A stretch of 60,972 nt of DNA, taken from contig WFYS01000081.1 of the NCBI GenBank assembly GCA_015490005.1, forward strand, positions 1 through 60,972, written 5' to 3'. Source of the DNA: Desulfurellaceae bacterium. Lineage in GTDB: Bacteria > Campylobacterota_A > Desulfurellia > Desulfurellales > Hippeaceae. A model generated the notes under the pieces. It was not told the DNA's origin, searched no databases, and saw nothing but the letters and a program-made list of their open reading frames with translations. The position numbers and the translations under genes are program-made. Below, piece by piece: positions 1 through 60,972 of this stretch; the first letter of the stretch is position 1, and every line of letters begins with the position of its first letter.

Positions 1-1892
1 ATCCAAAGGTATACTTTGTTGACAACTACCCTGCCATGACGACGCTTGATGCCTACTTTTGGTTAAGGTATGCAAAGGAGTATAAAAACGGCACATACTA
101 TAAATCGGATAACGACACGTTGAGGGCTTATCCTACAAGTACCGTGAAACCACATCCTGTACCATTGTTGAGTGCCATGATTAGCTGGTTTTCTTCTATT
201 TCTGGTAAATCGATCTACATGAGTGGTCTAATCTTGGTTTCTGTTCTTGCGGGTCTTTTTATTTTGCCTATGGTTTACTATTTTTGGCTGGCCGATATGC
301 CCATTGCCGGCTTAACGGGTGCCTTTGTCGGTGCTTTTTCTTGGATGTATGCCATAAGGACGGCAATGGGACGCGTTGACACGGATCTTTTACAGTTGTT
401 TTTTATGTTTTCTGGTTCTTTACTCATACTCCTTGCATCGGAAACAAAGAGTAGCCGAAGTAGGCTTATTTACTCTGCCCTTTTGGGGCTGAACTTCTTA
501 CTTTTTGGCTGGTGGTATGCCCATTACGGTATAGACGTTGTCTATCTTGCGCTTTTTGTCATTATGCTTTTGATACGCAAGATTGAACTCAAGCAAATAG
601 TTATTGCCACGCTGCTCTTTGTCATATTTGCAAACCCACTGTGGGTAATAGGTGGCTTTGGTGGCTTTGTGGATTTCTTTGTAAACTACGGCAAAATCAA
701 AAATGTTTCCACTGGAAATTTTCCCAATATTTTAAAAACAATAACAGAAGCGGAACATATCAGTCCTTCAAAGGTCGTTGTGTATATCCTATCTTCCAAA
801 TTATTGGACGGCGTTGGTTTAATCTTGTCTCTCGGTATGCTTTTTGCGCTCGGTTTGAGAGTTATACCTATCTTGCCCATTGTGTTACTAGGACTTTTAG
901 CTTTCAAGAGCTCAAATAGAACGGTTATGTTTTTAGCCCCGTTTGTTGGTGCTGGTTTAGGATTTGTGTTTGACATGATTTTTCGTAGATTAAATTTTAA
1001 AAGTTTAAAGACAATTTACTTAAATATCGCTTCGTTTTCTATAACTGCTGTCTTGATACTCGCTTTACTTCATGTAACTGCCTATAAATTTGTACCTCTT
1101 CCATCTATTCAAGCGCCAATTGTAAGTTCATTTTTGCAGATTAGAAAAAAAGTTCCTAAAGCTTCTGTATTTTCATGGTGGGATTACGGTTATGCCATAG
1201 AAGTTATGGATGGTTATGCCACATACCACGACGGTGGTGCACATGGCGGTGCGAGGACATATCTTGTTGCAAAGGCTTTCATTAGCGATAATGAAAGCCT
1301 TTTTTATCATATTATATCGTTCATGGATAGCTACGGTGTTAAGCCCATTATGAATGCTATTGAGAAAGATAATATTTCTGCAGGCATAGCTGTTAAAAAG
1401 GCACTTGACTACTCTAAACCAATAAAAGGTAAGAATAATTATGTTTTGTTTACTGAAGATATGATAGGTAAATACTATGCCATAAGTTATTTAGGCAGTT
1501 GGAATTTTAAAAATGAGAAATCCCATCCTGATGGGTATGCTATGTATTACTGTAGCGGATTTAAAAATGGTATATTCTATTGTAATAGGGGTTTAGTAGA
1601 TACCGAGCATGGATATATAAATAGAAAAATACCGATAAAGAGATTTTTGTGGATAGTTAACGGTCATATTAAAAAAGACATAAATTTTCATCCAAATGGT
1701 GTTAATGTTGAATTGTGCCTAACAAAAAAACCAAACTCTAACCAGTTGGATGTGGACTTTGTGCTTGTTTGCGATGATAAGGTGTTCAATAGCAACTTTA
1801 ACAGGATGTTTATTTTGGGTGACATAGATGAGAGTAAATTTGAGGAGGTTTATAATAATTTTCCTTATGCACGTATGTTTAAAGTTAAATAA
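1..1892 (+). CDS. STT3/PglB-family oligosaccharyltransferase, 5' end cut by window edge
   Basis: Membrane enzyme that transfers a lipid-linked glycan to asparagines of exported proteins on the outer face of the inner membrane. The frame is open to the left edge, and the first acidic loop motif (DAYF) comes right after the ATG at 36, so that ATG is internal and the gene begins outside the window. Visible family motifs are GRVDTD near 369-386, TITE at 738-749 (the TIxE motif) and the catalytic-site WWDYG at 1176-1190. A polytopic membrane region is followed by a soluble domain of about 240 residues. It precedes rpsB but is separated from it by a promoter. Family assignment is firm; the acceptor sequon and glycan cannot be read from DNA. 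Confidence 0.9.
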   Translation, partial: PKVYFVDNYPAMTTLDAYFWLRYAKEYKNGTYYKSDNDTLRAYPTSTVKPHPVPLLSAMISWFSSISGKSIYMSGLILVSVLAGLFILPMVYYFWLADMPIAGLTGAFVGAFSWMYAIRTAMGRVDTDLLQLFFMFSGSLLILLASETKSSRSRLIYSALLGLNFLLFGWWYAHYGIDVVYLALFVIMLLIRKIELKQIVIATLLFVIFANPLWVIGGFGGFVDFFVNYGKIKNVSTGNFPNILKTITEAEHISPSKVVVYILSSKLLDGVGLILSLGMLFALGLRVIPILPIVLLGLLAFKSSNRTVMFLAPFVGAGLGFVFDMIFRRLNFKSLKTIYLNIASFSITAVLILALLHVTAYKFVPLPSIQAPIVSSFLQIRKKVPKASVFSWWDYGYAIEVMDGYATYHDGGAHGGARTYLVAKAFISDNESLFYHIISFMDSYGVKPIMNAIEKDNISAGIAVKKALDYSKPIKGKNNYVLFTEDMIGKYYAISYLGSWNFKNEKSHPDGYAMYYCSGFKNGIFYCNRGLVDTEHGYINRKIPIKRFLWIVNGHIKKDINFHPNGVNVELCLTKKPNSNQLDVDFVLVCDDKVFNSNFNRMFILGDIDESKFEEVYNNFPYARMFKVK

Positions 1893-1893
1893 C

Positions 1894-1922
1894 TTGTAAA
1901 AGTTTTCCGTTTTGTATATAAA
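1894..1922 (+). promoter_or_regulatory. Candidate sigma-70 promoter for the rpsB gene train
   Basis: TTGTAA at 1894-1899 and TATAAA at 1917-1922 are separated by exactly 17 bases, in the only sizeable gap (126 bases) between the STT3 gene and rpsB. It would start a leader of roughly 90 bases. By-eye consensus match only. Confidence 0.5.
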
Positions 1923-1957
1923 TCTTGAAGACCACTCACATTCCCTTTAAGAAGGAT

Positions 1958-1975
1958 CTCCTCTAATTTGAGGGG
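1958..1975 (+). other. Small hairpin in the rpsB leader
   Basis: CTCCTC (1958-1963) can pair with GAGGGG (1970-1975) across a six-base TAATTT loop, with one G-U pair. The CTCC side could alternatively pair with the rpsB Shine-Dalgarno GGAGG at 2006-2010. A leader switch for S2 autoregulation is conceivable, but a stem this short may be chance. Confidence 0.22.
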
Positions 1976-2018
1976 TTAGGGGATGGTGGTAAAAAATCCT
2001 TTTTTGGAGGTTGAGTTT

Positions 2019-2789
2019 ATGTCGTATGTTACAATGAAAGAACTGCTTGAAGCGGGGGTTCATTTCGGCCATCAGACAAAACGTTGGAACCCAAAGATGA
2101 AGCCGTATATATTTGCGGCTCGTAAAGACATCCACATTATAGATTTGCAGAAAACCATTGTTTATTTTGACAAGGCCTATGAGTTTTTAGAAGAACTTGC
2201 GGCTCAGGGAAAGACCGTTCTATTTGTATGTACAAAAAAGCAGGGTAAAGAAGAGATTAAAGAGGCGGCACAATCATGCAATATGCCCTATGTTAATGAA
2301 AAATGGTTAGGTGGATTATTGACTAATTTCTCTACAATTCAGAAGAGTATTGCGAAGTTGGAATATTTAGAAGAGATGGAAGAAACAGGAGAGATCACAG
2401 CTTACACCAAGAAAGAGCAGAAAATTCTCAGAAAGAGAAAAGAAAAGTTACAGAGATATTTAGAGGGCATAAGGGATATAAAAGTGTTACCAGATGCCTT
2501 ACTTGTTATAGATGTGAAAAGGGAAGAGTTGGCTGTAAAGGAAGCTAATAAGCTAGGTATTCCCATCGTAGCCCTCGTTGATACAAATTGTGACCCTGAC
2601 CCTATAGATTACATAATACCTGGTAACGATGATGCAATTAGGTCTATTAAACTTGTTGCTTCAAAATTTGCAGAAGCAGTAAATAACGGTCGTGCAAGAT
2701 ATGAAAAAGAGATTGAACTTAAGCAGGAAGAAGAGGCTTTTGAAGAGGGAAGAACTGAGAAATTAGAAGCTGAAGAGGAGGAAGAGTAA
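2019..2789 (+). CDS. rpsB: 30S ribosomal protein S2
   Basis: Structural protein of the small ribosomal subunit. The 256-residue product begins [19 protein letters not shown], the usual S2 start, and continues with the RWNPKM and [15 protein letters not shown] blocks. An in-frame ATG at 1983 would add 12 residues unlike the family; the ATG at 2019 has GGAGG eight bases upstream and is preferred. The C-terminus is a long acidic tail ending in a run of glutamates. It is followed after two bases by tsf, the near-universal pairing, and is the first gene of a very long plus-strand series. Confidence 0.98.
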
Positions 2790-2791
2790 TT

Positions 2792-3388
2792 ATGGCTAAT
2801 ATAACAGCACAGATGGTGAAAGAGTTGAGGGAGAGAACAGGCGCAGGAATGATGGCTTGCAAGAAAGCACTTCAGGAAACAGACGGTGACATTGAAAAGG
2901 CAATAGACAAACTCAGGGAAATGGGTCTTGCATCTGCTGCTAAAAAAGCTGGAAGGGAAGCTAAGGAGGGAAAAGTAACAAGCTACATACACGCAGGCGG
3001 TAAAATAGGTGTATTGGTTGAAATAAACTGTGAAACCGATTTTGTCGCCAACACGGATGATTTTAATAATTTGTGTAAAGATATAGCTATGCATATAGCT
3101 GCTGCAAACCCACAGTACGTTTCAAGGGAAGAAGTTCCAGAGGATGTTTTAGAAAAAGAAAAGAACATTATGAAGGAACAGTTAAAACAGCAAGGCAAAC
3201 CCGAGAATATACTGGATAAAATCGTAGAAGGAAAGATAGATAAGTTTTACGAGGAGACATGCTTGCTCGATCAGCAATTTATTAAAGATGACAGCTTGAA
3301 AATCAAGGACCTCATTCAAAATATAATTGCTAAACTGGGAGAGAATGTTGTTGTAAGGAGATTTGCTAGATTTCAAATAGGTGAATAG
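2792..3388 (+). CDS. tsf: Translation elongation factor Ts
   Basis: Guanine-nucleotide exchange factor that recharges EF-Tu with GTP. The 198-residue product has an N-terminal UBA-like domain ([19 protein letters not shown], about residues 9-27), then the conserved NCETDFVA segment near residue 79 and a dimerisation-type C-terminus. It is the short form, close to the Thermus length and well below the roughly 280 residues of E. coli EF-Ts. Shine-Dalgarno GAGGAGG lies inside the rpsB 3' end. It sits between rpsB and pyrH, as in most bacteria. Confidence 0.97.
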
Positions 3389-3391
3389 GGG

Positions 3392-4105
3392 ATGAATGAG
3401 CCTGTATTTAAAAGAATCTTGTTGAAATTGAGTGGGGAGGCCCTTATGGGCTCCCTTTCATATGGAATTTGTGAAGACACTATAAATGGAATATCCGAGC
3501 AGATAAAAGATGTGAAAGAACTTGGTGTTGAAGTATGCACGGTTATTGGTGGTGGCAATATTTTTAGAGGTGTTAAAGGCGCGGCTATGGGTATGGACAG
3601 GGCAAGTGCTGACTATATGGGCATGCTCGCAACTGTTATAAATGGATTGGCTTTACAGGATGCGCTTGAGAAGAAAGGTGTACAGACCCGCGTGATTAGT
3701 GCCATAGAGATGCGCGAAATATCGGAGCCCTATATTAGGCGTAGGGCGCTAAGGCATCTTGATAAGGGAAGAGTTGTTATATTCGTCGCTGGAACGGGTA
3801 ACCCATACTTTACAACAGATACCGCGGCATCTCTGAGGGCTATGGAGATGGGTGCGGATGTTATACTGAAGGCTACAAAGGTGGACGGAGTTTATGATAA
3901 AGATCCAATGATTTATGAAGATGCTAAACGTATAAAAACAATAACGTACATCGAGGTTTTAGATAAGAGTTTAAAAGTTATGGACTCTACAGCTATATCT
4001 ATGTGTATGGAAAATCATATGCCAATAATAGTGTTTTCAATTAAAGAATATGGTGCTTTAAAGCGTATAGTGCTGGGGGAAAATATAGGAACTTTGGTTA
4101 AGTAA
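3392..4105 (+). CDS. pyrH: UMP kinase
   Basis: Cytosolic hexameric enzyme that phosphorylates UMP to UDP with ATP in pyrimidine nucleotide synthesis. The 237-residue length is normal. It opens with the family signature [12 protein letters not shown], followed by the glycine-rich IGGGNIFRG loop near residue 51, [18 protein letters not shown] in the centre and [12 protein letters not shown] near residue 134. It follows tsf by three bases and precedes frr by 16. No oddities seen. Confidence 0.97.
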
Positions 4106-4121
4106 CTCTAAGGAGGCTGTT

Positions 4122-4691
4122 ATGGGTGTAGAGGGGTCAGGAGATGTTTTAAAAGCAGCTGAAGATGAAATGAAAAAAACCATTAATTCGTATAAAAAGT
4201 ATCTATCTACTGTTAAAACTGGCAGGGCGCATACGTCAATATTTGAAAATTTGAAGGTGGAGGCGTATGGACAGCAAATGCAGCTTAAACAACTTGCAAC
4301 GATCTCTACTCCTGACGCTACAACGATTGTTATTCAACCATGGGACACTTCCGTTATAAAAGAGATTGAAAAAACAATTCTAAAGGAAAATATGGGTTTT
4401 ACTCCGCAAAATGATGGTAAGGTGATTAAGATTATTATACCACCGATGACAGAAGAGGATAGAAAGAAAGTTGTTAAACTAATGAAACAGGAGACAGAAT
4501 CGTATAGAGTTGCCATAAGGAATGCTCGCAAAAAGGCTTTAAAAATTATTAAAGATATGGAAAAAGAAAAAATAATATCGGAGGATGAATCTAAAAAGTC
4601 TGAAAAAGATATTCAGAAGCTTGTAGAAAAATATTCAAAAAGAATAGATGATATGTTTTTAGATAAAGAGAAAGAGATACTCAGTATTTGA
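4122..4691 (+). CDS. frr: Ribosome recycling factor
   Basis: Splits the post-termination ribosome together with EF-G. The 189-residue product shows the family pattern: an N-terminal helix, the TGRAHTSIFENLKVEAYG segment near residue 28, LATISTPDATTIVIQPWD in the beta domain, and a basic C-terminal helical part with NARKKALKIIK. The ATG at 4122 has AAGGAGG a few bases upstream. Its stop shares one base with the uppS start (TGATG), so the two are probably translationally coupled. Confidence 0.97.
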   Translation: MGVEGSGDVLKAAEDEMKKTINSYKKYLSTVKTGRAHTSIFENLKVEAYGQQMQLKQLATISTPDATTIVIQPWDTSVIKEIEKTILKENMGFTPQNDGKVIKIIIPPMTEEDRKKVVKLMKQETESYRVAIRNARKKALKIIKDMEKEKIISEDESKKSEKDIQKLVEKYSKRIDDMFLDKEKEILSI

Positions 4692-5395
4692 TGCAAGAGA
4701 ATTTTCCAAAACATGTTGCCGTTATCATGGATGGTAACGGTAGATGGGCCACATCTTTAGGTAAGAAAAGGACTTATGGTCACTATATAGGGTCTTTAGT
4801 TGTAGATAAAATTACCAAAAGCGCTGCCAAAATAGGGATAAAGTATTTGACTTTATATGCATTCTCGACAGAGAATTGGAGCAGACCAAAGAGCGAAGTT
4901 AGGTTTTTAATGGCTCTTCTTAAAACTCAGCTAAGGAAAAAAGAACGTCTTTTTGAAGATAATAATGTTAAATTCGGTGTTATAGGTAATCTTTCTGCTT
5001 TTGATAGCAGGATTGTTGAAGTGATAAATGGTTTAATTAAAAAGACAGCGAATAATAATGGCATGAAACTAAATCTTGCCTTAAATTACGGCGGTAAGTA
5101 TGAAATAGTGCAAGCTGTTAAAAAAGTATGTGAAGATGCTAAAAATAAATATCTAAATATAGATAATATCGATGAAAAGATTTTTGAAAGATACTTGTAT
5201 ACACACGATATGCCAGATGTAGACCTTTTAATTAGAACAGGTGGTGAAAAGAGAATTAGCAATTTTTTGCTCTGGCAGTCTTCCTATGCCGAGTTTGTTT
5301 TTTTTGATAAACACTGGCCTGAGTTTACAGAGGATGACCTAGTAGCTGCAATTGATGAATTTAAACAACGTAAAAGAAGATTTGGCGGATTGTGA
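4691..5395 (+). CDS. uppS: Undecaprenyl diphosphate synthase
   Basis: Cis-prenyltransferase that makes the C55 lipid carrier for peptidoglycan and LPS (and probably for the STT3 glycan donor). Key motifs are HVAVIMDGNGRWA with the catalytic Asp, FSTENWSRP, and LLIRTGGEKRISNFLLWQ. The usual RTSGE reads RTGGE here, a mild change. I chose the ATG at 4691, which overlaps the frr stop by one base; an in-frame TTG just upstream at 4688 is the alternative. It is followed by cdsA with a four-base GTGA overlap. Confidence 0.96.
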   Translation: MQENFPKHVAVIMDGNGRWATSLGKKRTYGHYIGSLVVDKITKSAAKIGIKYLTLYAFSTENWSRPKSEVRFLMALLKTQLRKKERLFEDNNVKFGVIGNLSAFDSRIVEVINGLIKKTANNNGMKLNLALNYGGKYEIVQAVKKVCEDAKNKYLNIDNIDEKIFERYLYTHDMPDVDLLIRTGGEKRISNFLLWQSSYAEFVFFDKHWPEFTEDDLVAAIDEFKQRKRRFGGL

Positions 5396-6174
5396 AAAAA
5401 AGAATTTTATCCTCATTAATCCTAATTCCTTTAGTTGTGTACATAGTTCTTTGGTCAGATATATTTTATGCTAAGTTATCACTGTTGCTTGTTGGTGGCC
5501 TAGGTTATTCTGAATGGCTGGGGCTAGATTTAAAACAATTTGACTTTAAAAAGTCTGTGTATTTGTCTTGTTATCTTGTTTCCGCTTTCGTTTTTATGTT
5601 TTATGAATCATCGTTTTTGAACGTTCTATTTTTATGTTTGACAGTTCATATGATTATGAGTTTTTATTCAGTTGAAAACAGGAGTTTTTTGAAACTTCAG
5701 TATTATTTCGTTGGTATATTTTACATCCTTCTTTATACTTTTGCCATTTTCTTAATGGAGTTGAAAAACGGTAGATTCCTTTTGTTGATTCTTTTTGTAT
5801 CCATCTGGTCTGGAGATACATTTGCATACTTCTGTGGCAAGGGATTTGGAAAAATCAAGCTTGCTCCCATAATTAGCCCAAAAAAGACCGTTGAAGGAGC
5901 GGTATGTGGTATAATTGGTGGAACTTTTGTCGGTGTTGCTTTTGGAATGTTGTTAAAGATTGACTTTGTTGACGTACTTTTGGTTGCTTTTATATCTAAC
6001 GTTTTTGGGATTTTGGGAGATTTAGCAGAATCTGTACCTAAACGCTTTTTTGGTAAAAAGGATTCATCCAATTTAATTCCCGGTCATGGTGGTATTTTAG
6101 ACCGTTTGGATAGTTTTGCATTTGCAGTCTTTTTTTCCTATTTGGTGTTGTTATGCAAAGACTGGTTGTTTTAG
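5392..6174 (+). CDS. cdsA: Phosphatidate cytidylyltransferase (CDP-diglyceride synthase)
   Basis: Integral membrane enzyme that makes CDP-diacylglycerol from CTP and phosphatidate, the substrate of pgsA further along this gene train. The 260-residue protein is mostly hydrophobic helices. It ends with the family signature: SVPKRFFGKKDSS, then LIPGHGGILDRLDS. The start is GTG, interlocked with the uppS stop (GTGA), and the gene runs 22 bases into dxr. Confidence 0.95.
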   Translation: MKKRILSSLILIPLVVYIVLWSDIFYAKLSLLLVGGLGYSEWLGLDLKQFDFKKSVYLSCYLVSAFVFMFYESSFLNVLFLCLTVHMIMSFYSVENRSFLKLQYYFVGIFYILLYTFAIFLMELKNGRFLLLILFVSIWSGDTFAYFCGKGFGKIKLAPIISPKKTVEGAVCGIIGGTFVGVAFGMLLKIDFVDVLLVAFISNVFGILGDLAESVPKRFFGKKDSSNLIPGHGGILDRLDSFAFAVFFSYLVLLCKDWLF

Positions 6175-7304
6175 GTTCTACAGGATCTATAGGAAAAAAT
6201 ACCCTTGATATAGCAAGAAGAACACAAAAATTTGATGTTGTTGGGTTAAGCTGTTTTAGAGATACAGACGCTTTGATTGAGCAAATAGATGAGTTTAAAC
6301 CTAAGTTTGTTTGCGTGGTTGATAGGGAATTTGCAAAGAGGGTTAAGCAGAGGTTTCATTATTTAGAGATTTTGGAAGGCAAGGATGGCCTTGTCGAGAT
6401 GGTTCAGAGGAATGATGTAGATTTTGTCGTTAATGCTCTAGTAGGCACGGCAGGCCTTTTACCTACATACTATACAATTATTTCCAAGAAAAAATTGGCT
6501 TTGGCAAACAAAGAGAGTCTTGTTATAGCTGGGAAAATAATCAAAGATTTGGCAAAAGCTAAGAATGTCGAGATAACGCCCATAGATTCTGAACATTCGG
6601 CTATTTATCAATGTCTTGAGGGGAGAAGAAAAGAGGATGTGGAAAAATTGATATTAACTGCATCCGGAGGTCCTTTTTTTAAAAGAAAAGATTTTGATAG
6701 TATAACTGTGGACGAAGCCTTGTCACATCCAAACTGGAATATGGGAAAAAAAATCACAATAGATTCTGCAACAATGATGAACAAAGGTTTCGAAATTATT
6801 GAGGCGCATTGGTTATTTGATATTCCATATAAAAAAATAGATGTTGTTATTCATAAAGAAAGTATCGTCCATTCAGCAGTTGAGTTTGTTGATGGCTCTA
6901 TTATAGCGCAAATTGCAAATCACGATATGAGGATACCAATAGCCTATGCCTTATTTAAACCCAAAAGGGTAAGTTTGCCTTTTAAACTGGATATTGCATC
7001 CGTTGGTAACTTAAGTTTTGAAAAACCTGATTTTAGGAAGTTTCCAACTTTAACGTTCGCTTACAAAGCTTTAAGGGAAGAGAAAAAGAATCTTGGACTT
7101 GTGTTAAATGTAGCAGATGAGTTGGCGGTAAGTGCTTTTCTTGAGAGAAAAATACGTTTTAAGGATATTTTTGTTATTTTGGAAAAATCTGTGGAAATGT
7201 TTGAAAGCAAAATTCCTAGTGATATACTTGACGTTGAACAGCAAATAGAGTGGGTAAGAATTGGTGTTTTAGAACTTATAAATAAAATTGGGGGTTCAAA
7301 GTGA
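6153..7304 (+). CDS. dxr: 1-deoxy-D-xylulose 5-phosphate reductoisomerase
   Basis: NADPH-dependent second step of the MEP isoprenoid pathway, giving 2-C-methyl-erythritol 4-phosphate. The Rossmann GSTGSIGKNTLD motif is at residues 8-19. ALANKESLV, PIDSEHSA (metal and substrate site), LTASGGPF, HPNWNMGKKITIDSATMMNKG and EAHWLF follow in order. At 383 residues it is a normal length. With ispG and uppS nearby, the window supplies first-half, late and product steps of isoprenoid synthesis. It starts inside the cdsA 3' end and ends in a GTGA overlap with rseP. Confidence 0.97.
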   Translation: MQRLVVLGSTGSIGKNTLDIARRTQKFDVVGLSCFRDTDALIEQIDEFKPKFVCVVDREFAKRVKQRFHYLEILEGKDGLVEMVQRNDVDFVVNALVGTAGLLPTYYTIISKKKLALANKESLVIAGKIIKDLAKAKNVEITPIDSEHSAIYQCLEGRRKEDVEKLILTASGGPFFKRKDFDSITVDEALSHPNWNMGKKITIDSATMMNKGFEIIEAHWLFDIPYKKIDVVIHKESIVHSAVEFVDGSIIAQIANHDMRIPIAYALFKPKRVSLPFKLDIASVGNLSFEKPDFRKFPTLTFAYKALREEKKNLGLVLNVADELAVSAFLERKIRFKDIFVILEKSVEMFESKIPSDILDVEQQIEWVRIGVLELINKIGGSK

Positions 7305-8386
7305 CTTGGCTTTACGGAATATTAGGTCTAATTTTTATGGTTATTATACATGAATTTGGTCATTTTATTGTTGCGAAGATATTGGGAGTTGGAGTTGAGC
7401 GTTTTTCCATCGGTTTTGGCCCTGTTCTTTTCAAGGTTAAGCCAAAAAAGACAGAATATGCCCTATCACTTGTTTTGCTTGGTGGATATGTTAAGCTAAA
7501 AGGTGAGAGTGAAGAAGAAAATGTTGAGGATGAGTCAGACGCATTCTACGCACAACCACTATGGAAACGCTTTTTAATCGTTTTGGCTGGTCCTATGTTT
7601 AATATTTTTTCTGCCATAATTTTTATGATGATTGCGTATCATATCGGCGTGAATTCCCTTGCTCCTAAAGTTGGCAAGGTTTTGCCTAATTCTGAAGCCC
7701 AAAGGATTGGTTTACAAAAAGGAGATACTATCGTTGCCATCAACAATATAAAAATTAATACATGGAGGGAGATGTCAAAGATTATAAAATCTCATCCAGG
7801 AAAACCTGTGCTTCTAAAAATAAATAGAAATGGTAGAATTTTGATTTTAAAGGCTGTTCCTCAGGGTAAAACAATTACAGATTTGTTAGGCTATAAACGT
7901 TATGTTGGATTGCTTGGTATTTTGCCGAGTGGGGATGAGATTGTTGTAAAGTATGGACTTGCAAAGAGTGTTGGTCTTGGTTTTGAAAAGACTGTTTACA
8001 TAACAAAGGTCACTATTATTGGCATTGTTAGACTAATAGAGCATGCAATTCCTTCGAGTAGCATAGGTGGGCCTATAATGATTGTAGATATAGCTGGAAA
8101 AGCAGCAGAGGCAGGAATTGGCGCATTTTTGATTTTTATAGCAATAATAAGTATAAACCTTGGTCTTTTGAATTTACTGCCCATACCCGTTTTGGATGGT
8201 GGTCATTTGATGTTCTACACAGTTGAGGCAATTAAGGGTAAACCTGTAAGTAGAAGAACACAAGAGAACTTTCAAAAGATTGGTATTGCCATACTGTTGG
8301 CTTTGATGATATTTGCGTTTTTCAACGATTTTAGGCGGTACGGTGTAACAAAGTATGTTGAGAATAAGATAGAGCATGTTAGATGA
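7301..8386 (+). CDS. rseP: Site-2 protease RseP (RIP metalloprotease)
   Basis: Inner-membrane zinc protease that cuts transmembrane segments of anti-sigma factors or signal-peptide remnants. The HEFGH zinc motif is at residues 17-21 in the first helix. A PDZ domain lies at about residues 115-190. The second metal-ligand motif, LLPIPVLDGGH, is near residue 295 in a C-terminal helix. At 361 residues it has one PDZ domain rather than the two of E. coli RseP. GTG start, overlapping the dxr stop; the end overlaps ispG by four bases (ATGA). The target anti-sigma factor is not in this window. Confidence 0.95.
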   Translation: MTWLYGILGLIFMVIIHEFGHFIVAKILGVGVERFSIGFGPVLFKVKPKKTEYALSLVLLGGYVKLKGESEEENVEDESDAFYAQPLWKRFLIVLAGPMFNIFSAIIFMMIAYHIGVNSLAPKVGKVLPNSEAQRIGLQKGDTIVAINNIKINTWREMSKIIKSHPGKPVLLKINRNGRILILKAVPQGKTITDLLGYKRYVGLLGILPSGDEIVVKYGLAKSVGLGFEKTVYITKVTIIGIVRLIEHAIPSSSIGGPIMIVDIAGKAAEAGIGAFLIFIAIISINLGLLNLLPIPVLDGGHLMFYTVEAIKGKPVSRRTQENFQKIGIAILLALMIFAFFNDFRRYGVTKYVENKIEHVR

Positions 8387-9456
8387 GTTTAATAAGAAGG
8401 AAAGTAACTAAACAGATAAAAGTAGGTGACGTTAAAATAGGTGGAGAAGCGCCGATAGCAGTCCAATCCATGACAAATACAGACACAAGGGATGTAATGG
8501 CTACACTTAATCAAATTAACAGGCTTTATGAAGCGGGCTGTGAGATTGTTAGATGTGCTGTTATTGATGAGGAAGCTGCGAAGGCATTGAAAATTATAAA
8601 GGAAAAAAGCCCAATGCCTGTGATTGCTGATATACATTTTAACCATAGACTTGCAATTTTATCTATAGAAAGTGGTGTGGACTGCGTGAGAATAAACCCT
8701 GGCAATATCGGTTCGTTTGATAAAGTAAAGGAGATTTTAAAGGCTGCTTATGAGCATGAAATACCTTTGAGAATTGGTGTTAACAGCGGGTCGCTTGAGA
8801 AAGATTTGCTTGATAAATACAATGGACCTACTGCGAATGCTATGGTTGAAAGTGCCTACAGATGGGTAAAGAAAATTGAAGATGCCAATTTTACTAATAT
8901 GAAGGTGTCGATTAAATCGTCGGATCCTTTAACGACTATTGAGTGTAATGAGAAAATATCTGAGTTCATAGATTATCCTCTGCATTTGGGTGTTACAGAG
9001 GCTGGGAGTTCAAGAGAAGGAGTAATTAAGTCGGTTTCGGCTTTGAGTGTTTTACTGAGAGAAGGTATAGGTGATACAATAAGAATATCATTGAGTGAGC
9101 CACCGGAAAAAGAGATTGATGTTTGCTATGAATTGCTCAATGCTTTGGGACTCAGAAAAAAGAAATCGATTGACTTTGTTTCTTGCCCCACGTGTGGTAG
9201 AATTGAGATTGATTTAATAGCTTTGGTAAATGAGCTAAAAAAGAGACTTTCCAATATAAAGAAGCCCATAAAAGTAGCAGTGATGGGGTGTGTAGTGAAT
9301 GCCATCGGTGAATCAAAAGAGGCGGATTTGGCCATAGCGGGTGGTAGACATTTTGGTTTGATTATAAAAAGGGGCGAGAAGGTTAAGAAAGTAAGGGAAG
9401 AATTTCTTGTTGATGAATTTGTTAAGGTGGTAGAGAAATATGCCGAAGAGGTTTAA
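8383..9456 (+). CDS. ispG: 4-hydroxy-3-methylbut-2-enyl diphosphate synthase
   Basis: [4Fe-4S] enzyme of the MEP pathway that reductively dehydrates the cyclic diphosphate, using ferredoxin or flavodoxin electrons. The TIM-barrel part carries the APIAVQSMTNTDTRD start, ADIHFNHRLA and RINPGNIG. The cluster ligands are in CPTCGR near residue 266 and VMGCVVNAIGE near residue 304. The 357-residue length is the short bacterial form. It overlaps rseP and the following TPR gene. Confidence 0.97.
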   Translation: MSLIRRKVTKQIKVGDVKIGGEAPIAVQSMTNTDTRDVMATLNQINRLYEAGCEIVRCAVIDEEAAKALKIIKEKSPMPVIADIHFNHRLAILSIESGVDCVRINPGNIGSFDKVKEILKAAYEHEIPLRIGVNSGSLEKDLLDKYNGPTANAMVESAYRWVKKIEDANFTNMKVSIKSSDPLTTIECNEKISEFIDYPLHLGVTEAGSSREGVIKSVSALSVLLREGIGDTIRISLSEPPEKEIDVCYELLNALGLRKKKSIDFVSCPTCGRIEIDLIALVNELKKRLSNIKKPIKVAVMGCVVNAIGESKEADLAIAGGRHFGLIIKRGEKVKKVREEFLVDEFVKVVEKYAEEV

Positions 9457-11095
9457 CCATTTTATTTTGGTAGTTTTGTTTGTCTTTGTGGCGGGATTAA
9501 GTTCTCAAGCTAAAGGTGAAGGTGAATTTGTAGATTACCATTTTGTTAAGGGTTATTTAGAGTTATATAACGGGGATTTTAGAGGTGCGGCTGATGATTT
9601 ATGGAAGGTATTCCCTTTTGTTAGGAGTGATGATTTTTATCAGGAACTCGCAGATATTTTGGTTTATGTTGGAAGATATAGAGAGGCTCAGTATGTTTTA
9701 AAGAAAGCCATTAGAGTTTATTCTAAGGATAAGGAGCTTTACTACAAGTTATTTGATGTTTACACGATAGAGGGTAAAAAGAAAAAAGCCTTCGAGGTCA
9801 TGAAGCAAATTCAAAAGCGCTTCCAGGAAACGAAGAATACGTTTAGAAAAATAATAACCATGTATATAAAATCTGGGAGATATAAAGAAGCTTATAATAA
9901 ACTTAAAATCTATATAAAGAGATATAAAAGAGACTCTTTAGGGTATTACCTATTGGCGCAGGTGTGTTTGAAGCTTAAGAAAGGAGACTGTGCCTTTAAA
10001 AATGCAAATAAGGCTTTAAGCCTTGCTCCTAATCAATATCAGTACTTAATATTTCTCGCAGGCCTTTATGAAAGAAAAGGAGAATTTGATAAGGCTGTCA
10101 AACTTTACAAAAGATTGCCTCAGAATGCTTTAACGTTTTTTGTCATAGCTAACGATTATTATATGGCTCAGAACATGAAGAAAGCAGCTTTTTATTACAA
10201 AAAGGCGTTTATTGCCTCCAAGAGGATAGATTACCTTGAGCGTTTGGCATACGTACTTTTAGATATTAATGATTTTGACGAGATAATATCATTGAAGCAG
10301 AAGTTCCCAAAACTTTTTAATGATTCCGATAAATTAAAGCTGATTTACGCGATAGCACTGTCAGATAAGGGTAAATGTAGTGATGCGTTAAAAGAGTTTT
10401 CAAATATAAACACAAAAGTAGATTTCTACGGCGAAGTTGTGGGCAATGAAGCAGAGTGCTTGTGCAGATTGGGGAAATTTGAAGAATTGAGGGATAAACT
10501 TGCAAAGGTTGGTAGTGTAAAGCCCTATCTTTTTGTAATCAGTAGATTTTGCTTAAAGAGTAAAAAGCTTAGAGAAGCCTCGGTTTTGTTTAGTGATGCT
10601 TTTAAGGTGGCAAAAAATAGCAAGGAAAGGGCGTATATTTACTTCTACGAAGCTGATTTTTACTTTTCTAACCTCAAAGATACAAACAAAGCAATCGCTC
10701 TTTTAAATAAGGCCGTTAAGCTTTACCCAGACTATGCTGAGGCTTTAAACTATTTAGGCTATTTGTATATAGACAAAAATATTGATATTAAAAAAGGTAT
10801 AAACTTGGTTAAAAAGGCTTTGAAAATCAATAATAGCAACCCCTATTATCTTGATAGTCTGGGTTGGGGCTATTATAATTTGGGTGAATATAAAAAGGCT
10901 GAGATTTACCTTAAAAAGGCGATAGAAAACTACATGTATTCCAATTTGAATGCGCGTGTTGTGTCTTTGGAGCATCTACTTGATGTCTATAAGGCAGAGC
11001 GTTTATATGATAAGGCAAAAAGGATTGCTAAAGAGATATTGAAACTAAAGCCCAAAGACAAAAAAGCTTTAGAATTTTTGAATAAATCAAAATGA
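9440..11095 (+). CDS. Exported tetratricopeptide-repeat protein
   Basis: No specific function recognised. The N-terminus has a basic start, a hydrophobic stretch (LVVLFVFVAGLSS) and an AKG-type end at about residue 25, so a signal peptide and periplasmic or outer-membrane location are likely. The rest of the 551 residues is helical TPR-like repeats, clearest near residue 300 onward and in ALNYLGYLYI...NPYYLDSLGWGYYNLGEY...AEIYLKKAI. The -SNPYYLDSLGW- block is common in TPR proteins of secretion and envelope assembly. It overlaps ispG by 17 bases and the next gene, a transglycosylase, by four, which suggests an envelope role. Confidence 0.8.
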   Translation: MPKRFNHFILVVLFVFVAGLSSQAKGEGEFVDYHFVKGYLELYNGDFRGAADDLWKVFPFVRSDDFYQELADILVYVGRYREAQYVLKKAIRVYSKDKELYYKLFDVYTIEGKKKKAFEVMKQIQKRFQETKNTFRKIITMYIKSGRYKEAYNKLKIYIKRYKRDSLGYYLLAQVCLKLKKGDCAFKNANKALSLAPNQYQYLIFLAGLYERKGEFDKAVKLYKRLPQNALTFFVIANDYYMAQNMKKAAFYYKKAFIASKRIDYLERLAYVLLDINDFDEIISLKQKFPKLFNDSDKLKLIYAIALSDKGKCSDALKEFSNINTKVDFYGEVVGNEAECLCRLGKFEELRDKLAKVGSVKPYLFVISRFCLKSKKLREASVLFSDAFKVAKNSKERAYIYFYEADFYFSNLKDTNKAIALLNKAVKLYPDYAEALNYLGYLYIDKNIDIKKGINLVKKALKINNSNPYYLDSLGWGYYNLGEYKKAEIYLKKAIENYMYSNLNARVVSLEHLLDVYKAERLYDKAKRIAKEILKLKPKDKKALEFLNKSK

Positions 11096-11715
11096 AAAAG
11101 TGCATTATAATATTCGTTCTATTAAATATAACTTGCTACGCTTCCGATTTGCGTGTTGTATTAAAAGATGGCAATCCTGTAATTAGGAATATTTCAAAAA
11201 ACTCTTTTTTCTTCAACGCTTTTAAACATTCTAATATGAAAAGGAGAAAGATTTTAAATATAATAAAACATTTTGCAAAAAAATATGGTGTAAACTTTAA
11301 AATAGCACAAGCTATTGCCAAAATTGAATCTGATTACAACCCTAAAAGTGTATCAAGTTCAGGTGCCAAAGGTGTGATGCAACTTATGGACAAAACGGCC
11401 AAAAGTTACGGTGTTAAAAACCCATTTGATGTAGATGAGAACATAAGAGGTGGGATTTTGTTTCTCAAACATTTGATTAGTAAATATCACAATGTTAAAT
11501 TAGTAGCTGCGGCTTACAATGCGGGAGAGAGTGCTGTAGATAGATACAAAGGAGTTCCTCCTTTTAAAGAGACGCAGTATTATGTTAAAAAGTTTTTAAG
11601 TATTTACAATGGAAAAAGAATGGGGTTACATATTATTAGCGGTAGAGCTGGTGTTAGTAGAAAAATAGTTAAAAGAGGGGATATGTATACAAATATAGGG
11701 AATAGTTTATGGTAA
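11092..11715 (+). CDS. Lytic transglycosylase (SLT domain)
   Basis: Probably cleaves peptidoglycan glycan strands to 1,6-anhydro ends. After a likely signal peptide (about residues 1-17), a family-1 SLT domain covers about residues 45-170. It shows IAKIESDYNPKSVSSSGAKG with the catalytic Glu, GVMQLM, NIRGGILFL and AAYNAGESAVDRY, the classic motif series. The short 207-residue form resembles MltC/Slt-like house-keeping or secretion-associated enzymes. A cysteine at the end of the hydrophobic stretch (NITCYAS) might instead be a lipobox, though it fits the consensus poorly. The start interlocks with the TPR gene stop. Confidence 0.87.
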   Translation: MKKCIIIFVLLNITCYASDLRVVLKDGNPVIRNISKNSFFFNAFKHSNMKRRKILNIIKHFAKKYGVNFKIAQAIAKIESDYNPKSVSSSGAKGVMQLMDKTAKSYGVKNPFDVDENIRGGILFLKHLISKYHNVKLVAAAYNAGESAVDRYKGVPPFKETQYYVKKFLSIYNGKRMGLHIISGRAGVSRKIVKRGDMYTNIGNSLW

Positions 11716-12227
11716 AACATGTGCCCAATTTATTGTCCATTTTTAGGGTTTTAGACCTTATTATTATTATTATTTTGCTTGAAAGCTCCTTAAATGTTTG
11801 GGCTTTCGTATTCTTTTGTCTTGGTGTTTTAAGCGATATTTTGGATGGATATATTGCCAGGAAAAATAAGATAGTTACAAAGTTGGGGGCTATTTTAGAC
11901 CCTTTAGCCGATAAGGTTTTGGTTGTGGGTATACTAATAGCAATGATAAAAATTATGGATGTTCCTTACTGGATGGTTATAGTAATAGTGTTTAGGGAAT
12001 TCGCTGTGACCGGTTTGAGGGTTGTTGCGGCTACTGAAAGGATTGTCATATCTGCAAATATTTGGGGTAAGTTAAAAACTACATCGCAGTTTTTGGCTTT
12101 GAGTCTTTTGATATTAGGGTTTAAAAGTTTGGGTATTTACATGCTTTTTGTTGCCTTGATTTTAACTGTCGTATCTGGTTATATCTATTACCACGAGTAT
12201 TTTAAGGATAGAGATGTCTTCGTTTAA
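11709..12227 (+). CDS. pgsA: CDP-diacylglycerol-glycerol-3-phosphate 3-phosphatidyltransferase
   Basis: Makes phosphatidylglycerol phosphate, using the CDP-diacylglycerol supplied by cdsA. The CDP-alcohol phosphotransferase signature D-x2-D-G-x2-A-R-x8-G-x3-D-x3-D is complete in SDILDGYIARK...LGAILDPLADK, at about residues 45-70. The 172-residue length and the VPNLLSIFRV start fit PgsA rather than PssA. It overlaps the transglycosylase gene by 7 bases and the next gene by 14. Confidence 0.93.
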   Translation: MVKHVPNLLSIFRVLDLIIIIILLESSLNVWAFVFFCLGVLSDILDGYIARKNKIVTKLGAILDPLADKVLVVGILIAMIKIMDVPYWMVIVIVFREFAVTGLRVVAATERIVISANIWGKLKTTSQFLALSLLILGFKSLGIYMLFVALILTVVSGYIYYHEYFKDRDVFV

Positions 12228-13065
12228 AAAATTTCTCAATATGATAAAGTTTGAGCATACAATATTTGCTTTGCCTTTTGCCTATATCGGTGTGTTTATG
12301 GGATTTAAACATGGTTTCTCTCTTAAAGTTTTTATACTTGTAACTATTGCTATGGCATCTGCACGTTCTGCTGCAATGGCTCTAAATAGAATTGTTGATT
12401 TAAAATACGATGCAATGAACGAAAGAACTAAAGATAGAGAATTGCCAGCTGGCAAAATAAAACTTGGGGAAGCCTATGCTTTTACGTTTTTATCAATAGT
12501 TGTATTTGAAATAACGACATATTTTATAAATGACCTTGCTTTTAAACTGTCTCCTATTGCGTTGTTTTTTGTCTTAACATACTCATATACCAAACGGTTT
12601 ACTTCTATGTGCCATTTATATCTAGGTTTTACAGATGCAATAGCTCCCTTGGGTGGGTATGTGGCTGCAAGCGATAGCCTGTCTTTGCCCATTTGGCTTC
12701 TGGCTGGCTTTGTGTCCTTTTGGATTGCCGGGTTTGATATATTGTATGCCTTGCAAGATAGAGAGTTCGACAAAAGTGTAGGTTTGCGCTCTATTCCTGT
12801 GAGCTTTGGCGTAAAGGGGTCTTTGTTTTTAGCGAAATTATTTCATGTGGTTGCATTTTTGTTTTTGATTTTTAGCATGTATTTATTCAGTCTTTATCCA
12901 ATCGCCTACATTGGTTCTGCAATTGTAGTTGTTTTGCTTTTTATTGAACATAAACTGGTTGACCCTAATGACCCCAAAAAGATTAATCTTGCCTTTTTTG
13001 ATATGAATAGTTATATTAGCATTGTACTGTTAATTACTTTTTTAATTGGGAAATACTATGGATAA
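12214..13065 (+). CDS. mqnP: UbiA-family prenyltransferase, probably of menaquinone synthesis
   Basis: Membrane enzyme that joins a polyprenyl diphosphate to an aromatic acid. The 283-residue helical protein has both aspartate motifs: NRIVDLKYDAMNERTKDRELPAG near residue 57 and DIL...LQDREFDKSVGLRSIP near residue 178. The NERT-x2-R-x-LPxG extension after the first motif is typical of the UbiA-like clade linked to the futalosine route (MqnP), so I suggest that role; ubiA annotation is also possible. The specific substrate is inferred, not seen. Confidence 0.78.
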   Translation: MSSFKKFLNMIKFEHTIFALPFAYIGVFMGFKHGFSLKVFILVTIAMASARSAAMALNRIVDLKYDAMNERTKDRELPAGKIKLGEAYAFTFLSIVVFEITTYFINDLAFKLSPIALFFVLTYSYTKRFTSMCHLYLGFTDAIAPLGGYVAASDSLSLPIWLLAGFVSFWIAGFDILYALQDREFDKSVGLRSIPVSFGVKGSLFLAKLFHVVAFLFLIFSMYLFSLYPIAYIGSAIVVVLLFIEHKLVDPNDPKKINLAFFDMNSYISIVLLITFLIGKYYG

Positions 13066-13624
13066 TCAAAGAGAAGCTCGGAGGATCAAGAACAGGGTTG
13101 TTACTTATTATAAAGTTGTAGCTGAAAATAAGATTGGTAGGGTAAAAAATGAGATTTACCATACTGTTGAGCCGGATGATTCTTTCACCTTTTTCACATC
13201 ATTAAAAAGACTGGATTCAAGTTTTGGGGATTTGAATAAAGCTTTTGTTGTTATGATGAAGCAGATGGATGCGAAACTCAATTACATCATTGATCTCCTA
13301 AGAGATGGTGGAAATGATAGTGAATTAAATAGTTTTGTAAAGGCGTTTACTTGTGATATCTCTCAGGTGGGTTTATCAATAGAGACGGATGAAAACCTTG
13401 AGATTGGTGATTATGTTTATTTAAAGATGTTTTTGCCTATAGCACTGCATCACCCCATTAAGATTTTAGGCAAGGTTGTTAGGGTGGATGAATCTGATGG
13501 GCTTTGGTGCATTGGGCTTGATATTGAAGATATAACAGCGGAGAATAGAGAATTAATCATTCACTACATGATATACGTTGAAAGAAAAATAGCGAAGGAT
13601 AAGGTAAATAGAGATGTCTACTAA
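13058..13624 (+). CDS. PilZ-related domain protein
   Basis: Probable c-di-GMP-related or degenerate PilZ protein. The N-terminal half is helical (about residues 35-90, LNKAFVVMMKQMDAKLNYIIDLL), which suggests oligomerisation, as in tetrameric atypical PilZ proteins. The C-terminal part (VGLSIETDENLEIGDYVYLKMFLP...ILGKVVRVDE...IGLDIEDI) has the PilZ beta-barrel pattern. I do not see a full RxxxR plus D/NxSxxG pair; the second motif reads DISQVG, so ligand binding is uncertain. The ATG at 13058 is chosen over the TTG at 13046; both overlap the preceding gene. Confidence 0.65.
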   Translation: MDNQREARRIKNRVVTYYKVVAENKIGRVKNEIYHTVEPDDSFTFFTSLKRLDSSFGDLNKAFVVMMKQMDAKLNYIIDLLRDGGNDSELNSFVKAFTCDISQVGLSIETDENLEIGDYVYLKMFLPIALHHPIKILGKVVRVDESDGLWCIGLDIEDITAENRELIIHYMIYVERKIAKDKVNRDVY

Positions 13625-14024
13625 TGAAGTTTTGATTTTGCAGGTTGTTTTTGATGTTGCTATAGCTGTGTACATACTTTTAAGTAGGTATTACGAGAGT
13701 AAGGAGAAGGAAAGCCTTTTAAAGCTTGTTGATAGTTTGAGAAAATTGGTTGAAAAGCAAAAACAATTAATTGAGGTTGCAAATATTAGGATTGGAGAAC
13801 ATCAGGATAGGATAACCTCAATACTTGATGATATAAGAAGAAAAAATATGTTGCTAACTGAACTCCTGACGACCATAAAAAATAAAACCTATGAGGAAGA
13901 TTTGAAAAATAAAATATTAAGGTTGAAGAGTGAAGGTAAATCCAAGGAAGAAATAGCAAAAGCACTTAATATGAGCACAGGGGAAGTGGAGCTTATAATA
14001 AAATTGTATGAGGAGGTACAGTAA
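13614..14024 (+). CDS. Membrane-anchored coiled-coil protein with C-terminal HTH-like segment
   Basis: Function unknown. Residues 5-24 form one hydrophobic segment, likely a membrane anchor. Residues 28-100 are charged and heptad-like (coiled coil). Residues 102-133 (ILRLKSEGKSKEEIAKALNMSTGEVELIIKL) look like a helix-turn-helix. This order resembles the small DUF2802/DUF6115-type proteins often found beside PilZ or flagellar genes; that match is from memory. It overlaps the PilZ gene by 11 bases and abuts glnB, whose Shine-Dalgarno GAGGAGG lies in its 3' end. Confidence 0.65.
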   Translation: MSTNEVLILQVVFDVAIAVYILLSRYYESKEKESLLKLVDSLRKLVEKQKQLIEVANIRIGEHQDRITSILDDIRRKNMLLTELLTTIKNKTYEEDLKNKILRLKSEGKSKEEIAKALNMSTGEVELIIKLYEEVQ

Positions 14025-14363
<339 letters not shown>

Positions 14364-14366
14364 TTA

Positions 14367-16910
14367 ATGGATGAGTTTAAGCGTTTTAAATTAGAAGAAA
14401 AAAAAAGATTATTTAGCAAGCTAGAAGGGCTCAATTTATATAGGAAGAAAGTAAGATATATAGTCAAAGCACATAGTGAGTGGGTAGATGGCTGTGTAAA
14501 GTGTCTCGCAAAAAAGTTAGTTCATGACAGAAGTGAATTGGCAATAGTAGGTGTAGGTGGTTATGGCAGAAGGCAATTAAATCCTTACTCTGATATAGAT
14601 ATACTGCTTTTGAGGAAAAGTGTCAACTTTGATGTTGAGAACCTGGTTAGAGAAATTCAGGATTTTTTTTATTTTTTAAACTATGAATGCAGCGTTTCTG
14701 TTAGAACGCTCGATGAGTGCGTAGATTATGCAAGGCAAGATGATACCATAAAAACCTCACTTGTGGATTCAAGGTTTATATATGGAAGTGATAGCCTTTA
14801 TAGCGAATATGAGTATGTGCTGGACTCAAAAATTTTATCTGAAAACAAAACTCAATTTATAGAAAACAAGCTAAATTATATGAATTTTAGATATAAAAAG
14901 TACGATGGAACCGTATTTGTTTTAGAACCTAATATTAAGGAAGGCGTGGGATCTTTAAGGGACTATCATACACTTCTTTGGATATCTAAGCTCTTGTTTA
15001 AAACCAAGAACATGCTTCAACTTAAAAGGGATGGTAAAATAGAAGGGTATGACTACAGAAAACTTATGGACGCCGTATATTTTTTGTGGCAGTTGAGAAA
15101 CTCTTTGCATTTTGAATTTAAAAGGAAAAACGACGTGCTGTTCCTTGATTCAAGAAAAGATATAGCTCAAAGTTTAGGTTTTAAAGATAGCTCGAGATTT
15201 ACTAAATCGGAAAAGCTTATGAGGCGTTATTATTATGCGGCAATAAATATAAAGAACATAGTTAACAGATATTTGGATATATTTTTACATAAAAAACCTA
15301 CTAAAAAGAGCTCTGTATTTTTTTTGGATGAAAAAATCGTTGCCTATGACAATATCTCCATTGAGGGTTCCCTAAGTTTAGATTATCTATTTTATATATT
15401 TTTTTATTCGGCATTGTATTCTAAGAATATAGAACCCAATGATGCTGTGAAAATAAGAGGTTTGCTTCCAGAATTATCAAAGAGGAGAAGTGATAAGCAT
15501 CTATCTTTTGTCTTTAGACAAATTTTATCCCTAAACCAACCTGTATATAGTGTTATTCTTAATATGCATGAATTTGGGGTTTTAGATAGGTATCTTCCTG
15601 AGTTTGGCAACATATGCTGTTTGTCAAGGGATGAATTTTATCATAAGTATACTGTAGATGAGCATTCGCAGCAGGCTCTTAAGGCTTTAGATGAACTATA
15701 TGAATACGATGTTCCAAAAACCTTTTTGATGAGACTTAAAAATGTGTGGGTTAACTTAAAGCCCCACGATAGGTTTGTATTGAGATTGGCATGCCTTTTG
15801 CATGACATTGGTAAAATTAAAAAAGAGAAACATGAAGTTGCAGGCGCCAATATGGTAGCTTCGATTGCTGATAGGATTGGATTGGGCAAAGATTTAAAGG
15901 ATAAACTGGTTTTTTTGGTTAAAAATCATTTACTTATTAGTTCCATACTGTCCACAAGAAACATTGATGACCCTAAAACTCTTGATGATTTTTTAAGTAT
16001 AGTTGATTCAAAAGATAAGCTTATGCTTCTCTCTCTTTTAACTTATGCGGATTTAAAAGCTGTTAATGATAATGTCTGGACATCTTGGAAAGAAGATATT
16101 ATGGAGTCTTTATACCTTAAGTCTATGTTCAATTTTGAAAATAGGAATTACGATGAGTATATAAGAATAAACGCGAATGATTCAAAAAGAAAAATAAAAG
16201 TTATATTGGGGGAAAAATATCGTAGTTTAATTGATGAGTTTCCTGACACAATCTTTAATGATATAAAATTTGATTTGATGGCTCAATACATTAAAGATAT
16301 AAAGGATACCGGTAGGAATGCTTTCGTTTATAAAGAAAAGGATTTAGACACGGCAAAGGTAGTTGTTTATTATAAAAACAAGTTTGGTTTTTTTAATAAG
16401 ATTAGCGGCATTTTAGCATGTTTGGATGCAAGTATTATTACTGCCAAATCCTATGATTTGTTGGATGGTAAAATTGTTGATGTTTTTACAATTAGAGTTG
16501 ATGAAACTAGTGGTTTGGACGATTATAAAATAGAGAACTTTATTAGTATGGTGGAGAGTGGCGAGTTCAACCTTGAAGAATGTATGGAGTCAAAAAAAAG
16601 AAAATTTTTGAACAGGCTTGAGAGGGCTAAACTTGAAATGTCGCTGCAGAGTGTGGATGTTGTTTTTGATAACAGCCAGAGTGAATTGTACACTGTTGTT
16701 CGTGTTTATGCCCCAGATAGAATCGGTTTGGTATATTATATAACAAAAATACTTGTTGAGTTTAGACTCCAAGTTAGTATGTTTATTTTGGATACTAAAG
16801 GAAGTATGGCTGTGGATACGTTTTATGTTGTGGACAATGCATTTAAAAAGATATATTCTCAAAAGATTATAGATTTGATTAAGAGTAAACTTTACGGGGT
16901 GTTGGTTTGA
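14367..16910 (+). CDS. glnD: PII uridylyltransferase / uridylyl-removing enzyme
   Basis: Bifunctional sensor that uridylylates PII when glutamine is low and removes UMP when it is high. The nucleotidyltransferase motif GGYGRR at residues 64-69 with D76 and D78 is intact, so transferase activity is expected. The HD hydrolase motif LHDIGK has its His at residue 479. Two ACT domains fill the last 160 residues or so (KVVVYYKNKFGFFNKISGIL and TVVRVYAPDRIGLVYYITKIL). At 847 residues it is full length. There is no obvious Shine-Dalgarno at the ATG; coupling to glnB is likely. Confidence 0.96.
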   Translation: MDEFKRFKLEEKKRLFSKLEGLNLYRKKVRYIVKAHSEWVDGCVKCLAKKLVHDRSELAIVGVGGYGRRQLNPYSDIDILLLRKSVNFDVENLVREIQDFFYFLNYECSVSVRTLDECVDYARQDDTIKTSLVDSRFIYGSDSLYSEYEYVLDSKILSENKTQFIENKLNYMNFRYKKYDGTVFVLEPNIKEGVGSLRDYHTLLWISKLLFKTKNMLQLKRDGKIEGYDYRKLMDAVYFLWQLRNSLHFEFKRKNDVLFLDSRKDIAQSLGFKDSSRFTKSEKLMRRYYYAAINIKNIVNRYLDIFLHKKPTKKSSVFFLDEKIVAYDNISIEGSLSLDYLFYIFFYSALYSKNIEPNDAVKIRGLLPELSKRRSDKHLSFVFRQILSLNQPVYSVILNMHEFGVLDRYLPEFGNICCLSRDEFYHKYTVDEHSQQALKALDELYEYDVPKTFLMRLKNVWVNLKPHDRFVLRLACLLHDIGKIKKEKHEVAGANMVASIADRIGLGKDLKDKLVFLVKNHLLISSILSTRNIDDPKTLDDFLSIVDSKDKLMLLSLLTYADLKAVNDNVWTSWKEDIMESLYLKSMFNFENRNYDEYIRINANDSKRKIKVILGEKYRSLIDEFPDTIFNDIKFDLMAQYIKDIKDTGRNAFVYKEKDLDTAKVVVYYKNKFGFFNKISGILACLDASIITAKSYDLLDGKIVDVFTIRVDETSGLDDYKIENFISMVESGEFNLEECMESKKRKFLNRLERAKLEMSLQSVDVVFDNSQSELYTVVRVYAPDRIGLVYYITKILVEFRLQVSMFILDTKGSMAVDTFYVVDNAFKKIYSQKIIDLIKSKLYGVLV

Positions 16911-17593
16911 GAAGAGAGCCAATAAAAGTTGCTGATATTGGAAAAGCTATACCGCTTGGACAAAAAATCACGGTTTACATAGATGGTGGTAATTTTGCAG
17001 GCACATATTCAAGCTATATCTATGATATAGATGAAAGTTACAATGTTTATATATCTATGCCAACGAACGAGAATGGTTTAAAAGCTGTGATTAGAGAAGG
17101 CAGTAGAGTTGAGTTAAGTTTTGTAAGCAATAAAGGCTATAGGGTGGGTTTTACTACTCGTTTAGTAGAGGTTGTAAAGAAGGGCGAGAGAGTTATATAT
17201 AAGTTGAGCAAACCCGAGTCTTTGGTAAAGGTTGAGCTACGTGAGAATTTCAGAGTTCCTGTTCTTATAGAAGTGCAATTTTATGCTTTTAGAGGTGGTA
17301 AGATAGAAAAAGCCGAGGGGACAATTCTGGATATAAGTGCCGGAGGGGCTAAGTTATCCACCGATTTAGATTTGGATGTGAGAGATAAATTGTTTTTGGA
17401 TTTAGATTTGGGTATTAAGAGGTTGGAAGAGATTGAGGCCGAAGTTGTTCGAAAAGCCATTACAGGCGAAGAGGGTGTAAAGCATTATGGCTTGAGGTTT
17501 ACCGATTTAACAAAAGAGCAGGAAGATACTATTATAAAATTTTGTTTGTCAAGGCAAATCGAGTTGGCAAGAAAGATGAGAGGTCTAGAGTAA
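16907..17593 (+). CDS. YcgR-type PilZ c-di-GMP receptor
   Basis: The 228-residue protein has an N-terminal YcgR-like beta domain (about 1-105) and a PilZ domain (about 110-225). Both c-di-GMP contacts are present: RENFR (RxxxR) near residue 110 and DISAGG (D/NxSxxG) near residue 140. Such proteins slow flagella or alter envelope functions when c-di-GMP is high. The TTG start interlocks with the glnD stop (TTGA), so it is probably translated with glnD. No flagellar genes are nearby, so the target is open. Confidence 0.85.
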   Translation: MRREPIKVADIGKAIPLGQKITVYIDGGNFAGTYSSYIYDIDESYNVYISMPTNENGLKAVIREGSRVELSFVSNKGYRVGFTTRLVEVVKKGERVIYKLSKPESLVKVELRENFRVPVLIEVQFYAFRGGKIEKAEGTILDISAGGAKLSTDLDLDVRDKLFLDLDLGIKRLEEIEAEVVRKAITGEEGVKHYGLRFTDLTKEQEDTIIKFCLSRQIELARKMRGLE

Positions 17594-17594
17594 A

Positions 17595-18530
17595 TTGGAG
17601 ATTAAAAAGATTAAAAAAGCTAAAGTGGCAGTAGTAGGAGACTTGATTTGTGATAAGTATGTGTTTGGCAAAGTTGAAAGGATCTCCCCGGAGGCTCCAG
17701 TTCCTGTAGTTCGTGTCGAGAAGGAAACCTATTTTCTTGGTGGTGCATCCAACGTTGCCTTAAATTTGAAAAGCTTGGGCTGTGAGACATTTCTTTTTGG
17801 TGTTGTTGGAAATGATCGCTGCGGTAGAAGACTCCTTAATATGATAAATGATAAGGGTCTGAATGCAGAAAATATATTAAAACTTGAGGATAGGCCTACA
17901 ACACTTAAAACCCGAGTTATCGCTCAATCTCAGCAAATAGTGCGTTTTGATAGGGAAGAGATACTCCAAATAGATAAAAAGCATGCATATGAAATTGTTA
18001 GAGGAGTTAGAAATAGTGGCGTTAATGCCGTGATTATTTCAGATTATGGAAAAGGGGTTGTTAGTGAATATTTAATAGATGAGCTCAAAAAACTGGGTGT
18101 CTTTGTTGCGGTAGACCCAAAAATTAAAAACGCTTGTGCTTATAAAAGTGTTGATATAATTACTCCAAATTTGAAAGAGGCAGGAGAAATTAGTGGTGTC
18201 GAAATAGAAGCTTTTACAAACGGTTTAGAATTGGCGGCCAAAAAGATAATAAAAAAGACAAGCTCAAAGTATTTACTTATAACAGAAGGTGAAAAAGGTA
18301 TGAGTCTTTTTGATGAAAACGGTTTGATATTGAAACAGGCTTCTAAGGCAAAGGAAGTGTACGATGTAACTGGTGCCGGAGATACAGTTATAGCAGTTCT
18401 AACGGCAGCTGTATCAAGTGGATTTGATATAAAAGAGGCTGTATTACTGTCCAATGTAGCAGCTGGCATAGTTGTTGGTAAAATGGGCACTGCTACGGTT
18501 AGCATGGAGGAATTAAAAGAATCTTTATGA
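17595..18530 (+). CDS. rfaE1: D-glycero-beta-D-manno-heptose-7-phosphate kinase
   Basis: Kinase half of the HldE pair; phosphorylates heptose-7-phosphate at C1 on the way to ADP-heptose for LPS core. It is a PfkB/ribokinase-fold protein with GGASNVALNLKSLG near residue 46 and the catalytic DVTGAGDT anion-hole motif near residue 258. At 311 residues it lacks the cytidylyltransferase-like half, which is encoded separately at 42204-42692. TTG is the only start that gives the full N-terminal strand. It overlaps kdsB by four bases. Confidence 0.93.
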   Translation: MEIKKIKKAKVAVVGDLICDKYVFGKVERISPEAPVPVVRVEKETYFLGGASNVALNLKSLGCETFLFGVVGNDRCGRRLLNMINDKGLNAENILKLEDRPTTLKTRVIAQSQQIVRFDREEILQIDKKHAYEIVRGVRNSGVNAVIISDYGKGVVSEYLIDELKKLGVFVAVDPKIKNACAYKSVDIITPNLKEAGEISGVEIEAFTNGLELAAKKIIKKTSSKYLLITEGEKGMSLFDENGLILKQASKAKEVYDVTGAGDTVIAVLTAAVSSGFDIKEAVLLSNVAAGIVVGKMGTATVSMEELKESL

Positions 18531-19255
18531 AGGTTGCTGTTTTAATCCCTGCCAGATTTTCCTCAAGTAGGTTTGAAGGAAAAGTTATTTACCCGATAAA
18601 AGGCAAACCTATGGTTCAATGGGTTTATGAGGGTGTTGAAGGTTCCAAGTTAAAGGATTTTGTAGCTGTTTTGACAGATGACGATAGAGTGTTCGATACT
18701 GTAAAATCGTTTGGCGGGAATGTTTTTATGGTTAAGGGAGATTTTGCCTCGGGTAGTGATAGGGTAGCCAAGTTTTGTGAAGATAGAGAGTTTGATTACA
18801 TTGTTAACATGCAAGCTGATGAGCCGTTGATAGATGGTGAGACTATAGATTTGCTGATAGGGTGTGCTGTAGATACAAATGAGCACATAGCTACATTAGT
18901 ATCTAAGTGCGATGAGCATGATGTTAATGACACCAATATTGTTAAGGTGGTTTTGAGCAACGAAGGTTATGCTATGTATTTTTCTCGCAGCAGGATACCT
19001 TACAATAGAAATGTTTTTAAGGACTACACCAAACATGTAGGTATCTACGTGTATTCTAAAGATGCACTGACAGAATTGAGCAAAATGGAACCTTCAACTT
19101 TAGAAAAAGCTGAAGGGTTAGAGCAACTTAGGGCGTTGCAAAATGGTTTTAAAATAAAAACCTGTTATACTGATAAAACTTTGATTGGTGTTGATACAGA
19201 AAAGGACATTGAAAGGCTTATTTCTTATTTAGAGGGTAAAAATGTCAAAGGGTAA
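18527..19255 (+). CDS. kdsB: CMP-KDO synthetase (3-deoxy-manno-octulosonate cytidylyltransferase)
   Basis: Activates KDO with CTP for LPS inner-core assembly, direct evidence of an outer membrane. Motifs include IPARFSSSRFEGK near the N-terminus, the GSDRVAKFCE block, VNMQADEPLI and YFSRSRIPYNR. At 242 residues it is normal length. The start overlaps rfaE1 and the 3' end overlaps coaBC by 14 bases. Confidence 0.95.
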   Translation: MKVAVLIPARFSSSRFEGKVIYPIKGKPMVQWVYEGVEGSKLKDFVAVLTDDDRVFDTVKSFGGNVFMVKGDFASGSDRVAKFCEDREFDYIVNMQADEPLIDGETIDLLIGCAVDTNEHIATLVSKCDEHDVNDTNIVKVVLSNEGYAMYFSRSRIPYNRNVFKDYTKHVGIYVYSKDALTELSKMEPSTLEKAEGLEQLRALQNGFKIKTCYTDKTLIGVDTEKDIERLISYLEGKNVKG

Positions 19256-20447
19256 AGTCGTTTTGGGCGTTTCTGCTTCTATAGCTATTTATAAATCTTT
19301 AGAGGTGCTGAGTAAGCTTAAAAAAAGGGGCTTTGACGTTAGGTTTGTGTTAACCAAAGAATCCAAAGAGCTTATATCACCTGTTATCTTTAAAGCTTTA
19401 ACCAACCATGAAGTTTATGATGACGTAATGAAAGAGTTGGATCTCGATGGTACCAATATTACACATGTCTCTTTTGCCAAGTGGGCAGATGTTTTTGCAA
19501 TTGTTCCTGCAACGGCAAACATTATATCAAAAATTTCTTGTGGAATTGCAGATGACCCTGTAAGCTTAATTGCTTTGGCTACAGATGCTAAGAAAATTAT
19601 TGCCCCTGCAATGAATAGTCATATGTATTTAAATCCTATAGTTCAAGAACATTTGGAAAAGTTGAAAAGTTTGGGGTGGTTTATAGTTGAACCTGTTGAG
19701 GGAGAGCTTGCCTGCAATACTGTAGGAGTTGGGCATATAGCTGATGAAAATCACATTGCAGACTCGATAGAATCTTGTTTTTACCCAGATATTTTAAAAG
19801 GAAAAAAGATTATCGTGACGGCTGGGCCAACTTCCGAAGCAATTGACCCTGTTAGATATTTAACAAATAGGTCAAGTGGAAAGATGGGTTTTGCTTTGGC
19901 TAAAATGGCTAAGTATTTGGGTGCAGGTGTAACTCTTATAACCGGTAGAGTATGTTTGGAAACACCCTTTGGTGTAAGGCGCGTAGATGTAAGCTCCACT
20001 CTAGATATGCTTAATGCTCTCAAAAAAGAGATTGAAAGAGAAAATGAGCTGACCGTTATAATGGCTGCCGCTATAGCTGATTTTAAGCCTGAAAAGAGAG
20101 AGGATAAGAAAATAAAAAAAGATGGGAACGGTGGATTTGGATTGCATTTTATAGAAAACCCAGACGTTACTGTTGAAATAGGGAAATACGCCAAATCTTT
20201 GAAGAAAACTGTAAAGCTTGTTGGGTTTGCAGCAGAAACCCATGATCTTTTAGAGAATGCCAAGAAAAAGATAGAGAAAAAAGGCTTGGAGTTTATAGTG
20301 GCCAATGACGTTAAGAGGAGCGACATTGCTTTTGGTTCGGATTATAATGAGGTTGTAATAATTCATAAAAACGGCGAAATAGAGAGGGTTGAAAGGTCTG
20401 AGAAGCTAAAAGTTGCCTACGAGATATTGAGGAGGCTAGCTTGGTAG
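19242..20447 (+). CDS. coaBC: Phosphopantothenoylcysteine decarboxylase / phosphopantothenate-cysteine ligase
   Basis: Bifunctional coenzyme A synthesis enzyme. The N-terminal flavoprotein decarboxylase (about 1-180) shows GVSASIAIYKS, the catalytic-His region THVSFAKWAD, and APAMNSHMY followed by LACNTVGVG. The C-terminal CTP-dependent ligase (about 185-401) shows VTAGPTSEAIDPVRYLTNRSSGKMG and AAAIADFKP, then IVANDV. At 401 residues it is full length. It ends seven bases inside the hisD start. Confidence 0.95.
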   Translation: MSKGKVVLGVSASIAIYKSLEVLSKLKKRGFDVRFVLTKESKELISPVIFKALTNHEVYDDVMKELDLDGTNITHVSFAKWADVFAIVPATANIISKISCGIADDPVSLIALATDAKKIIAPAMNSHMYLNPIVQEHLEKLKSLGWFIVEPVEGELACNTVGVGHIADENHIADSIESCFYPDILKGKKIIVTAGPTSEAIDPVRYLTNRSSGKMGFALAKMAKYLGAGVTLITGRVCLETPFGVRRVDVSSTLDMLNALKKEIERENELTVIMAAAIADFKPEKREDKKIKKDGNGGFGLHFIENPDVTVEIGKYAKSLKKTVKLVGFAAETHDLLENAKKKIEKKGLEFIVANDVKRSDIAFGSDYNEVVIIHKNGEIERVERSEKLKVAYEILRRLAW

Positions 20448-21721
20448 AAATAAGAGATGCTAAAGATTTAGAGAGATTGAGGCAGATTCAAAATAAAAGA
20501 AAACTCTCTTTTGATGGTTTTGAAGGTAAGGTGAAAGAAATCATTAAGAACGTTAAGGAAAATGGTGATAAGGCTCTTTTTAAATACACAGAGCAGTTCG
20601 ACGGCTATGAAGCCAATAGCAAATCAATCTTGGTAAGTGAAAGAGAGTTCGACGAAGCTTTAAAAAAGGTGCCTTTGGAGCACAAAAATATCATTGAGTG
20701 TGCGGCCAGAAGGATAGAAAGGTTTCACGAGGCTTTTAAGCCTAAATCTCAGTTTATGGAAGAGAATGGATCTATATTGGGTGTCAGGGTGACGCCTGTC
20801 GATAGTGCTGGTTTGTATATACCAGGTGGAAAGGCGGCTTATCCTTCAACTGCCCTTATGACAATAATTCCTGCCGTGGTTGCCGGGGTTAGAGGCATAC
20901 AGATTGCAACACCTGCCAAAGGTGGCATTGCCAACCCTTATGTCTTGTATATTGCAAAACTTTACGGCATTAACAGAGTTTATAAAATCGGTGGTGCACA
21001 AGCAATAGCTGCTTTTGCCTATTCTACAAAAACAGTTCCTGTAGTTGACGTTATTGCAGGACCTGGAAACATTTATGTAGCATTGGCCAAAAAAATGGTA
21101 TTTGGTGATGTGGGGATTGATTCAGTTGCAGGTCCATCCGAAGTTATGGTGGTTGCGGATGAAAGCGCAAATCCTGTTTATGTAGCTAAAGATTTACTCT
21201 CTCAAGCCGAGCACGATGAACTTGCTGGGTGTTTTTTTGTTGGTTTGGATAAAAAATTGGTTTTACAAACAGAGAAGCTTTTTGTGGAGTATGCTAAGTC
21301 TACCGTAAGGAATTATATAACTAAGATTTCTGCAAAAAATTCGGTTTTTATGTTCGCAGATAATTTGGAACTAGCAGCTCGCTGCGTTGATGTTATTGCC
21401 CCTGAACACCTTGAACTGCAATTAAAAGACAATTATGGTTTTATGAATATGGTTAGTCATGCAGGTGCGATTTTTATAGGGGAACATACACCTGAGCCTA
21501 TAGGCGATTATGTTGCAGGGCCTAATCATACACTGCCAACATCTTCTACTGCTAGATTTTTTTCTCCCTTATCTTGCGAAACATTTATGAAAAAGAGTAG
21601 TATTTTGCACTTCACGAGAAAGGGTTTTGAAAGAGTTGCTAAATGTGCGAGCGACTTCGCAAAAATCGAAGGACTCTTTGCTCACGGAGAATCTGTGGAT
21701 GCAAGATTTAACAATAATTAA
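20441..21721 (+). CDS. hisD: Histidinol dehydrogenase
   Basis: Zinc enzyme that oxidises histidinol to histidine in two NAD steps, the end of histidine synthesis. The 426-residue product has the family landmarks AGLYIPGGKAAYPSTALM, the KIGGAQAIAAFAYST segment, DVIAGPGNIYVA, the signature region IDSVAGPSEVMV, LLSQAEHDE and the C-terminal GPNHTLPTS. TTG start inside coaBC. No other his gene is in the window. An acetyltransferase gene starts within its last 23 bases. Confidence 0.96.
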   Translation: MVEIRDAKDLERLRQIQNKRKLSFDGFEGKVKEIIKNVKENGDKALFKYTEQFDGYEANSKSILVSEREFDEALKKVPLEHKNIIECAARRIERFHEAFKPKSQFMEENGSILGVRVTPVDSAGLYIPGGKAAYPSTALMTIIPAVVAGVRGIQIATPAKGGIANPYVLYIAKLYGINRVYKIGGAQAIAAFAYSTKTVPVVDVIAGPGNIYVALAKKMVFGDVGIDSVAGPSEVMVVADESANPVYVAKDLLSQAEHDELAGCFFVGLDKKLVLQTEKLFVEYAKSTVRNYITKISAKNSVFMFADNLELAARCVDVIAPEHLELQLKDNYGFMNMVSHAGAIFIGEHTPEPIGDYVAGPNHTLPTSSTARFFSPLSCETFMKKSSILHFTRKGFERVAKCASDFAKIEGLFAHGESVDARFNNN

Positions 21722-22166
21722 GCCTAAATTAGAGGATGTAGACCAGATATTTGATTTGATTGAATGTTTTTCAAGAAAGGGTGAAATACTCAAAAGAAAC
21801 AAGGAAAATATTGCTGAGCGTATAAGGGAATTTTTTTGTGTAAAAGATGGTGGTATAACTGTTGGAGTTGCGAGTTTAAGGCTTTATTTTCCCTATCTTG
21901 CTGAAATTAGGACGATTGCTATTAATGAAAGATATCAGGGGATGAAATTGGGTAGAAGGTTGGTTGAGGCATGCATAGAAGAGGCGAGATTATTAGGCGT
22001 CAAAGATGTATTTGCTTTGACTTTTAAGACGGGTTTTTTCTTAAAATTTGGTTTTAGACTTATTGATAAGAAAAGACTACCTTCAAAGAAGATTTGGGAG
22101 GACTGTATTAATTGCCCCTTTTTCCCCAACTGTAAAGAAGAAGCTGTTCTATTATCCTTAAGATAA
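21699..22166 (+). CDS. argA: GNAT acetyltransferase, ArgA-like N-acetylglutamate synthase
   Basis: Single-domain GNAT enzyme of 155 residues. The acetyl-CoA loop is in YQGMKLGRRLVE, and the C-terminal tail KKIWEDCINCPFFPNCKEEAVLL carries three cysteines. That tail is typical of the stand-alone short N-acetylglutamate synthases of delta/epsilon-type proteobacteria, which make the first intermediate of arginine synthesis without an attached kinase domain; this link is from memory. The window also carries argB (46552). The ATG at 21699, with GGAGA upstream, is preferred over an earlier in-frame start that would lie far inside hisD. Last gene of the 23-gene train. Confidence 0.75.
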   Translation: MQDLTIIKPKLEDVDQIFDLIECFSRKGEILKRNKENIAERIREFFCVKDGGITVGVASLRLYFPYLAEIRTIAINERYQGMKLGRRLVEACIEEARLLGVKDVFALTFKTGFFLKFGFRLIDKKRLPSKKIWEDCINCPFFPNCKEEAVLLSLR

Positions 22167-22192
22167 AATTGGTAAATTTACCTTTTTGAATC

Positions 22193-22204
22193 TACATAAA
22201 TGTA
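22193..22204. promoter_or_regulatory. Inverted repeat upstream of the glutamate synthase promoter
   Basis: TACAT-AA-ATGTA at 22193-22204 lies just before the candidate -35 box, and a related ATGT-A-ACAT occurs at 22231-22239 over the -10 region. The spacing and shared ACAT/ATGT half-sites suggest a two-site operator; the regulator is unknown. Confidence 0.35.
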
Positions 22205-22210
22205 TATAAA

Positions 22211-22239
22211 TTGACAAAAGTGCTATATTTATGTAACAT
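22211..22239 (+). promoter_or_regulatory. Candidate promoter of the glutamate synthase operon
   Basis: A perfect TTGACA at 22211-22216 is followed after 17 bases by TAACAT at 22234-22239 (four of six consensus bases). It lies in the 108-base gap between the ArgA-like gene and the first glutamate synthase gene. By eye I saw no sigma-54-type GG/GC element here. Confidence 0.5.
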
Positions 22240-22274
22240 TTACAACCAAGTTTTTATTTTAGGGAGGCTCACAA

Positions 22275-23789
22275 GTGAAATGGATGAAAAATTTAAAATC
22301 ATACGTGCCCCCATCCTTCGTAGTCGAGAGAGATGATTATAGATGTATTAGATGTAAGGCTTGTGTTGAACAGTGTTCTTTTGACGCTACGTTTTATGAC
22401 GATGAAGAGGATAGGGTTTGGACGTGGAATGCCAATTGTGTAGGTTGTAACAGATGTGCTGCAATTTGCCCAACAGACGCTATAACAGTTAAAAGGGCAG
22501 AACCTTCGTATAGATACAATCATAACTGGAATGGACATGTAGATAGTTTAAAAAAGAGAGCTATATATGGTGGAACACCTGTAGTTTCTATGGGAAATGA
22601 TAAACCTTATCCCATATATTGGGACAATATGCTTCTCAATGCTTCTCAAGTAACGAATCCATCTATAGACCCTTTAAGGGAGCCTATGGAATTAAAAACA
22701 TTTCTGGGTAGAAAACCTGATTCTATACATGTAGATGATAGCGGGTTGAAAACAAGATTAACACCTCAACTTGAATTGGATATACCTATAATGTTTGCAG
22801 CTATGAGTTATGGAGCGTTGAGCTACAATGTCATAGAGTCATTGGGCAGAGCAGCTAAAGAGATGGGCACTTATTATAATTCTGGTGAGGGTGGACTAAA
22901 TAAAGATCACTATAAATTCAAAGGTAATATTATTGTCCAGGTTGCGAGTGGTAGATTTGGAGTTCATAAGGATTATTTAGATGTAGGGAGCGCTATTGAA
23001 ATTAAAATTGGTCAGGGAGCCAAGCCTGGCATAGGTGGGCATTTGCCGGGAGAAAAGGTGTCTGAGACTATATCCGAGACAAGAATGATGCCCAAGGGTT
23101 CTGATGCTATATCACCTGCTCCACACCACGATGTTTATTCAATTGAAGATTTAAGGCAGCTTATATATGCTTTAAAGGAATCGACAGAGTATAAAAAGCC
23201 TGTTGCAGTGAAGATTGCATGTGTTCACAATGTTGCAGCCATTGCGAGCGGAATAGCTCGAGCAGGAGCTGACATTATAGTTTTAGACGGTTTTAAAGGC
23301 GGTACCGGTGCATCTCCGCAAGTGATTAGGGATAATATAGGTTTGCCACTTGAAGTGTCTTTGGCTGTTGTAGATGAAAGGCTCAGACAGGAGGGTATTA
23401 GGCAGTATGTATCTCTTGTTGCAAGTGGTGGTATAAGAAATTCTATGGACGTTGTTAAGGCAATAGCTTTAGGTGCAGATGCTGTTTATATAGGAACAGC
23501 TGCGTTGATTGCAATTGGATGCACAATGTGCCAACAGTGTCATACGGGAAAGTGTGCGTGGGGTATATCTACGCAAGATCCACACTTGTCTAAGAGGGTA
23601 AATCCAGATATGGCGAGTAAGAGATTGATTAATTTGCTCGAAGTCTGGGCTCTTGAAATAAAGGAAACTATGGGTGCAATGGGTATAAATTCTATAGAGT
23701 CTTTAAAGGGTAATAGACTAAATCTCAGGGGTGTTGGATTAAACGATAAGGAGCTAGAAATCTTAGGTATATTACCGGCCGGAGAGTGA
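22275..23789 (+). CDS. gltB: Archaeal-type glutamate synthase, FMN/2-oxoglutarate domain with N-terminal ferredoxin
   Basis: Catalytic core that reductively aminates 2-oxoglutarate with ammonia from glutamine. The N-terminus carries two [4Fe-4S] motifs (Cys24, 27, 30, 34 and the CVGCNRCAAICP run near residue 54). The FMN-binding barrel follows, with MSYGALSYN, the GEGGLNKDHY block, KIGQGAKPGIGGHLPG, LDGFKGGTGASP and the C-terminal cysteine cluster CTMCQQCHTGKC that binds the 3Fe/4Fe centre. At 504 residues it matches the stand-alone archaeal/Thermotoga form, in which amidotransferase and GXGXG domains are separate genes, as found downstream. GTG start with AGGGAGG upstream. Confidence 0.92.
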   Translation: MKWMKNLKSYVPPSFVVERDDYRCIRCKACVEQCSFDATFYDDEEDRVWTWNANCVGCNRCAAICPTDAITVKRAEPSYRYNHNWNGHVDSLKKRAIYGGTPVVSMGNDKPYPIYWDNMLLNASQVTNPSIDPLREPMELKTFLGRKPDSIHVDDSGLKTRLTPQLELDIPIMFAAMSYGALSYNVIESLGRAAKEMGTYYNSGEGGLNKDHYKFKGNIIVQVASGRFGVHKDYLDVGSAIEIKIGQGAKPGIGGHLPGEKVSETISETRMMPKGSDAISPAPHHDVYSIEDLRQLIYALKESTEYKKPVAVKIACVHNVAAIASGIARAGADIIVLDGFKGGTGASPQVIRDNIGLPLEVSLAVVDERLRQEGIRQYVSLVASGGIRNSMDVVKAIALGADAVYIGTAALIAIGCTMCQQCHTGKCAWGISTQDPHLSKRVNPDMASKRLINLLEVWALEIKETMGAMGINSIESLKGNRLNLRGVGLNDKELEILGILPAGE

Positions 23790-23799
23790 GGTTAAACTA

Positions 23800-24240
23800 A
23801 TGAAAATAGTAAAGATTAGAGAAGATAATTGCATTTTTTGTCATTTGTGTGAGGTAGCTTGCATAGTTGAGCATTCTCAATCAAAAGATATAATTAAGGC
23901 ATTTAAAAGGGAAGAAAAGCCTATAGCAAGATGTAGCGTGGAATTCAACTATCCTGTCTCTCTTTCTGTAATGTGTAGGCATTGCGATGATGCGCCATGT
24001 GTTGAAGCTTGTCAAAATGGTTCTATGCATAGAGATGATAGGGGATATGTGGTTGTAGATGCAGATACTTGTGTGGGGTGCTGGATGTGCATTATGGCTT
24101 GTCCTTATGGAGTTATAAAAAGGGATACAAGAAGGGAGTCTTGGGGGTTGTCAACTAAGTGTGATTTTTGTCCAGATAGGGAAATTCCAGCCTGTGTTGA
24201 GGCTTGCCCCAACGAGGCTTTAACGTTAGAAGAAATATAG
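23800..24240 (+). CDS. Four-cluster ferredoxin, electron-transfer subunit of glutamate synthase
   Basis: The 146-residue protein has 16 cysteines in four groups: CIFCHLCEVAC, CRHCDDAPCVEAC, CVGCWMCIMAC and CDFCPDREIPACVEAC. This is the HycB/CooF/DmsB-type arrangement for four [4Fe-4S] clusters. Its place between the FMN subunit and a FAD reductase suggests it wires the two together. It follows gltB after 10 bases. Whether the electron donor is NAD(P)H via the next protein or reduced ferredoxin directly cannot be decided from sequence. Confidence 0.85.
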   Translation: MKIVKIREDNCIFCHLCEVACIVEHSQSKDIIKAFKREEKPIARCSVEFNYPVSLSVMCRHCDDAPCVEACQNGSMHRDDRGYVVVDADTCVGCWMCIMACPYGVIKRDTRRESWGLSTKCDFCPDREIPACVEACPNEALTLEEI

Positions 24241-24251
24241 AGGGTAATGGC

Positions 24252-25511
24252 ATGAAAATAGTAATAGTAGGGAATTCTGTAGCGGCTATAAATGCTATAG
24301 AAGCAATTAGGGAGAAAGACAAAATATCGAGCGTAGCGGTTGTGTCAGATGAGAATTACAGGGCTTATTCCCATCCTTTGTTGCCAAATCTGGTTATTGG
24401 TGAAGTCAGTAGGTCTGAGGATAGATTTTATTACAGAAGGTCTGATTTTTATCAAAAAAATAAAGTTAATGCGATACTAGGGAAGAGGGTCGTTAAGATT
24501 AATCCAAAAAGTAAAACTATTGAGTTGGATAACACTGAAAAGGTTGAATACGATAAATTGCTGTTGGCATGCGGCGGAAAGCCTGCTAAACCCCCGATTG
24601 ACGGACTCGAACTAGAGGGTGTTCATACATTAACAAACATCAAAGGAGCCGATAAATTAAGAAAGGACCTTAAGAATATAAATCACTGCGTAGTTGTGGG
24701 AGCAGGTTTGATAGGTAGTAAGGTAGCCGAGAAGTTAGCAAAGAAAAAAGTTAAAGTTACACTTGTTGAACTTGCACGCAGGGTGCTTTTCCCTGTGTTG
24801 GACGACAAAGGAGCAGATTTTATACATAAAGAACTTAAAAGGCTGGGAGTTAATTTGATACTGAACGATTCTGTGAAAGCCTTGGATGGTTCAAACAGAG
24901 TTGAACAGGTTGTTTTGAATAGTGGTAAAAGGATAAAAGCTGATGGTGTTGTCGTAGCTGTTGGTGTTAGTCCCAACATAGACTTGGCGAAAGATGCGGG
25001 TTTAAAAGTTGATAAGGGTGTTGTAGTAAACGACTACATGCAAACCTCTGATGAGAGTATTTATGCTGCTGGTGATGTTGCACAGGCCTATGATGTGGTT
25101 TATGGTTCAAAAAGACCAATTCCCATTTTACCCCTTGCGGCAAGGCAAGGAAGAACGTCTGCCCTTAACATGCTTGGAATGGACGTTAAATATAAAGGCG
25201 GATTTCCAATGAACTCTATTACTATCGGAAAGACAAGCTTTATATCAATGGGCATTGTTGATTCTGATGAGCTTGAGATTCTTAGTTTTGAACGTGATGG
25301 AGAGTACAGAAAGTTTTTAATAGACGAGGATAATAGGCTTAAAGGTATGATTTTGGTGAACAACGTTGAGAAGGCCGGAATGTTTAATTGGATGATACAA
25401 AATAAATTCGATGTTTCTTGGATTAAAGATGCTTTTCTAAATAGTGATTTTGGTTGGAAGTATTTTAATAAGGCTTTTAGAGTTTTAAGACTTGATAGAA
25501 AAATAAAATAG
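24252..25511 (+). CDS. FAD/NAD(P)-dependent pyridine nucleotide-disulfide-type oxidoreductase
   Basis: Likely reductase partner of the glutamate synthase. The 419-residue product has an N-terminal FAD motif (VIVGNSVAAINAIEAI), a central NAD(P) motif (VVVGAGLIGSKVAEKL near residue 145) and the second FAD motif (SIYAAGDVAQAYDV near residue 273). It belongs to the NirB/rubredoxin-reductase-like group, not the GltD family with N-terminal Fe-S clusters. The ATG at 24252, with GAGGG nearby, begins the FAD strand; the longer reading would overlap the ferredoxin gene and adds nothing family-like. Confidence 0.85.
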   Translation: MKIVIVGNSVAAINAIEAIREKDKISSVAVVSDENYRAYSHPLLPNLVIGEVSRSEDRFYYRRSDFYQKNKVNAILGKRVVKINPKSKTIELDNTEKVEYDKLLLACGGKPAKPPIDGLELEGVHTLTNIKGADKLRKDLKNINHCVVVGAGLIGSKVAEKLAKKKVKVTLVELARRVLFPVLDDKGADFIHKELKRLGVNLILNDSVKALDGSNRVEQVVLNSGKRIKADGVVVAVGVSPNIDLAKDAGLKVDKGVVVNDYMQTSDESIYAAGDVAQAYDVVYGSKRPIPILPLAARQGRTSALNMLGMDVKYKGGFPMNSITIGKTSFISMGIVDSDELEILSFERDGEYRKFLIDEDNRLKGMILVNNVEKAGMFNWMIQNKFDVSWIKDAFLNSDFGWKYFNKAFRVLRLDRKIK

Positions 25512-25522
25512 GGTGGTAGGTT

Positions 25523-26650
25523 ATGGAACTTGCTAAAGATATATCGGGATGCGGAATAGCCGGTTTTATAAACACTGATGGAGAAAGGATTTCTGGTGTT
25601 GATATTGTTGATTCTATAACGCTTATGAAGGATAGAGGAAACGGCCTTGGTGCAGGGTTTGCAGCGTATGGAATATATCCTGACTTCAAAGAATTTTACG
25701 CTTTGCATGTTATGTATGATAATGAGCATGCAAGAAAAGTTACGGAAGATTATTTAGAAAGAAAGGTTCATATAGAACAACACGGAGGTATGTCCACAAG
25801 ACCTATAAAGAAAAAGAGACCTATATTCTTTGTTTATTTTGTACAACCAAGAGAACAGAGTACAAAAGGTGAAAGTGAGGAATTTAGATTAGAAGAATCA
25901 GACGAGTTTATATTTAAGCTTGTTATGTTTATAAATGAGAATATCGATGGTGCTTTTGTTATATCGAGCGGTAAAAATATGGGCGTTTTTAAAGGCGTTG
26001 GTTTTCCTGATGAGATAGCAAACTTTTTTAGGGTGGATGAATATAAAGCCTATTGTTGGACAGCTCATAACAGATTCCCTACTAACACACCGGGCTGGTG
26101 GGGAGGCGCTCATCCGTTCTCTTTGCTTGGGTGGAGTGTTGTCCACAACGGTGAAATTTCTTCTTATGGAGCCAATAAACGTTATCTTGAGATGTACGGA
26201 TATAAGTGTACACAGAAGACCGATACAGAAGTAGTGACCTACCTATTGGATTTGCTTGTTAGAAAACATAATTTGCCTTTACATACTCTAGCTAAGGTTT
26301 TTTCCCCGCCTTTGTGGAGTGAAATCGAACATATGAGCAAAGAAGATAGGGAACTGTATTCGGCTTTAAGAGTGGTGTATGGTGGAGCTATGCTAAACGG
26401 TCCATTTTCTATAATTGTTGGCTTTAGGGGTGGCATGTTTGGGCTTAATGACAGAATAAAGTTGAGACCTCTTGTTGTAGCTAGAAAAGGCTCCAATGTT
26501 TACATGGCTTCAGAAGAATCGGCTATCAGATACGTTGCTGATGATTTAGACGAAGTTTACATGCCAAAAGCAGGAGAACCAGTTATCACCATGTTAACAG
26601 ATGAGGCTTATGAAAAGGTTTATGGCAGTAAGGAGAGAACTTATGTATGA
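25523..26650 (+). CDS. Glutamate synthase class II glutamine amidotransferase subunit
   Basis: Releases ammonia from glutamine for the FMN subunit. The Ntn nucleophile is Cys10 in GCGIAGFIN, so a nine-residue propeptide would need to be removed for activity. Further active-site features are the HNRFPTNTPGWWGGAHPF block, VVHNGEISSYGAN and KTDTEVVTYLLD. The 375-residue length fits the separate archaeal-type GltB1 subunit. It begins 11 bases after the FAD reductase and overlaps the next gene by eight bases. Confidence 0.92.
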   Translation: MELAKDISGCGIAGFINTDGERISGVDIVDSITLMKDRGNGLGAGFAAYGIYPDFKEFYALHVMYDNEHARKVTEDYLERKVHIEQHGGMSTRPIKKKRPIFFVYFVQPREQSTKGESEEFRLEESDEFIFKLVMFINENIDGAFVISSGKNMGVFKGVGFPDEIANFFRVDEYKAYCWTAHNRFPTNTPGWWGGAHPFSLLGWSVVHNGEISSYGANKRYLEMYGYKCTQKTDTEVVTYLLDLLVRKHNLPLHTLAKVFSPPLWSEIEHMSKEDRELYSALRVVYGGAMLNGPFSIIVGFRGGMFGLNDRIKLRPLVVARKGSNVYMASEESAIRYVADDLDEVYMPKAGEPVITMLTDEAYEKVYGSKERTYV

Positions 26651-27389
26651 GATAGATGCGAGAGATGTTCATTATAGGGAATTAAACGCAAAAATTAGAA
26701 AAGCTATTAAGGAGCACAACAGAGATATTGTTTTACACAATGTGTGTGGTCAATATTATATAGGATGTGGACTAAACGACAAAAATATTAAAATTACTAT
26801 AAACGGGGTTCCGGGAAACGATTTAGGCGCTTTTATGAATGGGCCGACCATAGTTGTTAATGATGATGTTCAAGATGGCATAGGCAACACGATGAATGGG
26901 GGAAAGATAGTTGTATATGGTAATGCAGGTGATGTTGTTGCATACTCAATGAGAGGTGGCAAAATATTTATTGAAAAAGATGTTAGTTATAGAGCTTGCA
27001 TCCATATGAAAGCATACAAGGAGATGAACCCTACGGTGGTAATAGGTGGCTGTAGTGGTGCGTTCATGGGCGAGTATATGGCAGGTGGTACGTTAATTCT
27101 ACTTGGTTTGACAAAAAAAGAAGGCAAACCGTTGACAGGAGTTTATTTAGCCACTGGTATGCATGGAGGAAAAATATTTGTTCGTGGTGGCGTAGACGAA
27201 AAATTGTTGTGGAAAGAAGCTGTCGTTGTAAGTCCGACAAAAGAAGAACTTGGTAAGATTGAAAACGAAGTTAAAGAATTTTGCAATCTTTTTAAAATTG
27301 ATTATAATGAAGTAATGAATGAGGAGTTTGTAAAGGTTGTGCCTAAGTCTACAAGACCTTATGGACACCTTTACTTTCCAGGGCCTTAA
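26643..27389 (+). CDS. Glutamate synthase GXGXG-domain subunit
   Basis: Structural C-terminal domain of glutamate synthase as its own 248-residue protein. The right-handed beta-helix is visible as repeated glycine motifs: VPGNDLGAFMNGPTIVV, DGIGNTMNGGKIVVYGNAGDVVAYSMRGGKIFI, GCSGAFMGEYMAGGTLILLG and GMHGGKIFVRG. The ATG at 26643 is preceded by AAGGAGAG and overlaps the amidotransferase end; the earlier in-frame ATG at 26601 is unlikely. With the upstream genes it completes a five-gene glutamate synthase. The 6S RNA begins a few bases after its stop. Confidence 0.9.
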   Translation: MYEIDARDVHYRELNAKIRKAIKEHNRDIVLHNVCGQYYIGCGLNDKNIKITINGVPGNDLGAFMNGPTIVVNDDVQDGIGNTMNGGKIVVYGNAGDVVAYSMRGGKIFIEKDVSYRACIHMKAYKEMNPTVVIGGCSGAFMGEYMAGGTLILLGLTKKEGKPLTGVYLATGMHGGKIFVRGGVDEKLLWKEAVVVSPTKEELGKIENEVKEFCNLFKIDYNEVMNEEFVKVVPKSTRPYGHLYFPGP

Positions 27390-27393
27390 AAAT

Positions 27394-27586
27394 GATTGCC
27401 CTGGGGCATTTGTGATGTGCTTTTTTCCTTAGAGCCAACACCTGACAATGGGAGGCTGGCTTCAAGCGTTGGTGTGGATAGGCCTTCTGAGAAGATGAAG
27501 GACGCGCCACTCACGCTTGCGATGCTTCCACCTATCGTTGTTAGGTTCTTGGGGAGAAGATAACACACGGTGTCCCTGGGGCATTT
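27394..27586 (+). ncRNA. ssrS: 6S RNA
   Basis: Regulatory RNA that binds sigma-70 RNA polymerase by imitating an open promoter. A non-coding stretch of about 190 bases directly before the 5-formyl-THF cyclo-ligase gene is the classic ssrS location. It folds by eye as a rod. The closing stem is 27397-27406 with 27574-27583 (ten pairs, two G-U). Unpaired strands at 27407-27434 and 27553-27573 form a large central bubble. The next helix pairs CCTGAC (27441-27446) with GTTAGG (27540-27545), plus CCAA with TTGG. The apical stem pairs GATAGG (27477-27482) with CCTATC (27531-27536). The ends are approximate, and no promoter or terminator is clear. Confidence 0.8.
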
Positions 27587-27618
27587 AAATAAATTTATGT
27601 TGCTGCGAAGGGACTGCA

Positions 27619-28161
27619 TTGAAAGAGAAACAAAGGAATAAGCTCCTTAAAAGAAGGGGGGCTTTAAATAAATCCTATATACGCACAAGAAGTGCCTTAA
27701 TAAGCAAAAAGGTTTATTCTATTTTAGAAAGGTATGCTTTCACAGAAGTTGCTTCTTATAGTCCTTACAACAACGAAGCTAATCCTAATATTTATTTAAA
27801 TTTCAAGGTTTTATATTTTCCAAAGATAGAGTCATTTAGAGATGCTTCTATGTCTTTCTTTAGTGGCACGCTCGCACAATCGTTTAACGGCATAAGGGAG
27901 CCTAAGATATTTAAAAGAAAGATTTTTAAAAAGTATATTCAAGCTATTATTGTCCCTGGGGTTGGATTTGATGAGCGAGGTTTTAGAATTGGGTATGGCG
28001 CCGGTTTTTATGATAGATTTTTGAAAGATTCAAAGGCTTTGAAGATTGGTGTTACATTTGAGTGCTGTTTGGTTGATAGGATTCAAAATGAAAAGAACGA
28101 TATTCCGGTAGATTTTGTTGTTACTGAAAAAAGAGAAATATATTGTAAATTAAGGAGATGA
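27619..28161 (+). CDS. fau: 5-formyltetrahydrofolate cyclo-ligase
   Basis: Converts 5-formyl-THF to 5,10-methenyl-THF with ATP, returning stored folate to one-carbon metabolism. The C-terminal signature VGFDERGFRIGYGAGFYDRF, near residues 115-134, is intact, and the basic N-terminal helix (KRRGALNKSYIRTRS) is typical. At 180 residues it is normal length. TTG start. Its position after 6S RNA mirrors the ssrS-ygfA arrangement of proteobacteria. Confidence 0.93.
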   Translation: MKEKQRNKLLKRRGALNKSYIRTRSALISKKVYSILERYAFTEVASYSPYNNEANPNIYLNFKVLYFPKIESFRDASMSFFSGTLAQSFNGIREPKIFKRKIFKKYIQAIIVPGVGFDERGFRIGYGAGFYDRFLKDSKALKIGVTFECCLVDRIQNEKNDIPVDFVVTEKREIYCKLRR

Positions 28162-28164
28162 AAA

Positions 28165-29727
28165 ATGGGAGCAGTTGAAGTAATTTTGATAGCAGTTTTA
28201 TCTATTATTGTTGGTGTTTTACTCGGTATATTTGGTTATCATCAAGCTGTCGTAAAGAAAAAAGAGTATGCAAAGCATAAAGCTGAGGATATTCTGAAGG
28301 ATGCAGAAAAAGAGAGGAGTAATATACTTAAAGCTGCCCAGATTGAAGCTAAAGAGTATATGATTAAGGCTAGAAATGAAATAGAAAAAGAGGAAAGGGA
28401 GTCTAAAAAAGAACTGCAAAAATGGGAAAAAAGATTGCAGACTAAAGAAACCAACTTGGAAAAAAGACAAGCTTATTTGGACGAAAAGATAGAAATTATA
28501 AATAAAAAACAAGAGGATATAACAACTATAGAAAGCGAGTTGGAAAAAAAGATGCAAGAGATTGACCAACTTGTTGAGGAACAGCAGAAAAAATTAGAAA
28601 AGATAAGCGGTATGACTAAAGAACAAGCTAAGAATGTGTTGATAGAGAGCGTTGAGGAAGAGGCTAAAAGAGAGGTAGCCGCCAAAATAAAGAAGTACGA
28701 AGAAGAGGTAAAAAATGAGTCAAAGAGATTGTCTCAAGATATATTAACAATTGCTATGGAAAAAATAGCGAGCAATTACGTTGCCGAGAGGACTGTCGCC
28801 ACGGTTACACTTCCAAGTGACGAGATGAAGGGCAGAATTATAGGAAGAGAAGGAAGAAATATCAGATCATTCGAGAAAGAGACGGGCACTGACCTTATAA
28901 TAGACGATACGCCTGAGGTTGTTGTTATATCAAGCTTTAATCCATTGAGGAGGGAAATAGCAAAGATTGCCCTTGAGAGACTGGTTAACGATGGAAGAAT
29001 TCATCCTGCAAGAATAGAAGAAACGGTTGAAAAGGTCAAAAAAGAGCTTGTTCAAGAGGCATCTGAAGAGGCAAAAAAGGTTGTGTTTGACTTAGACATT
29101 GGGGATTTACATCCTGAGCTTATAAAGTATTTAGGTCTTTTGAAGTATAGAACGAGCTATACGCAAAATGTATTGGCTCATTCTGTTGAAGTTGCATATT
29201 TAAGTGGTTTAATGGCATCCGAGCTAGGTTTGAATATAAAGTTAGCGAAGAGAGCGGGACTTCTGCATGACATAGGTAAGGCAGTAGACCAGGAAGTTGA
29301 AGGATCACATACAAAAGTGGGTTCTGAGCTTGCTAAAAAATATGGAGAAGACGGGTATATTGTTAATGCAATAATGTCGCATCACGGTGAAGTTGAACCT
29401 AATTGCCCAGAGAGTGTTTTGGTATCTATAGCTGATACTCTGTCTGCAGCAAGACCTGGAGCTAGAAGGGAGAGACTTGAAAGCTATATACAAAGACTGG
29501 AAGAGCTTGAAGGTATAGCAAAAGCCAGAGATGGTGTAAAGGAAGCATATGCTATACAGGCTGGTAGAGAGCTTAGAGTTATTGTTGAACCTACACTTTT
29601 AGACGATAATAGAAGCTTGATGCTAGCAAGAGATATAGTTAAGGATATTGCTGAAAAAATTACATACACGGGTCAAGTAAAAGTTGTAGTTATTAGGGAA
29701 AATAGAGCTATTGAGTATGCCAATTAG
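28165..29727 (+). CDS. rny: Ribonuclease Y
   Basis: Membrane-anchored endoribonuclease that starts mRNA decay. The order is an N-terminal transmembrane helix (about 5-24), a long charged coiled coil (about 25-200), a KH domain with GRIIGREGRN at about 223-232, and an HD domain with the His-Asp pair LLHDIGK at about 367-373. At 520 residues it is full length. It follows fau by three bases and overlaps ymdB, the usual partner of rny. Confidence 0.96.
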   Translation: MGAVEVILIAVLSIIVGVLLGIFGYHQAVVKKKEYAKHKAEDILKDAEKERSNILKAAQIEAKEYMIKARNEIEKEERESKKELQKWEKRLQTKETNLEKRQAYLDEKIEIINKKQEDITTIESELEKKMQEIDQLVEEQQKKLEKISGMTKEQAKNVLIESVEEEAKREVAAKIKKYEEEVKNESKRLSQDILTIAMEKIASNYVAERTVATVTLPSDEMKGRIIGREGRNIRSFEKETGTDLIIDDTPEVVVISSFNPLRREIAKIALERLVNDGRIHPARIEETVEKVKKELVQEASEEAKKVVFDLDIGDLHPELIKYLGLLKYRTSYTQNVLAHSVEVAYLSGLMASELGLNIKLAKRAGLLHDIGKAVDQEVEGSHTKVGSELAKKYGEDGYIVNAIMSHHGEVEPNCPESVLVSIADTLSAARPGARRERLESYIQRLEELEGIAKARDGVKEAYAIQAGRELRVIVEPTLLDDNRSLMLARDIVKDIAEKITYTGQVKVVVIRENRAIEYAN

Positions 29728-30502
29728 AGTTTTGTTTGTTGGCGATATAGTTGGAAAACCAGGCAGAAAAACTTTTAAGGCTTTGGTAGATGAGATTAAA
29801 AGAGAATATGAGATAGATTTTACTATTGCTAATGTAGAAAATGCTGCCGATGGTTTTGGGCTTACGAAAAAAATTTACTACGATTTGGAGCCTTACATAG
29901 ATGTTATGACTACTGGGAATCATACGTGGGATAAAGACGGAATTATAAATGAAGCGTTGGATTTAAGGAAATTTATAAGGCCTATTAACCTCTCACCAAT
30001 TGCCCCGGGAAGGGGTTTTTCTGTTCAAACTGTAAATGGTGTAGATATTCTAGTTGTCAATGCTATTGGTAGAATATTTATGAATCCTTCTGAAAACCCT
30101 TTTTTTGCTTTGGATGAATTATTTGCTTTGTATCCTGCCATAAAAGTGAGGATAATCGATTTTCATGCCGAGGCTACAAGCGAAAAGCAGGCTTTAGGTT
30201 GGTATTTTGATGGTCAGGTAAGTGCTATTCTTGGTACTCATACTCATGTTCAAACCGCAGACGACAGGATTTTACCTAAAGGTACTGCCTATATTAGCGA
30301 TGCTGGCATGACAGGCTGCCACGATGGAGTCCTTGGTTTTGGGTATGAACAAGCTTTGGAGAGGTTTTTAAAAGGCATACCTAAAAGGTTGAAGGTCTGT
30401 AAAGATAATTTAAGATTAGACGGATGTATTATTGAGATTGATTCAAAAACAGGCAAATCCTTAAGCATAAATAGAATATCAAGACAATTTTCAGATTTAT
30501 AG
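29717..30502 (+). CDS. ymdB: YmdB-family metallophosphoesterase
   Basis: Calcineurin-like di-metal phosphodiesterase; B. subtilis YmdB hydrolyses cyclic nucleotides and affects biofilm and RNA decay choices. Metal motifs are GDIVGKPG, ANVENAADG, TTGNHTWD and LGTHTHVQTAD. The ATG at 29717 gives the standard start of this TIGR00282-like family at 261 residues; a TTG two codons earlier is also possible. It overlaps the rny 3' end by 11 bases, which supports joint expression with RNase Y. Last gene of this transcription unit. Confidence 0.93.
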   Translation: MPIRVLFVGDIVGKPGRKTFKALVDEIKREYEIDFTIANVENAADGFGLTKKIYYDLEPYIDVMTTGNHTWDKDGIINEALDLRKFIRPINLSPIAPGRGFSVQTVNGVDILVVNAIGRIFMNPSENPFFALDELFALYPAIKVRIIDFHAEATSEKQALGWYFDGQVSAILGTHTHVQTADDRILPKGTAYISDAGMTGCHDGVLGFGYEQALERFLKGIPKRLKVCKDNLRLDGCIIEIDSKTGKSLSINRISRQFSDL

Positions 30503-30558
30503 TTTTTTATATAGAACAATTGTAAGAGTAAGAAGATGATTGTTGGGTTTATTTTTGT

Positions 30559-30587
30559 TTGACAATATTAAAAAAATAGTTTAGTAT
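30559..30587 (+). promoter_or_regulatory. Promoter of the 2-oxoacid oxidoreductase / butyrate kinase operon
   Basis: A perfect TTGACA at 30559-30564 and TAGTAT at 30582-30587 are 17 bases apart, in the 115-base gap before the XRE-cupin gene. The -10 box lies inside a perfect palindrome. Confidence 0.65.
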
Positions 30588-30594
30588 TACTAAA
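30580..30594. promoter_or_regulatory. Palindromic operator over the -10 box
   Basis: TTTAGTA-T-TACTAAA is a 15-base perfect palindrome with 7-base arms, covering the -10 element. It is a natural candidate for autoregulation by the XRE-cupin repressor encoded immediately downstream. I did not see the same palindrome before the second XRE-cupin gene, which is inside the operon. Confidence 0.55.
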
Positions 30595-30617
30595 AATAAA
30601 TATTTGAGGAGTGAGCC

Positions 30618-31217
30618 ATGCCTGAAAGTGTGAGAACAGAATTAAAAGAACTGGGTTTGGGAAGAAAGATTAGACAACTACGTCTTGATCGTGGTTTAAC
30701 AATTCAGGACGTAAGTGAAAGAACGGGATTATCTAAAGGGTTGATATCTCAAATAGAAAACGAACAAGTATCGCCCCCTATATCTACACTTATAAAAATA
30801 TCCAATGCTTTAAAAGTAGAGCTAGCTTATTTCTTTATGAAGGAAGATGAAGATCCGAAAATTGCTGTAATAAAAAGAGGAGAGAGAGTTACTTCTGCTA
30901 GAAGGGGCGTAAAGGGTAATATAAATGTTGGATACACTTATGAGCTTTTGGCTCACAAGAAAAGACATAAGCACATGGAGCCTTTTATAGTAACTTTTGA
31001 GCCTAGAGATAGAGAAGAGGTTATTATGTTTAACCATAAGGGAGAGGAATTTCACCTTGTTTTAGAAGGAAAAATTGAATTTCTTACAGATATTGAGAAC
31101 CCTATTGTTTTAGAAGAAGGTGATGCATTGTATTTTGACTCTACAATTGCACACGGTTTTAGAGCTTTAGATGGGAAACCTGCAAAAACTGTAGCTGTTG
31201 TTTTTCAATCAGAATGA
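30618..31217 (+). CDS. XRE-family transcriptional regulator with cupin sensor domain
   Basis: The 199-residue protein has an N-terminal XRE helix-turn-helix (about 13-67, with recognition helix SKGLISQIENE) and a C-terminal cupin (about 108-197, with HKGEEFHLVLEGK and FDSTIAHGF). Such regulators often sit beside and sense substrates of acid-activation and 2-oxoacid pathways. It is the first gene of the operon, has GAGGAG upstream, and probably binds the palindrome at its own promoter. A related XRE-cupin module is fused to the last enzyme of the same operon. Confidence 0.9.
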   Translation: MPESVRTELKELGLGRKIRQLRLDRGLTIQDVSERTGLSKGLISQIENEQVSPPISTLIKISNALKVELAYFFMKEDEDPKIAVIKRGERVTSARRGVKGNINVGYTYELLAHKKRHKHMEPFIVTFEPRDREEVIMFNHKGEEFHLVLEGKIEFLTDIENPIVLEEGDALYFDSTIAHGFRALDGKPAKTVAVVFQSE

Positions 31218-31230
31218 AAGGGGTTTTGAG

Positions 31231-31773
31231 GTGATAGAAATAAGGTTTCATGGTAGAGGGGGTCAGGGTGCAGTAATTGCTTCTAAAATTTTAGCTTATG
31301 CCTATTTTTTGGATGGCTATCACTCTCAAGCATTTCCTACTTACGGAGCAGAGAGAAGAGGTGCTCCTGTTGCGGCATATGTCAGGGTTGATGATAAATT
31401 TATAAATGTTAGAAGCCCTGTGGTTAACCCGGATTATGTTATTGTTATGAGCGGGAAGTTAGCAGATACCGTGGATGTTTCAAGCGGCATAAAGGAAAAT
31501 GGGTTAATTCTAATCAATAGTGAGTTAAATGCCGATTATTACAATTTTGAGGAAAAATGTAGAGTTATGTGTTTTGATGTAAGTGGGATTGCCTTAAAAT
31601 ATGGTTTAGGAACTAAAATTATGCCTATTATCAATGTTCCTATATTGGGTGTGTTTTCTAAAATAACCAATTCTGTTTCACTAGAGTCATTAAAGAGGGC
31701 TACTCCAAGGTTTGTTTCAACTGGGATCGATAAAAATATAGAGGCTTTGGAAGAGGCCTATAACCTTGCTTAG
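31231..31773 (+). CDS. porG: 2-oxoacid:ferredoxin oxidoreductase gamma subunit
   Basis: Gamma part of the POR/VOR-type enzyme that oxidatively decarboxylates a 2-oxoacid to acyl-CoA and reduces ferredoxin. Family motifs: [19 protein letters not shown], then [18 protein letters not shown] and [11 protein letters not shown] at 31231 is chosen because it begins the first beta strand and AAGGGG lies upstream; the longer reading would overlap the regulator. The 180-residue length is typical. Confidence 0.93.
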
Positions 31774-31782
31774 GAGGCACTT

Positions 31783-33417
31783 ATGGAGAGCGTTGATTAT
31801 CAGAATGTAATTTCAGATAAAGATATAAGAAGATTTCCTATATCTATAACAACAACCGAAGTTAATCTTACTGGCTCATGGAGGTTTTATAAACCAGAAT
31901 TTAAAGAAAAGATTTCTCCTTGCAGTGTTGGTTGTCCAGCTAATACAAATATACCGAAATATATACATTATTTGCTTAAGAACGATATGGATAGGGCAGT
32001 TGAAGTTTTAAGGAGAGAAAACCCTTTTCCAGCGACATGCGGTAGGGTTTGCCCTCACTTTTGTCAATCTAAATGTAATAGAAAAGATTATGATGGGGCT
32101 GTAGAAATTAAACAAATTGAGAGATTTGTCGGTGATTATGCGCTAAAGGTGCCTCCCAAAAAAGCTAAGGTTCTTTCTAGCAAAAAAGTGGCAGTTGTTG
32201 GCGGTGGTCCAGCGGGTTTGAGCTGCGCCTATTTTTTGGCTTTAGGTGGGTATAGGGTTGACTTATTTGAAAAAGAACGTTTTTTAGGTGGGTTATTGAT
32301 TTATGGTATCCCAGACTATAGGCTTCCAAAAGAAGTAGCCACAAAAGAGATAGAAAATATACTTGAGGTAGGAAATATAAATGTCAATTTGGGCGTTGAT
32401 GTTAATAAAGAGAAAGTAGAAGAGCTGAAAAAAAACTATGACGCTGTTTTTGTGGCTTTGGGCCTATCTGAAGATAAAACCCCTGGAAATGTTGCTATTG
32501 ATAATGAACATGTTTTTTCTGGGTATGAGCTGCTAAAAGAAATTAAGGTTAACGGTAGGGTGGATTTAGATGGCGATAACATTTCTGTATTAGGCGGTGG
32601 AAATGTGGCGTTTGATATAGCCAGGTCTATTAGAAGAGCCGGTAAAGATGTTAATATAATATGCATGGAGACCCTTGAAACATCTCCTGCATTTGAAGAT
32701 GAGAAAAAAGAGGCTATAGAAGAGGGTATTAAGGTTGTAGACAGCCGTTTTCTGCAAAATTTGAAGATTACCGATAGGGGTTTACACCTGCAGCTTAGAG
32801 GCGTTGATAAGGTATTGGATAACTATGAACCTGTGTTAAATGATTATGTTGAGTATATGGATACGGATATCCTTATTGTTGCCATAGGAAGAAAAAGAGA
32901 AGAAAGTATATTGGGAATCGAAGGTGTATTCTTTGGTGGCGATTTCTATAATGGGGCTAAGACGGTCATAGAAGCAGTTGCTTCTGGTAAAAAAGCAGCA
33001 TTTGAGATTATGGCTAAGTTAGAGGGAAAAGAATTTAAATTGATGAATGAGGATGACCAATTTTTTAGGTCAACTGACGATTTTGATGAATATAAGGTTA
33101 TCCCATTTGAAAGAATAAATATTAACTATTTTAGCGAACAAAAACCTATAAAACTATCTAGGCTTGCAGCTAATGAGAGGGTTAATAACTTTAATGAAAT
33201 TGTTATGAAACCAAGTTTAGAAAAGATTTTAAGGGAGGCCAAGAGGTGTTTCAGCTGTGGAGTATGCAATGAGTGTAAAACGTGTTGGTTTTTCTGTCCA
33301 GATATGTGCATAGATGTGCATGAAAAAGTTGATTTTGATTATAGTTTTTGTAAGGGGTGTGGGGTCTGTTCTGAGGAATGCCCAAGGGGTGTTATTGATA
33401 TGGTGGAGGATAAATAA
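31783..33417 (+). CDS. GltD-like NAD(P)H oxidoreductase fused to PorD ferredoxin subunit
   Basis: Residues about 40-470 form a GltD-type reductase with the N-terminal Fe-S cysteines (47, 51, 86, 90, 94, 98), the FAD motif VVGGGPAG near 138-145 and a second dinucleotide motif SVLGGGNVAFDIARS near residue 270. The last 60 residues or so are a two-cluster ferredoxin (Cys489 onward, then CKGCGVCSEECP), equivalent to the delta subunit PorD. The fusion would pass electrons between the oxoacid enzyme and NAD(P). It lies between porG and porA, replacing a simple porD, and shares one base with porA (TAATG). Confidence 0.88.
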   Translation: MESVDYQNVISDKDIRRFPISITTTEVNLTGSWRFYKPEFKEKISPCSVGCPANTNIPKYIHYLLKNDMDRAVEVLRRENPFPATCGRVCPHFCQSKCNRKDYDGAVEIKQIERFVGDYALKVPPKKAKVLSSKKVAVVGGGPAGLSCAYFLALGGYRVDLFEKERFLGGLLIYGIPDYRLPKEVATKEIENILEVGNINVNLGVDVNKEKVEELKKNYDAVFVALGLSEDKTPGNVAIDNEHVFSGYELLKEIKVNGRVDLDGDNISVLGGGNVAFDIARSIRRAGKDVNIICMETLETSPAFEDEKKEAIEEGIKVVDSRFLQNLKITDRGLHLQLRGVDKVLDNYEPVLNDYVEYMDTDILIVAIGRKREESILGIEGVFFGGDFYNGAKTVIEAVASGKKAAFEIMAKLEGKEFKLMNEDDQFFRSTDDFDEYKVIPFERININYFSEQKPIKLSRLAANERVNNFNEIVMKPSLEKILREAKRCFSCGVCNECKTCWFFCPDMCIDVHEKVDFDYSFCKGCGVCSEECPRGVIDMVEDK

Positions 33418-34559
33418 TGAATAAAGATATGATGTTGGGTAGCGAGGCTGTAGCTTTAGGAGTTAAGCTTTCTCGGCCGAAGGTTATTTCTGCTTATCCT
33501 ATAACGCCGCAAACTCACATAATAGAGAAACTATCTGAAATGGTTGATGGCGGTGAATTAGATGCAAGTTTTATACGTGTTGAATCTGAACTTTCTGCTA
33601 TTTCAGCAGCGTTAGGGGCATCGCAGGCAGGCGTAAGGGCGTTTACTGCTACAAGTTCCCATGGGTTGGCTCTTATGCATGAAATTTTACACTGGATTGC
33701 CGGCTCTAGGTTGCCTGTTGTTCTGGTTAACGCCAATAGGGCAATCGGTTCCCCTTGGAATATATGGACTGATCAATCCGATAGTATGTCTCAGAGGGAT
33801 TTAGGCTGGATGCAGGTGTATTGTGAGACAGCCCAGGAGGCTTTGGATACTGTTTTACAAGCATTCTATGTTGCAGAAAAGGTTCTTTTGCCCATTATGG
33901 TGATGATAGATGGTTTTATTTTGTCTCATACATTGGAAGAAGTGATTATACCAAGTCAAGAACAGGCAGATAAATTTTTGCCACCTTATAAGCCTGAATA
34001 TTTTTTAGATGTAGATAATCCATTAAGTTTTGGCAATGCTGCTAAAGGAGATGTTTTTTATCATTTAAGAGAGGATATGCAATGCTCTATGGAAGCTTCT
34101 TTTGGAGTAATAAGAGAAGCTCATAATAGATTTGATGAAGCCTTTGGAAGAAAATACGATTTTGTTGAAGGATATTGTTTGGATGATGCTGAAATAGTTT
34201 TTGTTATTGCTGGTGCGCTGACTGGTACTATTAGAGTGGCTGTAGATAAACTGAGGGATTTAGGCATAAAAGCAGGCCTCCTAAAAATTAGATATTTTAG
34301 GCCTTTCCCTGCTGATATAATAAAAGAACTTTTGAAGACAAAAGAACATGTTATTGTTCTTAATAGGTCTGTTAGCTTTGGTAGCGCTGGGCAGTTGACA
34401 CAAGAAGTAAAAAATGCTTTGTATTATGAACCTAACAAACCTAATATCTACGATTATATCTTGAGCTTAGGTGGCAAAGATGTGTTCGTAGAGGATATAG
34501 TTAACTTGGCTAAGGATGTGGGAAATTTGAAAACCTCTAAGATGTTGTGGAGAGAATAG
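33417..34559 (+). CDS. porA: 2-oxoacid:ferredoxin oxidoreductase alpha subunit
   Basis: The alpha subunit carries the pyrimidine half of the TPP site and the substrate pocket. It shows GSEAVALGVKLSRPKVISAYPITPQTHIIE at the N-terminus, VESELSAISAALGASQAG, TSSHGLALMHEIL and the Rossmann-like C-terminal part with IVLNRSVSFGSAGQL. At 380 residues it is a normal separate alpha chain. Pyruvate and 2-ketoisovalerate enzymes are too similar to tell apart by eye; the downstream butyrate kinase and phosphate butyryltransferase argue for branched-chain acids. Confidence 0.92.
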   Translation: MNKDMMLGSEAVALGVKLSRPKVISAYPITPQTHIIEKLSEMVDGGELDASFIRVESELSAISAALGASQAGVRAFTATSSHGLALMHEILHWIAGSRLPVVLVNANRAIGSPWNIWTDQSDSMSQRDLGWMQVYCETAQEALDTVLQAFYVAEKVLLPIMVMIDGFILSHTLEEVIIPSQEQADKFLPPYKPEYFLDVDNPLSFGNAAKGDVFYHLREDMQCSMEASFGVIREAHNRFDEAFGRKYDFVEGYCLDDAEIVFVIAGALTGTIRVAVDKLRDLGIKAGLLKIRYFRPFPADIIKELLKTKEHVIVLNRSVSFGSAGQLTQEVKNALYYEPNKPNIYDYILSLGGKDVFVEDIVNLAKDVGNLKTSKMLWRE

Positions 34560-34569
34560 GGAGTATAAA

Positions 34570-35442
34570 ATGGATTTTAGAGAAGTAACAAATATAGAGT
34601 ATATGAACCAGGGAGATTTTGCATGTCCTGGTTGTGGTGCCGGCTTGTCGATGAGACATGCTCTAAAGGTTTTAGGTGATAAGACATTGATAGTTATGCC
34701 TGCTTCTTGCTGGTCTATTATTTCAGGTGTATTTCCGACAGCAGCCCTTCAGGTTCCTTTGATGCATGTGCCGTTTGCTACAGCTGCAGCAGTGGCTAGT
34801 GGTGTTAAAAACGCATTTCGCAAAAAAGGACAGGAAGATGTTAACGTTGTGTGTTGGGCTGGCGACGGTGGAACATTTGATATAGGCTTGCAGGCTTTAA
34901 GCGGCGCTGCCGAGAGAAAAGAAGACATAATTTACGTTTGCTATGATAATGAGGCCTACATGAACACAGGCATACAGAGAAGCTCTGCTACTCCTCCTGG
35001 AGCATGGACAACAACAACCCCAACAGGAAATCCTTTAATTTACGAAAAGAAAGATATGTTCAACATAGTTGTATCTCATAATCCAGCCTACGTTGCTACT
35101 GCTACCATTGCTTATCCAGATGATTTTTACCAAAAATTCGAGAAAGCTAAAAATGCTAAGGGGTTTAGATTTATACACCTATTAAGCGCATGTCCCCCAG
35201 GATGGAGAATAGATTCTAAGGATTCAGTTAAAACCATGAGGCTTGCCGTTGAAAGCGGTGTGTTTGTTCTTATGGAAAAAGAGCAGGGGAAACCTACAAA
35301 AGTTACCTACAAACCCGATAGGTTTGTTCCTATCAAAGAATACCTTTTATCTCAAGGTAGATATAAACATTTGGATAAGGATACTATAAACAAGCTACAG
35401 ATTATGATAAATGAGCATTTGGCGAGTTTGGGATTGCTTTGA
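34570..35442 (+). CDS. porB: 2-oxoacid:ferredoxin oxidoreductase beta subunit
   Basis: TPP-binding beta subunit with the proximal [4Fe-4S] cluster. Seen: FACPGCGAGLSMRHAL at the N-terminus (cluster Cys), MPASCWSII, the TPP motif CWAGDGGTFDIGLQALSGA near residue 94, and CYDNEAYMNTGIQRSS. At 290 residues it fits PorB/VorB. It follows porA by 10 bases and shares one base with the butyrate kinase start. Confidence 0.93.
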   Translation: MDFREVTNIEYMNQGDFACPGCGAGLSMRHALKVLGDKTLIVMPASCWSIISGVFPTAALQVPLMHVPFATAAAVASGVKNAFRKKGQEDVNVVCWAGDGGTFDIGLQALSGAAERKEDIIYVCYDNEAYMNTGIQRSSATPPGAWTTTTPTGNPLIYEKKDMFNIVVSHNPAYVATATIAYPDDFYQKFEKAKNAKGFRFIHLLSACPPGWRIDSKDSVKTMRLAVESGVFVLMEKEQGKPTKVTYKPDRFVPIKEYLLSQGRYKHLDKDTINKLQIMINEHLASLGLL

Positions 35443-36506
35443 TGTTTGCTGTACTTGCTATAGATCCAGGTTCTACATCTACTAAAGTAGGCGTATTTTT
35501 TAAAGGTAGGTTACTCAAGGAAACCATTGACTATGACAGAGGGATTATAGATAGTTTTGATGAAATATTAGACCAAAAAGAGACGAGGGTTAAGTCTGTA
35601 TTTTCATTTTTGGAAAATAAAGGACTTGGGTCTTTAAAATTTGATGCTGTGGTAGCTAGAGGCGGTTTGTTGAAACCTATGGAGGGTGGTGTTTATATTG
35701 TAGATACTGTTATGCTCGAAGATTTAGAGAGTGGTAGGTATGGTGTTCATGCAGCTAATCTGGGTGGTATAATTGCACATGAACTGTCTACTAAATTTTC
35801 TTGTCCTGCTTTCATAGTTGACCCTCCAACAATTGATGAGATGGATAAGGTTGCAAAGTTAACAGGCTTTAAAGAGTTAGTTAGAGAAAGTAAGTTTCAT
35901 GCTTTAAACCAAAGGGCAGTTGCAAGGAAAGCGGCAGAACTTTTGAAAAAAAATTATAAAGAACTGAATTTAATTGTTGTGCATATGGGCGGTGGGGTAT
36001 CTTTGGGTGTTCATAAAAAAGGTAAAGTTGTGGATGTAAATAATGCTCTAGACGGAGACGGGCCATATGCTGTAGAAAGAACAGGTTCTTTACCCGTTGG
36101 AAGCCTTATTAGGTTAATTCAGGAAGGGAAATATTTACCCGATGAACTTTTATCCATTTTTTCTAAAAAGGGCGGAGTGTATTCATATTTAGGCATAACA
36201 GATATGAAAAGAATTGAGGAAATGATCAAGAAGGGTGATAATTATGCTAAACTTGTTGTAGATGGTTTTGTTTATCAAGTGGCAAAAGAGATTGGAGCTC
36301 TATCTTGTGTTGTGGATGGAAAGGTGGACGGAATTGTGTTTACAGGTGGCTTGGCTTACAGCGATTATGTTGTTGATAGATTAAAGAAAAAGGTATCTTT
36401 TATCGCCCCAAATTTTGTTTTTCCGGGAGAATTTGAGATAGAAACACTTGTAGATGGGGCTTTAAGGGTTTTAAAAGGTTTTGAAGAAGCGAAAAAATAC
36501 GATTAG
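35442..36506 (+). CDS. buk: Butyrate kinase family acyl-phosphate kinase
   Basis: Makes ATP and a short-chain fatty acid from an acyl-phosphate (butyryl- or branched-chain). It is an ASKHA-fold protein: AIDPGSTSTKVGVF at the N-terminus, VHMGGGVSLGVHKKGKVVDVNNALDGDGP near residues 183-211, RTGSLP, and VFTGGLAYSDYV near residue 300. The ATG at 35442 overlaps the porB stop; a TTG codon just before it is the alternative. At 354 residues it is normal for Buk and shorter than acetate kinase. The phosphate acyltransferase that feeds it is the next gene. Confidence 0.93.
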   Translation: MFAVLAIDPGSTSTKVGVFFKGRLLKETIDYDRGIIDSFDEILDQKETRVKSVFSFLENKGLGSLKFDAVVARGGLLKPMEGGVYIVDTVMLEDLESGRYGVHAANLGGIIAHELSTKFSCPAFIVDPPTIDEMDKVAKLTGFKELVRESKFHALNQRAVARKAAELLKKNYKELNLIVVHMGGGVSLGVHKKGKVVDVNNALDGDGPYAVERTGSLPVGSLIRLIQEGKYLPDELLSIFSKKGGVYSYLGITDMKRIEEMIKKGDNYAKLVVDGFVYQVAKEIGALSCVVDGKVDGIVFTGGLAYSDYVVDRLKKKVSFIAPNFVFPGEFEIETLVDGALRVLKGFEEAKKYD

Positions 36507-36515
36507 GTGGGGTGT

Positions 36516-38006
36516 ATGAATATTGGTAAGAATATAAGAACTGCAATGGAGCAGAAAAATATAGATGTGCATTTGTTATCTAGATTGACGGGAATTGATG
36601 TGGAAACACTTGAGAGTGTAGTGGAAAGTAAGATTGAGCCTATGGTTTCTGATGTTTTAAAGATAGCGAATGTACTTGGGGTTGATACATCCACATTATT
36701 TTACGGAAGGGCTTTTACTGATAAAAGGGCGGCTATGACATCTCATAAGAATAGGGTTGTGGTTGAAAGAAAGAAAGATTTAAAGTATGGAAACTTAGCG
36801 CCTAATTACAGCGGTAAACATATGGAACCTTTTGCTATAGAGGTTCACGAGTCTGATGATTCGGACTTAAGCAGGCATGTAGGAGAAGAGTTTCATTATG
36901 TTTTAGAGGGTAAGTTAAAAATAGTTGTAGGCAAAGATGAGTTTGTATTAGAATCTGGTGATTCTATTTACTTTGATTCTTCTATATCTCATAGCATTTC
37001 CTCTATTGAGGGGCTTTCAAAAGCAATATCTGTTATCTACAACCCAGGCTCTATGGTTCATGTGACGCGTAGTGGTAAGATGAGAGATTTAATACAAGCG
37101 GCAAAAATGTTGAAAAAGAGAAATATAGTGCTTGTGTGTCCAGATGATATTTCTTTAAGTTCTGTTAATAAAGCTATAGAGGAAGGAATAATAGAAAAGG
37201 CTTATTTGGTTGGAGATAAAAATAAGATAGATAATATGTGTAAGGACTCTTTGCTTCTAAAAGACAGGTATGAGTTTGTTTTTGTAGAGGATGGAGGTAG
37301 TTACAATAAAGAGTGTGCCAAAAACGGTGTGAAAATCATAAGAGAAGGAAAAGCCCAAATGTTAATGAAGGGCAAAATTAACAGTGTTTTCTTTATGAAA
37401 GCTGTTCTTGATAAAAAAGAGGGTATAGGCACCAACAGACGCTTATCTTTAGTGAGCATTTTTGAATTACCTAATCTAAACAGATTAATTTTCTTGACAG
37501 ATCCAGCCATAAATCCCGAACTATTTAAGGATAATAGTTTGGAAACATCAATTGATGTAATAAGAAACGCCATTGAAGTAGCGAAAAGCTTAGGTGTCGC
37601 AAGACCTAAAGTTGCCCTACTTGATGCCAATGAAATGCCGTCAAATAATATTCCTACAACAATTTTAGAAAAGAAGCTATCTGAGTTAGATTGGGAGGAT
37701 GCGGATGTTTACGGTCCTCTATCTTACGATCTTGCCCTATATGAAGATGCTGTAGATATTAAAGGTTTAAAAGGCAATCCAGTAGCGGGAAAGGCAGATA
37801 TATTGGTGGTCCCGCATATTGACAGTGGTAATTTTTTGTATAAAGCGTGGGTTTATACTATGGGTGCAGAGGTTGCTAATATTGTGTTGGGCGCAAGGGT
37901 TCCTTTAATTTTTACATCTAGAAGCGATAGTGAAATTATTAAATTTCTAACCATATGTGCTAGTGCTATTTATAGTGATTATCTGGTAAGAACTAAGAAA
38001 ACTTAA
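36516..38006 (+). CDS. ptb: Phosphate butyryltransferase with N-terminal XRE and cupin domains (fusion)
   Basis: A 496-residue three-part protein. Residues 1-64 are XRE-like, but the usual recognition-helix sequence is replaced (DVETLESVVESK). Residues about 100-178 are a cupin with KHMEPF, HVGEEFH (His121, Glu124, His127) and FDSSISHS, closely matching the regulator at 30618. Residues about 186-496 are a full phosphate acetyl/butyryltransferase ending in GNPVAGKADILVVPHIDSGN and VLGARVPLIFTSRSD. The enzyme part would make acyl-phosphate from acyl-CoA for Buk. The head may sense acyl-CoA or bind DNA. The ATG at 36516 follows AGGTGG; a GTG at 36507 is possible. Its last 14 bases overlap prmC on the other strand. 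Confidence 0.9.
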   Translation: MNIGKNIRTAMEQKNIDVHLLSRLTGIDVETLESVVESKIEPMVSDVLKIANVLGVDTSTLFYGRAFTDKRAAMTSHKNRVVVERKKDLKYGNLAPNYSGKHMEPFAIEVHESDDSDLSRHVGEEFHYVLEGKLKIVVGKDEFVLESGDSIYFDSSISHSISSIEGLSKAISVIYNPGSMVHVTRSGKMRDLIQAAKMLKKRNIVLVCPDDISLSSVNKAIEEGIIEKAYLVGDKNKIDNMCKDSLLLKDRYEFVFVEDGGSYNKECAKNGVKIIREGKAQMLMKGKINSVFFMKAVLDKKEGIGTNRRLSLVSIFELPNLNRLIFLTDPAINPELFKDNSLETSIDVIRNAIEVAKSLGVARPKVALLDANEMPSNNIPTTILEKKLSELDWEDADVYGPLSYDLALYEDAVDIKGLKGNPVAGKADILVVPHIDSGNFLYKAWVYTMGAEVANIVLGARVPLIFTSRSDSEIIKFLTICASAIYSDYLVRTKKT

Positions 38007-38799
38007 AGACCGCTACCCTGTCTATTCCTGATAAATCCTTTGATATTTTTAATAAATGGCTTTGGTTTCTAATAAACTGAGATTGGTCATAGCCAAACTC
38101 CAAAATTAGGTATCGTGTTAGACCTTGTGCGCGGGTTATCAAGTACTTTATAAAATCCAAACCGTCTTCTTTGGCTATTAAGGCCTCTTTGGGCTCGTAT
38201 TTGACATCATTCGTAAGGTTTTCGTAATCTTTCTCCGATACATATGGTGGGTTAGAGACTATGAGATCAACTTTTTTCCCTATCCATTCCAAGCCATTAG
38301 ACAGAACAAAACCCACTTTGGCTGTGTGTTTGTCTCTGTTAAGTCTTGCCACTGTTAATGCCTCCCGTGATATGTCCGATGCAAACACCTTTTTGTTCAG
38401 AAGTTTAAATAGAACTATCGCTATACAACCACTTCCCGTGCCAATGTCAACGATTGTGTCTATGTTGTTGTTTTTAGCTATGTTTATCGCTTCCTCTATT
38501 AACAGTTCTGTTTCGGGTCTGGGCATCAAAACACGCTCATCAACAAAAAATTCGTATCCGTAGAACTCCTTTTTGTGTGTTATGTATGCGATAGGGTACC
38601 TCTTTTTTCTCTTTTCTAAGAGCTTAAATAGATAGGGTTCCTGCTCTTGGGTTAGTTTGTAGTCCAAGTTTGTCAAAACGAATACGTCGCTTTTATTTAG
38701 GATCGTTTTTAACAGTATTACGGCATCGTTACCGTATGTGCCTATATTTGCTCCTTTTAACTCGTTTATGGCAGTTCTTAATGCTTCCCTAACTGTCAT
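37993..38799 (-). CDS. prmC: Release factor glutamine methyltransferase
   Basis: Methylates the GGQ glutamine of RF1 and RF2 with S-adenosylmethionine. The SAM-binding motif IVDIGTGSGCIAIVLFK, about residues 111-127, and the catalytic NPPYVSEKDYENL near residue 180 are intact, as is the MTVREAL start of the family. The ATG at 38799 is preferred to a TTG at 38808; both overlap tilS. In many genomes prmC follows prfA; here it ends a minus-strand operon after tilS and overlaps the converging Ptb fusion gene. Confidence 0.93.
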   Translation of the reverse strand: MTVREALRTAINELKGANIGTYGNDAVILLKTILNKSDVFVLTNLDYKLTQEQEPYLFKLLEKRKKRYPIAYITHKKEFYGYEFFVDERVLMPRPETELLIEEAINIAKNNNIDTIVDIGTGSGCIAIVLFKLLNKKVFASDISREALTVARLNRDKHTAKVGFVLSNGLEWIGKKVDLIVSNPPYVSEKDYENLTNDVKYEPKEALIAKEDGLDFIKYLITRAQGLTRYLILEFGYDQSQFIRNQSHLLKISKDLSGIDRVAVFKFS

Positions 38800-39763
38800 A
38801 CTTTTCAATAATTAACCAGTTGTTTGATCTTTTTGCCTTTATCTTACCTCTGAGATGAACGGTTTTTCCTGTTTTGACGGTTTCTTCTAACCTCTTGATA
38901 TTCTTAAAACTCAACGAATACTCACTTTCCAAAAGTGTTTTTACAATCAACGATAAACTCCTACCCAAAATACTTTTGCTTTTATCAAAATTTGTCAAGT
39001 TAACCATCGCTTTGTTTTGTGTAAATTTTGTCGATTTTATGCAGTTAATCTCCGCTTTGTTTTTCATATACTCCACATCATCAAGCATGGTCATGCCGCT
39101 TCTAAACAACGTTTCAATTATATTGGGGTTGAACTCCTTTAACTTTTCCAGCAAATTCAGCCTTATTTTGTTTCTTGTGAATTTTTTGTCCATGTTTGAT
39201 CTGTCAATTACAAATTCTATACTGTTTTTATTGAGAAACTCTACAATCTCTTCCTTTTTGAAAGTCATTATAGGCCTAATGAAATATCCGCGTTTGGGTT
39301 TTAAGGCAACCAATCCGTCTATTGTTGACCCACGTAGCAGGTTTATTAAGAACGTTTCTACAAAATCATTCATCGTGTGCCCTGTAGCTATGAAATCTAA
39401 ATCGAACTGGGATTTTGCTTTCTCAAAGAATGCGTATCTTTTGATTCTCCCCGCATGTTCTATTGAGAGTTTCTTTTCTTTACTCAATTTTTCAACGTTT
39501 CCTTTTTCTGTTAGAACCTTTAAATTCATAGTCTCCTCTAATCTTATGACAAATTGTTCCTCTTTATCGGCTTCCTTTCTAAGCTTATGATTAAAGTGCA
39601 GGACCATTAGATCTAAATTGAACTCATTTTTTAAGGCATTCAACAGTGTAAGTAAGAAAACCGAGTCTGGACCGCCAGATACGGCAACGCCTATTCTTGA
39701 GTGTTTGGGCAATAGATTATGTTCGTTTGCGAAATCTTTTAGCTTCTTCAACAATTCTTTCAT
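38789..39763 (-). CDS. tilS: tRNA(Ile)-lysidine synthetase
   Basis: Changes the wobble C of the CAU-anticodon tRNA(Ile) to lysidine with ATP and lysine, so that it reads AUA. The PP-loop SGGPDS is at about residues 29-34. LHFNHKLRKEADKEE and ATGHTMNDFVETFLINLLRGS follow, with HAGRIKRYAFFEK between. At 324 residues it is shorter than E. coli TilS, closer to the Aquifex form with a reduced C-terminus. It starts 47 bases inside the preceding membrane-protein gene. Confidence 0.94.
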   Translation of the reverse strand: MKELLKKLKDFANEHNLLPKHSRIGVAVSGGPDSVFLLTLLNALKNEFNLDLMVLHFNHKLRKEADKEEQFVIRLEETMNLKVLTEKGNVEKLSKEKKLSIEHAGRIKRYAFFEKAKSQFDLDFIATGHTMNDFVETFLINLLRGSTIDGLVALKPKRGYFIRPIMTFKKEEIVEFLNKNSIEFVIDRSNMDKKFTRNKIRLNLLEKLKEFNPNIIETLFRSGMTMLDDVEYMKNKAEINCIKSTKFTQNKAMVNLTNFDKSKSILGRSLSLIVKTLLESEYSLSFKNIKRLEETVKTGKTVHLRGKIKAKRSNNWLIIEKYDS

Positions 39764-40619
39764 TGTTTATGTAAAATACACCTCCCAAAAGGCTTGTAAA
39801 TACAACCACAAAAAATACGGCTAAACTAAGTGTAACAGCTTGTGTAGAACTAAGGCCTGCAAATTTGAAAAAGTAAACAAAAGAAAACTCTCTAACGCCG
39901 ATGCCATTAAATGAGATGGGCAAGAAGCTTATAAGTGTGATTATGGGTATAAATGCAAAATAGAATGCTATATTTGCATGGAAATTGAGTTTTAAAGCTA
40001 CAAAGAAGTACATTAAAATATTGATTGTTTGGACAAGGAACGATAGTGCGGTGACAGTGTAAAATTTTCTGCTTTTATGAAACGTTGCAATGTCTGTATA
40101 GAAATCTCTAACTTTTTCATACTTTACAAATTTCAATGAGTAGATAGCGAGCAAAGAAAATATATTTATGCCTACAATAAGGCTAACAATTTTTATCCCA
40201 AAGAGTTTAAAAAACAACAACGATGATACTAATGAAAGTAAAAGCAGAACCAAAAGGCCATTGTAACGCTCTAAAAATATAGAGCTTACAGCTTTTCTTA
40301 CGCCTATAGTTTTTGAAATAATGTATCCTTTTATTGTATCTCCTCCTATTGTGCTTGGTAGGAATAGATTTGCAAACATGCCCATGAGATAGAGTTTGAA
40401 TAAGTAAATAGGAGAAGTTTTCTCTTCTAAGGATGAAATTACCATAGACCAACGTAAACTACTTATGAGCTGGGCAAATATGTATAGGCATGAAAGTCCC
40501 AAAAACTCCAAAACTCCTATTTTTCCCATCATATTTGCTAAGTTATGTAAATTTATCTTATACAAGACTAAGGCTACTAGTATGCCGCTTATTGTAAGTT
40601 TTATAAATAATTTTACCAT
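39717..40619 (-). CDS. UPF0104 / lysylphosphatidylglycerol synthase-type transmembrane protein
   Basis: Polytopic inner-membrane protein of 300 residues with about eight hydrophobic segments and family features: LISSLRWSMVISSLEE, FLPSTIGGDTIKGYIISK and LPISFNGIGVREFSFVYFF. Relatives flip or transfer lipids or serve as glycan-lipid partners; no enzymatic domain of MprF is attached, so a flippase-like role is a guess. It sits between the epmA-like gene (7-base overlap) and tilS on the minus strand. Confidence 0.8.
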   Translation of the reverse strand: MVKLFIKLTISGILVALVLYKINLHNLANMMGKIGVLEFLGLSCLYIFAQLISSLRWSMVISSLEEKTSPIYLFKLYLMGMFANLFLPSTIGGDTIKGYIISKTIGVRKAVSSIFLERYNGLLVLLLLSLVSSLLFFKLFGIKIVSLIVGINIFSLLAIYSLKFVKYEKVRDFYTDIATFHKSRKFYTVTALSFLVQTINILMYFFVALKLNFHANIAFYFAFIPIITLISFLPISFNGIGVREFSFVYFFKFAGLSSTQAVTLSLAVFFVVVFTSLLGGVFYINNERIVEEAKRFRKRT

Positions 40620-41644
40620 TTTGGTTCTTCTATAGAGCTAAAGTTATTCAAAAGCATAAATAATCTGTCTACACCAACTGCTATTCCACTTGTTTTTGGC
40701 ATTCCAAATTCTAAAGCTTCTAAAAACTCCTTATCCATTTCATTAAATCTGTTTTTTATGCTATCGTAGTACGTTTCTTCTAAGTAGCAATTGGAAAGCT
40801 CTAGGTTTGCTATATATAGTTCGTATCGTTTTGCATAGTTGTTTTCTATCTTGGATAAAGCTGCCCTTTCCTTAGGGAAATTATAAACTACTATTGGATG
40901 TTCAATTCCCAAGTGCTTTTGGATTCTTGTAGAGAATATGGCATCTAAAACCTCAACTTTATCATCTGTTCCAACAATGCCATAAGCTTTTTTTACTTGT
41001 TCTACATCAATGTTTTCAATATCAATTGATGTATACTTAATAAACAATTCTCTGTAAGATATGTACTCAATTTTACTTAGGTCAATCCTATAGTTTTTGT
41101 ATTTTAAGATACTTCTTTTGTTTAGCGTTTTTATTAATTCTAAGAATTCTTCGTTTATTTCTTTAGGACTCGCCAGGGCTTTGTACCATTCTAAAATCAA
41201 GAATTCCTTTTTGTGAAGGCTGTCTTCAAAATCGTCTCTATATGCAAAATTCAGTTCAAATAACCTATCAAAACCCAAGCACAGTAGTTTTTTTATTTCC
41301 ACCTCGGGAGAGCTTGCTAAATAACCATAGGGTGTTTTTATGTATGAAATGTTGGGCTCTTTTACTGTCTCTCTTTTGAGCTTTTTAGTAACAATTTCCT
41401 TGTATCCTTTATTTTTTAAATACTCTTTTGTTTTTTCTATGAATTGTTGTTTTTTGTTGTAATAACTGTACATAGAATTGAGTTTTTTTAAAAGTTGTGT
41501 GTTTTTGCATGTTGTTATGATAGAATCATTCATGTCTATGATATCTCCTAAGTTGTGTTTGCTTTTAAAGCTGAGAGTTGTAATTTTGCCGTCTGAAAAA
41601 ATTGTTGTTGACTTTTGGTCTTTCTTAATTATTCTACCAAACAC
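40613..41644 (-). CDS. epmA: EpmA/GenX-like lysyl-tRNA synthetase paralogue
   Basis: Class II synthetase core without the usual LysRS anticodon domain; relatives attach beta-lysine to elongation factor P. Seen: TPYGYLASSPEVEIKKLLCLGFDRLFELN, EFLILEWYKA (motif 2 region), NLELSNCYLEE and motif 3 GIAVGVDRLFMLL. An N-terminal stretch of about 60 residues looks like a small beta domain. The frame extends to a TTG at 41680, but that would overlap the oppositely oriented gmhA start, so I prefer the GTG at 41644; neither has a clear Shine-Dalgarno. epmB and efp are not in the window. Confidence 0.8.
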   Translation of the reverse strand: MFGRIIKKDQKSTTIFSDGKITTLSFKSKHNLGDIIDMNDSIITTCKNTQLLKKLNSMYSYYNKKQQFIEKTKEYLKNKGYKEIVTKKLKRETVKEPNISYIKTPYGYLASSPEVEIKKLLCLGFDRLFELNFAYRDDFEDSLHKKEFLILEWYKALASPKEINEEFLELIKTLNKRSILKYKNYRIDLSKIEYISYRELFIKYTSIDIENIDVEQVKKAYGIVGTDDKVEVLDAIFSTRIQKHLGIEHPIVVYNFPKERAALSKIENNYAKRYELYIANLELSNCYLEETYYDSIKNRFNEMDKEFLEALEFGMPKTSGIAVGVDRLFMLLNNFSSIEEPKW

Positions 41645-41656
41645 GGAGGGTATGTT

Positions 41657-42220
41657 ATGACAAAGGAGAACTTTTTTCAAGCTGTAAAAGAATTAAAAGG
41701 GTTGTTGGATAGTCTTGACTTTACCATTTTAGAAAACATTGCCTCTGAAATAATAAGCTCCATTAAAGATGGCAATAAGCTTATGATTTGTGGTAACGGA
41801 GGTTCTGCTGCAGACGCTCAGCATATGGCGGCTGAATTTGTAAATAGGTTTTTGAAGGAGAGGAAACCTCTGCCTGCTATAGCTTTAACTACAGATACAT
41901 CTAATTTGACAAGCATTGCTAACGATTACTCCTTTGATGATGTGTTTTTAAAACAGGTTGAGGCTATAGGTAAAAAGGGGGATGTTCTCATAGGAATAAG
42001 TACATCTGGCAACTCTTCCAATGTTTTTAAAGCTTTGGATAAGGCTAAGAGCATGGGTATAAAAACGGTTGGCTTTTTAGGAAAAAATGGAGGAAAAATA
42101 AAAGAAGTCTGTGATTTGGTCTTAATTGTGCCATCTGATTCTACGCCGCGTATTCAAGAGGTTCATGGTTTTATAATTCATGTAATTTGCGAGATTGTTG
42201 AAAATGAATTTGCAAGATAA
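41657..42220 (+). CDS. gmhA: Sedoheptulose 7-phosphate isomerase
   Basis: First step of ADP-heptose synthesis for the LPS core. It is a SIS-fold protein of 187 residues with [56 protein letters not shown], and the metal/catalytic segment [18 protein letters not shown]. The paralogue DiaA is excluded mainly by the heptose neighbour rfaE2, which overlaps it. The ATG at 41657 has GGAGGG upstream. Confidence 0.94.
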
Positions 42221-42692
42221 AATAGTGGATTTTGAAAAGATAAAGGTTATAGCTGAAAAATATAGGTTTGAGAAGAAGGTTATAGGCTTTACAAATGGAT
42301 GTTTCGATATTATCCATGCAGGACACGTTACATATTTGGAAAAAGCTAAAAATATGGTTGATGTATTAATTGTAGGCTTGAATTCTGATGAATCGGTTAG
42401 GAGAATAAAGGGTGAAAATAGGCCAATTAACAGTGAATATGATAGGGCGTTGGTGTTGTCTGCTCTGAAAAGCGTTAATTGGGTCGTTATTTTTGCAGAG
42501 GATACGCCGCTTGAACTGATTAAAACCATCAAGCCGCATGTTCTAATCAAAGGAGCCGATTGGAAAGATAAAGGCGTTGTTGGCGGAGATTTTGTTGCAA
42601 GCTATGGAGGAGCGGTAAAGTTTATAGATTTTTTGGATAATAGGTCTACTACAAATATAATTGGCAAAATTATTGATGTCTACTGTAAGTGA
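42204..42692 (+). CDS. rfaE2: ADP-heptose synthase (HldE C-terminal-type adenylyltransferase)
   Basis: Adds AMP to heptose-1-phosphate. It has the nucleotidyltransferase signature [21 protein letters not shown] with the HxGH motif, then [18 protein letters not shown] and the C-terminal RSTTNII. At 162 residues it is the stand-alone form; the kinase half is 24 kb upstream. The ATG at 42204 is chosen over two TTG codons just before it. It overlaps gmhA and the recombinase by about 17 bases each. Confidence 0.93.
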
Positions 42693-43512
42693 GATATTAA
42701 AGGGCTTTGAGCAATATATAGATGCTAAATACACATCTCAAAATACTAAAAAGGCATACTTGAGTGATGCTGACGAGTTTTTAGAACTTACAAATGGTTT
42801 TGACTTAGAAAATGTACAAAAGTTTATACAAGTTTTATTTAACAGGGGTTTGAAGTCTGCATCAATCATAAGAAAATTGGCATCTTTAAGCGTATTCTTT
42901 GAGTATCTAAAAGAGAATGGTTTAGTTGATAAAAATTATGCAAAGTTGGTTGATAAGCCAAAAAATGTTAAAAAGTTGCCGAAATTTTTAGATGTAGATG
43001 AAACTATTGCTCTGCTTGATTCTGTGAAAGATAAAAGGGATAGGGCTATTTTAGAGCTTTTGTATTCGAGCTCTTTAAGGGCGAGTGAGCTTTTAGGATT
43101 GAATATTGAGGATGTTGATTTTGAAAATTTAAGGGTTAGAGCAAAAAGAAAGGGTGGCGGCGTTACATATGTACCGTTTTCAGAAAGAGCCAAAAGATTT
43201 TTGGTTGAGTATATTGGAGCAAGAACGAGTGGACCCGTCTTTTTGAATAAATATGGCAAAAGATTGTCCGATAGGTATTTGAGGAAGTTGATTAAAAAAT
43301 ATTCTGTTGGGAGTATTTTTAAAGATATATCACCCCATACGTTGAGACATACTAAAGCTACACATCTTCTAAACAGCGGCATGGATATAAGGCTGTTGCA
43401 AAAATTTTTGGGTCACTCTTCCATTAAGGCTACACAGATTTATACACATGTGAATCTAAAGCAACTTGCAGAAACGTATGACAACACGCACCCCTTAGCC
43501 AAAGATGAATAA
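42676..43512 (+). CDS. Tyrosine recombinase, XerC/XerD type
   Basis: Site-specific recombinase of 278 residues, probably for chromosome dimer resolution at dif. A SAM-like N-terminal domain (about 1-85) is followed by the catalytic domain with [11 protein letters not shown] (Arg), [12 protein letters not shown] (Lys), [17 protein letters not shown] (His-x2-Arg) and [15 protein letters not shown] (His and Tyr nucleophile). Only one Xer gene is visible here, so XerC, XerD or a single-recombinase system cannot be told apart. No convincing dif site was seen in the window. Confidence 0.88.
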
Positions 43513-44704
43513 ACAAAGAAAAAACTACCTACTTGGTGTAGCTCACGGTGTTTTTTATTTTATGTCAAACGGCTTCGCCGACTACACCACGGTTTTGCCC
43601 ACCTTTTTAAGGTATTTAATAAGCAGCGACTCAATAATAGGTCTTGTAGCAGCTATATCTCGTGGTGGTTCAGTATTCTTTCAATTATTTTCAGCTTTTT
43701 ATTTACAAGGAAAAAGAAAGAAACCCTATCTCGTGTTTGCCCTTTGGGTAAGATTTTTGAGCTGGTTTATGATAGCTGTTACCTCCTTTGTTTTTTTGCC
43801 AAATTATCCTTTGTTTGAGCTTGTAAGTTTCATTTTGTTTATAAGTTTTTTTTCCTTTGCCGGTGGAATAGCTGCAATTCCCTTTTATGATATGATTTCT
43901 TATAACATACCATCTAATTTGCTTGGCAAATTTTGGGCGACTCGTCAGTTCATAGGTGGATTGATGGCTGTTGGAAGTGGTTATCTTGTGAAAATAGTGC
44001 TCTCTAAATACTCTTATCCATTGGGTTATTCTATTCTATTTATTTTTACTGCCATTGGGTTTGGTTTAACTTCTCTAAGTTTGGGTTTGATGGATGAGGG
44101 TGTTGAGAAGCAAAAGGTGAATAGAAATTTTGGAGAGTTTCTAAATGGAGCTTTTAGTCTCCTAAAACGTGATAGACTTTTGAGAAAACTGGTGTTTTCT
44201 GAGTTTTTAAGCCATTCTATTTTTATGTGTTTGCCGTTTTTTTCTGTTTATGCCACGCGTGTTCTTGGCATGCACACCTCAGAGATAGGTTTTTTTATAT
44301 CTGCTCAAATGATTGGCAGCATTGTTTCTAACATATTTTGGGGATATTATGCCGATAGAAGGGGTGCAAAATTTATAATAATAACAACGAATATTTTGTC
44401 GTTTCTTGTTCCTTTTGTGGCTATTTTTGTAAAACAGCCAATATTTTTTGTTATAGTTTTCTTTATAATGGGAGCTTATCTTCATGGCACATTTATAGGA
44501 TATACAAACTATCTTTTAAAAATAGCCCCCGAAAGTTATAGGCCTACGTACGTAAGCATAAGAGGGACTTTTAACGCTTTGTCTTATTTTTTACCCACGA
44601 TTGGAGGTTTGGTTGCCGATACTTTTTCATTTCCTGCCCTATTTACTATAAGTAGTCTACTTTCTGCCTTAGCGATTGTTAATTCTTTAAGTCTAAAGAA
44701 CTGA
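43505..44704 (+). CDS. Major facilitator superfamily transporter
   Basis: Membrane protein of 399 residues with about twelve hydrophobic helices and the MFS loop signature GYYADRRGAKFIIITTN after helix 8. The substrate is not recognisable. The N-terminal helix carries GVAHGVFYFMSNGFADYTTVLPTF, a pattern of uncharacterised bacterial MFS proteins. It follows the recombinase with an 8-base overlap and ends in a 12-base tail-to-tail overlap with the next gene. Confidence 0.82.
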   Translation: MNKQRKNYLLGVAHGVFYFMSNGFADYTTVLPTFLRYLISSDSIIGLVAAISRGGSVFFQLFSAFYLQGKRKKPYLVFALWVRFLSWFMIAVTSFVFLPNYPLFELVSFILFISFFSFAGGIAAIPFYDMISYNIPSNLLGKFWATRQFIGGLMAVGSGYLVKIVLSKYSYPLGYSILFIFTAIGFGLTSLSLGLMDEGVEKQKVNRNFGEFLNGAFSLLKRDRLLRKLVFSEFLSHSIFMCLPFFSVYATRVLGMHTSEIGFFISAQMIGSIVSNIFWGYYADRRGAKFIIITTNILSFLVPFVAIFVKQPIFFVIVFFIMGAYLHGTFIGYTNYLLKIAPESYRPTYVSIRGTFNALSYFLPTIGGLVADTFSFPALFTISSLLSALAIVNSLSLKN

Positions 44705-46285
44705 GAAAACTTTAATGCCTATTTCTGCTAGGATTATAGAGAGAACCATTGCGAATGGATATACTGTAGCATAACCTATGGATGGATAGTCTGAATTTGT
44801 AGCTTCATTTATTGCTGTTAGTGTTGGTGTTGAGGTCATAGCACCCGCTAAAACTCCCATTATTTCTACCATGTTTAATTTTATAATTTTTCGTGCAAAC
44901 AGTGTTGCTATGTATAGTGAGACAATTATAGATCCCAGTGCCAGTGCAATAGATACCCATCCATGGTTTTGTATAGCTTCAAATAGGAATTTGCCTGAAT
45001 TTGTGCCTATTGTTGCCATGAAGATTAGCTGCCCCATAACTTTCATTAATGTATTTGAGTGAGGTGATAATTGCCATACTATTGGCCCTGTCCTGCCTAA
45101 TCTTCCTAGAATCAAGGCGGTTATTAAAATACCACCAACAAAACTAAATTTTACAGTGCCCACGTATGGAACGCTAAACGGTATATTTCCAACAAATATA
45201 CCTATAACTATACCCAATGCTATCGGTAAAAAATCGGCCGCTGGATATTTTAAAAGGTCATTTCCTATTAGTTTTATTAACTTTTTTTCATACTTTTCTG
45301 GGGCAACTATATATAGTTTGTCTCCCAACATTAATGTTAGTGTTTCATAGGGTGGTATGTCAATTCCAGAGCGTCTAATCTTCGTGATTGTGGCATGTAA
45401 AGACTTGAGCTCTTTTATCTCTCCAATTTTTTTGCCGACAATATTTTTTGATGTTACGAGTAATCTATAGGATTTCATGCTGTCGTGAAAGGTGTAACTG
45501 TCCGGAAGTTTTTCTCCTAAAATAATTTGTAGGTTTTTTAACTGCTTGGCAGTTCCTGACACCCTGACAATGTCTCCGTAATGGAGTATAGCATCATCTT
45601 GGGATGTGTCTATAGGATGATTTGACTCAACCCTCTCTATGATAGTGGAGGTCATTTTCTCTATTTGGGATTTATAAATTGTTTGGTTTTTGAAATTTTC
45701 ATTTGTTATCTTAAAATTTTTTGTGATTATATCTGGATGCAAAGTTTTTTGCTTTTCCTCGTAATCCTGCACTTCCTTTTTTAAGTCTACTCTGAAAATG
45801 AACGGTAAGTATCTAACGAAGTATATAGTTGTTATTATAGCCAACGGATAAACTACACCAAATGCTATTGAGATTTCTGGTGAATTTTTCAACTCTAAAG
45901 CAGCAGCAAGGGCAGGTGCAGATGCTATTGTACCAATAAACGTGCCCTCTGTTATACCTTCTGGCAAATGAAGATAAAATCCCAGACCCAAGGTTAGAAT
46001 GAATATTAAAGTTAGCAAAAACAGGGCTAATAGGTTAAATTTTACGCCCTTTTCTCTGATGAATTCAAAAAAACCTGGTCCGGATTGTAGGCCTACGGCA
46101 TATATGAAAATCGCTAAGCCGAAGAATTTAAATGTTGAAGGAATTAATATGCCAAAATGACCAGCCAGTAGGGCAACAATGAGAATTGCGGATATATCTA
46201 AGGAAAAACCCTTTATTTTTATATTACCAATAATGTAGCCCAAAGCGACAATTAGAAAAAGATAAAAAATATCAGAGTGAAGCAT
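44693..46285 (-). CDS. AspT/YidE/YbjL-family transporter with regulatory RCK-type domains
   Basis: Putative antiporter of 530 residues. Two homologous membrane halves (about 5-165 and 350-530), each with a GxG-rich signature (GLQSGPGFFEFIREKG and TIGTNSGKFLFEAIQNHG), flank soluble TrkA-C/RCK-like domains (about 195-340) with two RVSGTAKQL- and IPPYETLTLMLGDKL-like segments. AspT of this family exchanges aspartate for alanine; the substrate here is unknown. ATG start with GGAAG upstream; monocistronic on the minus strand. Confidence 0.85.
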   Translation of the reverse strand: MLHSDIFYLFLIVALGYIIGNIKIKGFSLDISAILIVALLAGHFGILIPSTFKFFGLAIFIYAVGLQSGPGFFEFIREKGVKFNLLALFLLTLIFILTLGLGFYLHLPEGITEGTFIGTIASAPALAAALELKNSPEISIAFGVVYPLAIITTIYFVRYLPFIFRVDLKKEVQDYEEKQKTLHPDIITKNFKITNENFKNQTIYKSQIEKMTSTIIERVESNHPIDTSQDDAILHYGDIVRVSGTAKQLKNLQIILGEKLPDSYTFHDSMKSYRLLVTSKNIVGKKIGEIKELKSLHATITKIRRSGIDIPPYETLTLMLGDKLYIVAPEKYEKKLIKLIGNDLLKYPAADFLPIALGIVIGIFVGNIPFSVPYVGTVKFSFVGGILITALILGRLGRTGPIVWQLSPHSNTLMKVMGQLIFMATIGTNSGKFLFEAIQNHGWVSIALALGSIIVSLYIATLFARKIIKLNMVEIMGVLAGAMTSTPTLTAINEATNSDYPSIGYATVYPFAMVLSIILAEIGIKVFSVL

Positions 46286-46341
46286 ATACTTTGGTCTTCC
46301 TATGTTTTACTTTTTTACGCATGTAAATTTTCGCCTACCTC

Positions 46342-46375
46342 TTTGTCAAGATGCCTGAGGGTTGTTTTGTCAAAA
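46342..46375. promoter_or_regulatory. Repeated TTTGTCAA elements upstream of the AspT-like gene
   Basis: TTTGTCAA occurs at 46342-46349 and 46366-46373, 24 bases apart; the second is part of the 11-base palindrome TTTTG-T-CAAAA (46365-46375). Read on the minus strand each contains a perfect TTGACA, so they could be tandem -35 boxes for the AspT-like gene or operator repeats. No good -10 was found for either. The rest of the 46286-46551 gap holds no gene that I can see. Confidence 0.35.
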
Positions 46376-46500
46376 GCTAAATTGGCTTCTCCTCAAATGT
46401 AATGGATATTTTAACATTTTATAAATTAAATTCAATATAAACCCAGCAATAAGTTCACATATAAGGGTATGTAGATTTAGCAAAGTAATTAAACCTATTT

Positions 46501-46529
46501 TTGATTTTTGTTGGTTAATTTGTTAAACT
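46501..46529 (+). promoter_or_regulatory. Candidate promoter of argB and the two-component genes
   Basis: TTGATT at 46501-46506 and TAAACT at 46524-46529 are 17 bases apart, about 22 bases before the argB ATG, leaving room for a short leader with the AAGGAG ribosome site. Confidence 0.4.
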
Positions 46530-46551
46530 CCAAAGGTAAGGAGCGTGGGAT

Positions 46552-47400
46552 ATGTTTGATAAAGGTGATTGTCTTGTTGAAGTTTTACCTTATATAAAAA
46601 AGTTTTACTCCAAAGTTATGGTTATCAAATATGGCGGAAGCGCAATGCTTGATGCAGAACTGAGAGAGGGTTTTTCTAAGGATGTGTCCTTGTTGAAGTA
46701 TGTTGGTATCAACCCAATAATTGTCCATGGAGGTGGTCCTGAGATTGGAGGCACACTGGGTAAATTGGGTATGGAGAGTAAATTCTATCAGGGTTTAAGG
46801 ATTACAGATGAAGATACAATGGAAGTCGTTGTAATGGTTTTAGCAGGAAAAGTAAATAAAGAAATTGTGTTGCAGATAAATAAAAATGGCGGAAAGGCTG
46901 TTGGGATAAGCGGCGTAGATGCTCATATTATAAAAGCAAAGAAGAAACTTATGGAAGATGTTGATTTGGGTTTGGTTGGGGATGTAGATGAGGTAAATCC
47001 AAATATACTGCTTCATTTATCTGAAGATGGGTATGTTCCTGTAGTTGCTCCTATAGGTGTTGATGAGAACGGTAAAAGATATAATATAAATGCAGATAGT
47101 GTCGCTTCTGCTATTGCTGTGAGTTTAAAGGCAGAAAAGCTTATTTTTCTAACTGACACTGATGGCGTGAAAGATAAAAATGGGAGGCTTATATCTTCTA
47201 TTAAAACCAACGATATTAGCAGCCTTATTAATAATGATACAATAACTGGCGGTATGATACCTAAAATATTATCATCCAAGGAAGCTATAGATAAAGGGGT
47301 TGGAAAGGTTCACATAATAAATGGAACAAAAAAACACTCATTGCTAGAAGAAGTTTTTACACAGAGTGGTGTAGGAACACAAATATATGAACAAGAGTGA
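46552..47400 (+). CDS. argB: Acetylglutamate kinase
   Basis: Phosphorylates N-acetylglutamate in arginine synthesis. It is an amino-acid-kinase-fold protein of 282 residues with VIKYGGSAM, IVHGGGPEIGGTLGKLG near residues 61-77, the substrate Arg region KFYQGLRITDEDTMEVVVMVL, and the C-terminal NADSVASAIAVSLKA and FLTDTDGVKD...GGMIPK blocks. No other arg gene adjoins; the probable ArgA is at 21699. Its 3' end overlaps the histidine kinase start by 14 bases. Confidence 0.96.
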   Translation: MFDKGDCLVEVLPYIKKFYSKVMVIKYGGSAMLDAELREGFSKDVSLLKYVGINPIIVHGGGPEIGGTLGKLGMESKFYQGLRITDEDTMEVVVMVLAGKVNKEIVLQINKNGGKAVGISGVDAHIIKAKKKLMEDVDLGLVGDVDEVNPNILLHLSEDGYVPVVAPIGVDENGKRYNINADSVASAIAVSLKAEKLIFLTDTDGVKDKNGRLISSIKTNDISSLINNDTITGGMIPKILSSKEAIDKGVGKVHIINGTKKHSLLEEVFTQSGVGTQIYEQE

Positions 47401-48667
47401 GTTTAGTCTGGAAAGATTTTTGAACATAATTAATCATCAAAGTGACCTTTTAAGTCTATACTTAAAAGCGTTGCCGTTTTTCTTTTATAAATGCGATATC
47501 GATAAACTTGTTTTTTTTAAGTATAGCAGGAGAAAAAAGTGTTACGATATAAAGATTGGCTTAGATAAGGGAGATGTTTATAGAATTACACAAGGTCAAT
47601 TTGAAAATTGTGATACTAAGGCTTTATTCAAATCGGATTTCAATATAAAAGCTAGGTCTTTTGGTTCGTCTTGTAACGACGTAATTAGGTCGTTTGTTAG
47701 CATCTATATAGATGGAAATGTTAAAAGGGTAATGAAGGAAGATTTGCCTTTTTCCAAGCTAAAAAAGATGTTCGATAGTTTTGGATTTAATGGACCTGTA
47801 TCGCTTGCGCCTTTTAGGTCAAGGAGAGAGATGGTGGGATTTATGCTACTTTATCCGTCATGCGATGTTAAAAAGATTGAGCTATATATTGAAGCTTTTG
47901 GATGCGCGTTGGATAAACTTAAGCTCAGCAAATATTCAGAGAATTTAGAGCAGCTTTTATCAGATTATGAGATGTCAAAACCCAACGAGCATGACAGGGT
48001 TTATCAATTAGGAAAAACTACAATGGTAATAGCTCACGAGATTAAGAATGCTCTGGTAGGCATAATTGGACTCTTTAAAAAGTTAGGAGATTATGTGGAG
48101 AGGGATGAAAAATCAGAGAAATATTACACTTTAATCGATTCGCAATTAAAAAGGCTCTATAATTTTGTTATAGACGTCAATAATTTCTCAAAACTCAAAG
48201 ATGATATAAATTTGTCAGATGTTAACATTGCTGATGTGATAGACGATTCCATAGAAATGATTTCTGCATTTTATAAAAATGTTACATTTTCTGTATCCTT
48301 GGATAAGGGTAATTATGAGTTGATGGCAGATAAAGAGCAGTTGCAACAGGTTTTCTTAAATCTTTTTAAAAATTCTATAGAAGCAAATTCCAAAGGTAAG
48401 GTTAGAATAGATATTTTCGCAAAAGAAGAAAAAGGTTTTCTGGTTGTAAAGATAAGAGATAATTCTGGCGGATTAGATGAAGAGAAATTAAAAAAAATTA
48501 CAGAGCCCTTTTTCACAACAAAACATTATGGGACTGGATTGGGTTTGTCTGTTGTTTATGATATAATAAAGAAGCATAATGGTTTTATAAAATTTGTGAA
48601 TGTGCCGGGTGGATTAGAATGTATAATAAAGTTACCTGTAAATCTAATGGAGGGAGAGAATGAGTGA
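47387..48667 (+). CDS. Soluble sensor histidine kinase
   Basis: The 426-residue kinase has no transmembrane segment. The N-terminal 200 residues are an unassigned sensor region, possibly GAF-like. The dimerisation/phosphoacceptor motif MVIAHEIKNALVG has the phosphorylated His at about residue 217. The ATPase domain shows the N box QVFLNLFKNSIEA, DNSGGL, EPFFTTK and GTGLGLSVVYDI. It is translationally coupled to argB upstream and to the single-receiver protein downstream (8-base overlap), so it probably phosphorylates that receiver. The signal is unknown. Confidence 0.9.
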   Translation: MNKSEFSLERFLNIINHQSDLLSLYLKALPFFFYKCDIDKLVFFKYSRRKKCYDIKIGLDKGDVYRITQGQFENCDTKALFKSDFNIKARSFGSSCNDVIRSFVSIYIDGNVKRVMKEDLPFSKLKKMFDSFGFNGPVSLAPFRSRREMVGFMLLYPSCDVKKIELYIEAFGCALDKLKLSKYSENLEQLLSDYEMSKPNEHDRVYQLGKTTMVIAHEIKNALVGIIGLFKKLGDYVERDEKSEKYYTLIDSQLKRLYNFVIDVNNFSKLKDDINLSDVNIADVIDDSIEMISAFYKNVTFSVSLDKGNYELMADKEQLQQVFLNLFKNSIEANSKGKVRIDIFAKEEKGFLVVKIRDNSGGLDEEKLKKITEPFFTTKHYGTGLGLSVVYDIIKKHNGFIKFVNVPGGLECIIKLPVNLMEGENE

Positions 48668-49019
48668 TAAGAAAAAAATTATGGTTGTGGATGATGAGGA
48701 AGCTATAAGGATGTTGTATGAAGAAGAATTTGATGATGAAGGTTACAATGTTGTTTCTTGCTCTAATGGAAATGAAGCGCTAGAAAGATTTGAGGAGGAG
48801 AAGCCAGACATTGTTATTTTGGATATTGCAATGCCAGGAATATCAGGATTAGAAGTTTTGAGCAAGATAAAAGAGAAATCCCCCAAAACTCCTGTAATAA
48901 TGTCTACAGCTTATTCCCACTATAAAGACGATTTTTACACTTATGTGGCCGATGCTTATATTGTAAAATCCCCAGATTTGACAGAACTTAAGGATAAAAT
49001 TAAGGAGCTTTTGGGCTAA
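48660..49019 (+). CDS. Single-domain response regulator
   Basis: CheY/Spo0F-like receiver of 119 residues with no output domain. The acidic pocket VVDDEEA, the phosphorylation site Asp55 in VILDIAMPG, a Ser/Thr in MSTAYS and the conserved Lys in YIVKSPD are all present. It probably receives phosphate from the kinase upstream. An output partner must lie elsewhere, or it acts by protein binding. Confidence 0.93.
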   Translation: MSDKKKIMVVDDEEAIRMLYEEEFDDEGYNVVSCSNGNEALERFEEEKPDIVILDIAMPGISGLEVLSKIKEKSPKTPVIMSTAYSHYKDDFYTYVADAYIVKSPDLTELKDKIKELLG

Positions 49020-49030
49020 ATTGAAACTCC

Positions 49031-49059
49031 TTGACATTCCATACTAAATTTAATAGAAA
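49031..49059 (+). promoter_or_regulatory. Candidate promoter of the small ferredoxin gene
   Basis: A perfect TTGACA at 49031-49036 and TAGAAA at 49054-49059 (four of six) are 17 bases apart, about 40 bases before the ferredoxin ATG, which has a strong GAGGAGG ribosome site. Confidence 0.45.
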
Positions 49060-49100
49060 GGGTCTGGTAAAACTGAAGAGAATTTTGAGGAGGTGTTCTT

Positions 49101-49286
49101 ATGGCTAAAGTATGGGTTGAGGATAGCTGCATTGGTTGCGAAGCTTGTGTAGATGAATTGCCAGATGTATTCCAAATGGGCGATGATGGCAAAGCTCATG
49201 TAGTTAATGCTGAAGCTGCATCATTGGATGAGATTAAAGAGGTTGCTGAAGCTTGCCCAACTGAGTCTATTAAAGTAGAAGAGTAA
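49101..49286 (+). CDS. Single-cluster [4Fe-4S] ferredoxin
   Basis: Small acidic electron carrier of 61 residues. Cys10, Cys13, Cys16 and Cys52-Pro bind one [4Fe-4S] cluster, and the DELPDVFQMGDDGKAHVV segment is typical of the thermophile/sulfate-reducer monocluster family. It may serve the ferredoxin-linked enzymes in this window (2-oxoacid oxidoreductase, IspG, glutamate synthase), but that is inference. It has its own promoter and terminator, so it is probably expressed alone. Confidence 0.95.
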   Translation: MAKVWVEDSCIGCEACVDELPDVFQMGDDGKAHVVNAEAASLDEIKEVAEACPTESIKVEE

Positions 49287-49294
49287 TAGTAGAT

Positions 49295-49316
49295 GGCGCC
49301 TTGCGGCGCCTTTTTT
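49295..49316 (+). terminator. Rho-independent terminator after the ferredoxin
   Basis: GGCGCC (49295-49300), loop TTGC, GGCGCC (49305-49310), then six T. It is a GC-rich perfect stem in AT-rich surroundings, nine bases after the stop. It is the only clear intrinsic terminator I found in the window. Confidence 0.9.
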
Positions 49317-49434
49317 ACTTTCCTTCGTTTATTTCTCCTTTCTTTTTTAAAGAATATTTTGTATATATAAATGGCAGTTATGGTTAGTTTTATTTGCATT
49401 AAAAAAATTTATTGTTTATTATTGGGAGGGAGAT

Positions 49435-49587
49435 ATGAGCGAGAAGGTGGAGCCTGTTGAGGTTAAGTGTCCCAATTGTGGATACACAATGATTATCTAT
49501 ATGCCAAAAGAGGAAATTCCCAAATGTCCCAAATGTGGAACCCAGATGGTTATAGGTGAGTTGTTGGATGAAGGAAAATACTATTAA
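49435..49587 (+). CDS. Small zinc-ribbon protein
   Basis: A 50-residue frame with an ATG preceded by GGGAGGGAG and four cysteines in two CPxCG knuckles (Cys12/15 and Cys31/34), the classic zinc-ribbon spacing. Function unknown. It lies 16 bases before the ABC transporter binding-protein gene and probably heads that transcription unit. It is easily missed because of its size. The ribosome site, motif and compact spacing make it convincing as a gene. Confidence 0.8.
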   Translation: MSEKVEPVEVKCPNCGYTMIIYMPKEEIPKCPKCGTQMVIGELLDEGKYY

Positions 49588-49603
49588 TTTTAGGAGGTTT
49601 GGT

Positions 49604-50431
49604 ATGAGAGGCTTTTTTAAATTGTTGGTTTTTATTGTGGTTTTTGCTGTATTGGGTGCTTTTTCTACTAAAGCTGCAGATATGAGTTTGTGGCGACATT
49701 CCACTCTTTATAAAATTGAGAAGAGGGGTGTACTGAGGGTTGGTTTAAATGCCGGATATATGCCATTTGAAATGAGGTCAAAAACAGGAAGGATTGTAGG
49801 TTTTGATGTGGATATAGCTAAACTCATGGCTAAAGCAATGGGAGTTAAACTAAAGCTCGTAAACACAGATTGGGACGGAATTATACCTTCTTTGCTAACA
49901 AATAAATTTGATATCATAATTAGTGGCATGACAATAACTCAAAAGAGAAATTTAAAAGTAAATTTTGCCGACCCATACTTTGTTGTAGGTCAGACTATAC
50001 TGTTGAATAAAAAATGGGCTGGTAAAGTTAAAAGCTATAAGGACCTAAATTCTCCAAAATTTACGGTTACTGTGATGCTCGGTACAACTGGTGACTTTGC
50101 CGCTAAGAAATACATACCTAAAGCAAAAATTGAAGAATTTCAAGATGAAGAAAACGCTGTAATGCAGGTTGTGCAGGGAAGAGCCGATGCTTTCGTATAC
50201 GATAAGCCTTACAATACCATCTTTTATGAGACAAAGGGTAAAGGTAAACTGATATTTCTTAACAAACCGTTTACTTACGAGCCGCTTGGCTGGGCTATAA
50301 GCAAAGGCGACCCTGATTTCCTAAATTGGCTCAACAACTTCTTAAGACAGATAAAACATGATGGAACATACGAGAGGCTTTATAAAAAATGGTTTGTAAA
50401 TGTGAAAGGTTGGATTAATAAGGTACATTAA
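49604..50431 (+). CDS. ABC transporter periplasmic binding protein, polar amino acid type
   Basis: Solute receptor of the SBP_bac_3 family, 275 residues. A signal peptide ends at about residue 24 (FSTKA-AD). The mature part shows VLRVGLNAGYMPFEMRSKTGRIVGFDVDIAKLMA, the DWDGIIPSLLTNKFDIIISGMTITQKR segment and the C-terminal LNNFLRQIKHDGTYERLYKKWF, all typical of GlnH/ArtJ-like proteins. The ATG at 49604 has AGGAGG upstream. It stands first in the transporter set, with permease and ATPase following. The actual ligand cannot be told. Confidence 0.92.
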   Translation: MRGFFKLLVFIVVFAVLGAFSTKAADMSLWRHSTLYKIEKRGVLRVGLNAGYMPFEMRSKTGRIVGFDVDIAKLMAKAMGVKLKLVNTDWDGIIPSLLTNKFDIIISGMTITQKRNLKVNFADPYFVVGQTILLNKKWAGKVKSYKDLNSPKFTVTVMLGTTGDFAAKKYIPKAKIEEFQDEENAVMQVVQGRADAFVYDKPYNTIFYETKGKGKLIFLNKPFTYEPLGWAISKGDPDFLNWLNNFLRQIKHDGTYERLYKKWFVNVKGWINKVH

Positions 50432-50433
50432 AA

Positions 50434-51375
50434 ATGAATCGTAAAAAAAACACTCTTTTTTGGAATGTAGCATTTTTTGCAGTTATTATAGGGATAGGCT
50501 TTTTTATCTACAAAGCTAGCTTAAAAATCAACTATACTTGGAACTGGAGGGCTGTGCCCTCCTATTTGGTTTACAAAGCTCAGCATGAAATAGACTCTCC
50601 TGCTAATGGTGTTGTTGAAAAATTTAAAGATGGCAAACTTTATTTAAAGTCCAATAAAGGTAAAGTTATACATATCAAAATCGAACATCCGGTTTTAAAA
50701 GTAGGGGCGGTAGTTGATGCTGGAGATGAGCTAGGTTATAATACATCTTACGAACCCGGGCCATTGCTTGAGGGTTTGTATATGACAATCAAGGTTTCCA
50801 TCGTTTCTATAATTATTGCCCTTATTATAGGTTTAATCACCGGATTGATGCGTATATCTGAAAATCCATTGTTTAAAAATCTATCCACCGTTTATATTGA
50901 GCTTGTTAGAGGAACGCCCCTCTTGGTTCAAATATTCATAGTGTACTTTTTTATTGGAACTTTATTTAATATGACGAGATTTATTGCCGGAGCTTTTGCT
51001 TTGGCTGTTTTTGAAGGAGCTTATATAGCAGAGATTATTAGGGCCGGCATTCAATCCATTCCTAAAGGACAAACAGAAGCATCGTTGGCTTTAGGAATGA
51101 ATTATTTTCAAATTATGAGGTACATAATAATCCCTCAGGCTTTTAAAAGAGTTCTGCCTGCTTTAGCTGGGCAATTTATTTCTCTTATTAAAGATTCGTC
51201 ATTATTATCTATTATTTCTTTAACAGAACTTACAAAAGCAGGAAGAGAGGTTGTGGCTTCTTCGTTTAGTCCGTTTGAAATATGGTTTACCGTAGCTGCT
51301 TTATATTTTGTTGTTACATATGGTTTATCTTTGCTTGATAGGTATTTAGAGAGGAGATTGGCTGGCGATGAATGA
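50434..51375 (+). CDS. ABC transporter permease, polar amino acid type, with extra N-terminal extracytoplasmic domain
   Basis: Membrane subunit of 313 residues. The His/Glu/Gln/Arg-type permease core (about 112-313) is normal, with the [17 protein letters not shown] and [22 protein letters not shown] coupling motifs. Before it are one membrane helix (about 9-27) and some 70 residues (about 40-105) that would lie outside. These read like a small beta barrel ([18 protein letters not shown]...[15 protein letters not shown]), similar in flavour to biotinyl/lipoyl-type folds. It is two bases after the binding-protein gene and overlaps the ATPase gene. Confidence 0.9.
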
Positions 51376-52114
51376 TAATAGTGATTACATAATTGTCGCA
51401 GAGCAGGTAAATAAAACCTACCCAAATGGTGTTAAGGCTTTGAGAGACGTGTCTTTAGGTGTAAAAAAGGGTGAGGTTGTAGTTATTATAGGGGCATCTG
51501 GCAGCGGAAAAACCACCTTTTTGAGAACAATAAATCAGCTTGAGACAATAGATTCTGGCAGAATAATTGTTGAGGGTGTAGATATTACTGACCCTAAAAC
51601 CAACTTAACAAAAATAAGGGCCGATATAGGCATGGTGTTTCAGCATTTCAATGTTTTTCCCCATCTTACAGTTTTAGAAAATGTGATGCTTGCACAGATT
51701 TTGGTGAGAAAAAGGAAAAAAGAGGATGCAAAGCGTGTTGCCATTGAGTTTTTGACTAAGGTTGGTATAGCAGATAAAAAGGATGAGTATCCGACTAACC
51801 TTTCAGGTGGCCAAAAGCAGCGTGTTGCCATTGCTAGGGCTTTGGCTATGCATCCTAAAATTATGTTATTTGATGAAGCAACGAGTGCTTTGGACCCAGA
51901 AATGGTGGGCGGCATTTTGGATATAATGAAACAGCTGGCAAAAGAAGGAAAGACAATGATTGTCGTCACTCATGAAATGGGTTTTGCAAGAGAGGCCGCA
52001 GATAGAATCATTTATATGGATTCTGGAAAAATTATTGAAATGGGTACTCCAGAGGAAATTTTTGACCACCCAAAAACCGATAGACTTAAACAGTTTTTAA
52101 GTCAAATCTTGTGA
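51368..52114 (+). CDS. ABC transporter ATP-binding protein, polar amino acid type
   Basis: ATPase of 248 residues closely resembling GlnQ. Walker [10 protein letters not shown] is at residues 42-50, followed by Q-loop [18 protein letters not shown], signature [16 protein letters not shown], Walker [15 protein letters not shown] and the H-loop [15 protein letters not shown]. It completes the binding protein/permease/ATPase set. Its stop interlocks with the GTG start of a molybdopterin-binding protein gene (GTGA), so the transporter and Mo genes are probably one operon. Confidence 0.95.
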
Positions 52115-53133
52115 GAAGAGTAAAAATCCCTGTTGAGAAAGCTATAGGTGAGAAAATTCCCCATGATTTTACAAAAATATCCCCGGAAGAAGGTTATAAG
52201 GGTGCTTTTTTTAAGCGTGGACATGTTATCACAGAAGATGATATTCCCCTTTTAAAAAGTATTGGTAAAAACTATATCTATAAACTTGTTTTAGATGAAA
52301 ACGATGTGCATGAAGATGAATTTTCTATTGCATTATCTCCACGATTGGCTGGAGAGAATATAGAGTTTGACAAAAGACCCTCTGAGGGAAAGGTTACATT
52401 TAAATCAAAAATTAACGGTCTGTTTAAGCTGTATAGGAAGAAGGTAATAAAGTTAAATTCAATCTCCATTACATCTTTTCCTACGATACATAACAATTTT
52501 CCTGTGGAAAAAGGTCAACGAGTTGCAGCCTTTAGGATAATACCTCTCGTAACAAAAAAAGCAATTTTGGATAGGGTATTGTCGATTGTTGATAGGCCTT
52601 TGATTTGGGTAGAGGAATATAAAATTAAGAGGGCTGCATTAATTGTTACAGGCAGCGAGATTTACAGTGGAATTGTAAATGATAAGTTTAGGCCTCTTAT
52701 TGAGAGAAAATTGTCACAATTTGGTGTAAAATTAGAAAACTATAGAATTGTTAGAGATGACATTGATGAAATTAAAAAAGCATTTTTAAGCTTTTCTGAA
52801 TATGAATTTGTTGTGGTTAGCGGTGGCTCGAGTGTTGATCCAGACGATGTAACAAAAAAGGCTTTAAAGAGAGCAGGCGTCAAGTTTATCCGTGAAGGAA
52901 ACCCTATACAGCCTGCGAATAACCTAACAATTGGCTATTTTGGCGACACCACCGTTTGTGTTGTTCCTGCTGGAGCTCTGTTTTACAAAGCAAGTGCATT
53001 TGATGTGATGTTGCCGAGGCTGTTAGCGAAAGATAAAATTACAAGAAGAGAAATAGCTGAATACGCAATAGGTGGTTTGTGCCATTTTTGTAAGGTTTGT
53101 GTATACCCAGTATGTCCTTTTGGTAAGGTGTGA
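52111..53133 (+). CDS. Molybdopterin-binding (MoaB/Mog-domain) protein with C-terminal cysteine cluster
   Basis: The 340-residue protein has an N-terminal MoeA-related region ([18 protein letters not shown]...[16 protein letters not shown]) and a MoCF-type domain (about 175-300) with [26 protein letters not shown] and [10 protein letters not shown]. It ends in [15 protein letters not shown] (Cys324, 327, 330, 335), which could hold zinc or an Fe-S cluster. It may act in molybdopterin activation or sensing beside MoeA, but the exact step is unknown. GTG start overlapping the ATPase gene; one-base overlap with moeA. Confidence 0.82.
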
Positions 53134-54299
53134 TGCTTAAAGTTAGAGATGCTTTGAATTTGATAGAAAGAAATACAAACCCAGTTGATGGATTTGAGCT
53201 TGTTTATGTTTATGATGCGCTAAATAGGATTGCTTATGAAGATGTGCTGTCACCTATAGATGTGCCAGATTTTTTGCGCTCTGCTATGGATGGCTATGGT
53301 TTAGTTGGAAATTGTAGTGAATATAGATTGGTAGAAGAGGATAGAGAGTTGAAAGAGTGCACTTGCATTAGGATTAATACAGGTTTTCCAATACCGGAAA
53401 AAGTTTGGGCTGTAGCAGAGGTTGAGATAGTTGAAGTAAAAGATAGTTATCTTAAGCTGTTAAAACCGGTTGAAAAGAAAAGAAATTTTACTGTTAAAGG
53501 TGTTGAGCTTAAAAAAGGGCAGGTAATTTTAAAAAAAGGTGAAAGAATTTCTGTTAGAAAAAGGGCTTTGCTTGCATACTGTGGAGTCAGTTTAATAAAA
53601 GTGAGACGCAAGCCGATTGTAGGCATAATCACTACAGGTGATGAAGTTGTATTTCCGGGCAATACCAAAAAAGGGAATAGTGTTTACAATGCAAATTATT
53701 TCATATTGGATGGGTTGGTTAAAGAGTGGCTGTGTGCCTCTGTTTATTTTGGACATGTAGAAGATAGTGCTAATAAACTAAAAGAAACAATTTTCTACGC
53801 CCTTAACAGATGCGACTTTTTGATTACAACTGGTGGCGTGAGTATGGGAAGCAGAGACTTTATAAAGTCTATTTTGAGTGATTATGAGGATGCTGAAATT
53901 TTATTTGACAAAACCACAATAAAACCAGGGAAGCCTGCTATTTTAGCAAGAATTAAAGACAAGTTGTTTTTTGGTATGCCTGGATGGCCAAGTGCCCTTT
54001 ATGCAACTGCTTATGTTTACCTAAAGCCTATATTATTTAAACTAGCTGGTTTAAAAAAGAGAAAGAGTGATTTTACATGCGTGCTATCGGAAACTATGAA
54101 GTCAAAGCAGGGAAAGTTTTACTTTAATAGGGTAAACTTGGATTTTGATAATGGCATGTTTTATGCCCAATCATCTGGTTCACAAAAGACAGATAATTTT
54201 TACTCAACTGCTATTGCTGATGGACTTGTGGGAATAGAAGAAGAAAAAGGTAGCGTTGAATCAGGACAACAACTACCTTTAATTATTTTTGATGATTAA
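53133..54299 (+). CDS. moeA: Molybdopterin molybdenumtransferase
   Basis: Inserts molybdate (or tungstate) into adenylated molybdopterin. Family landmarks are the N-terminal SPIDVPDFLRSAMDGYGL, INTGFPIPEKVWAVAEVE, then ITTGDEVVFPG, TTGGVSMGSRDF, TIKPGKPAILARI and the active FGMPGWPSALYATAYVYLKP. At 389 residues it is normal. It implies that the cell has Mo/W enzymes, none of which is in the window. Its stop interlocks with the converging Sm-like gene in a TTAA. Confidence 0.9.
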   Translation: MLKVRDALNLIERNTNPVDGFELVYVYDALNRIAYEDVLSPIDVPDFLRSAMDGYGLVGNCSEYRLVEEDRELKECTCIRINTGFPIPEKVWAVAEVEIVEVKDSYLKLLKPVEKKRNFTVKGVELKKGQVILKKGERISVRKRALLAYCGVSLIKVRRKPIVGIITTGDEVVFPGNTKKGNSVYNANYFILDGLVKEWLCASVYFGHVEDSANKLKETIFYALNRCDFLITTGGVSMGSRDFIKSILSDYEDAEILFDKTTIKPGKPAILARIKDKLFFGMPGWPSALYATAYVYLKPILFKLAGLKKRKSDFTCVLSETMKSKQGKFYFNRVNLDFDNGMFYAQSSGSQKTDNFYSTAIADGLVGIEEEKGSVESGQQLPLIIFDD

Positions 54300-54658
54300 G
54301 ATTTTTTAAATAGATTTTCTATGTCAACAACTTTTTCTTGGTTTCTTTGATCGTCCATTCCGACATTTAGTCCCGCATTTGGCATTGTAGAACTTATTTT
54401 TATGTTGCTTTTTGCTTCATGGTATTTGCTTTCCAAATCCTCTGGCACTTTGCTAAACTCATAAACAACTTTATCCATGTTTATAAACCCTGAGATTTTT
54501 TCTTCGAAAGGAAACCCGTACGGTAAAATTGCTATTTGAATTCCTGCTGAGCCTGGTATAACCTGAATCTGCGCTACATCTTCAATCCCATTTTTTTCTG
54601 AATTATATGTTCCAATTACTGTCTCACCCGTTACTAATTTAACAAACTTTACGCTCAT
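54296..54658 (-). CDS. Small Sm/LSm-fold-like protein
   Basis: The 120-residue protein opens with VKLVTGETVIGTY, then beta-strand-like segments (VAQIQVIPG, IQIAILPYGFPFEEKISGFIN, KVVYEFSKVPEDLESKYHE). This resembles the Sm-like proteins found in T4-like phages and some bacteria, suggesting an oligomeric RNA-binding ring, but it is a by-eye fold guess. The C-terminus is polar and probably disordered. It follows yraN with GGAGG overlapping the yraN end, and ends the ffh operon. Confidence 0.6.
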   Translation of the reverse strand: MSVKFVKLVTGETVIGTYNSEKNGIEDVAQIQVIPGSAGIQIAILPYGFPFEEKISGFINMDKVVYEFSKVPEDLESKYHEAKSNIKISSTMPNAGLNVGMDDQRNQEKVVDIENLFKKS

Positions 54659-54659
54659 T

Positions 54660-55031
54660 CTACACTTCCTCCATTAAAATATTCTCTATCCACTCGAATT
54701 TTTCACCTTCAAAACCGATAACGTCAAACCTTATATCTAGATTGTCTAAATTGTTTTTTTGAATAAAATATTTTGCGCACTTCAAGATTCTTTTTCTTTT
54801 AACTCCGTTAACAAATTCCGTTGAGTATCCAAAATTAGAAGTTTTCCTCGCTTTTACTTCAACAAAAACCAATAAATCACTCTTTTTAGCAACTAAATCC
54901 AACTCACCGCCCTTGCATCTGAAATTCTTCTCAAGTATGGTATAGCCTTTTGATTCTAAAAGGTAGGCGGCTCTTTCCTCAAACTGCCTACCAATATCTG
55001 TTTTAGTAGCCCTTTTTCCTAATTTTAGCAG
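54660..55031 (-). CDS. yraN: YraN/UPF0102 family endonuclease-like protein, non-canonical start
   Basis: Predicted nuclease-fold protein of unknown role. The frame clearly encodes the whole family domain: [34 protein letters not shown] (the GEIDLIA motif) and FVEVKARK. Between the upstream in-frame stop and this domain there is no ATG, GTG or TTG. The first TTG (at 54902) falls inside the catalytic motif and would delete a third of the protein. I propose CTG at 55031-55029, with AGAGGA five bases upstream, or ATT at 54995-54993. The gene overlaps the rplS 3' end. Confidence 0.65.
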
Positions 55032-55359
55032 CTTTTCCTCTTCTTTCTCTTAAGTAGTACAGCCTTGCTCTTCTTACCCTACCACGTTGCACAACCTCTA
55101 CTTTCTCAATAGATGGGCTGTAATAAGGGAAGATTTTTTCTACACCTATGCCACTTGATTCCTTCCTCACAGTAAATGTTCCATCAAGCCCTCTTCCGCC
55201 TCTTCTTCTGATTACAACACCCGCAAATATTTGTATTCTCTCTTTGTTACCCTCTTTGACCCTTGTGTATACCTTTACGGTGTCGCCTGGCCAAATTTCA
55301 GGTATTTCCTTGTTTAAGGATTCTGTCATTTCGTCCTTAAATGCTTTCAACTTATCCAT
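55003..55359 (-). CDS. rplS: 50S ribosomal protein L19
   Basis: Large-subunit protein at the 30S-50S interface. The 118-residue product shows [28 protein letters not shown], the [26 protein letters not shown] block and the basic tail [18 protein letters not shown]. It follows trmD with an 8-base overlap, the usual order. Confidence 0.97.
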
Positions 55360-56023
55360 CTTCTTCTCCCATCCATTCTATTGTTCTTTTTTTTGCTTCT
55401 TTCTCTCGCCACTCTTTGATTTTTTTGTGATTTCCAGAAAGCAATACTTCTGGGACCTTCATGCCTCTGTATTCCCTTGGTCTTGTGTATTGGGGATATT
55501 CTATTAACCCGTTTTCAAAGCTCTCTTCTTTTAAAGACTCTTCGTTACCCAACACTCCTGGAATCAATCTTGTTGTAGCATCCACTATCGCCATTGCTGC
55601 AATTTCACCGCCAGATAATATAAATTTACCTATAGATATTTCTTCGTCAGCTAAGTATTTGACTCTTTCGTCAAATCCTTCGTATCTACCACAAATTATT
55701 GCGATAGCATTCCTCCCAGATAACTCTTTTGCCTTTTGCTGGTCAAATGTTTTTCCAGCCGGTGTAAGTAAAAGCGTATGAACATCAGGATTTTTTGATT
55801 TTACGTAGTCCATTGCTTCGTATATGGGTTCAGGCTTCATAACCATACCTGCGCCACCGCCAAATGGATAGTCATCTGTTGTTCTATGCTTATCATGCGT
55901 AAAATCTCTAATGTTTACAAGCTCAATTTTTAGAAACCCTTTCTCTTGTGCCCTTTTTATAATTGTTTCGCCAAATACACTTTCAAACATGTTTGGAAAG
56001 ATACTCAAAATGTAAAGCTCCAT
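55352..56023 (-). CDS. trmD: tRNA (guanine-N1)-methyltransferase
   Basis: Makes m1G37 in tRNAs with G36, preventing frameshifts. It is a trefoil-knot SPOUT enzyme of 223 residues with [49 protein letters not shown], the [25 protein letters not shown] knot and [10 protein letters not shown]. Its ATG shares one base with the khpA stop (TAATG); the rimM gene normally found between them is absent. Confidence 0.97.
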
Positions 56024-56253
56024 TACTCGATTATTTCTAAAACAGCCTTTTTCCCGGACTTTTTGCTTGCAGCGTTGAGGATTGTTCTAATGGCTTTGAT
56101 GGTTTTTCCCTCTTTGCCTATTATCTTTCCCAAATCGTTTTTATCAACACTTAGCTCTATAACGGTAGTCTTCTCACCACCAATCTCTTTAATTCTAATG
56201 GCTTCTTTATTGTCAACAAGATTCTCTGCAATGCAACTAATCAACTCTTTCAT
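56023..56253 (-). CDS. khpA: KH-domain RNA-binding protein KhpA
   Basis: Small RNA-binding protein of 76 residues in the ffh-rpsP-trmD operon. A single KH domain with the GxxG loop in DLGKIIGKEGKTIKAIRTIL makes up nearly all of it. In Gram-positives KhpA pairs with KhpB and affects cell division and translation. It lies six bases after rpsP. Confidence 0.93.
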   Translation of the reverse strand: MKELISCIAENLVDNKEAIRIKEIGGEKTTVIELSVDKNDLGKIIGKEGKTIKAIRTILNAASKKSGKKAVLEIIE

Positions 56254-56259
56254 GGTTTA

Positions 56260-56493
56260 TCACCCTGCTTTTTTCACAAGGTTTTTTACAGCTTCCGAGA
56301 CTTGTGCGCCCCTTTCAACCCATTTGTTGTATTTTTCTAAGTTTACCTTTATTGTGGTAGGCTCAGTTTTTGGGTCATAATAACCCAAAATCTCCAAAAC
56401 TGCTCCATCCCTTTTTTTGCGTGAGTCAACCGCAACAATCCTATAAAACGGTTTCTTTTTCGCTCCACCTCTTCTTAATCTTATAACTACCAC
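56260..56493 (-). CDS. rpsP: 30S ribosomal protein S16
   Basis: Small-subunit protein of 77 residues: MVVIRLRRGGAKKKPFYRIVAVDSR at the N-terminus, then LEILGYYDPKTEP and RGAQVSEAV. It follows ffh by 11 bases and precedes khpA, the standard order. Confidence 0.97.
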   Translation of the reverse strand: MVVIRLRRGGAKKKPFYRIVAVDSRKKRDGAVLEILGYYDPKTEPTTIKVNLEKYNKWVERGAQVSEAVKNLVKKAG

Positions 56494-56504
56494 CCTTATC
56501 CTCC

Positions 56505-57830
56505 TTATCCATTTATTCCCAATTTTTTCATTAGATTGAGTGCTTTAGATTTATTCATTCCCCTCATCATCTTTTGCATCTCTATAAACTGTTTTATTAA
56601 TCTATTGACATCGCTTACTCGTGTGCCGCTACCTTTGGCAATGCGTCTTTTCCTACTTGCATTTAAGATTTTATAGTTTTGTCTTTCTTTTTTTGTCATT
56701 GACAAAATTATTGCTTCTATATGTTTTATCTCTTTATTAAATGTTTCTTCATCGTCTATTCTTACCTTGTTTAGGCCTGGTATCATGCCTATTATTTTAG
56801 CTATTGAACCCATTTTTTGTATTTTTTTAAGTTGGCTCAAAAAGTCTTCAAATGTAAATTGTTGTTTTTTTAACTTTTTGGCAAGTTCTTTGGCTTCTTT
56901 TTCTGTCTCTGTTTCCCTTACCTTTTCTATAAGTGTAAGGACATCGCCCATCCCCAAGATTCTAGATGCAATTCTGTCCGGATAAAACAGTTCAAAGTCG
57001 CTGATTTTTTCGCCAACGCCTGCGAACTTTATGGGTTTTCCTACAACCTTCATTATGGATAGTGCTGCACCACCACGGGCATCGCCGTCAAGCTTTGTGA
57101 ATATGTTGCCCGTTATGCCAACCCTTTCATTAAACACCTTTGCAACATTTACAGCCTCTTGGCCAATCATTGCATCTGCTACAAACAGTATCTCTTGTGG
57201 ATTAGCCTTTTCTTTAATTCTTGTTAACTCTTCCATTAATTCATCATCTATATGTAGCCTTCCTGCTGTGTCTATAATTATAACATCTCTGCCATTCTCT
57301 TTTGCAAGATTTAGTGCATCATACGCTATGTCTTCAGGTTTTCTGTTTACTTCACTAAAGACCGGTATATTTATTTGTTTCCCCAACACTTGCAATTGTT
57401 TCACCGCTGCTGGTCTATAAATATCACAGGCTACAAGAAGCGGTTGTCTACCTTTTGACCTTAAATGTGTTGCTAACTTGGCGGCTGTCGTTGTTTTGCC
57501 TGAACCTTGCAAGCCTACAAGCATTATAATAAACGGTTTTTCTTTTATTATAAGTGGAAACGCTTCTCCGCCCAATATTTCCGTGAGTTTTTTGTGAACG
57601 GCTTCAATAATTATTTGCCCTGGTGTTAGACTTTTTTCTAACTCTTTGCCCTTGAGTTCTTCTTTTATGTCGTTTATGAAATCTTTGACGACTTTGTAAT
57701 TAACGTCGGCTTCTAAAAGTGCAAACTTTACTTCTTTAAGGGCGTTATTGAGGTCACTTTCTGTTATAACACCTTTAGATTTTATCTTTTTAAAAATATC
57801 GTTGAGTTTGTCGGACAAATCCGAGAACAT
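56505..57830 (-). CDS. ffh: Signal recognition particle protein Ffh (SRP54)
   Basis: GTPase that delivers nascent inner-membrane proteins to FtsY. The order is a four-helix N domain (1-90), a G domain with GLQGSGKTT at 106-114, DTAGR and TKLDGDARGG, and a methionine-rich M domain (about 325-441) with GMIPGLNKV, SRKRRIAKGSG and the C-terminal MQKMMRGMNKSKALNLMKK. At 441 residues it is normal. First gene of the minus-strand operon, with GGGGGTG ahead of the ATG and a good promoter 25-55 bases upstream. Confidence 0.97.
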   Translation of the reverse strand: MFSDLSDKLNDIFKKIKSKGVITESDLNNALKEVKFALLEADVNYKVVKDFINDIKEELKGKELEKSLTPGQIIIEAVHKKLTEILGGEAFPLIIKEKPFIIMLVGLQGSGKTTTAAKLATHLRSKGRQPLLVACDIYRPAAVKQLQVLGKQINIPVFSEVNRKPEDIAYDALNLAKENGRDVIIIDTAGRLHIDDELMEELTRIKEKANPQEILFVADAMIGQEAVNVAKVFNERVGITGNIFTKLDGDARGGAALSIMKVVGKPIKFAGVGEKISDFELFYPDRIASRILGMGDVLTLIEKVRETETEKEAKELAKKLKKQQFTFEDFLSQLKKIQKMGSIAKIIGMIPGLNKVRIDDEETFNKEIKHIEAIILSMTKKERQNYKILNASRKRRIAKGSGTRVSDVNRLIKQFIEMQKMMRGMNKSKALNLMKKLGING

Positions 57831-57854
57831 AAAAACACCCCCAAGTAGCGCACA

Positions 57855-57883
57855 ATCCTATTAAAAATAGCTATTGTTGTCAA
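57855..57883 (-). promoter_or_regulatory. Promoter of the ffh-rpsP-khpA-trmD-rplS-yraN operon
   Basis: On the minus strand, a perfect TTGACA (57883-57878) and TAGGAT (57860-57855) are separated by 17 bases, just ahead of ffh and downstream of the PaaI-type gene stop. Confidence 0.65.
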
Positions 57884-57896
57884 TATTTTTGAGCTT

Positions 57897-58298
57897 TTAA
57901 AGTGTATTCCTATCCTTTGAATAAGCCAAACCTTGCATAACAGCAATAAGGTTATCTTTATTGTCTTTTACATCAACTTTATAGACTGAAATTTTTTTAC
58001 TTTCTGATATTTTCTTAGCAATTGCCCTTAGTCTACCAGATTTTGCAGTTTTTATGTAAGAAATAGTTGCATTTAAACTCAAGTTTAGTACTCCAAATGA
58101 GTTGGCAGCTGCCCCAAGCGCCAAATCTGCTAGACTGAATATAGCTCCACCGTGGACCGTTCCTGCCGCGTTCAGATGGTTTTCATTTATCTCCATTTCC
58201 GTTACAGCATACCCCTCTCTAACTTCAATCACTTTTATATTGTTGTACTTTGCAAATTTATCGTTTTTTTCTAGATAATCTTTTACTATCCTCTGCAT
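57897..58298 (-). CDS. Hotdog-fold thioesterase, PaaI type
   Basis: Predicted acyl-CoA (often aryl-acyl-CoA) thioesterase of 133 residues. The hotdog helix HLNAAGTVHGGAIFSLADLALGAAAN carries the HGG motif and catalytic Asp of the PaaI group, and strands NATISYIKTAKSGRLRAIAKK follow. The ATG at 58298 is chosen; the longer reading runs into the divergent galE start region and adds 32 unlikely residues. It may clear stalled CoA esters; the substrate is not known. Confidence 0.85.
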   Translation of the reverse strand: MQRIVKDYLEKNDKFAKYNNIKVIEVREGYAVTEMEINENHLNAAGTVHGGAIFSLADLALGAAANSFGVLNLSLNATISYIKTAKSGRLRAIAKKISESKKISVYKVDVKDNKDNLIAVMQGLAYSKDRNTL

Positions 58299-58321
58299 CT
58301 CATAAATAGTGCCAGAAAAAT

Positions 58322-58349
58322 TTGTCTTTTTCAAGTTTTCTGATATTAT
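58322..58349 (+). promoter_or_regulatory. Candidate extended -10 promoter of galE
   Basis: TTGTCT at 58322-58327, spacer of 16, and TATTAT at 58344-58349 with the extended -10 TG at 58341-58342, about 32 bases before the galE ATG in the divergent gap with the PaaI gene. Confidence 0.5.
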
Positions 58350-58380
58350 CGTTGTGCTAAAAAATTTATGGAGGATGGGC

Positions 58381-59388
58381 ATGAGAATTCTCATAACTGG
58401 TGGCGCGGGTTATATTGGCAGCCACGTTGCAAAACTTTTACTTGAAGATTCAGACCATGAGTTGGTTATAATAGATAACCTCTCAACAGGATTTTATGAA
58501 ACCATTGAAACTTTGAAAGATATAAGGGGTTTTGACTTTATTGAAACTGATTTGAGCAACTGGGGCGAAATTGAAGGTATTTTTAAGGCAAGGAGTTTTG
58601 ATGTTGCAATACATTTTGCCGCGAGTTTGATTGTACCTGAAAGTGTAGAAAAACCAATTGAGTATTATTTAAATAACACGGCAAACGGTGCAAATTTAAT
58701 TAACCTTTGCTTGAAGTACGGCGTTGGTAAATTTATCTTCTCATCCACAGCAGCAGTATATGGAGAGCCCTCACCTGAGGATGCCAAAAACGGTATAAGC
58801 GAGAATTTTCCTAAAAACCCTATAAATCCCTATGGAAAAAGTAAGTTATTTGTTGAAAATATGTTAAAAGATGCTTCGTCAGCGAACCAAGGTTTTAAAT
58901 ATGTAGCTTTTAGATATTTCAACGTAGCGGGAGCATCGCCCGATTTAAAAATAGGACAGAGAACTAAGAATGCAACGCATCTTATAAAGGTTGCTGCCCA
59001 GACCGCTTTAGGAAAAAGGGATAGAATGTTAATCTTTGGAGATGATTACCCCACTAGAGATGGCACGTGCATTAGGGATTATATACACGTTGTAGACCTT
59101 GCAAGATCCCATATAGATGCCATAGATTACTTAAATGGAAATGATAGTGGTGTATTCAATGTGGGCTATGGTAGTGGCTATACAGTAAAAGAAGTCATTG
59201 ACGTTATGAAAAAGGTCAGTGGTGTGGATTTTAAGGTTGAAATTGCCCAGCGCAGAGCCGGAGACCCCGCTGTTTTGGTTGCAAACAACGAAAAAATAAA
59301 GAAAAAAATGGGTTTTAAGCCCAAATATGACAACCTTGAAGTAATTTGTAGAACTGCCATTGAGTGGGAGAGGAAGCTTTTGGATTAA
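58381..59388 (+). CDS. galE: UDP-glucose 4-epimerase
   Basis: Short-chain dehydrogenase-type enzyme that interconverts UDP-glucose and UDP-galactose (or the GlcNAc pair) for surface glycans. The Rossmann GGAGYIGSH motif starts at residue 7. FSSTAAVYGEP and the catalytic YGKSK (YxxxK) follow, then FRYFNVAGA, RDGTCIRDYIHVVDLA and FNVGYGSGYTVKEV. At 335 residues it is full length. The ATG at 58381 with GGAGG upstream is preferred. Its stop interlocks with the converging gene in a TTAA. Confidence 0.94.
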   Translation: MRILITGGAGYIGSHVAKLLLEDSDHELVIIDNLSTGFYETIETLKDIRGFDFIETDLSNWGEIEGIFKARSFDVAIHFAASLIVPESVEKPIEYYLNNTANGANLINLCLKYGVGKFIFSSTAAVYGEPSPEDAKNGISENFPKNPINPYGKSKLFVENMLKDASSANQGFKYVAFRYFNVAGASPDLKIGQRTKNATHLIKVAAQTALGKRDRMLIFGDDYPTRDGTCIRDYIHVVDLARSHIDAIDYLNGNDSGVFNVGYGSGYTVKEVIDVMKKVSGVDFKVEIAQRRAGDPAVLVANNEKIKKKMGFKPKYDNLEVICRTAIEWERKLLD

Positions 59389-60158
59389 CGGCAGTGCTCT
59401 GAGTTTATCGTACAGAATCCACCATTGCCTTTAAATAGTTGTGTCGAGTTATCTAGTAAGTTAATAGTTGGCTTTGTGGCTTTATGTCTGTAAAAGAAGT
59501 TTATGATATTGTTATCGCCTATCAATATCTCAATCTTGTCTTTTCCTCGGATTATTAGGGCAGGAACGGCTTCTACACCCAAAGATTTCAAAAGGCCCAC
59601 ACACTTTGTAACATTTACATTTTTGATTTTTAAACCCTTAGCTTTTATAAATCTTTCAACCCTTTCACAGTGAGGGCATGAGGTTTTATAGATTAATACG
59701 GCGTTTGAATTTGGTAGGTTAGAGCTTGCAGTGGGTTTCAAAACAGCAAACATTAAGAAAACGGATAAAAAGGAAGCAAAGCCCACGAGCACCAACCACC
59801 TTTTCTGTAAAACCCTCAAAAGAGCCAGAAAAACAAATATGGAAAAGACAGATATACAGAAATAGCAGATGTTATTTAGCCTGAAAAGTTGATAGCCCAC
59901 TAAAACGCCCTCTAAGGAGAAGGCAACGATCAAAATATCATCTATGAGGTTTTCTTCGTTTAGGACTGATAAAACAAGTAGCGTTAGGAATGTTATAATA
60001 CCCAAAATTATAAGCACCTTGTCGGGTATTGTGAGGCTGTTTTCTGCAAGGATGCACCCTGTTGAGTTGCAGATGCTCGAGTGTGAAAATTTTAGTATAA
60101 GTTCAAGGGTAGTCAGGAGAAGACCCGCTAACACTGAGATGTTGAACAGTTTTTTCAC
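59385..60158 (-). CDS. VKOR-like membrane protein fused to a thioredoxin-like domain
   Basis: Likely disulfide-forming system in one 257-residue chain. The N-terminal membrane part has the VKOR cysteines: Cys30 and Cys35 in the first outer loop, and Cys97-x-x-Cys100 at a helix end (ICYFC), with a Ser/Ile loop between. The C-terminal part (about 150-225) is a small thioredoxin/glutaredoxin fold with CPHC at 160-163 and EAVPALIIRG. Bacterial VKOR-Trx fusions reoxidise their thioredoxin partner and pass electrons to quinone. The extra C-terminal cysteine pair (GGFC...EHCR) is unexplained. Confidence 0.75.
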   Translation of the reverse strand: MKKLFNISVLAGLLLTTLELILKFSHSSICNSTGCILAENSLTIPDKVLIILGIITFLTLLVLSVLNEENLIDDILIVAFSLEGVLVGYQLFRLNNICYFCISVFSIFVFLALLRVLQKRWLVLVGFASFLSVFLMFAVLKPTASSNLPNSNAVLIYKTSCPHCERVERFIKAKGLKIKNVNVTKCVGLLKSLGVEAVPALIIRGKDKIEILIGDNNIINFFYRHKATKPTINLLDNSTQLFKGNGGFCTINSEHCR

Positions 60159-60161
60159 TAT

Positions 60162-60972
60162 TTACCCCTCTTTTTTTATTTTCAGTTCGTTTTTAAAATG
60201 CAGATCCATCTGTGGGAACGGTATCTCAATATTATTTTCGTATAAAGCGTTGTAGATGAGCTTTAAAAATTTGGAGACTGTCCTTCTCGGATAGATTAAA
60301 TCAATTCCACTTACCCAGACATCGAGATTGAAGTCTATGCTGCTGTCGTTCATTGCGATAAACACAACCATGGGCTTTTTCGACGGATTGTCCCTTATGT
60401 AATTGAGCTCGCTTTTCTCTAAAGCTTCTAATATAACATTTTCAACCTTCTCTATTTTAGTGCCGTAAGCAACGCTAAACGGGATTCTAAACCGTCTGAC
60501 TCTTTCTGAGAGAGTCCAGTTTACAACGCTATTCTGAAAGAGCGTCTGATTTGGGACAACCACTTCTATATGGTCGTTTGTAAGTATTGTCGTTGACCTT
60601 ATATGAATGTCTTTTACAATGCCTCTCAAATCGTCGGAAATCTCTATGTAATCACCAATCCTTATGCTGTTTTCAAGCATCAATATTATACCTGCTATAA
60701 AGTTTGAGACGATGTTTTGTAGCCCGAAGCCCACACCAACAGAAAGGGCGCCAAGAATTACGGTTAGAGAGGACAGGTTTATTCCGATAACTTTGAGTGA
60801 TATAAAGAAAGTTATAGCTATTATTATGTAGAAGCCGACATTCGAGAGAACAACCCTTGTTGACTCTGTGAAGCTTTTAGATAAACTAATCGTTCTAATT
60901 TTTGTTTTGTAAATGGCTCCAGTTTTGATTCCTAAAGCGAATATAAAGAGAGCTAAGATTATACTCATAATG
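60162..60972 (-). CDS. MscS-family mechanosensitive channel, 5' end possibly cut by window edge
   Basis: Pore-forming channel that releases solutes on hypo-osmotic shock. The pore helix LSVGVGFGLQNIVSNFIAGIILMLE has the alternating Gly/Ala pattern, and the beta domain (GDYIEISDDLRGIVKDIHIRSTTI, VVVPNQTLFQNSVVNWT) is typical. An ATG lies four bases from the right edge, but the frame stays open, so the protein may be longer, as in MscK-like channels with extra helices. It ends three bases before the VKOR-fusion gene. Confidence 0.9.
   Translation of the reverse strand, partial: IMSIILALFIFALGIKTGAIYKTKIRTISLSKSFTESTRVVLSNVGFYIIIAITFFISLKVIGINLSSLTVILGALSVGVGFGLQNIVSNFIAGIILMLENSIRIGDYIEISDDLRGIVKDIHIRSTTILTNDHIEVVVPNQTLFQNSVVNWTLSERVRRFRIPFSVAYGTKIEKVENVILEALEKSELNYIRDNPSKKPMVVFIAMNDSSIDFNLDVWVSGIDLIYPRRTVSKFLKLIYNALYENNIEIPFPQMDLHFKNELKIKKEG

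Follow-up and report, generated by a model that had tools for sequence, protein, structure and literature searches.

The window, a stretch of 60,972 nucleotides from a Desulfurellaceae genome, encodes a protein of 496 residues in which the head of an XRE-cupin transcription regulator is joined to a phosphate butyryltransferase (Ptb)-like enzyme. Sequence comparisons establish the fusion and its conservation, a single origin, the pairing with a butyrate kinase gene (buk), the loss of the DNA-reading signature, the retention of the ligand pocket and the intact Ptb residues. We consider it fairly probable that the protein is a working Ptb whose regulator head was turned into a metal- or ligand-sensing allosteric (or assembly) domain. 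The relevant features are listed in Table 1.

Table 1. Features of the window discussed in the text, with residue numbers referring to the fusion protein.
Feature	Position	Strand	Basis
Operator-like palindrome TTTAGTATTACTAAA	30580..30594	.	seen again ahead of buk in Deferribacterota
Standalone XRE-cupin of the VOR operon (regulator), not parent of the fused head	30618..31217	+	HTH_3 55.1 bits; tree
2-oxoacid:acceptor oxidoreductase (VOR-like) genes, four	31198..35442	+	profile matches
Oxidoreductase gamma	31198-31773	+	
Oxidoreductase GltD-like plus delta	31783-33417	+	
Oxidoreductase alpha	33417-34559	+	
Oxidoreductase beta	34570-35442	+	
Butyrate kinase (buk), obligate partner gene	35439..36506	+	TIGR02707 449.7 bits, cut-off 289.1; adjoins fusion 5' in 16/16
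XRE-cupin-Ptb fusion protein, 496 aa	36516..38006	+	frame call; same architecture in 16 genomes
HTH part, residues 1-62; retains the XRE fold but not the DNA-reading features	36516..36701	+	residue, charge and identity comparisons; model
Linker, residues 63-98; invariant R80, R85, Y91, L94, A95, P96	36702..36809	+	fusion alignment
Cupin part, residues 99-180	36810..37055	+	invariant triad in 16/16; HppE alignment
Putative 2-His-1-Glu metal site	H121 36876-36878; E125 36888-36890; H159 36990-36992	+	
Ptb part, residues 187-490; D405, K416, N439, K443, S468, R469, D471 kept	37074..37985	+	NCBIfam, alignment

The fusion gene is one uninterrupted frame from the ATG at 36516 to the stop at 38006, with an in-frame GTG at 36507 as a less likely start. 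The chain runs from an XRE helix-turn-helix (HTH) through a linker and a cupin to the Ptb-like domain. Pfam recognizes Cupin_2 at residues 113-162 (43.2 bits against a cut-off of 27.2) and PTA_PTB (PF01515) at residues 267-473 (91.3 bits against 24). HTH_3 at residues 7-59 falls marginally below its cut-off of 23 with 22.4 bits and reaches 28.1 bits in a Deferribacterota fusion (L039). Allowing for the marginal HTH_3 match, the head shows the domain order of XRE-cupin regulators, HTH_3 followed by Cupin_2. Sixteen genomes carry the fusion in an unbroken frame (50-100% identity), so a frameshift or assembly artefact can be dismissed as the cause of the fusion. In the two closest fusion pairs, where changes are few, dN/dS is about 0.02-0.07 for HTH, cupin and Ptb alike. 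The initial annotation had described an XRE head, a cupin and a complete Ptb in a single frame, which is borne out by the frame, Pfam, NCBIfam and the 16 genomes. It had also considered a stop or frameshift between cupin and Ptb, and the frame continues intact through this junction in all 16. Its statement that no XRE-cupin-Ptb protein had been described gains support from literature searches, which found no description with most subscription journals outside their reach. The architecture thus appears undescribed, with parts that are of known kinds.

In-frame fusions occur, among anaerobes of deep-branching lineages, in 7 of the 25 genomes of the window's phylum (Hippea and Desulfurellaceae relatives) and in 9 of 51 Deferribacterota genomes, two of the latter each on one long contig (2,157,835 and 2,234,389 bp). 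No further fusion was found in about 700 other genomes sampled across the domain (samples of 386 and 385 genomes, overlapping in part with the two-phylum sets). A pattern search run over about 85,000 species genomes recovered the same groups only, and because it missed eight of the nine Deferribacterota fusions, absence elsewhere is not proven. The distribution of buk (TIGR02707) matches that of the fusion, as exactly the 16 fusion genomes among the 76 of the two phyla carry it, always immediately upstream of the fusion gene. No other Ptb was detected in either phylum at E<=1e-25 across the 76 genomes, which leaves the fusion as the sole candidate Ptb partner for Buk there.

Judged by its sequence, the Ptb domain looks catalytically competent. 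NCBIfam Ptb models cover residues 189-487, corresponding to model positions 5-298 of 302, and the Ptb part is thus full length. Its scores lie below the curated cut-offs (225.2 bits against 399 for NF004472 and 213.7 against 410.5 for TIGR02706), as do those of the other fusions, indicating a divergent Ptb with an uncertain exact substrate. Nine conserved residues have been reported for the Ptb of C. acetobutylicum (CaPTB), some of them named for catalysis or binding (PMC9706017). The catalysis and binding residues map to D405, K416, N439, K443, S468, R469 and D471, which are invariant in all 16 fusions. The window protein differs at two of the nine positions, with N378 at Lys186 and I474 at Glu285, and the Ser283 position is occupied by Gly in some fusions. 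The fusions have no acid matching Glu285. A decayed active site was nevertheless rejected, since Asp282, which has a presumed catalytic role in CaPTB (PMC9706017), is kept as D471. Some standalone Ptbs also lack the Glu285 acid.

The fusion head is probably no longer able to read DNA, as suggested by the composition of its HTH. All 51 standalone XRE-cupins compared have Arg11 and Glu36, and none of the 16 fusions has either; there, both positions are hydrophobic apart from a single Thr at 36. From what is known of 434-type repressors, the pair is presumably a buried salt bridge. The recognition helix, residues 28-35 of the window protein, is acidic, as it mostly is across the 16 fusions. Its mean charge is -1.75 in fusions against +0.43 in standalones, and that of the whole HTH -2.4 against +3.1, in comparisons drawn, like those of conservation, from related sequences and with P values that overstate independence. 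Mean pairwise identity among the standalones is 43% in the recognition helix, 38% in the HTH, 34% in the cupin and 17% in the linker, against 27%, 42%, 57% and 56%, respectively, among the fusion heads. The best conserved segment of the standalones is hence the least conserved one in the fusion heads. The fusions are without the DNA-reading signature of XRE-cupin regulators (Arg11, Glu36 and an S-rich recognition helix), with the charge reversed, and by sequence they have also lost the DNA-binding HTH signature of BzdR-type and trigger-enzyme regulators. The HTH fold is still predicted confidently (pLDDT above 90), and purifying selection continues to act on it in close fusion pairs, as far as dN/dS from few changes can tell. 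The diverged recognition helix of the initial annotation is therefore real, with its acidic character and the lowest conservation in the head. The suggestion that the head might be allosteric and without DNA binding is favoured over a DNA binder by the Arg11/Glu36 pair, the charge and the conservation of the helix.

The sensor pocket shows the conservation that the recognition helix does not. R80, R85 and Y91 of the linker and H121, E125 and H159 of the cupin do not vary among the 16 fusions, and all six are conserved in 13 VOR regulators, with one K at 85. The 2-His-1-Glu triad is present in all 51 standalone XRE-cupins compared; outside the 13 VOR regulators, the remaining 38 show no conservation of R80/R85/Y91. 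Most of the fusion linker motif is common to VOR-operon regulators. With few exceptions, R80, R85, Y91, E92, A95, K101, E104 and P105 are common to the fusions and the VOR-regulator clade, and R80, R85, E92, A95 and K101 are uncommon in the remaining XRE-cupins. The head could instead be a mere dimerisation or stability module, for example for thermophilic life, with no role in ligand binding. XRE-cupin and HppE proteins oligomerise, and the HTH core was kept despite the loss of DNA reading, as would be expected of a scaffold. However, a scaffold would have no need for an invariant metal triad and an R80/R85/Y91 pocket over two phyla, and we regard this explanation as unlikely. The full-length AlphaFold model (pTM 0.51) predicts the Ptb half poorly owing to a shallow alignment, and no head-enzyme interface was therefore read from it.

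The initial annotation also raised the possibility of a trigger enzyme. The fusion would then bind an operator upstream of buk and of the VOR operon, and repress or activate according to the level of acyl-CoA or acyl-phosphate. In 7 of the 9 Deferribacterota, a palindrome of the VOR type with no more than one mismatch does lie between -17 and -33 relative to buk, against a mean of 0.03 and a maximum of 2/9 in 2000 rounds of shuffling. Genome-wide, several Deferribacterota have exact palindromes in numbers close to those of the control, which makes the operator weak as a genome-wide marker, and only its promoter position is telling. An HTH fold that is predicted to be intact would likewise suit a DNA-binding fusion. 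Yet the operator is conserved, in contrast to the mostly acidic recognition helix, which varies more than any other part of the head, and Arg11 and Glu36 are gone in all 16 fusions. Furthermore, each of the nine Deferribacterota fusion genomes has a standalone XRE-cupin with 39-45% identity to the regulator at 30618 and an invariant helix SKALISQIEN close to the SKGLISQIEN of the VOR regulator. The combination of conserved operator, invariant standalone helix and variable fusion helix argues that the operator near buk is read by the standalone regulator and that the fusion is a target. Control of DNA by the fusion itself is thus improbable.

Fold searches placed the phosphonate oxygenases HppE, Psf4, HEPD and MPnS and the regulator 1y9q closest to the head, the model of which has a mean pLDDT of 90 and HppE, 1y9q and Psf4 as best matches. 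H121, E125 and H159 align with HppE H138, E142 and H180, which we take to be its iron ligands. Y91 aligns with HppE Y105, presumably a phosphonate contact, and acyl-phosphate or phosphate might by this analogy be a ligand of the head, as a lead at most. The head might even be a metal-dependent cupin enzyme like HppE, acting on acyl-phosphate or acyl-CoA within a two-enzyme fusion, given these fold matches and the coincidence of the 2-His-1-Glu positions. The fold similarity is moderate though (TM about 0.6), and XRE-cupins are known as regulators, with the same triad in each of the 51 standalone members compared, so we give a second catalytic activity only a slim chance.

The fusion heads form one clade with support of 100/100, and so do the Ptb parts in their own tree, which indicates one fusion event. 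The head clade most likely lies near, but outside, the clade formed by the VOR-operon regulators (the two group with support of 89/84), which contains the regulator at 30618. By its placement in the tree, the 30618 regulator is a family relative of the fused head and not a recent parent. That the neighbouring regulator was duplicated and fused locally in this lineage, as first proposed from matching cupin motifs and in keeping with about 31% identity over 176 residues and common pocket motifs, is hardly credible, because the window head groups with the Deferribacterota heads in an old clade apart from 30618, and the DNA inspected shows no VOR operon around the Deferribacterota fusion. Pairing of XRE-cupins with vor operons is widespread. 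Standalone genes adjoin vorG at four further loci (L040, L042, L043 and L064, from Syntrophaceae, Deltaproteobacteria and Desulfothermus), and L043 and L064 have vorA and vorB there as well. A further XRE-cupin gene lies directly behind putative branched-chain amino-acid ABC transporter genes (L092 4775-9969, contig C16 of G000), where a link to 2-oxoacid metabolism is possible.

The genomic neighbourhood of the buk-fusion pair varies. Four genomes show the window-like order vorB, buk-fusion and prmC, with the G006 contig beginning inside the VOR operon. In the other 12 of the 16 genomes, the pair was not seen inside a VOR operon in the DNA inspected. In three genomes the pair is directly preceded by a group that codes for a phosphoglycerate mutase-like protein, one with a LUD domain and a DUF815 ATPase (L081 14086-15929, L037 1-1868 and L082 17507-19339). 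At L039, the Deferribacterota locus that was read throughout (from a Deferribacteraceae MAG), the pair stands alone behind two tRNA-like genes at 3300-3482. Such genes are likewise found upstream in G073 and G074 and are a possible integration point. In G003, a genome of the same genus, vorB adjoins prmC. This is not an ancestral empty site but a deletion, as the gap (8042-8200 of L084) holds two 57-bp stumps, one from the 5' end of buk, which scores 49 against at most 33 in 500 shuffles, and one from the 3' end of the fusion. Both genes were thus lost together. The prmC and tilS genes of the window (37993-39763) are 90-93% identical to those of G002 and G005, with several neighbour genes at 69-89% (compared with L034). 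Against G003 the pattern is reversed, with prmC and tilS at 65-67% and the remaining neighbours mostly at 88-94%. These identity contrasts suggest mosaic recombination around the buk-fusion pair.

In the reading we favour, the fusion would be a phosphate butyryl or branched-acyl transferase (acyl-CoA + Pi <-> acyl-phosphate + CoA) paired with the buk product (acyl-phosphate + ADP <-> acid + ATP). An XRE-cupin transcription factor domain would have been fused once, in the ancestor of these genes, followed by the loss of DNA reading with the ligand pocket retained. We infer that the head holds a metal through H121/E125/H159, binds a pathway metabolite (acyl-phosphate, phosphate, acyl-CoA or a 2-oxoacid) near the invariant R80/R85/Y91, and exerts an allosteric effect by passing its signal to the Ptb domain or by setting the Ptb oligomer. 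Transcription of the pathway would be left to a standalone XRE-cupin with a similar pocket. More tentatively, and at somewhat less than an even chance, the sensor of a regulator became the allosteric domain of a pathway enzyme, and transcription of that pathway is still governed by a relative whose pocket is similar. If true, a single metabolite would act on gene expression by way of one copy and on enzyme activity by way of the other. A conserved sensor in both an enzyme and a standalone regulator also provides a handle on the ligand of this XRE-cupin subgroup. The idea is directly testable with 16 natural variants, some of them on long single contigs.

Each part of the fusion has known counterparts. 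The Ptb of C. acetobutylicum (7vg9; PMC9706017) is about 33% identical and has the same conserved residues and a butyrate kinase partner. Standalone Ptbs are headless, unlike the fusion with its scores under the curated Ptb cut-offs, and one standalone pair (L135) has the gene order ptb-buk in contrast to the buk-ptb order of the fusion loci. XRE-cupin (PuuR-like) regulators such as 30618 and 1y9q have the HTH-cupin order and the cupin triad of the fused head, and those of the VOR type also the R80/R85/Y91 motif. The fused head differs in carrying an enzyme and in being without Arg11, Glu36 and the recognition-helix consensus. HppE, Psf4, HEPD and MPnS, the closest head structures with H121-x3-E125...H159 at the HppE ligand positions, are HTH-cupin metalloproteins working as enzymes with no acyltransferase fused, and as regards the oxidation of phosphonates the likeness is one of fold alone. 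In the E. coli-type long Pta, an N-terminal regulatory domain modulates a phosphotransacylase, but this domain is unrelated to the fusion head and is no former transcription factor. BzdR joins an XRE HTH to a shikimate-kinase-like domain and senses benzoyl-CoA (PMC3602430). Like the fusion, it thus combines an XRE HTH with an enzyme-derived domain in an acyl-CoA pathway, yet with opposite polarity: in BzdR the enzyme part is dead and DNA binding alive, and the fusion looks the reverse. In the usual account, an enzyme turns into a regulator when it acquires a DNA-binding domain, as has been suggested for BzdR. The fusion points the other way, to a working enzyme that captured a whole regulator, the DNA-reading surface of which decayed while the sensor remained constrained across two phyla.
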